From IMG/VR virus record IMGVR_UViG_3300031976_000209, positions 1 to 25,721 of that record: a stretch of 25,721 bases of DNA; one strand, written 5' to 3'. The stretch comes from a virus. Positions 1 through 25,721 of this stretch are shown piece after piece. Each line of letters begins with the position of its first letter. The first letter of the stretch is position 1. The position numbers and the translations under genes are program-made. The notes under the pieces are model-generated. The model worked only from the letters and a program-made list of their open reading frames with translations, did not search any database and had not been told where the DNA came from.

Positions 1-2
1 TA

Positions 3-41
3 TTAAGAAATTATAAAGCAGGTAAAAGGAGTCATAGATAA
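3..41 (+). CDS. 3' end of an upstream coding region (partial)
   Basis: Only the last twelve codons of an open frame entering from the left edge are visible. They encode a basic tail (LRNYKAGKRSHR) and end in a TAA that shares its last A with the ATG of the next gene. The same TAATG arrangement occurs at many junctions in this window, and the next gene's Shine-Dalgarno sequence (AAAGGAG, about 25-31) would lie inside this frame. The product cannot be identified. The frame could be spurious because it is so short; the junction geometry is the only support. Confidence 0.45.
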   Translation, partial: LRNYKAGKRSHR

Positions 42-394
42 TGGCACATTATGAAATGTATTTTTGTATACCTAGCAGTGCATTTAATAGTGCTGTTGGT
101 GACAAAATAAAAGGGTTATACCCTATAGTAGAATCAGTTGATGAAGAGACTGAAGAAGTAACTTACAAGTCAGCACCTACATGGACTGATATTATATTTA
201 GTGGTAAAGTAGGACCACCTAGATATTCACATGATAAGTCTTATGTTATTATTAAAGGTGAATGGTCTATGAAAGATGGTGTACTTACAGAGCTTATGGA
301 GCTGGGTTATGGATTAGATTATCCTAACTTTACAGTTTTAACTAAAACAGAAGCACAAGCATTAGTAGCAAGTAGTACATTTACAGGAGAGTAG
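41..394 (+). CDS. Hypothetical phage protein, 117 aa
   Basis: The protein is small, soluble and slightly acidic, with no signal peptide or membrane segment. It starts MAHYEMYFCIPSSAF and ends in a Thr/Ser-rich tail. The start is supported by AAAGGAG about ten bases upstream and by the TAATG overlap with the preceding frame. It is the first complete gene of the rightward virion block, just ahead of connector-like genes, so a virion or head-assembly role is possible by position only. I recognise no family, and no catalytic motif is visible. Confidence 0.72.
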   Translation: MAHYEMYFCIPSSAFNSAVGDKIKGLYPIVESVDEETEEVTYKSAPTWTDIIFSGKVGPPRYSHDKSYVIIKGEWSMKDGVLTELMELGYGLDYPNFTVLTKTEAQALVASSTFTGE

Positions 395-427
395 TATGTA
401 TAAAATAATTGGGAGAACTAAAATATA

Positions 428-625
428 ATGGCTATATTTATATACTGTGAAGACTGCGAAAAAACGGTAAAGCCAGGCAGTTGTAAGCATAAAAAAAATT
501 TTAAAACAAGCTCTGAAAAAATGAGTAACTATATAAATATGAGAAAAACTTGGAGTGGGCAAACTAAAGTAGAGTTTAGCACAACAACTATGGACCAAGA
601 TATAGCAGATAGGAATAGTAGATAG
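428..625 (+). CDS. Small Cys-containing hypothetical protein, 65 aa
   Basis: The short protein has an N-terminal C-x2-C (CEDC, residues 7-10) followed about nine residues later by C-K-H, which could ligate a metal such as zinc. The rest is polar and ends TTTMDQDIADRNSR. A GGGAG sits about 12 bases before the ATG. The TAG stop at 623-625 overlaps the GTG start of the following adaptor-like gene, which supports co-translation. An antisense frame also covers this interval, but the junctions fit the forward frame better. Function is unknown; zinc binding is inferred from cysteine spacing alone. Confidence 0.62.
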   Translation: MAIFIYCEDCEKTVKPGSCKHKKNFKTSSEKMSNYINMRKTWSGQTKVEFSTTTMDQDIADRNSR

Positions 626-1290
626 TGGCAACATTTAATGCACAATTACAAGACTTAGTAGGAGAAGCAATATCAACAGATACTGATGCTATGGACCAAT
701 TTTTAAGAGATGGTCTTAAGCAGCTATATAATGTTTTGCCTCCTGATAAGTTATTAGAGTGTGTTACGCATACAGAACTTAGTAATTCACCTTCTACACT
801 TGCATTAAATACAAACACTATTGGGCCTATAATGGCTGTAACAAGAAAAGATTCAAAAGGGTTTAATCAAATATGTAGACAAGTGTCTCCTATATTAGCA
901 TCTAGAGTTACAGATACTAATGATTTGATGCACGCAAAAGAAACAGACCCAGTATATTTTATTAAAAACTCTGTACTTAATGTGTTTCCAGACCCGACTG
1001 GTAGTCAAACTGCAGAAGTATTATACTTACCACTTACACAAATAGCAAATGGTGATAGTAATATAGCTAACTTATCTAATGATATGGAGTACATTGTGGT
1101 TTTATATGCTGCAATTAAAATGGCTGAATATTTACTTGCTTCAGAAGAAGATACAGAGCTTTATGTTCCTATGATTACAGCATTAAAACAAGATTATGTG
1201 CAGTCTTTGCAAATGATGGGTGTTGCAAGTGTGCAACCGCCTAGACAAATGGCTCCTGCTACTACTGGTGGAGGTAGAGATGACAGTTAA
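625..1290 (+). CDS. Putative head-tail adaptor-type virion protein, 221 aa
   Basis: The predicted start is GTG, overlapping the previous stop (TAGTG). An N-terminal helical stretch with LRDGLKQLYNVLPPDKL (about residues 27-43) is followed by a beta-rich middle containing DPVYFIKNSVLNVFPDP and a C-terminal helical part (EYIVVLYAAIKMAEYLL). This layout, an ends-of-lattice helix, a Y-x-x-x-N/G-x-x-x-x-x-P-x-P motif and a helical tail, is what I associate with gp11/adaptor-like connector proteins of marine podoviruses. The C terminus is a flexible Pro/Gly-rich tail. Position near the start of the tail genes agrees. The name is a family-level inference, not a proven match. Confidence 0.6.
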   Translation: MATFNAQLQDLVGEAISTDTDAMDQFLRDGLKQLYNVLPPDKLLECVTHTELSNSPSTLALNTNTIGPIMAVTRKDSKGFNQICRQVSPILASRVTDTNDLMHAKETDPVYFIKNSVLNVFPDPTGSQTAEVLYLPLTQIANGDSNIANLSNDMEYIVVLYAAIKMAEYLLASEEDTELYVPMITALKQDYVQSLQMMGVASVQPPRQMAPATTGGGRDDS

Positions 1291-1585
1291 AGAATTAATA
1301 CAACAAATAGAATATACAATGGGAAGGCAACCCGAACAGTATATGATTCAACTTATAAATGACGCATTAATGGATATGTCAGGCAAAGTACAACATTATA
1401 CTACAGAAAAAATACAAAATTTAAATTCAAAACAAAGATGGTATAAATTAGATGACTCTGTTATAGACATAACAAGAGTTGAAATTTTAGATAACAATGA
1501 TAGATATGTGAAGGTGCCTATGTTGGCAGACTCGCATAAATTATTAAAAGATGATACAGACGAAACGTCTGATTCATTAAAATAG
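1280..1585 (+). CDS. Small virion-associated hypothetical protein, 101 aa
   Basis: The open frame extends upstream to 1220, but the ATG at 1280 is chosen because GGAGG lies seven bases before it and it overlaps the adaptor-like gene by only 11 bases. The protein begins MTVKELIQQIEYTMG and carries QRWYKLDDSVIDITRVEI (about residues 51-68) followed by YVKVPML, a pattern of short strands after an N-terminal helix. It resembles small connector or head-completion proteins in general layout, but I cannot assign a family. Its location between the adaptor-like gene and the paired structural paralogues suggests a virion component. Confidence 0.7.
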   Translation: MTVKELIQQIEYTMGRQPEQYMIQLINDALMDMSGKVQHYTTEKIQNLNSKQRWYKLDDSVIDITRVEILDNNDRYVKVPMLADSHKLLKDDTDETSDSLK

Positions 1586-1594
1586 GAGTAATAA

Positions 1595-2050
1595 ATGGCA
1601 AGTACAGTAACAGCCGCAACAATGACAGTTTCTATATCAGAATCTATCAATTTAAATGGTAAGAATCAGGGTGCTACTAATACTTTATCTATAGGTTCTA
1701 TAAATGAAGTTACAAATCGAATTGTAACAATACCTACTTCGGAAGTAACTGTTTGCTCTTTTGGCGCTGCAGTTAGTAGTGGAACTTATGTTGCTGCAGG
1801 AATAAGATATATTAGGCTTACAAATAAAGATGATAGTAATTATGTCACATTAAATATAGAAGGTGCTAATAGTACAGATTTTAGTGTACGCTTAGACCCT
1901 GGAGCAAGTTATTTAATTGTAAGTAGCACTAGCACTGGAGTTGTAGATTATGGAGATATATCAGGTGCAACATTAGAAGATTTAACAGGAATAAAAGCAA
2001 CAGCAAATAGTGCTGCTGTAGATTTAGAAGCTTTTATAGCTTCAGCTTAG
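1595..2050 (+). CDS. Virion protein, first of two tandem paralogues, 151 aa
   Basis: A TAGGAG Shine-Dalgarno (its TAG is the preceding gene's stop) precedes the ATG. The protein is beta-rich and Ser/Thr/Val-rich without cysteine pairs. The N terminus (MASTVTAATMTVSISESINL, then NGKNQG) and the C terminus (VDLEAFIASA) closely match the next gene, so the two arose by tandem duplication. The middle has YIRLTNKDDSNYVTLNIEG and a loop LDPGASYLIVSS, typical of small jelly-roll-like surface proteins in phage virions. A capsid decoration or neck role is plausible but unproven. Confidence 0.78.
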   Translation: MASTVTAATMTVSISESINLNGKNQGATNTLSIGSINEVTNRIVTIPTSEVTVCSFGAAVSSGTYVAAGIRYIRLTNKDDSNYVTLNIEGANSTDFSVRLDPGASYLIVSSTSTGVVDYGDISGATLEDLTGIKATANSAAVDLEAFIASA

Positions 2051-2058
2051 GAGTAAAT

Positions 2059-2565
2059 ATGGCAAGTACATTAACAGCATCAACTTTAACTGTAACCATA
2101 AATGAGTCTATTAACTTAAATGGGAAAAACCAAGGTGGTACAACTACTACAACAGTTTCTTCTATAGGTGAAGTTTTTAAAAGAATATTAACTGTACCTG
2201 TAAGTGGAAGTGGTACAATAACATTATTAGAAACAACTGGAGATGATGGTACAGAAGTTGCAGCAGGAAAGTTTAAAGTTGATGAAATGAAATATTTAAG
2301 AATAACAAATTTAAATTCTGCAGCAGGCGAAGGTGTAAAACTTCAAATAGCAAGAGATAATGATTCTAATGGAACAGATGATGAATGTGCATGGTTTTTA
2401 TTAGAAGAAGGTAAATCTTTAATATTAAACACTTTTGATGCTGCATTTGATGCTGCAGCAGGTGATTTAGATAGCCCAACATTAGATGCTATTACAGATA
2501 TTAGAGCATTAAATGAAAGTAGCTCAGTAGCAGTAGATTTAGAAATATTTATTGCATCAGCATAG
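2059..2565 (+). CDS. Virion protein, second of two tandem paralogues, 168 aa
   Basis: This is the paralogue of the gene at 1595. Both begin MAST-T-A-T-TV-I-ESINLNGKNQG and end VDLE-FIASA, and share a central Y-x-RITN/RLTN strand. This copy is 17 residues longer, mainly through insertions around residues 45-70 and near CAWFLLEEGKS. The ATG follows TAGGAG, with the previous gene's TAG forming part of that site. Retention of two diverged copies suggests two non-identical positions in the particle, or a swap-in variant for surface exposure. That interpretation is inference; only the homology and order are seen. Confidence 0.78.
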   Translation: MASTLTASTLTVTINESINLNGKNQGGTTTTTVSSIGEVFKRILTVPVSGSGTITLLETTGDDGTEVAAGKFKVDEMKYLRITNLNSAAGEGVKLQIARDNDSNGTDDECAWFLLEEGKSLILNTFDAAFDAAAGDLDSPTLDAITDIRALNESSSVAVDLEIFIASA

Positions 2566-2573
2566 GAGATTAA

Positions 2574-2981
2574 ATGGCTACAGATAAAAGAAGTTATCCA
2601 AATAGTTATTTTGCATGGTATAATGACGATGAAAGATTAGCTTTAGTATGTAAAGTTATATCTAATGATGTTAGCGACACAACTGAAACTACAATAGATA
2701 AGTATGATACATATTCTGGTAGTAGTGTTACAGGTGGTCTACGTATACATACTCATTCTAAGTATGGTAAGGTAGAAGAAGTAACAGATGATTTAAAAGC
2801 TAACTCTGGATTAGATACTTCATTACATTCTTCAATAATAGATTATGTAAAGTCTAGACTATTAGAAGATATGGGCGACCTACAAAGAGCTGGATATTAT
2901 AGAAACAAATATGAGAGAACTATCAAAAGGTACCCTCATAGAAAAAGTGGAGTAAGAGCTTTATCAGTTCCTAGAATGTAA
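2574..2981 (+). CDS. Hypothetical structural protein, 135 aa
   Basis: The start follows TAGGAG with a seven-base spacing, repeating the stop-in-Shine-Dalgarno arrangement of its two neighbours. The N terminus has YPNSYFAWYNDDERLALV. The C-terminal half is helical and basic (DYVKSRLLEDMGDLQRAGYY, then KYERTIKRYPHRKSGVRAL). No membrane segment or enzyme motif is visible. The Arg/Lys/His-rich end could contact DNA or packaged virion components. I do not recognise the family; a connector or tail-completion role is suggested by position between the paralogue pair and the holin-like gene. Confidence 0.75.
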   Translation: MATDKRSYPNSYFAWYNDDERLALVCKVISNDVSDTTETTIDKYDTYSGSSVTGGLRIHTHSKYGKVEEVTDDLKANSGLDTSLHSSIIDYVKSRLLEDMGDLQRAGYYRNKYERTIKRYPHRKSGVRALSVPRM

Positions 2982-2982
2982 A

Positions 2983-3276
2983 ATGGATATACTAAATGTT
3001 ATAGAACAGTTTGGAGTGCCAGTTGCAATGACAATGGCATTTGGTTTTTTTATATGGAAACAAAATAATTGGATTCAAGACGATTTAAAAAAAGATTTAG
3101 ACGAAGCTAATGATAGGTTTGAAGGTATTGTTATAAAGCTTATAGATTCGCAAAAACAGATGCAATTAGAGCAAAAAGATATTAAGGCAAGCTATAGAGC
3201 AATTGTAGAAATACTTGCTGCATTAAGCGGTAATGGGCTTAAAGAAAAATTTTTAAGAAATAGAAATTACGAATAA
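2983..3276 (+). CDS. Holin-like single-pass membrane protein, 97 aa
   Basis: One hydrophobic segment near the N terminus (VPVAMTMAFGFFIWK, residues 12-26) is followed by a long charged helix rich in Glu, Lys and Gln (about residues 30-80), ending in a basic tail. Single N-terminal membrane span plus amphipathic coil is the layout of the BhlA/UviB-type holin-like peptides, which permeabilise the inner membrane during lysis. The ATG comes one base after the previous stop, with no strong Shine-Dalgarno, so translational coupling is likely. No endolysin gene is present nearby, so the lytic role is unsupported by neighbours; a virion-anchoring membrane protein is the alternative. Confidence 0.6.
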   Translation: MDILNVIEQFGVPVAMTMAFGFFIWKQNNWIQDDLKKDLDEANDRFEGIVIKLIDSQKQMQLEQKDIKASYRAIVEILAALSGNGLKEKFLRNRNYE

Positions 3277-3290
3277 CACTAGGAGGTATT

Positions 3291-3416
3291 ATGCCAGGAG
3301 TAGGTAAAAAGAAATTTCCTTATACAGCTAAAGGTAAAATGGCTGCAAAATCTTATGCTAAGAAAAAAGGATTAAAAGTAAATGACGCATCTAAACGTAT
3401 GAAAAGGAGTTATTAA
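3291..3416 (+). CDS. Very basic micro-protein, 41 aa
   Basis: Read directly from the sequence: the ATG is preceded by a perfect AGGAGG with a four-base spacing, and the frame runs to a TAA that overlaps the next ATG (TAATG). The product begins MPGVGKKKFPYTAKGKMAAK and ends SKRMKRSY, with about one third Lys/Arg. I recall similar 'MP-VGKKKFPYT' micro-proteins from other phage genomes, usually of unknown role. The charge suggests nucleic-acid or membrane-phosphate contact, which is inference. Strong translation signals make this one of the better-supported short genes. Confidence 0.8.
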   Translation: MPGVGKKKFPYTAKGKMAAKSYAKKKGLKVNDASKRMKRSY

Positions 3417-3625
3417 TGAGTTTTATTAAAGATATGGTAAGTAAATATAAAGATGAAATTGTAGAACAAATATTTACTGATGAGCTTCAAAAAAAATTAG
3501 TTGATAAATTAAATGAAAATATAAACATTCCATTTATTAATGAAAAAACAGAAGAAAAACATTTGAATACTATATATGATGTAATGGAAGACATAGTAAA
3601 GACTGCAATTCAAGAAAAACTTTAA
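3416..3625 (+). CDS. Small helical hypothetical protein, 69 aa
   Basis: The ATG overlaps the stop of the 41-aa gene, and AAAAGGAG lies within that gene's last codons. The protein is almost entirely predicted helix, with alternating charge: FTDELQKKLVDKLNENINI, then a PFINEKTEEKHL turn and a second helix ending QEKL. There is no membrane span. It sits with the holin-like gene and the basic micro-protein in a compact cassette. A small accessory of lysis or tail assembly is conceivable, but function is unknown. Confidence 0.75.
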   Translation: MSFIKDMVSKYKDEIVEQIFTDELQKKLVDKLNENINIPFINEKTEEKHLNTIYDVMEDIVKTAIQEKL

Positions 3626-6625
3626 ATGCCTAAACAAGTATACCATATAAAAGCTTTTGAAGGTGGTATCAACAAAAAGGCTGACCCAAGAGACATAGAA
3701 GATAATCAATTAGTAGAAGCTACTAATGTAGATGTTTCTAATGTAGGTAGAGTAACAATGCCAGGTAATGGTAAATCTTCGTTTGTTACAGTAAACACAG
3801 AAAATGTTCCTGTAAGCCCTACAGATAGTGAAGGTCAAGATAGGTTTGATAACGAAACGCCCATATCGTCAGGTCATGGGCTATTTTCATTTACACACGA
3901 TTATGATTTTAATAATACAAGTGTTTCTGATAATACTGGCCCTAATGAAGTTAATACAGAATTTATATGTGTTAATGATGGGGCAGATATAGATATATGG
4001 ACAGATAATTTTGAAGGAACAGATTATGGGCCTTGGAAAGATTCTCTTATATCTATGGGGACTGTACATAATACAGGTACTGATGGTAATAGTGAAAATT
4101 TATTAGATGTAAAAGGTGTAAAGCCTGTTTACTATAAAGCAGATAATGGTTTAAGAGTTTGTGATGCTAACTTTAGCGAAGAAGAGTTAACAGCTGAAAC
4201 TGCAATTTCTGTTTCAGCAGACTCTACTACATCATTTAATGTAGACGCTGGACATGGGCTATCTGTAGGAGAATATATAAAAATAGACTCTGAGGTTATG
4301 AAAGTAACAGTTTCAGCTACTAGTTCTATAACTGTAGAAAGAGGACGTTTTGGAACTAAAATAGAAGACCATGACAATAATTCTAAAATATTTAAAATTA
4401 ATGTACCTAAAGTATTTACTCATATTAAACGTCCTATGCTTAAAAAAGCAGGAGCTAATACAGATATAAACAGATGGGTACAAGATATACAGGTTCCAGA
4501 AGCGCCTAAGTATGGAGCTTTAAATGTATATAACCAAAACATTATATCTTCAAATGACTCTACATTACTTGAAAGTAATTTATACCCAGATGAGCCAGAA
4601 AAAGTTAGCTTAGGTATTGATATTAATGACATATCTGAAGATACTAAATTTACATTAGTAGATGGAACTACAGTAAGCTCAGTTACTACATCTACAGAAA
4701 CTCATTTAATATTAACGATTGCAGATTCATTAGATGATACTGTTGCTATAGATGTTACATTACCAAAATATGGCTTTGCAATTGGTAAATTTTTATCAAT
4801 ATCAAATGCTGGTATTGAAGATACTTCAGGAGCATCTTTAAATGGTGTTTTTGAAATAATAGGATTTGGAAGTTCAGATGGTCAAGTTAAAATAATAGGA
4901 GATTCAGACGCTATTAGTTACCCAGGCGAAGGAACTGAAGAAATTATATTGGAAGATGAGGTTATGGATGATAATCTTAAAAATAAATATATACTTGGCA
5001 TGTCTTATTTATATGACGGTGGTGGTAGTGAAATGCAAGAATCAGACATTACTAACGCCTTAATGACTACACAAGCTGATGAGGTGTTAATAAATAAAGG
5101 GTTTACTAGCACAACGGGATGGATAACCGCAAATTCTAGTTTTGGTTCAGAAGCCGCTTTATCTACTTCTAATCCTAACAATTACGACCATGTATCTAAT
5201 TTTTGTGAATCTGTAGCTAATCAAGAACATTTGTTTTACGAAGACTCTAACATTACTGTTTCTACACAAACATCTTATGATATATCTGCTAGCATTAGGT
5301 TTGAATCTTGCTCAGGAGTTTCTGTAAAATTATATGTTGGGGTAGGTCCTGACCAATCAAATAAAACTGGAGTAGAATCTTTAACTGTCCCACAACCTAG
5401 TGGTGGCACTGGTTTGGTTAATTTTACTGGAACTATAACTACACACACTAGTGTTGATACAGATGTACCTTTAGCTATACAAGTAATTGGTGCTAATGGT
5501 GGAGCTCCAGAAAAAGTAAAATTAATTTTATTTTCAGTAACAAAATCAGCTAAACAATTAATGACACATACTAATGCTTTTGATTTAAGATTAATTCAAG
5601 GCGTTGCAAAATCTTCTATAGCTTTTTTATGTAATAATTCTAGAACAGGAATTTTTAATTCTACAACACAAAATAATAGTTGGAATGAACGTATTGAAGG
5701 TTTTAGAATTTATATGAAACAAGTAGATATAGTTGGAGGTGGCTTAGCAGAAGAGTGGATTATGTTATATGATGTAGACTTAAAAGAAGGTACATATGTA
5801 ATGCATGCTAAAGATAGTGATGTAGAAAATTTAAGGTTAGGTGATATAGATGGAGACCAATGGGGGTCAACCGAAACGACTGATTTAAGAGCTATTGTGA
5901 CTGGAAACTTGTCTGGAGATACTATTAAAAATTTACCACTTATTACGTATGAGGCAAATAATGGTTATGAAGCAGGTACAAGTTTAGCTGCCAGATATAA
6001 AGCAACAGCAACTGTAGATAGAAAAGTCTATATAGGTAATTTAAAAATTGGTGACAAAACATTTCCAGATAGAATGTTACGCTCAGATACAGACAAATTT
6101 GACACATTTCCAGATGATGGCACACACTTTATTGATGTAGCTACTTCTGATGGTGAAAGTATTATAGCATTAGAATCTGTAGGAGATAAACTAATACAGT
6201 ATAAAGAAAAAACTGCATATGTTATTAAAGTAACATCCGAAGGTGAAGAACTCGTGTCTACATTTTCTGGTGCAGGCGTAAAAAATCCATGTCAAATAGC
6301 TAAATCTAGCGATGGTATATTTTGGGTTAATTCAAACGGTATATATTATTATGATGGTGAAAAATTAAGTAATGTAAGTGCAGACAAATTTAGAATAGAC
6401 AATTGGTTAACTAATGAAGATTTTAAAAGGCCTGTAATAGTAGGTTATGATAAATACTCTAACAAGTTAATTATATTAACAACAAATATTTCAGGAGCTT
6501 CAAGCAGTGGATATATATATGATATAACTAACAGCTCTATAACTCAACATGATAATTTATTTAATTGGTATCAATTATCTAATCCATCTGATGTAATAAT
6601 TGGCAATACAGAAAGCGAACTATAA
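3626..6625 (+). CDS. Large tail/nozzle-type structural protein, 999 aa
   Basis: The N terminus has FEGGINKKADPRDIEDNQ then EATNVDVSNVGRV (residues 10-45), a signature I associate with phage tail-nozzle or stabilisation proteins. Residues about 190-255 form a module with LSVGEYIKIDSEVMKV and an RGRFGT turn, common in phage structural proteins. The C-terminal quarter has beta-propeller-like strands: DKLIQYKEKTAYVIKV, GVKNPCQIAKSSDGIFWVN, NGIYYYDGEKLSNVS. This fits a tail tube/nozzle component comparable in position to T7 gp12 or P22 gp10, but larger. The ATG directly follows the previous stop, with no clear Shine-Dalgarno, implying coupling. The structural class is fairly secure; the exact role is inferred. 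Confidence 0.72.
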   Translation: MPKQVYHIKAFEGGINKKADPRDIEDNQLVEATNVDVSNVGRVTMPGNGKSSFVTVNTENVPVSPTDSEGQDRFDNETPISSGHGLFSFTHDYDFNNTSVSDNTGPNEVNTEFICVNDGADIDIWTDNFEGTDYGPWKDSLISMGTVHNTGTDGNSENLLDVKGVKPVYYKADNGLRVCDANFSEEELTAETAISVSADSTTSFNVDAGHGLSVGEYIKIDSEVMKVTVSATSSITVERGRFGTKIEDHDNNSKIFKINVPKVFTHIKRPMLKKAGANTDINRWVQDIQVPEAPKYGALNVYNQNIISSNDSTLLESNLYPDEPEKVSLGIDINDISEDTKFTLVDGTTVSSVTTSTETHLILTIADSLDDTVAIDVTLPKYGFAIGKFLSISNAGIEDTSGASLNGVFEIIGFGSSDGQVKIIGDSDAISYPGEGTEEIILEDEVMDDNLKNKYILGMSYLYDGGGSEMQESDITNALMTTQADEVLINKGFTSTTGWITANSSFGSEAALSTSNPNNYDHVSNFCESVANQEHLFYEDSNITVSTQTSYDISASIRFESCSGVSVKLYVGVGPDQSNKTGVESLTVPQPSGGTGLVNFTGTITTHTSVDTDVPLAIQVIGANGGAPEKVKLILFSVTKSAKQLMTHTNAFDLRLIQGVAKSSIAFLCNNSRTGIFNSTTQNNSWNERIEGFRIYMKQVDIVGGGLAEEWIMLYDVDLKEGTYVMHAKDSDVENLRLGDIDGDQWGSTETTDLRAIVTGNLSGDTIKNLPLITYEANNGYEAGTSLAARYKATATVDRKVYIGNLKIGDKTFPDRMLRSDTDKFDTFPDDGTHFIDVATSDGESIIALESVGDKLIQYKEKTAYVIKVTSEGEELVSTFSGAGVKNPCQIAKSSDGIFWVNSNGIYYYDGEKLSNVSADKFRIDNWLTNEDFKRPVIVGYDKYSNKLIILTTNISGASSSGYIYDITNSSITQHDNLFNWYQLSNPSDVIIGNTESEL

Positions 6626-7578
6626 TGGCAAGCAATGAAGAATCAAATAAACCATTTAATTTAATAAGATTAAATGTTCCTATAACAGACGCATTTACAA
6701 TTCCTCATACAGGTTCTAATGCTGCCTCTACTATTCCTGGACAACCTCTTGTGTTACAAAGCACTGGAGATAATGCTAATGTACCTGTAGAACCTGCTAA
6801 TATATTTAGAAGTAATATGATTGTATCTAAAAATGGCGGTCTTATAATGTTATCTCAAACAGACCAAGCATTAAATTTAGGGAATATATCTGTATGGGAC
6901 GATTCTGCTAGAGATGTATGGAATCATACAAAGGCTGCAGAAAAATTTAAACTAAGAACAAAAGATTTTGATTTAACAAGAACATCTACTACAACAAGCA
7001 CTTATTCTGGTCCTAGTAGAAGAAAAAAGATTTATAAAATATATGTAACATTTAAGTGTCAAAGTTATGTGTCAGGAATTAAAGTAAACTACGCAACTAA
7101 TGGTTCTAATAGTTTTACAGGAGAATTTCAAGATACTACATATTACAGTAATGCTAAAGGTTTTGATGCTTATAACGCTGGAACAAGTAGCAGTCAGTGG
7201 ATAACAGTAGGACTAAAGCCAACAGCTAGCATTAATAATGTGTACTCAATAGCATTACAGTTTAGTTATGCTAATGCAGGTCAAGTTTCAAAATTAACTG
7301 CAGGCAGCGCATCTGGAAGTTCTACAATCACTTTAGCATCGGATGCTTCTGACACTGTCAATTATTATAATGGTATGCCTATATTTTTTTACAGTGGTAA
7401 TGGTCAAGGTCAAATAAGAAAAATTACTGCTTATGATAAAGATAGTAAAGTTGCTACTCTATCTTCAGCATTAACTTATGGTGTGGGATTGTCAACCGCA
7501 TACGATTTAGGCTACATACATTCATCATTTCAAATAAACGATATAAGTATAGTATATAGAGAAAAAAGTATTAAATAA
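6625..7578 (+). CDS. Tail-associated structural protein, 317 aa
   Basis: It overlaps the previous stop (TAATG) and is itself overlapped the same way by the fibre gene. The N-terminal third has a conserved-looking stretch (IRLNVPITDAFTIPHTGSNA) with Pro/Gly turns. A middle beta-rich part follows a basic RRKKIYKIYVTF strand. Near residues 224-300 a module reads SGSSTITLASDAS, YYNGMPIFFYSGNGQGQIRK and SKVATLSSAL, a fold-type seen in phage tail and baseplate adhesin-associated proteins. It has no membrane or enzyme motif. Its place between the nozzle-type and fibre-like genes suggests it helps attach fibres. The function is inferred from context. Confidence 0.72.
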   Translation: MASNEESNKPFNLIRLNVPITDAFTIPHTGSNAASTIPGQPLVLQSTGDNANVPVEPANIFRSNMIVSKNGGLIMLSQTDQALNLGNISVWDDSARDVWNHTKAAEKFKLRTKDFDLTRTSTTTSTYSGPSRRKKIYKIYVTFKCQSYVSGIKVNYATNGSNSFTGEFQDTTYYSNAKGFDAYNAGTSSSQWITVGLKPTASINNVYSIALQFSYANAGQVSKLTAGSASGSSTITLASDASDTVNYYNGMPIFFYSGNGQGQIRKITAYDKDSKVATLSSALTYGVGLSTAYDLGYIHSSFQINDISIVYREKSIK

Positions 7579-8849
7579 TGGCTATTAGACAATCAAGAGG
7601 AATAACTTTGGGTAAAGGTACTCCACAACGTCTTGAAGGCCAAAATGGGGATATAACAATACGCTCATCTAGAAAAGGGCTAAAGTTATATGTAAAAGAA
7701 TCTAATAAATGGCATAGTGTAGACCTTGATATAGACCTAAGACAAATAGCATCTACTGTTAGAAGGTTAGAAGATGCAGTTAAAAGACTGTCTACTAAAA
7801 CAAATAATACTCCTGTTGTAGATAAATTATTATTAAGACAGTCAGGCGGAACATCAGCAGTTGGTATACAAAATAAATCAGGACTTATAGCATTTAGAAA
7901 TTCTACTGACACTTCAGATATAAAATTAGAAACTAAATATTTAGATGTGTCTGCAGATGTTAAAACATTACTTGATAATGCTAATACAGCAGATTTTAAA
8001 ACAGATTTATCATTAGTAAAAGGAGATGTTGGTTTAGGCAATGTAGATAACGAATCTAAAGCTACTATGTTTACTAATCCTTCATTTACTACAAGTAGTG
8101 GTAGTTTAAATATAACAGCTGGAAGTGCAACAGATACCGTAGTAGTAACTGGAGCTTCTATGACAGCTTCACAAACAGGCGGCTCTCAACTTATGCACGT
8201 AGAGCAAACATTTAACGCTCCTTTAGTTACTTCTCAAAATGACCATAGCTTATTAAAAGTTAATGTTAACACAACAGGAAGTGGCATATCAGACTTTTCT
8301 AATGTATATACATATTCATCAAGTGAAGATGATACTATTAATTTTGGAGTAAAACATGACGGTTCAATAGATAAAGGTTCTATTACGTCTGGGTTTGGAA
8401 CGATTAATACTGGCTCTTCAGCTATAACCACATCAGGAACAATTTCAGCAGGTAATGTAGGTATAGGTACTACAAGTCCTACTACTACACTTGACGTAGA
8501 AGGTACTGTATCATATAAACATACTGCATTTAGTACAGCAGGACCTACAGATGGTATTGATGTGTCAGATACTACAGTATTAGAAGTAGATACTTCAAGC
8601 AATAATGTAACTATAGGTGGATTTAGTGGTGGTGTACAAGGACAAATCTTGTATATAGTAAAAACAGATACTGCTAATTTTATACAATTAGAACATAATG
8701 AAACACCAGCAGCAGGTTCTCATCAAAAAATTTTTTTAACATCAGGCTCTGACGAAAGAGTTGTAGGTTATGGTGGTTATACACTATACTGTAATGGTTC
8801 AGCTTGGTTTTCACTAAGCAACCCAACAGGAGCTGCTGATGCTGGATAA
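7578..8849 (+). CDS. Tail-fibre-like protein, 423 aa
   Basis: The N-terminal segment (GDITIRSSRKGLKLYVKE, about residues 23-40, then WHSVDL) and a short heptad helix (IASTVRRLEDAVKRL) look like a virion-attachment and trimerisation part. Residues about 150-160 carry KGDVGLGNVDNESK, the VGLGNVDN motif of many phage fibres. Near residue 295 NVGIGTTSPTTTLDVEG matches the GIGTTSP repeats of fibre shafts. The C-terminal domain ends GYTLYCNGSAWFSLSN, a tip-like beta strand pattern. No S74-type chaperone domain follows, so the end may be the native receptor-binding tip. Host-surface binding is the family role; the receptor is unknown. Confidence 0.82.
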   Translation: MAIRQSRGITLGKGTPQRLEGQNGDITIRSSRKGLKLYVKESNKWHSVDLDIDLRQIASTVRRLEDAVKRLSTKTNNTPVVDKLLLRQSGGTSAVGIQNKSGLIAFRNSTDTSDIKLETKYLDVSADVKTLLDNANTADFKTDLSLVKGDVGLGNVDNESKATMFTNPSFTTSSGSLNITAGSATDTVVVTGASMTASQTGGSQLMHVEQTFNAPLVTSQNDHSLLKVNVNTTGSGISDFSNVYTYSSSEDDTINFGVKHDGSIDKGSITSGFGTINTGSSAITTSGTISAGNVGIGTTSPTTTLDVEGTVSYKHTAFSTAGPTDGIDVSDTTVLEVDTSSNNVTIGGFSGGVQGQILYIVKTDTANFIQLEHNETPAAGSHQKIFLTSGSDERVVGYGGYTLYCNGSAWFSLSNPTGAADAG

Positions 8850-8933
8850 TAAAAGACTAGGATTATTAAAAAATATTTATTATGAATATTTAATATATTT
8901 TTATAAATTATACACAGAACTGTAAGGAGAATA
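8850..8933 (+). promoter_or_regulatory. AT-rich intergenic gap, possible weak hairpin and promoter
   Basis: This 84-base gap is the longest in the rightward block and separates the fibre genes from the ejection-type genes. It holds a 7-bp A/T-only inverted repeat, AAATATT (8871-8877) and AATATTT (8885-8891), with a 7-base loop, followed by AT-rich sequence including TATAAA (8902-8907). A strong AAGGAG Shine-Dalgarno precedes the next ATG. A weak terminator, a promoter for the downstream operon, or both would fit. No convincing -35 box is visible, so this is only a candidate. Confidence 0.3.
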
Positions 8934-9767
8934 ATGGCACAACCATTTGCATTAGAAAATTTAGCATCAAAAGTAGGATTGGCTCAAAAGAGAGCGCAAC
9001 AAGATTATTTAGATGCAAGAGCTAAAGAAGCTACTAATTTACTTGAAAAAGAATTAGATAGGATGCAAAAAGAAGCATCAAAAAGAGCTGGATTGTTTGG
9101 TTTTAAAGGTGGCGGTTTAGTTAAAACAGCATTAGGTATGGTTAATCCTGTACTTGGATTAATAGCTGGAGGGTTAGACACTATTACATCTCAAAAAGAA
9201 TTAAAAAGAATGATTAAAGATGCAGGTAAAGATGTTAACATACCCGCAAAATTTAAAGGAACATTTTTAGAAGACTATCTTACAGGTGGTATGATGAGTG
9301 GGCAATCTCAATTAAAACAAAACTTACAAGGTAGGAAGCAAGCTGATTTAATAAGCAATTTAGTGTCTATGATACCAACTGCTGTATCTGCTGCAAAAAC
9401 TTTACCTCTCACAAAAACTTTAGATTCTCCTGAAGTGACACAAAACATAGCCAGCGATATTATGCAAGGCGCACCTAGTGTTAATGCAGACAAGAATATA
9501 TTAGATATTGTAAAAGGCTCATTACCACAGTCAACTAAATTAGGAAGAGCAGTGTCTGCTGTAGAGTCAACTGCAATACCATTTACATCAGGATTATTAA
9601 ATGTAGGTAATTTAACAACACCATTAGTTGAAGGTGGTAAAATGGCTACAGCATTATCTACACCAGGAATGTATGCTCCAATATTGCAAAATTTATTACA
9701 AGATTATTTGTTAGGTTCACCTCAAGAACCAGTTATGACAAGAGCGCAAGCTCCTAAAGTATATTAA
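8934..9767 (+). CDS. Putative virion-internal protein, 277 aa
   Basis: The N terminus is a charged coiled-coil-like helix (LAQKRAQQDYLDARAKEATN and on to KEASKRAG, about residues 16-52). A short glycine-rich, hydrophobic stretch follows (GGGLVKTALGMVNPVLGLIAG, about residues 59-80) that could touch membrane. The remainder is helical and Ser/Thr/Pro-rich without enzyme motifs. It opens a run of five genes whose sizes and order suggest ejection or internal-core proteins. Membrane affinity with a leading coil fits an injected protein, but I recognise no family. Start is set by TAAGGAG at 8922-8928. Confidence 0.68.
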   Translation: MAQPFALENLASKVGLAQKRAQQDYLDARAKEATNLLEKELDRMQKEASKRAGLFGFKGGGLVKTALGMVNPVLGLIAGGLDTITSQKELKRMIKDAGKDVNIPAKFKGTFLEDYLTGGMMSGQSQLKQNLQGRKQADLISNLVSMIPTAVSAAKTLPLTKTLDSPEVTQNIASDIMQGAPSVNADKNILDIVKGSLPQSTKLGRAVSAVESTAIPFTSGLLNVGNLTTPLVEGGKMATALSTPGMYAPILQNLLQDYLLGSPQEPVMTRAQAPKVY

Positions 9768-9775
9768 GGATTTAT

Positions 9776-10423
9776 ATGAGCGTATTAGATTATTTATTAC
9801 CAAAATCATTTATGTCAGATGTACAAACTACATTTAGACCTAAACTTATATCAGAAGAAGATTTTCCTGATGGTGGAGCTTATAATGTTTATAAAGATTT
9901 AGTGGCTCAAGGTTATGGGCCAACTGCTGATTTTATGGAAATGTTTGACCCAGAAACTGGGTTTACTAATTTATCTGCCGATAGCCCTTATTTAGACCCA
10001 GATAGTCCAGCTTTTATGTTTACATCAAATCAACCTATTAATATATTTGGAGGACAATCATTAGCAGAAGGTTTTGAAAGGGCTGGTGTTTATGACTTTG
10101 ACCCTGCAATGGCTAGACCAGCAGAGTTATCAACTCTTAGAGCGCTAGACCCTGGAAGTTATACTAAAGAAGTTGCTATGAAAAGAGGTACATTGGCAGA
10201 CGTTTTAGCTAGACAAAGAGCAAAAACTTCACAAGTGGGCGGTGGTTTTGCAGGATATGGCGGAAGAACTGTAGCAGAAGGTTTGGCAGAGCAACAATTT
10301 GCAGAAGGTTCGCAAGCAATTATGGAAGATGTAAACAAACAAAGAGCAAATGCATTACAGCAACTATATTCTGAACTAGAAGATTATCAATCGTTAATTA
10401 CACCAATGCAAACAGGAGGCTAG
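9776..10423 (+). CDS. gp14-like putative internal virion protein, 215 aa
   Basis: The N-terminal two thirds are Pro/Asp-rich (DSPYLDPDSPAFMFTSNQP). The last third is an extended helical region: RGTLADVLARQRAKTSQVG, then GGGFAGYGGRTVAEGL and an Ala/Gln/Glu-rich helix to EDYQSLI. A GG-x-AG-x-GGR turn ahead of a long C-terminal helix resembles small internal core proteins of T7-like podoviruses, which line the ejection channel. Size and position ahead of a 598-aa helical protein parallel gp14 and gp15. The likeness is structural and positional, not a sequence match I can verify. Confidence 0.65.
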   Translation: MSVLDYLLPKSFMSDVQTTFRPKLISEEDFPDGGAYNVYKDLVAQGYGPTADFMEMFDPETGFTNLSADSPYLDPDSPAFMFTSNQPINIFGGQSLAEGFERAGVYDFDPAMARPAELSTLRALDPGSYTKEVAMKRGTLADVLARQRAKTSQVGGGFAGYGGRTVAEGLAEQQFAEGSQAIMEDVNKQRANALQQLYSELEDYQSLITPMQTGG

Positions 10424-12220
10424 ATGGCCAAAGTACTACCTGCAGGAGCAAATGTAAATTTAAACTTAGGTGAAGACCCATTTGATAGACTGTTAAAGAC
10501 TATACAAACTGTATCGCAAGTGCAAGGGGTTATGAATGAAGCTACATTGCAAAGAGACAGACGTGAAGCGGTTAAAGAAGAATCTTTTCAAACAATGATG
10601 CTTAACACACTTTCATCAATGGATAAATCTAGCATGTCTAGTGTAAGTGGAGCTGAAAGCTCACTAAAACAAATGAGAGACCAATTTGTTGCAGAAAATC
10701 CTGGAATGGTGGACAAGATAGATGCTATCTATGGTACTGCTTTATCTACAACGATTAATCCTGTAAAAGAAATTCATACAAATTTTAACAGAGATAAACA
10801 AACAATATTAAATCAAATAGAAACATTAGACAAAGAAATATTAAGTGTTAATGAAGGTGTTGCATTAGATGGTAGTAGCGCTCAGTTTAAAGATGATTTT
10901 CAATCTTTATCAAAAAGTATTAGCAGGTACAAGTCAAGAGTAGGTGAATATAACAGTATAATGCCAGACTTAGCATTTGAAATGAGCGAGAATGTTTTAA
11001 ATGCAACTAATGTATTAACATCTTTACCTAAAGCTTTGATTGGCATATTTGACAGTACAGAAAAAAAGTTATACTCTGATTTGCTAAACGGACAATTGAC
11101 TGAATCAATGTTTGATGCTGAATTAAAAAATTATTATGCTCAAACTTCAGGAAGAGTAAAGAATCAAGTTATGCCTTTGTTGGGCGCTGAAATGAAAGAT
11201 TTATATTTAGAAAGTTTTCAGCCTGTAAATGACAATATACTTAAAATAGAAAATAATTTACTACCAAAAACGTCTGATAAAAATTTTAATCAAAAATTAA
11301 TTGAAGAAAAAACATCAAGTTACGTTGATGATACAGACAAAAATAATGTAATTTATTATATTGAAGGACAGCCTTTTAGCACAAAAACAGAGACATTAAA
11401 AACTTTAAAAACTCAAAGAAGTAAAGTTCAAAAACAAATTATTGATAAAGACAATATTTATAAAGGCTATATGCAAGAACTAATAGGGCAGCGTTTTTCT
11501 TATGCAGGAGAATTGCTAAGTGAAGGAAGATGGGCTTGGGAAGGCAAAAACAATGAAATTGGTCCTGACTCTTTTAATCTTATTGATGATGGTAGCGCAG
11601 ATATAAATGATGAAAATAATAATGAGCTTAATGATGATAAAGGCCAAAAAATTAACAACCCTTTACAACCTTTAGATATAAATGATGAAAGTAAAAACAT
11701 TGAACAAGCTAGATACCCAAAGTCCGCTGAAAAACAATTAAATAAAGTAAATAAATTATTGTCAGAAGTAAAAACTTTCAAAGTAGAAGATACAAGCATT
11801 GCTAAAGTTAATAGGTCAAAAATTAAAAAACTATCTAACTTAATTGGTAAAGACTCAAACATTTTAAGTGAACAAGATTTAATTTCTTTGAAAAATATGT
11901 ATGATTCTGATATAAAAGAAATAGAAAATTTACAAAACCAGATTTCTTCTGAAAGAAAAGGTGCAAAAGAAACTGGAATTGGATTGTCAGAAGGTTTTCC
12001 TGGAACAGCTACAGAGCCAGCGCAAAACATTAAGCGGTTAAGATTAAAAATAAGAGAGCTTAAAAAGAAATGGGGTATAGGAGGCGGTGAAAACAATAAA
12101 ATGACAGCATTTTTAATGCGAAGCTTTACGGAATATAATAGGAAAAAAAACGCCTATGATAAAGCTTTAAATCAATACAATAAAATTATAGAACCTACAG
12201 ACGCTTCTAAGCAAAATTAA
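10424..12220 (+). CDS. gp15-like putative ejection protein, long helical, 598 aa
   Basis: The protein starts immediately after the previous TAG; GGAGG sits about six bases ahead of the ATG. It is overwhelmingly helical and rich in Lys, Glu, Gln and Asn, with coiled-coil-like stretches around residues 120-190 and 410-520 and an acidic Asp/Asn-rich linker near residues 385-410 (DDGSADINDENNNELNDDKG). No membrane span or enzyme motif is evident. Placement between a 215-aa protein and two proteins above 1000 aa matches the gp15 slot of T7-like internal cores. The C terminus is again basic and helical. The role is inferred from architecture. Confidence 0.65.
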   Translation: MAKVLPAGANVNLNLGEDPFDRLLKTIQTVSQVQGVMNEATLQRDRREAVKEESFQTMMLNTLSSMDKSSMSSVSGAESSLKQMRDQFVAENPGMVDKIDAIYGTALSTTINPVKEIHTNFNRDKQTILNQIETLDKEILSVNEGVALDGSSAQFKDDFQSLSKSISRYKSRVGEYNSIMPDLAFEMSENVLNATNVLTSLPKALIGIFDSTEKKLYSDLLNGQLTESMFDAELKNYYAQTSGRVKNQVMPLLGAEMKDLYLESFQPVNDNILKIENNLLPKTSDKNFNQKLIEEKTSSYVDDTDKNNVIYYIEGQPFSTKTETLKTLKTQRSKVQKQIIDKDNIYKGYMQELIGQRFSYAGELLSEGRWAWEGKNNEIGPDSFNLIDDGSADINDENNNELNDDKGQKINNPLQPLDINDESKNIEQARYPKSAEKQLNKVNKLLSEVKTFKVEDTSIAKVNRSKIKKLSNLIGKDSNILSEQDLISLKNMYDSDIKEIENLQNQISSERKGAKETGIGLSEGFPGTATEPAQNIKRLRLKIRELKKKWGIGGGENNKMTAFLMRSFTEYNRKKNAYDKALNQYNKIIEPTDASKQN

Positions 12221-12221
12221 T

Positions 12222-15200
12222 ATGGCTATATCTCCTCAAAGCGCTATAAAACAGTTAAGAGATGCTTTTCCTGACAAATATGGTAACATATCTGATGAAG
12301 ACTTATATTATATAGCTAGAACAACATATCCTGATGCTCCAATTGCTGATTGGAAAGAAATAGGTTATACATCAACCCCTATACCTAAAGAAGACCCTAC
12401 TGATATATATCTTGACAAAACTGATGAAGACACTTTTTTAGACCATCTTAATGTATATGGTATTGATGAGGACAGTTCTTACTTAGCAAGACTTGCATAT
12501 AGTCGCTCATTACAAGGTATGGCTAGTGACGTTTTAAGAGGTAAACCTAAATTTACATTTGATGAACAACCTTCAATATTTGCTGAAGCTGTTGCTGGAA
12601 TTATGTCGTTTGCTATGCCATTAGATGCTTTATCGCTATTTGCTGGTGGTGGTATATTTGCTAAAGCCGCACTATCTACAGGTGGAGCTAAGGCTGCAAC
12701 AAATTATTTATCTAAAAAAGTATTAAAAGTAGCTCCTAGTTTGGCAAAAGCACCTGGCGGAAGAGCTGCTGTAGAAACCTCTATAAGAAACATTATAGGT
12801 AATGAAATGATGTATGTTCCGTATGAAGGAGCAAAAGCAAATATGTTTGCTAGAACAGAGCATATGAGAAACCCTGATATAGACCCTCTTTCGTCTCAAG
12901 ACATATTAAAAGAAACTTTTGCAGGCGTTGTTCATGGTGGAATTATGGGTGTTATGGGTGGTTCTGCTAGACCATTTTTAGCCGCTAAACATGCTAGAAT
13001 GTTAAAAGTTACTGACCGTTTAGAAATGCAAAAAAAACTTTCTGGAACAAGTCAAAGTACATTATTAAAATTAAAAGATAAAATGAAATACACTGGAGCA
13101 TATGGTCAATATGCAACAGATGTTGCAGGTTTAACGCTTGGTGATATAACAGGTACTGCTGTTGCTTATGGTCAAATAAAATCTGCTGAAGAAATGATGG
13201 CTAGCCTGTTAACTATGGGAGGTTTTGCAGGCGCAACAAGACTTGCTGGTTTAGGTTTAAATAAAGTGGTTATGGAGCCTCTTGAAAAAGCTCAAGACGA
13301 ATATAGAAAAAAATATGACATAAGAAAAAGACAATTAGAAAAAGAAGAGGCTGTACAAAATAGTGTTAATTCTAAATCAACAGAGCAACTTGACACTGAG
13401 GCAGAACAAAAAGCTACACAAAATTCTTTTGAAGGTATGTCAGATATTGATGAAAGAAGAAAAGCATTTGAGGAATCTGAGGCAGGTTTACGTTTTAAAG
13501 AAATTCAAGAAAAAGTAAAAGCATTTAAACAGTTAGCTGATGAAGATATAGATGACCCTAAGAAAGCATTAAAGTTTTACGAAAAAAGAATGGAAATGTT
13601 TGCTGAGGTAAAAGACTATTTAGAAGGTGCTGAAATTATGTTTGACGATGTAGTTAGGCTTGAAAGATGGATGGATGAAGGAATAGAAAATGCAACAAAA
13701 GCTTTAGGTATACAAAGAGGTTCTATTGCGGACAATATTTCTAAAAGAATAACACAAATAAGAACAAGGCTAGAAAAAGCAGGTAGACCTGATACTATAC
13801 CTATTGAACTTGCAGACGGAACTTTTAAAGATGTCCCAATAATGGATATACAAAATGAGTTAAGTAAAAAAGGATTGTCTGGTGACGAATTAAATCAAGA
13901 GTTTCTTAGAATTTTAGATTCAACTGAAAAAACATTATCTAATATTCCTACAGAAAAAGAATCTTTAAGGTTAGATGCAAAAGAATCAACTTACGTTAAA
14001 ACTCAAAAAACTGTTGGCGAACTTGAAGAGTCTTTAAAAGATGTTGACCTAAAGGATAAGCGTTTAATAGAGTCTTACAATGAAAATATAAAGACTATAA
14101 AAGAAATAGATAACATTATAAATGAGCTTGACAATAAAAATCTGTCTGACGTACAAAAAGAATCTATCAAAGCAAACTATCAAATTATTAAAACTTTTAT
14201 ATCTTCAGATGGATGGTTACTTAAAAGAGGTAAGAAAGGTGGTGGTGGGAAAGCAGGTCCATTATTAATAAATGATACAAGGAAGGCACGCTTAAAAGGT
14301 ATGTTAGAATTTATTAACCGTATAGCTGAAGAGCGTCCTGATTTAAAAATTAGAGATTTAGATAGGTCTTTTGTTCAAGAGATAACTGGAAAAATGACAG
14401 AAGCAAAAAGAATTGGTATTCAAGATTTATTTGGAGACTTAAAAACTCAAGATTTACTATCTGTTGACTTGAAAAGGCTTGCTGAACCAGGGCAAATTAG
14501 TAAACAAACCCCAAGACCTATAGACCCTGGCGACCCTGTAGGACTTAGAGATAATCAGATTAACAAAAACAGTATTAATATGAAAATGCCTAAAGCCGCA
14601 GGCGCACCTAAATCTTTGCCTTTTGTAACTACTGTAGGTAATGTTATTACTAAAATAAAAAAACTTATTAATAAAAAGACAAACCAAGTAAAAGGTAATG
14701 ACGGTAAACTTAATAAAGTAGTGTTTTTTGCAAAACAAAAAATTGGCAATGCAAAAGATGGTTATAAATTCCAAAATGTAGCTATAGAATCAGACACTCT
14801 TACAGATTTAGCAAAAGGTCTTTTTGGTATTGATGGTCAGGCTTTCAGAAAAGGCTTTTTTACTTATGTTAATAAAAAATATAAGGTTGGGTCTGAAGAA
14901 GCTAATATTGTTGAAATATTTGGACTTGGTCATGATGGAAAACAGTTAACTACTGAAGAAGCGTTATCTTATATGAGTAATCTAAAAAAAGATAAAAGTG
15001 GCAAAATGATGAAGTCAACTCAAATAAAATATGAAAAATTAGCTAAAGAATATTTTGGGCTTGTATTTGATAAAAGAACATCAAGTCAATTAAAGCAATT
15101 AGCAGACAAAAAACCAGAACAGTTAAAAAAATATTTTTTAGAACCTAAGGCACTAGAGGAAGATAATGTCCCAACAATTTATACTCTTAAAAAAGGTTTT

Positions 15201-15812
15201 GAAAATATAGAAAAAATTAAGACTGCTGCAGACAAAGATGGTTTTATTAATTTTACAAACAAAGGGGACTTATCTAAAGATATTTCTGAAGTTTCTTACA
15301 AAATACACAAAGATGTTTTAGAAGGTGCATTCAAAATACATTTAGAAACAAATGCAAGAATAGGTGAGCTTTTTGCTAAAAAAGGAAGGGTCGACATTCC
15401 CGTTAGTGGTAAAGTTAAAGCATTAAAGCCTGATGCTTTAAAAAGCCTAATAACTAAATTAAATCTTGGAGCAACACTAGATAACCCACTTAAAGATGTA
15501 AAACTTGAAGAGATAAATATTGAGTATCAATCAAGAGACAAACTAAGAAAGAACTCTCTTACTAAAAATTCTACAGACAATTTAAACACTTTGAAAGTAA
15601 AAACTAGGTTAGTTATGACAGGCGGAAGATTTGGAGATTTTTCTAGAATGGCTTTAGGTGATGCAAAATATGAAAAACAATTAAAGTCTGTATTAAAAAC
15701 ATATGGTATGACTGACGCAGATATAAAGAAAATGAAAAAAATAAGCTTAGAAGATGATATGGTTGATGAGGCAATTTTAACTAGAATATTAAATGATATG
15801 GAGTGCAGGTAA
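12222..15812 (+). CDS. Giant virion/ejection protein with recombinase-like motifs, 1196 aa
   Basis: Residues 1-50 contain AIKQLRDAFPDKYGNISDED, a short motif I associate with ejection and polyvalent phage proteins. Hydrophobic glycine/alanine-rich stretches at about residues 125-155, 228-250 and 320-345 could insert into membrane. Residues 355-690 are long charged helices. The C-terminal 300 residues contain patterns recalling tyrosine recombinases: GQAFRKGFFTYV (872-883), GLGH (901-904), LETNARIGEL (1041-1050) and MTGGRFGDFSRM (1132-1143). The order is not canonical, and a complete catalytic set is not seen. Its TAA overlaps the next ATG. Best reading: injected internal virion protein; the recombinase resemblance is tentative. 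Confidence 0.62.
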   Translation: MAISPQSAIKQLRDAFPDKYGNISDEDLYYIARTTYPDAPIADWKEIGYTSTPIPKEDPTDIYLDKTDEDTFLDHLNVYGIDEDSSYLARLAYSRSLQGMASDVLRGKPKFTFDEQPSIFAEAVAGIMSFAMPLDALSLFAGGGIFAKAALSTGGAKAATNYLSKKVLKVAPSLAKAPGGRAAVETSIRNIIGNEMMYVPYEGAKANMFARTEHMRNPDIDPLSSQDILKETFAGVVHGGIMGVMGGSARPFLAAKHARMLKVTDRLEMQKKLSGTSQSTLLKLKDKMKYTGAYGQYATDVAGLTLGDITGTAVAYGQIKSAEEMMASLLTMGGFAGATRLAGLGLNKVVMEPLEKAQDEYRKKYDIRKRQLEKEEAVQNSVNSKSTEQLDTEAEQKATQNSFEGMSDIDERRKAFEESEAGLRFKEIQEKVKAFKQLADEDIDDPKKALKFYEKRMEMFAEVKDYLEGAEIMFDDVVRLERWMDEGIENATKALGIQRGSIADNISKRITQIRTRLEKAGRPDTIPIELADGTFKDVPIMDIQNELSKKGLSGDELNQEFLRILDSTEKTLSNIPTEKESLRLDAKESTYVKTQKTVGELEESLKDVDLKDKRLIESYNENIKTIKEIDNIINELDNKNLSDVQKESIKANYQIIKTFISSDGWLLKRGKKGGGGKAGPLLINDTRKARLKGMLEFINRIAEERPDLKIRDLDRSFVQEITGKMTEAKRIGIQDLFGDLKTQDLLSVDLKRLAEPGQISKQTPRPIDPGDPVGLRDNQINKNSINMKMPKAAGAPKSLPFVTTVGNVITKIKKLINKKTNQVKGNDGKLNKVVFFAKQKIGNAKDGYKFQNVAIESDTLTDLAKGLFGIDGQAFRKGFFTYVNKKYKVGSEEANIVEIFGLGHDGKQLTTEEALSYMSNLKKDKSGKMMKSTQIKYEKLAKEYFGLVFDKRTSSQLKQLADKKPEQLKKYFLEPKALEEDNVPTIYTLKKGFENIEKIKTAADKDGFINFTNKGDLSKDISEVSYKIHKDVLEGAFKIHLETNARIGELFAKKGRVDIPVSGKVKALKPDALKSLITKLNLGATLDNPLKDVKLEEINIEYQSRDKLRKNSLTKNSTDNLNTLKVKTRLVMTGGRFGDFSRMALGDAKYEKQLKSVLKTYGMTDADIKKMKKISLEDDMVDEAILTRILNDMECR

Positions 15813-18800
15813 TGGCAAAAGCATGTTTGAATTTAAATATGTTAGACGATGATGAACTTTACGTTGCAAAGTTTGACTTAGAAGAGTTAAGGAAAAAGAA
15901 ACAAATACCTGCTTCTGAATCTGTAGAGCTATTAAAAAAGATAGGTGTAGAAGGTGGTGAGATTAATAATATATCAGGACAAGCCACTATAGACTTAGTA
16001 AAACAATTTTATGAAGGTTACAAGGTTGCAGAAAATGCTAATTTTGATAGCCCAAGTTTTAGAGAATTAGCTCAAGAAATAAAGGGTATAGACAGGTTTC
16101 GTTGGAGAAAGCTTTATGCGCCTGTTTATTATGTGCTTTCTAAAGGTGGTAAAAAATCACAAAAATTAGCCAACAATTTACTAGACTATGACGTAGTATA
16201 TACAAAGGATAAAGCTTTTGCAGATGATACTATTATACAAGTTAAAAAGGTATTAGGTAAAGATATAGACAATATGGAGCTTTTAGAACCTGAAATGCGT
16301 ACACAACCAGGAAGACCTTTAACTGCTGATGAAAGAAAAGCTATTGAAGCGTTTGATTTAGTTAATCCTAAAACAAAAAAATTATGGAATATGAACGATG
16401 AAGGTTTTGATAGTCTAGATGATTTTACGCAAAGACATATTGTTGCTAGAGATTATCATAAGCAAATGACTGATTTTTACTGGAATAGAGTTAAGCAAGA
16501 AGTAAAAGCAAAATCTACTAAATTTCAATACGAAGAGTGGTTGAAAGAGTATGATGAAAAATATATTAAAAATTACATGACTAGAGCGGTAAGTAGAGAA
16601 GTACTACAAGAACTTGCAAAAAATTCTGCAGACAGTAAAATTATCGTAGATATAGCCAACAAAAGATTAAAAAGTAGAGCAAAAGAATTGGCTAATGAAA
16701 AATTTAAAAAACAAGAAAACCCTAACAAATGGCAAGCTGAGTATGAAAAGAACTTAAACGATACAAATCTTTTAAATAGTATAAAAGAAGAAGCTTACAA
16801 TATTATGACATATAATCCTGCAAGAGTTGTTAATGAACATTTTAAGGAAAGAGGTATACTTTTACCTTATGAGATAGAAGTTACAACGCCTATTACTAAC
16901 AGAAAAAAAATGGTAAGAACTTATGTTAAAGATTATGCTAGTGTTATGGACAGATATTCTACAGTTAGCTCTAAATTTATTGCTACAACAAAATTTTTCC
17001 CAGAATTTACAAAGTTTGGCACACAATATAAGTTAACCTCAAACACTAAAGCTGATTTACAACCTGCTCTGGCCAGCGGCAGCCCTGAAGCTCAATATGC
17101 AGCTAAACACATAAATGAATTACTAGGGCTTGGTCTTGACAACCAATCTAATTCTGTAACAAACTTTTTATCAACAGCTTCTACGTTATCAGCTGCGGCT
17201 GGGTTATCATCTCCAACATCAGGAGTAAAAAACTTATTAATTACTATTCCAAGAAGTTTAGGTACATTTGGTGCTATTAATACAATGAGAAGTTTTATAA
17301 GACTATTTGGCAATTATGGTCAATTAATGGATGAAGCTAGAAGAGAAGGTTTTACAACCTACCAAACCAAAACGCTGGCTCTACAAGACAAGGCTGTTAA
17401 ATTACCGTTTAATCTTGGTGAGTTTAGTATGGAAAAATTATTTGATTTTAATTTAATGACCAGAACAGAAGGTATAGGTAGGGTAGCCCAAGTACAGGCA
17501 GGACTTATGACGTTTGAGTTACAGCTAGATAAGGTTCATGGTGTTAAAAATTATTTACCAACAACTCCTAAAAATCAAATAGAAAGATTTTGGAAAAACA
17601 CGTTCAAACTATCTGATGATGAAGTGCAGTTTTTGTTAGACAAAAACAATTACCGCAAAATACAAGATGGATTAGCAGATATAGAAACTACTGGCAAGAT
17701 GGACTATATAAGAGCTAAAATATCTCACTACTCACATGTGTCCACATCAGGCGGTACAGGTCCGCAACTATTGCCTGCTTGGATGAATAACAAATATGTA
17801 AAGCCTATGTCACTATTTTATCGTATGGCATATTCTACAAGTTTTGATATGTATCAAAATACATTAAAACCAATTGTAGAAAAAGGTAATATTGCTCCTT
17901 TAGCTAGAGCAACAGTTGGAAGTTTAATGTCTGGTTATGCTTTATGGGCTATGTATGACACTTTATTTGACACAAAAAACCCATTAGAAAATGAAGATAA
18001 AATAACTCAAATGACTTCTTATTTATTTAGAGCTGAGTTTTTGCAGCTAGGAACAGATTTTGTTTTTAATCCATACGGAGCAAGTTTGTTTTCAAAGAAA
18101 GATAAATTTAGCGTTTTAAATTATAACGACCAAATGATGGCTAGTTCTTTTAATCCGTTATATGGTAGTGCTGTTATGGGCAACCTAATATCAGCTGGCT
18201 CTTTATTTGCTCATACATTCTTACCAGCTTTAGGCTTTACTGAAAAAAGAAAAACTGTTGGTCAAGCTCTTGATGATTATATGAATGAAACTGTTGTACT
18301 ATATGCACAGTACCGTAAAAACTTTCAAGAACCTTTTGGATTAAGTTGGAAACAAGACAAGCTTTACAAAACAGCCAAAGAGTTTGGAACTTATGCAAGA
18401 AGATGGAAAGCAGAAAATGGTTACAAAGATAACCCAATGGCATATGGCCAAACAGATAGAACACCTTTTTACAGGTCTTTAAGAAATGCGTTTTACAATG
18501 GAAACCAAAAAGATTTTAACAGAGCATACTGGTCTGCATACAATTATATTGCTACAACTTTTATGAAAGATTTTAGAGATAATGGTCAAGGCTTGTCTCC
18601 TCACCAAATTCATAAACAAGCTCAAAGAGCTTTAGATGCGCACTTGAATCAATATTCTGTAGCAAGAGTTTCTGAAGGATATGATGAAAAAAGAGGTATA
18701 ATCCCAGACAGAGAGTTTATGAAGTATTTAAAAGATGATAAACTTAGAGCTAAATATAAAAAAGCAAAAGATGAATTTTTCTATAGAAAAAGAAAGCTTG

Positions 18801-18859
18801 TAACATCAGCTACAGGCGGTGATAATTTTAGAAAATATTCTATGTTCTATAATCTTTAA
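15812..18859 (+). CDS. Giant virion/ejection protein, polyvalent-like, 1015 aa
   Basis: An upstream in-frame GTG at 15803 exists, but the ATG at 15812 is preferred: GGAG lies eight bases ahead and it forms the TAATG junction typical here. The N-terminal half is charged and helical. A middle region (about residues 440-500) has a Ser/Ala-rich stretch, FLSTASTLSAAAGLSSPTSG then VKNLLITIPRSLG, like membrane-proximal parts of phage polyvalent or ejection proteins. Around residues 690-715 ARATVGSLMSGYALWAMYD may span a membrane. The C terminus is basic (YKKAKDEFFYRKRKL). It ends the rightward block and overlaps the opposing nuclease gene by 20 bases. An injected virion protein is the likely role. 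Confidence 0.65.
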   Translation: MAKACLNLNMLDDDELYVAKFDLEELRKKKQIPASESVELLKKIGVEGGEINNISGQATIDLVKQFYEGYKVAENANFDSPSFRELAQEIKGIDRFRWRKLYAPVYYVLSKGGKKSQKLANNLLDYDVVYTKDKAFADDTIIQVKKVLGKDIDNMELLEPEMRTQPGRPLTADERKAIEAFDLVNPKTKKLWNMNDEGFDSLDDFTQRHIVARDYHKQMTDFYWNRVKQEVKAKSTKFQYEEWLKEYDEKYIKNYMTRAVSREVLQELAKNSADSKIIVDIANKRLKSRAKELANEKFKKQENPNKWQAEYEKNLNDTNLLNSIKEEAYNIMTYNPARVVNEHFKERGILLPYEIEVTTPITNRKKMVRTYVKDYASVMDRYSTVSSKFIATTKFFPEFTKFGTQYKLTSNTKADLQPALASGSPEAQYAAKHINELLGLGLDNQSNSVTNFLSTASTLSAAAGLSSPTSGVKNLLITIPRSLGTFGAINTMRSFIRLFGNYGQLMDEARREGFTTYQTKTLALQDKAVKLPFNLGEFSMEKLFDFNLMTRTEGIGRVAQVQAGLMTFELQLDKVHGVKNYLPTTPKNQIERFWKNTFKLSDDEVQFLLDKNNYRKIQDGLADIETTGKMDYIRAKISHYSHVSTSGGTGPQLLPAWMNNKYVKPMSLFYRMAYSTSFDMYQNTLKPIVEKGNIAPLARATVGSLMSGYALWAMYDTLFDTKNPLENEDKITQMTSYLFRAEFLQLGTDFVFNPYGASLFSKKDKFSVLNYNDQMMASSFNPLYGSAVMGNLISAGSLFAHTFLPALGFTEKRKTVGQALDDYMNETVVLYAQYRKNFQEPFGLSWKQDKLYKTAKEFGTYARRWKAENGYKDNPMAYGQTDRTPFYRSLRNAFYNGNQKDFNRAYWSAYNYIATTFMKDFRDNGQGLSPHQIHKQAQRALDAHLNQYSVARVSEGYDEKRGIIPDREFMKYLKDDKLRAKYKKAKDEFFYRKRKLVTSATGGDNFRKYSMFYNL

Positions 18860-19313
18860 ACAACTCTTCTCTAGGTATCAACACCATTTGACTGGCATTA
18901 AAGTCTCCGCCCATAGTTATCTTTAGTTTACCTTCTTTTTTAAGGTCTATTATCTTTTGTTTCAAATAGTCAACACTGAATATATATCCGCCTACAATCT
19001 TACCATTATCAGACAGTAAGTGAATCCATATGTTAGAACCTGTAGTAGATATACCACTAGGCTTGCCACTGCATCTTATCTCTACAGCTATATTACCTGT
19101 AGTCTTCCATATATCTCTTTCTGTTTTGACCTCTATCATATTGTTGCCATTTTGTAGGTCTCTGACAAAGTCCTCACCCATTTTGCCAAACTCAAGGTCT
19201 ATGTCAAACTTTTTCATTTCTTCGTAATCCAACGGTATTTTCCTCCCATTATTAGTTATTAAGCTTAGGTCACCAAAGACTTCATGTATATCAGTCAGTT
19301 TTATCAATTGCAT
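18840..19313 (-). CDS. PD-(D/E)XK-family endonuclease-like protein, 157 aa
   Basis: The core reads FGKMGEDFV (residues 42-50), then IEVKTERDIWKTTGNIAVEI (60-79), giving a G-E helix followed by the E-x-K half of a PD-(D/E)XK active site, with E47, E61 and K63 as candidate catalytic residues. A TGN-x-x-VE strand and GKPSGIST follow, as in several phage endonucleases that process replicated DNA. The start is uncertain: ATG at 19334 or ATG at 19313, neither with a good Shine-Dalgarno. The shorter form is given. It follows the RuvC-like gene, overlapping its end, and its stop overlaps the convergent virion gene. A role in branch or end processing is inferred. Confidence 0.72.
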   Translation of the reverse strand: MQLIKLTDIHEVFGDLSLITNNGRKIPLDYEEMKKFDIDLEFGKMGEDFVRDLQNGNNMIEVKTERDIWKTTGNIAVEIRCSGKPSGISTTGSNIWIHLLSDNGKIVGGYIFSVDYLKQKIIDLKKEGKLKITMGGDFNASQMVLIPREELFKDYRT

Positions 19314-19788
19314 ACTTCGCCAACATAATAGCATCTGCTGTTGCTAATGTAGCGACTCCCTTCCATTGATGGAACTTAAAGTTATTTGAATCTACAAAGT
19401 CTTGTGCCATTTGTTTTATTAAGTTCTTTCTATCTTTTTTATCTAATCCTTTTGGTATTTCAAAATGTTTCATCCAAAGAGAAGGGGTTACGTAGATAGG
19501 GACTATGTTGGAAGATGCTATAACCCCCTCCCATTGGCCATAATTTTGTCCGAAAGTAAATACTGAACTTCTACCATCATGAGGTCTTGCCCAAACTTTT
19601 TCCATATATAGGAATACATTCTTGACAGATGTGTCTTGTAGTATATCTCGGAGGAGTTCAGACATTCCTAGTACAGAGTCTGGGCATTTAGCAGACCTCA
19701 ATAAATTTCCTTTTACACAGCATATACCGCCAGATTTTCCTGGGTCTATGCCTATAAATGCTTTAGAATGGTAGTTCTTTTGTTTCAT
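19291..19788 (-). CDS. RuvC-like Holliday-junction resolvase, 165 aa
   Basis: The N-terminal strand FIGIDPGKSGGI supplies D15, and FLYMEKVWARP supplies E63 followed by the DGRSSVFTFGQNYG helix common in phage RuvC-type proteins. TPSLWMKHF and the Lys/Arg-rich KKDRKNLIKQMA follow, and ATADAIMLAKYA near the C terminus supplies D152. This D-E-D set on an RNase H-like fold is the signature of RuvC family resolvases, which cut four-way junctions before packaging. The start has AAGGAA five bases upstream and overlaps the end of the helicase gene. Length is normal for the family. Confidence in the family is high; substrate preference is inferred. Confidence 0.88.
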   Translation of the reverse strand: MKQKNYHSKAFIGIDPGKSGGICCVKGNLLRSAKCPDSVLGMSELLRDILQDTSVKNVFLYMEKVWARPHDGRSSVFTFGQNYGQWEGVIASSNIVPIYVTPSLWMKHFEIPKGLDKKDRKNLIKQMAQDFVDSNNFKFHQWKGVATLATADAIMLAKYAIDKTD

Positions 19789-21109
19789 CTAGTTCCTTTG
19801 CGTGTGGTATGGACCAGTTATCATAGATTGTACATATATCACCATTGTAGTGAAGTGTAATCTCAGAAGACTCCCCATATCTTACTTTACTTGCGATTAA
19901 TCTTATTTCATTTTTTGAGTGCATTGACGGGTCCACTTTATAAGAATAGTATACAAAGAATACATTCTCTGCTACCTGTTCTATAGCTCCCGACTCTGCA
20001 AGGTCAGAAAGTTGTGGCCTCTTAGCTTCTTTATTTCTTGATTCTAATGACCTGTTTAACTGTGATGCTAATACAACTGCACAGTTTGCCTCTTTTGCTA
20101 ACCATTTATATTCATTACAGATACGTTCTAGCTGTAGTCTTCTCTCAATCTCTTTACCAGCTGGAGTTACAAGCTGTATATAGTCGTCTATAATCACATC
20201 TGGCTCAAACTTCTTCACCTCTGATGCGGTTTTAGCTAGGTCTCTAATACTGTCAAACATAACAAACCTATCTTCACCGTATATATCCGCTATCTTTCTA
20301 GAAGCTTTCTTAAGTTCATTGATAAACCCTACGTTTGTTTTATCAATAATACCTTTTCTAACGTCTCTGTAGTTTAATCTTGGATTCTCTATGCATATCA
20401 ACTTCTTTATAACCTCACTGTTAGGTAGCTCTCTATTAAACATAGCTACCTTATATCCACCTTTTACAAGGGATGCTAACAGGTTGACAAGAAAAGTTGT
20501 TTTTCCATGTCCTGGTCTACCCCCAACTATACTTATCTCACCTCTAGTTAGCCCCCCTGCAAGCCCATCTATCTCTTTAAAGCCAGTCTTAATCATTTTT
20601 TTGTTACCCTCTTGCATAGTATTAAGGGTATCTGACATAGCTTTGTCGATAGTAAATTTTTCGCCTGGCTTAACTCTTATAAGCTCTCCCATAAGTGTGT
20701 GGGCCTGGTTGATTAGCGTATAAACATCACTACCTTTGTGTAGTGCGTTTTGCCTAATATTTTCTGTTTCGTTTACAATCTTTCGTAGCAAGTACTTCTC
20801 ATAGATTACCTGTGCATAAGCTTCTACCATTGCGGTACTACCTGTATCACTTGTTATATCTACCAAGTAACCTGTAGTTATACCATTTAAATTGTCTTCC
20901 GTTGTAAGCGAAGAGCAAAGTATAGGTAAGTCTATATTCTTATTTTCCTTTATCATACCAGTTAGTTTGTCCCATAAGTTTTTAGCTTTTATCTGTGTAA
21001 AAACTCTCTTGTCTGGTACGTATGGCGCTATTGTACTATATGTTTCTGGGTTTAAGATAACACTCCCTAAAACCACATCTTCTGTGGCAACATCAGCTAT
21101 CTCTTGCAT
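19763..21109 (-). CDS. DnaB-family replicative helicase, 448 aa
   Basis: The N-terminal DnaB domain spans about residues 1-110 (EDVVLGSVILNPETYSTIAP). The RecA-type core has Walker A GGRPGHGKTT (about 195-204), Walker B DVIIDDYIQL (about 302-311), and then ASQLNRSLE and RPQLSDLAESGAIEQVA, the conserved helicase motifs. It would unwind DNA at the phage replication fork as a hexamer. AAGGAGAGG precedes the ATG. The last residues (DETKELPF) resemble the acidic tip of SSB proteins, which is unusual for a helicase. No phage polymerase is visible, so host replication enzymes may be recruited. Family assignment is secure. Confidence 0.93.
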   Translation of the reverse strand: MQEIADVATEDVVLGSVILNPETYSTIAPYVPDKRVFTQIKAKNLWDKLTGMIKENKNIDLPILCSSLTTEDNLNGITTGYLVDITSDTGSTAMVEAYAQVIYEKYLLRKIVNETENIRQNALHKGSDVYTLINQAHTLMGELIRVKPGEKFTIDKAMSDTLNTMQEGNKKMIKTGFKEIDGLAGGLTRGEISIVGGRPGHGKTTFLVNLLASLVKGGYKVAMFNRELPNSEVIKKLICIENPRLNYRDVRKGIIDKTNVGFINELKKASRKIADIYGEDRFVMFDSIRDLAKTASEVKKFEPDVIIDDYIQLVTPAGKEIERRLQLERICNEYKWLAKEANCAVVLASQLNRSLESRNKEAKRPQLSDLAESGAIEQVAENVFFVYYSYKVDPSMHSKNEIRLIASKVRYGESSEITLHYNGDICTIYDNWSIPHAKELDETKELPF

Positions 21110-21122
21110 CTTCCTCTCCTTT

Positions 21123-21299
21123 CTATTCTTCTTTTTCTATATGACTATTATATTCATCTACTAGTTTTTCAATTGATACTTCACATATCTTATAAATCAC
21201 ACCAACATTAGTGTTGATTTCTTCAAGTGGTCTACCTTTTAAGTATAGACCCCAGCTATTTTCTATTAGTATTTTTTCTAGAACTTTTTTGTCTATCAA
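21123..21299 (-). CDS. Small hypothetical protein, TTG start, 58 aa
   Basis: The frame could be extended to an ATG at 21332, but AAAGGAGG lies seven bases before the TTG at 21299, making TTG the better start. The product is acidic and helical, with SWGLYLKGRPLEEINTNVG in the middle and a charged end (SHIEKEE). It overlaps the 73-aa gene by 44 bases in a different frame and ends 13 bases ahead of the helicase start, so it is probably co-transcribed with the helicase. No family is recognised; a helicase accessory or loader-like role is only a positional guess. Confidence 0.62.
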   Translation of the reverse strand: MIDKKVLEKILIENSWGLYLKGRPLEEINTNVGVIYKICEVSIEKLVDEYNSHIEKEE

Positions 21300-21477
21300 G
21301 CTTTGCCTCCTTTCCCTGTAAATATTTTTCAAACTTTTTAGTATCTTTCTTAAATTCTATGTACTCAATAAAACCTTTACTTAGACTTAGTATCTTTTCC
21401 TCCAGATTCATCATCTGTAGAATTAGATTTTCTATTACTGTCTGCACTTCTTTTGACGTTGGCTTTTTTCTTTTCAT
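21256..21477 (-). CDS. Small coiled-coil protein, 73 aa
   Basis: The ATG has GAGGT about eight bases upstream. The core is a helix (VQTVIENLILQMMNLEEKIL) followed by FIEYIEFKKDTKKFEKYL; that IEFK-D-x-KF pattern is one I recall from small unnamed phage proteins. The tail is basic and Asn/Lys-rich (DRQKSSRKNTNRK). Its first third overlaps the end of the 67-aa gene by 101 bases, and its last 44 bases overlap the 58-aa gene, so three frames share this interval. The helical content suggests oligomerisation. Function is unknown. Confidence 0.6.
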   Translation of the reverse strand: MKRKKPTSKEVQTVIENLILQMMNLEEKILSLSKGFIEYIEFKKDTKKFEKYLQGKEAKLDRQKSSRKNTNRK

Positions 21478-21580
21478 CTTTCTTTACCTCATTTAAAATT
21501 TCTTGTAACACGTCCTTTATTTCTTTGACTTCTTTTTTTAATTTGATAATATCGTTTTCCATATCTATTGCTCTTCCCAT
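21377..21580 (-). CDS. Small coiled-coil protein with low-complexity tail, 67 aa
   Basis: AAAGGAG lies six bases before the ATG, which also overlaps the HNH gene's TAA. Residues 7-33 form a heptad-like helix (MENDIIKLKKEVKEIKDVLQ), and the rest is a hydrophilic Lys/Asp/Ser/Asn-rich tail likely to be disordered. The whole tail is coded by the same DNA as the start of the 73-aa protein in another frame, which may explain its odd composition. An oligomeric helix plus charged tail might tether partner proteins; nothing more specific is supported. Confidence 0.65.
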   Translation of the reverse strand: MGRAIDMENDIIKLKKEVKEIKDVLQEILNEVKKDEKKKANVKRSADSNRKSNSTDDESGGKDTKSK

Positions 21581-22044
21581 TACTTACTCCTTTCTCTGAG
21601 TTTGTGAGAGTGCCAGTTTTGTTGTTTTGCTGTCTTTTTCCTATGACAGTTTGCACATAGTATGATACACTTTTCGATTTCTTTTTCAATGCTTTCGACT
21701 GAATATCCATGTGTTGCCATATTCGAGACATCATTTCTTTTCGTTTTCGGGTCCAGATGGTGAAATTCCAAGACAATAGGATTAGTTTCACCACAAGAAG
21801 TACAAGGATTGCTAAGCTTAAACTCATAAATTAAGTTCCTGCCCTCTTCTCTATACTTTTTAGTATTTTTTCTAGACCTTTCAATGTAATCATGCTTGTA
21901 TAGTTCATAATGAGCCTTAGAGTACTCATTAGTGCAAGGTTTACATTTATTGGACCTAACGCCCTTATTTTTGATTTTCCAGCTAAAATCTGATATTTTA
22001 TATACTTTATCACAATATTTACACTTCTTAGTGTTTGGTTTCAT
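21580..22044 (-). CDS. HNH endonuclease, 154 aa
   Basis: ATG at 22044 is chosen over a TTG at 22083 because it leaves only a short overlap with the upstream gene; the local Shine-Dalgarno is weak. An N-terminal zinc finger has C8/C11 and C34/C37. A basic helix leads to the HNH domain: C81-x2-C84, EFHHLDP with H95/H96, and LCANCHR with C130, N132, C133 and H134. These are the expected metal, base and structural residues of a beta-beta-alpha-metal nuclease. Such free-standing enzymes in phage replication regions are often homing endonucleases, though packaging-related HNH proteins exist. The activity is well supported; the biological role is inferred. Confidence 0.88.
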   Translation of the reverse strand: MKPNTKKCKYCDKVYKISDFSWKIKNKGVRSNKCKPCTNEYSKAHYELYKHDYIERSRKNTKKYREEGRNLIYEFKLSNPCTSCGETNPIVLEFHHLDPKTKRNDVSNMATHGYSVESIEKEIEKCIILCANCHRKKTAKQQNWHSHKLRERSK

Positions 22045-22342
22045 TGTCTTCAACCATACCCCAAAATAAAATACAGTATACAATTATATCTGTTAGCCGA
22101 CCTCTTACATCTTCTCTTTGTGATTGATGCCCATCTGAGTAGGCGCACAGCCCATCAACATGTTTTATCATATAAGTAAGTAAAGCTTTCTCTCTACTAA
22201 CCCCACAAAAAGATGCTACTCTTTCAAAGTTTGCAAAAACATTATCAATGTCTCTTGCATACTCTTTCTGTCCAGCATCACGAGTTTCTGTAATTCTTTC
22301 CATGATTTTGCTCATGAGTGATTGCATTTCGTTTCTACGCAT
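22028..22342 (-). CDS. Conserved-looking small phage protein, 104 aa
   Basis: A GTG at 22345 and an ATG at 22342 are adjacent in frame; ATG is listed. The sequence has AGQKEYARDIDNVFANFERV, then a second helix (SREKALLTYMIKHVDGL) and SQREDVRGRLTDIIVYCILF. The spaced E, H, D/RE and D residues on helices recall small phage families with a nucleotide-handling all-helical fold (DUF1599/Nmad-like), but the match is loose. It lies between the basic 47-aa gene and the HNH gene with short overlaps on both sides. If the comparison holds, nucleotide metabolism is the likely theme; otherwise function is unknown. Confidence 0.68.
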   Translation of the reverse strand: MRRNEMQSLMSKIMERITETRDAGQKEYARDIDNVFANFERVASFCGVSREKALLTYMIKHVDGLCAYSDGHQSQREDVRGRLTDIIVYCILFWGMVEDNETKH

Positions 22343-22478
22343 CACGCATCTTTCTGTACGCTCTATTATTAGTGTACTCTGCTCCGACCATCACACAAAG
22401 TGGCCAACCATTAGGGCTTTCAGCAAGTTCCCTTCTGATTTTTTTTATTCTTTTGTGCATACGATTTCTAGTTTTCAT
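22335..22478 (-). CDS. Small basic protein, 47 aa
   Basis: Found by reading the sequence: the ATG is preceded by AGGAGAGG with ideal spacing, and the TAG that contributes to this site is the stop of the upstream membrane peptide. The first 16 residues are strongly basic (MKTRNRMHKRIKKIRR), followed by a more neutral part with NGWPLCVMVGAEYTNNRAYR. The frame ends just inside the next gene. The basic head suggests nucleic-acid contact, possibly RNA or DNA, but there is no recognised fold. Strong initiation signals and tight packing support expression. Confidence 0.75.
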   Translation of the reverse strand: MKTRNRMHKRIKKIRRELAESPNGWPLCVMVGAEYTNNRAYRKMRDA

Positions 22479-22486
22479 TACCTCTC

Positions 22487-22588
22487 CTATCTAAAATAAC
22501 TTACAACGTAAACAATAATTGAAGCCCAACAAACTACACCTACAACAAACATAGATGAGTAGACTATAAAATTTAACCAGTTAATCAT
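22487..22588 (-). CDS. Single-pass membrane micro-protein, 33 aa
   Basis: The ATG sits four bases after a perfect AGGAGG and overlaps the end of the zinc-ribbon gene by eight bases. Almost the whole peptide is one hydrophobic span (IVYSSMFVVGVVCWASIIVY), with a short SYFR end. The TAG stop forms part of the next gene's Shine-Dalgarno. Small phage membrane peptides in early regions can tune lysis, exclusion or membrane attachment, but none of these is indicated here. The span and the signals are seen; the role is unknown. Confidence 0.72.
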   Translation of the reverse strand: MINWLNFIVYSSMFVVGVVCWASIIVYVVSYFR

Positions 22589-22739
22589 TTTGACCTCCTA
22601 ACGGTAGATAACATTCGTAGTAAGATTCACAGTCTGGACAGCTGAAGTTACTAACAACTCCCTCTCCTTCTTTACCGTAGTCTTCATACGTATGGTCTCC
22701 ACCCCAAATTAGCTCTGATTTACAATGCCAACATTGCAT
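22581..22739 (-). CDS. Small zinc-ribbon protein, 52 aa
   Basis: Two cysteine pairs are visible: C3-x2-C6 (CWHC) and C34-x2-C37 (CPDC), separated by an acidic loop (GGDHTYEDYGKEGEG) and followed by YYECYLPLGG. That C-x2-C/C-x2-C spacing is a classical zinc ribbon, and very similar 'CW-C-x-LIWGGDH' micro-proteins occur in other phages. AAGGAG lies upstream. It might bind nucleic acid or a host transcription or replication protein; the sequence does not decide. The gene sits just downstream of the inverted-repeat element. Confidence 0.82.
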   Translation of the reverse strand: MQCWHCKSELIWGGDHTYEDYGKEGEGVVSNFSCPDCESYYECYLPLGGQND

Positions 22740-22751
22740 ATTATTCTCCTT

Positions 22752-22847
22752 TTAAAATTGTGGGAGACCTGAAAGGTAGAAAAGAACTGTGGTAGAGAGG
22801 ACCACAAAAACCACCCATGTATTCTCACGATATACAAAATCTCCCAC
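22752..22847 (-). CDS. Tentative membrane micro-ORF, 31 aa
   Basis: A GTG five bases after the stop of the helix-turn-helix gene opens a frame whose middle is a clean hydrophobic span (TWVVFVVLSTTVLFYLSGL) and whose TAA abuts the next gene's AAGGAG. This spacing fits an operon gene read by translational coupling. Against it, no Shine-Dalgarno is present and the frame lies wholly inside a strong inverted repeat that could itself explain the sequence. It is reported as a possible gene only. Confidence 0.35.
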   Translation of the reverse strand: MGDFVYRENTWVVFVVLSTTVLFYLSGLPQF

Positions 22848-22848
22848 A
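22759..22848 (-). other. Structured element: 9-bp inverted repeat enclosing hairpins
   Basis: TGTGGGAGA (22759-22767) and TCTCCCACA (22840-22848) are perfect complements. Inside are TGTGGT (22788-22793) with ACCACA (22801-22806), a 6-bp stem and 7-base loop, and the smaller ACCT-GAA-AGGT (22767-22777) and GTAT/ATAC (about 22819-22835) pairs. In the leftward transcript this could fold as a closed multi-branched domain ending about ten bases before the Shine-Dalgarno of the zinc-ribbon gene, where it could control translation or processing. It is not a tRNA (see rejected list). Folding is inferred from base complementarity, without energy calculation. Confidence 0.45.
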
Positions 22849-22852
22849 TCAT

Positions 22853-23008
22853 TTATCTTTTAATGTGTCTGTAGACTGTTGCTGGTGAAACCCCAACAAT
22901 TCTACTTATTCTTTTGCCTTTCATACCAAAACCGTATAAGGTGTTGATAAGAAACTCTCTAGACCATCCAACCTTTTTATACTTCCTCTTAGAATGGGAT
23001 GTCTGCAT
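22853..23008 (-). CDS. Short helix-turn-helix DNA-binding protein, 51 aa
   Basis: Found by reading the sequence: GGAGGAG lies nine bases before the ATG, which sits inside the last codons of the SSB-like gene in another frame. A basic N terminus (SHSKRKYKKVGWSREF) precedes a helix-turn-helix of the Hin/resolvase type: GKRISRIVGVSPATVYRHIKR (residues 31-51, split here as GKRISRIVGV and SPATVYRHIKR). That two-helix pattern with G-V-S at the turn and T-V-Y-R in the recognition helix is strong. With no catalytic domain it is likely a small regulator or origin-binding protein, possibly acting on the palindromes nearby. The DNA target is unknown. Confidence 0.8.
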   Translation of the reverse strand: MQTSHSKRKYKKVGWSREFLINTLYGFGMKGKRISRIVGVSPATVYRHIKR

Positions 23009-23612
23009 CTTTTTTCACTCCTCCTTCCCATTGCTTTACAAACTTAACAACATAAGGTGTCCTCTCTTGACCCTCTTTGTTTTTATAAGGCTTACCAGTA
23101 TCTATCATAGCAATTACTGGTGTACCATCAATATCTGAAGCTTGTAGTGGCGGTAAAACCTGTACCTCAACGTCTTGACCGTCCATTTTAACCACTTTTC
23201 TAGGTATCTCTACACCAATAGTCTCACAGAACCTAAAGTATCTTTTATTACCGCTAGAATTAGACACAAAATCATCACCTTCTTTTGGCTCTAAGAATCT
23301 AAAGATTCCATTTGATTTGTAAGTTCTACCTACATACTCTTTTCCAGAGTATTTCTGGTCACCTTTTTTATACTCAAACTCTTCGTTTTTACCGTCAACA
23401 ACAAACTCATAGTTATAAACTAAAGCCTTAAATGTTTTACCGTCTTTAGTCCATGACACTTCTCTGCTTGTTGATGATTGTAGGTGTCCATAAAATTCGC
23501 CTCTTACATTTGGCGCATTTTTAGGTTTTGAATCTGTTTCTTCGCCTGGAACAAAGAAACTCTCTGTATCGTTTAACATTTCGTCAAACATTTTAGCTGT
23601 TTCATTAGCCAT
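22989..23612 (-). CDS. SSB-like protein, 207 aa
   Basis: The start overlaps the annealase stop (TAATG), with AAGGAG inside that gene. The protein ends KKDADIPF, the acidic-hydrophobic tip by which single-strand binding proteins recruit partners. The body is beta-rich (VSWTKDGKTFKALVYNYEFV, YVGRTYKSNGIFRFLEP, KRYFRFCETIGVEI) with aromatics spaced as in OB-fold ssDNA binders. Location next to an annealing protein and nuclease agrees. The fold is not proven here, but the tip plus context make an SSB role likely; coating ssDNA at replication forks and recombination intermediates would follow. Confidence 0.7.
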   Translation of the reverse strand: MANETAKMFDEMLNDTESFFVPGEETDSKPKNAPNVRGEFYGHLQSSTSREVSWTKDGKTFKALVYNYEFVVDGKNEEFEYKKGDQKYSGKEYVGRTYKSNGIFRFLEPKEGDDFVSNSSGNKRYFRFCETIGVEIPRKVVKMDGQDVEVQVLPPLQASDIDGTPVIAMIDTGKPYKNKEGQERTPYVVKFVKQWEGGVKKDADIPF

Positions 23613-24160
23613 TATTTATCTCCTTTTTGATTTTTAATAATTGTTTTACAATGTTCCAAACTTTTTGCATAGTTTGATTCGTTTACTTTACCATTTTTAA
23701 TAGCATCTAACATAGACTGTTTGATAGCCTCATCTTTAACTTGATTAGCAAACTTAGTTATTTCTTTCTTTTGCTTATCAGTTATGTCGTCTGGTAAGTC
23801 CTCACCAGCAAACAATACAAGGCCAAGACCATGTAGTGCTATTGCTTTTGCTAAACATCTTTGAATTGATGTGTTTATTTGAAAAGCATTTGGTGTATCA
23901 ATAGTTTGGTTTTTATTATCAAGAACAGGATGAATCTGAGTTCTTGTAATACCCTCAATTGTTACACTTACTTTTGTGTAGTAACCTGTATCTGTTTGCA
24001 TATAAGGCATACTATCATATTCGTGTACTTCCCAAGTTGCCTCTGGAAATACTTTTAACATCTCTCTTACTGCATGCGCCCAAGACAAGTAATCAAACTT
24101 ACCTTTTTGCTCTGCTAATTTAGAGATGTCAACGTCTTTTAGTTTTTGAAATACACTCAC
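23612..24160 (-). CDS. Sak3/DUF1071-type single-strand annealing protein, 182 aa
   Basis: The start is GTG with AAAGGAG seven bases upstream. Key features: FDYLSWAHAVREMLKVFPEA (residues 22-41), then MPYMQTDTGYYTKVSVTIEG, PVLDNKNQTIDTP, and INTSIQRCLAKAIALHGLGL leading to VLFAGEDLPDD (about 94-125). The YLSWA-A and R-L-K-AIA-HGLGL-x-x-x-AGEDLP motifs are characteristic of the Sak3 (DUF1071) recombinases, which anneal complementary single strands. The pairing with a Cas4/RecB-like exonuclease and SSB forms a recombination unit. Family confidence is high; a direct function in this phage is inferred. Confidence 0.87.
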   Translation of the reverse strand: MSVFQKLKDVDISKLAEQKGKFDYLSWAHAVREMLKVFPEATWEVHEYDSMPYMQTDTGYYTKVSVTIEGITRTQIHPVLDNKNQTIDTPNAFQINTSIQRCLAKAIALHGLGLVLFAGEDLPDDITDKQKKEITKFANQVKDEAIKQSMLDAIKNGKVNESNYAKSLEHCKTIIKNQKGDK

Positions 24161-24171
24161 GTTTATCTCCT

Positions 24172-24990
24172 TTACTTTTTCTTAAAAAAAGGCGGGTTAC
24201 AATGGTCCAGGAATCTGCAATATCTACAATTCCAATCCTCAACAGGACTGAATCTTTCCCTAAACATTGGTAAGCCTTTTTTGTGTTCTTCGTTTACGTT
24301 TACCCAAAAGTTTCTTGCATGTTCAAGAGAACTCATAGGTACTTGAAATGCTCTCATTTGTGAGTTGTCTTTATTGTAATAATACAACCACATACTATCG
24401 AGCCTCCCAAATTTTTCTTGTACTGCTAACCCATAAGTACCTAACTGTAATTCTTGATGTTTAGATGCTTCTGGGTCTTTATATCTTCCAAACTTTTTAG
24501 ACCATGAATAACTAGCCATAGTTTTGAAATCTATCAAATGTACACTACCGTCAGTATCGCTAACTGCTACAAGGTCATAGAAACCTCTAACATTTAAATC
24601 AGTAATAAACACTTCACCTTCAATGTAATACTTGAAACTTTCTTTTTGTATATTCTTTATATCTTTTTCTTTACTATATATAGATTCTTCATATGTAGTA
24701 TTACTACTTATAGTATTACTATATATAGTAGTATCGGAAAGTGCTTGCTGTAAATCATCATGTACAATTGTACCTAAACGCATAATTCTAGATGATTTTT
24801 CATTAGGCGGATTAGTGGATTCTACAAGCTCAACAGACTCATAGTATAGTTTTCTAGAACAAGTACCAGCTCCAGAAGCATGATAATGGTTTTGTTTACC
24901 GTCATATCTCTCTTTGAAGTTTTCTTCGTTCTTTCTTTTGATGTGTTCGTTGTAGATAAACTCAATATCTACAGGACATTTTGATTTCAA
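24172..24990 (-). CDS. Cas4/RecB-like PD-(D/E)XK exonuclease, 272 aa
   Basis: The start is TTG, set by AGGAG five bases upstream; no nearby ATG is in frame. GAGTCSRKLYYES supplies C44; RIMRLGTIVHDDLQ follows with the helix typical of RecB nucleases. EGEVFI, RGFYDLV and LIDFKTM give the E, D and D-x-K active-site residues (about residues 124-155), and HQELQLGTYGLAV is the QxxxY-type motif of this family. WNCRYCRFLDHC provides C255, C258 and C264, which with C44 fit the four-cysteine iron-sulfur site of Cas4. It would resect DNA ends for the annealase. Residues about 80-110 are a poorly conserved linker coded by palindromic DNA. Confidence 0.9.
   Translation of the reverse strand: MKSKCPVDIEFIYNEHIKRKNEENFKERYDGKQNHYHASGAGTCSRKLYYESVELVESTNPPNEKSSRIMRLGTIVHDDLQQALSDTTIYSNTISSNTTYEESIYSKEKDIKNIQKESFKYYIEGEVFITDLNVRGFYDLVAVSDTDGSVHLIDFKTMASYSWSKKFGRYKDPEASKHQELQLGTYGLAVQEKFGRLDSMWLYYYNKDNSQMRAFQVPMSSLEHARNFWVNVNEEHKKGLPMFRERFSPVEDWNCRYCRFLDHCNPPFFKKK
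24674..24730. repeat. Cluster of four A/T palindromes inside the exonuclease gene
   Basis: Perfect or centre-spaced palindromes are CTATATATAG (24674-24683), GTAGTA-T-TACTAC (24695-24707), TATAGTA-T-TACTATA (24709-24723) and TACTATATATAGTA (24717-24730). They fall in the codons of the exonuclease's variable linker, where coding constraint is low. Repeated TAGTAxTACTA half-sites could bind a dimeric regulator, form DNA cruciforms, or make RNA hairpins. Chance enrichment in AT-rich DNA is possible, but the density of four in 57 bases is unusual for this window. Confidence 0.5.
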
Positions 24991-24998
24991 ATTATCTC

Positions 24999-25166
24999 CT
25001 AGTTTTCTGAAACAAACGATTCAATAAGTTCTGATATAGCTTGATTCATAGACATTCCTTTAGTGTAGCAGGTGCCTTTAAATTTATTCCATAAGTTCTT
25101 ATCCATGTTTGTTATAATCACGTTCTTTTTAGTTTTTATCTGTTCTTGATTCTCATGATTTCTCAT
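24999..25166 (-). CDS. Ribbon-helix-helix regulator-like protein, 55 aa
   Basis: Found by reading the sequence. AAAGGAG lies upstream; TTG at 25169 and ATG at 25166 are adjacent in frame, and ATG is listed. After a polar lead, KNVIITNMDKNLWNKFK gives a short beta strand and first helix, and GMSMNQAISELIESFV gives the second helix: the Arc/CopG ribbon-helix-helix plan with its G-x-S-x-x-x-A-I-x-x-L-I core. Such dimers bind operator palindromes. It ends just ahead of the exonuclease Shine-Dalgarno, and a 19-bp palindrome lies 34 bases upstream of its start, suggesting autoregulation. Family is likely; the target is inferred. Confidence 0.78.
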   Translation of the reverse strand: MRNHENQEQIKTKKNVIITNMDKNLWNKFKGTCYTKGMSMNQAISELIESFVSEN

Positions 25167-25199
25167 CAATTTTTTCGTCTCCTTTACTTTGATATGCGA

Positions 25200-25218
25200 G
25201 GTAACTTTTATAGTTACC
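25200..25218. promoter_or_regulatory. 19-bp palindrome, candidate operator or hairpin
   Basis: GGTAACT-TTTAT-AGTTACC is a perfect 7-bp inverted repeat with a five-base centre, lying between a promoter-like pair and the ribbon-helix-helix gene. In that position it could be an operator for the adjacent regulator or a hairpin in the leader of the recombination operon. No run of U follows in the leftward transcript, so it is not a typical intrinsic terminator in that direction. Confidence 0.5.
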
Positions 25219-25234
25219 CCACATATTGTTCTTT

Positions 25235-25263
25235 ATTTTATTAATGCTTAGGTTAATAAACAA
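25235..25263 (-). promoter_or_regulatory. Candidate sigma-70-type promoter, leftward
   Basis: On the leftward strand TTGTTT (25263-25258) and TAAAAT (25240-25235) are separated by 17 bases, the optimal spacing; the -10 matches consensus at five of six positions and the -35 at three. It would start transcription near the 19-bp palindrome and drive the ribbon-helix-helix, exonuclease, annealase and SSB genes. AT-rich DNA gives frequent chance matches, so confidence is limited. Confidence 0.4.
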
Positions 25264-25271
25264 CATTTATT

Positions 25272-25340
25272 TTAATATAATCTTCTAATAAAATCATAGA
25301 AAATAAATAATACCATAGCTCCTAGTACTAACTCTGTCAT
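25272..25340 (-). CDS. Membrane micro-protein, 22 aa
   Basis: AGGAGG sits five bases before the ATG, which overlaps the TGA of the upstream gene (ATGA). The peptide is one short hydrophobic span followed by a basic end (ELVLGAMVLFIFYDFIRRLY). Very short phage membrane peptides are known, but the length makes conservation essential evidence that I cannot check. The initiation site is as strong as for any gene in the window. Function is unknown. Confidence 0.6.
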   Translation of the reverse strand: MTELVLGAMVLFIFYDFIRRLY

Positions 25341-25498
25341 TTAACCTCCTTCTTTGGTACTTCGTGACTACCAAAAGCTTTAATAAATTGATAGAGTACG
25401 TCCTCGTCTTCCATCTTAGACATGATATATTCCTGTGTTTCTGCTGATTCGTTTTTACATAACATCAGCCTCATTTTAGTATGGTCTGGCTTCCTCAT
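25337..25498 (-). CDS. Small hypothetical protein, 53 aa
   Basis: AAGGAGG lies four bases upstream and the ATG overlaps the previous gene's TGA. The product is charged and helical with several Met residues (MRKPDHTKMRLMLCKNESAE) and an acidic middle (MSKMEDEDVLYQFIKAFG), ending in VPKKEVK. There is a single cysteine and no known motif. ATGA overlaps on both sides and good Shine-Dalgarno spacing indicate a co-translated set with its neighbours. No function is assigned. Confidence 0.7.
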   Translation of the reverse strand: MRKPDHTKMRLMLCKNESAETQEYIMSKMEDEDVLYQFIKAFGSHEVPKKEVK

Positions 25499-25638
25499 TT
25501 TTCCTCCTTAAGGGTTTTTACTTGTTTTTGTAGTTCTTCATGTTCCTTTTTAAGTTTTTCGTGGTCATTACGCAATGATTTAAATTTAAAATGTAAGTCT
25601 TTAATTTCATGACTAAAATATGAAGTTCTTGCGTCCAT
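25495..25638 (-). CDS. Small coiled-coil protein, 47 aa
   Basis: GAGGAGG precedes the ATG, which overlaps the upstream gene's TAA (TAATG); the TGA overlaps the next ATG. Most of the product is a charged helix with heptad spacing (LRNDHEKLKKEHEELQKQVK), giving a likely dimeric coiled coil. The N terminus (MDARTSYFSHEIKDL) is less regular. It may dimerise or bind partner proteins; no family is recognised. Confidence 0.7.
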   Translation of the reverse strand: MDARTSYFSHEIKDLHFKFKSLRNDHEKLKKEHEELQKQVKTLKEEK

Positions 25639-25721
25639 TATTCCTCCTCCTCTTCTTTTATAAATTCAACATTTACATTATCAAATGTCCACATAAATGG
25701 CTCTCTACCATAATGTACTAA
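25638..25721 (-). CDS. C-terminal end of a gene entering from the right edge (partial)
   Basis: The last 27 codons of a leftward frame are visible, ending in an acidic run (FIKEEEEE) and a TAA that overlaps the ATG of the coiled-coil gene. The preceding residues include YGREPFMWTFDNVNVEF. The GA-rich codons for the acidic tail double as the neighbour's Shine-Dalgarno site. The family cannot be determined from this fragment. Confidence 0.65.
   Translation of the reverse strand, partial: LVHYGREPFMWTFDNVNVEFIKEEEEE

Follow-up and report, generated by a model that had tools for sequence, protein, structure and literature searches.

Between two minus-strand genes of the virus contig IMGVR_UViG_3300031976_000209 (IMG/VR; the whole stretch analysed, 25,721 nucleotides, is called the window here) lies a stretch of about 90 bases. 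Does it hold a functional element and, if so, of what kind? An initial annotation proposed a structured RNA or cis-element closed by a 9-bp stem: a translational switch, a processing site or a small RNA, perhaps sharing its bases with a 31-aa membrane frame. The right part of the window carries on the minus strand, in order, genes for a Cas4-like nuclease, a Sak annealing protein, an ssb-like protein (a label given from position, the protein being without a family match) and a 51-aa helix-turn-helix (HTH) protein, then the element, and then the gene for a 52-aa CxxC protein for which no Pfam or PHROG family was found. An HNH endonuclease gene (21580-22083) lies in the same operon; no tRNA was found in the window.

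A three-way junction RNA in the gap

The perfect 9-bp inverted repeat enclosing 22759-22848 is present in the window sequence. The outer stem, P1, counts 10 bp in the comparative structure and 12 bp in the minimum-energy fold of the window. Both strands of the stretch fold better than dinucleotide shuffles: the minus strand reaches -31.4 kcal/mol (z -3.34; 1 of 200 shuffles equally good) and the plus strand -24.3 kcal/mol (z -2.99; 2 of 200). A three-way junction RNA made of P1, P2 and a composite arm, P3-P4, is well supported for these 90 bases (Table 1). The inner hairpins of the annotation are real, except that its 6-bp hairpin (P4) does not stand free: it continues a second stem, P3, with a U-rich internal loop between the two.

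Table 1. Features of the RNA and its flanking genes, in 5' to 3' order of the minus strand
Feature	Position	Strand	Basis and remarks
51-aa HTH protein gene, upstream	22853..23008	(-)	Pfam HTH_7, E 4.7e-5, 23.9 bits against a cut-off of 23.8; stop codon 4 bases ahead of P1
Folded RNA, ~90 bases	22848 to 22759	(-)	gap between two minus-strand genes
P1 5' strand UGUGGGAGAU	22839..22848	(-)	partner 22759-22768; both-side changes in 5/10 pairs (19-sequence A/B/D alignment)
P2 hairpin, bulged A, GUGA (GNRA) tetraloop	22818..22836	(-)	both-side changes in 6/7 pairs (same alignment)
P3 5' strand GGGUGG	22811..22816	(-)	both-side changes in 6/6 P3 pairs (same alignment)
P4 hairpin, 7-base loop CCUCUCU	22788..22806	(-)	both-side changes in 3/6 pairs (same alignment)
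U-rich 3' side of P3/P4 internal loop, UUCUUUU	22780..22786	(-)	UUCUUU invariant in 14/14 A rows
P3 3' strand CUACCU	22774..22779	(-)	alignment, both-side changes
Junction J3/1 UUCAG	22769..22773	(-)	immediately after CCU of P3
P1 3' strand GUCUCCCACA	22759..22768	(-)	window fold and both-side changes
Shine-Dalgarno AGGAG of the next (CxxC) gene	22746..22750	(-)	sequence; outside the fold
52-aa CxxC protein gene, downstream	22581..22739	(-)	ORF; start 17 bases behind the RNA counted from 22757

The same parts recur, with variation, in the six branches (A to F) of the family described below. P1 begins with GGGAGA or a near variant in A, B, D, E and F and is GGGGUGGG-like in C. In the long branches P2 has a constant length and a C-GNRA-G tip, and among the members read 10 bases separate the P1 hexamer from the P2 tip CGYGAG (UGCGAG in L281). 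This fixed length and the GNRA loop suggest that P2 may dock on the P3/P4 internal loop. The U-rich side of that loop is UCCUUU-like outside branch A. The junction before the P1 3' strand reads mostly CUUUCA in A (the last P3 base counted), GGUUCA in B and CCUUUC in C, and is rich in G and U in D, E and F. Branch C is shorter, has other loops in place of the GNRA loop and lacks P4; L149 and L160 also lack P4, their P3 being capped by a loop instead.

Compensatory change and the functional strand

The structured RNA is strongly supported by compensatory changes in alignments of homologous phages. In the 14 rows of branch A (12 distinct), 93.7% of the cells are paired, compared with at most 60.8% when the partner strand is slid. 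Six pairs show changes on both sides, a number reached by 8 of 500 shuffles; the 15 further pair types are not above shuffles (mean 13.7, reached by 101 of 500). A second alignment comprises 19 sequences of branches A, B and D; it was made with the covariance model R1, and since the sequences were fitted to the model its figures lean in favour of the fold: both-side changes that keep pairing in 20 of 29 pairs, P4 included, 72 both-side cells against a shuffled mean of 20.2, 92.6% of cells paired against at most 57.6% when slid, and a covariation of 0.435 against 0.168 in shuffles, with all 500 shuffles lower on each of five measures. The alignments show that among related phages the RNA sequence varies while its predicted shape is kept.

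The functional strand was read from the non-Watson-Crick cells of 31 members aligned by hand, 28 of them distinct (L142, L175, L196, L246, L225 and branches E and F are left out). Standard pairs occupy 606 of its 645 cells, and G.U cells exceed A.C cells by 45 to 3, which identifies the minus (gene) strand as the functional one. In L008 R1 likewise scores 111.7 bits for the gene strand and 15.2 bits for the opposite strand.

The suggested dual use with the 31-aa frame was not supported in this clade. The frame is lost in 7 of the 13 close relatives while the stem pairing stays: a stop follows codon 10 in six of them, and L093 has no start codon and a stop after 14 codons. Residues past codon 13 differ among the rest. 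Loss of the 9-bp pairing with conservation of the frame, the pattern that would speak against a structured RNA, was not seen; the 13 close relatives show the reverse.

A family of 42 virus contigs

A search with the ssb-like protein led to 14 loci, 13 of them at 72-88% identity, and in all 13 of these close relatives the RNA lies at the same place with its fold kept. They form branch A together with the window, and R1 was built from this branch; in the window R1 detects a single copy. R1 was run on part of the loci: 76 sources, then 40, then 100 of 158 new loci. It recovers branch B, which lies behind the HTH gene as in the window (L014, L017, L142, L018, L132, L134, L196); branch E, in the slot behind the HTH gene (L281, L282, L295, L291); branch D, ahead of a gene with an EVKTERD-like motif (L149, L160, L246, L225); and branch F, behind an HNH-like gene (L250, L253). 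Branch C is recovered weakly (L031, E 0.0066; L035, 0.044; L077, 0.065; L037, 4.3).

A second model, R2, was built solely from these four C rows. It adds four C contigs (L150, L026, L030, L025), confirms three that had first been picked by a DNA pattern (L175, L177, L181) and reaches the window at E 3.7e-5. Eight of the 10 other A loci match at 24.9 to 39.1 bits, L093 is missed and L089 scores just 14.0 bits; no B, D, E or F member given to R2 was found. In these models branch C appears linked to the other branches through A alone. The family is thus recognised by models from separate branches, R1 from A and R2 from C. A third model, R3, gave no clear further member.

Counting the window, the family comprises 42 virus contigs (14 in A, 7 in B, 11 in C, 4 each in D and E, and 2 in F), all having an R1 or R2 match at E 0.02 or better; the E-values are rough, the rows used for model building (A with R1, four C rows with R2) match by construction, and some contigs are nearly identical to one another. 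Because the loci were picked by neighbouring proteins or patterns, the count says nothing about frequency. Matches kept out of the membership are L138, L173, L137, L139, L078 and L304 (R2), L309 and L259 (R1), and L145, L135 and L053 (R3); L138 passes the threshold (R2 E 0.0084) and is excluded for its fold, a plain hairpin. Also not counted are L293 and L302, both member-like by eye.

Outside these contigs no convincing copy was found. One DNA pattern for the long branches matched 15 stretches of bacterial genomes, with unrelated record titles, against about 14 expected by chance by our own estimate. The best R1 scores among them are 19.8 bits (E 0.021) and 18.6 bits (E 0.043), so that about 20 bits is the chance level for preselected sequence; for this reason R1 scores of 14-25 bits for branch C are insufficient without R2. 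The ssb-like protein profile gave 61 pattern matches in bacterial genomes and no relative. Among isolate phages, tblastn with the ssb-like and a 999-aa protein gave no matches, and the Sak (520 records), helicase (2177) and 105-aa (1) proteins matched only below 60% identity. Relatives of the CxxC protein occur in Pelagibacter phage HTVC027P, phage 023Pt_psg01 and AG-345-E15 (56-57% identity), and also in seawater viruses, which makes a marine source likely; the whole-record R1 search gave no match in these three named records. That search matched in 10 of 50 records and missed the RNA of L017, L031 and L035 that the earlier R1 search had found, so its misses, being those of a less sensitive search, prove little.

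Gene context

Spacing was counted in 37 members, without five near-duplicates. In 33 of the 37, 2-14 bases separate the end of the longest upstream ORF from P1, and in the other four this ORF touches or overlaps P1; behind the HTH gene the gap is 2-4 bases in all 22 members. The distance from the RNA to the next start that has a Shine-Dalgarno is 14-125 bases, and 14-30 bases in 23 of 37. In all members read, the RNA and its flanking genes share one strand. By eye, at least four gene contexts can be told apart: after the HTH gene, before the EVKTERD-like-motif gene, after small transmembrane (TM) genes and after an HNH-like gene. The downstream genes, also labelled by eye, vary equally and include CxxC, 47-aa, HNH-like, GIY-YIG-like, TM and EVKTERD-motif genes. 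Since the RNA sits between co-directional genes with unrelated neighbours in at least four contexts, a switch for one gene is unlikely. The promoter scan gave 2 sites where 2.5 are expected by chance, and behind P1 no terminator was found; the RNA thus lies inside an operon. The sequence comparisons show a fold kept by compensatory change on the RNA strand, not as a peptide in this clade, and between unrelated gene pairs.

Several loci hold further conserved stretches nearby. In L281 (1211-1309), L295, L282, L291, L293 and L302, a conserved frame resembling L.P.ERLR.Y.ELKYGK lies directly behind the RNA with no ATG at its head, and its start may lie inside the RNA. For the L281 group we considered ribosomal bypassing but abandoned it, since just 2 of 4 have both frames in the same phase. 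A second conserved element, made of a GGTNAC..GTTACC-like hairpin, GTCGAAA(A)GAGAA and a G-rich hairpin, follows just behind the RNA in L014, L017, L018, L132, L134 and L196; L019 has this second element without the first RNA. L302 has an additional stem-closed stretch (1474-1590) that separates its HTH gene from the RNA-like element, and a repeated motif, GGCTGGAAGTTGCAG or GGCTGAAAGTTGCA, lies behind the HTH gene in L029, L038, L140, L155, L169 and L172.

What the RNA may do

Family and fold are well supported; the mechanism, we infer, would run as follows. The RNA would be transcribed from the minus strand within the phage replication operon and would fold as a compact three-way junction that occupies the space from the HTH gene to the gene behind it. 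Left on the operon transcript, or cut out of it, the RNA would then work during infection, either as a small RNA or through a protein that it binds. We tentatively prefer this reading, in which a portable, operon-embedded element may act as RNA. The independence from neighbours and the kept loop and junction sequence argue that the RNA is a functional unit by itself; lying inside an operon without its own promoter or terminator, it would need either to be cut out or to act while attached. The reading is less easily squared with the 23 of 37 members that lie 14-30 bases before a Shine-Dalgarno start on the strand of the flanking genes, and with the next frame of L281, L295, L282 and L291, which seems to begin at or inside the RNA and looks like cis coupling.

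A close rival, only slightly less probable, is a cis-acting intercistronic element whose fold would control how the mRNA is processed, how stable it is or how ribosomes re-initiate on the next gene. A ribosome terminating at the upstream stop codon, which P1 directly adjoins, would hold the stem open. The tight upstream gaps fit such an element, although a compact genome alone would also yield them. By eye, several of the downstream Shine-Dalgarno sites contain AAAGG, the complement of CCUUU in the RNA, a match that any CCUUU would be expected to make. The L281-type frames beginning at or in the RNA favour the cis element as well; the downstream gap of 14 to 125 bases and the unrelated downstream genes do not.

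A metabolite-binding riboswitch, built as a three-way junction with tetraloop docking, is improbable. The unpaired bases of the junction and internal loop are conserved and P2 is constant, as such a switch would have it, but no expression platform overlapping the Shine-Dalgarno was seen by eye in the window, the downstream genes have no visible functional relation and no Rfam family matches. Still less probable is a transcription attenuator in which P4 and the U-rich tract form an intrinsic terminator. The single terminator-like site called in 22400-23200 is exactly P4 (0.5 expected); against this, the U tract is interrupted by C, it forms one side of an internal loop with the covarying P3 below, and P4 is dispensed with in branch C and in L149 and L160. 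An intrinsic terminator (G+C stem and U run) was not found across the family.

The two remaining readings are scarcely credible. A cruciform, origin or packaging site acting as DNA would explain the perfect inverted repeat; the excess of G.U over A.C cells on one strand, which implies pairing kept as RNA of that strand, led us to reject the cruciform, and the one-sided R1 match of L008 agrees. An overlapping small peptide with incidental structure could claim an NTG at the start position in 13 of 14 A rows and codons 2-10 open in all 14, but the loss of the frame in relatives, the G.U pairing and the both-side changes led to its rejection for this clade.

Relation to known RNAs

That no standard RNA family fits was borne out for the sequences scanned against Rfam 15. 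At gathering score there was no match in the window or in eight loci (one of them, L019, not a member). In E-value mode the window region matched only SNORA38, at 11.8 bits where 60 are needed, L160 matched nothing, and L161 and L250 had three matches each, far below gathering scores. The c-di-GMP-I model gave no match in the window or L160.

The c-di-GMP-I (GEMM-I) riboswitch is a three-way junction with a GNRA tetraloop. The RNA described here shares both features, possibly with docking on a neighbouring helix, and differs in having no Rfam match, no visibly related downstream genes and, in branch C, no GNRA loop. The stable RNAs C and D of phage T4 are small and structured, of unknown function, and lie within a tRNA cluster; compared by description only, they too are small structured phage RNAs, whereas ours lies between replication genes. 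The RNase III processing sites of phage T7 are long irregular hairpins between genes of one operon. They resemble the present RNA in being structured and in lying between phage genes of one operon, but ours is a three-way junction with conserved loops and a P1 of 9-10 bp.

Among the literature matches listed, no title dealt with this RNA family. According to one comparative study (PMC2864571), the manA and wcaG motifs are structured RNAs of marine samples and cyanophages, found by comparison and numbered in Rfam, and wcaG RNAs appear to regulate exopolysaccharide or high-light genes. The family here is likewise structured, found by comparison and, as some of those are, phage-borne; it differs in lying among replication and small unknown genes and in lacking an Rfam match. 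The L17 downstream element, placed there in a potential 3' UTR, had its strand argued from G-U pairs and GNRA tetraloops (PMC2864571), much as was done here; it follows one upstream gene while the present RNA follows several, and the present RNA has no Rfam match.

The gap as a possible slot for exchangeable RNAs

The gap behind the ssb-like and HTH genes might be an "RNA slot", in which different small structured RNAs are exchanged, one or two at a time, to act in trans in takeover or counter-defence, the present family being the most widespread cassette and also moving to other slots. We consider this broader idea unlikely. By eye, different stem-closed stretches seem to occupy the slot behind ssb-like/HTH genes in L153, L156, L136, L152, L135, L030, L148, L286, L296 and others. 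A folding test covered 61 distinct slots, from 179 loci with an ssb-like end, and 223 control windows; with some gene ends miscalled, z fell below -2 in 17 of 61 slots and 33 of 223 controls, and below -3 in 8 of 61 and 10 of 223. Seventeen of the slots hold the present family. Of the other 44, eight fall below -2 and two below -3, and their median z of about -1.15 is lower than the controls' -0.42. The absence of an excess of very stable folds in these 44 weakens the idea.

Implications

With this work, phages whose short gaps between genes easily pass for empty gain a well-supported RNA family, and an exact alignment is now at hand for seeking its RNA ends in infection transcriptomes. If the slot idea were true, an overlooked layer of exchangeable small RNAs would lie beside the replication genes of these phages.
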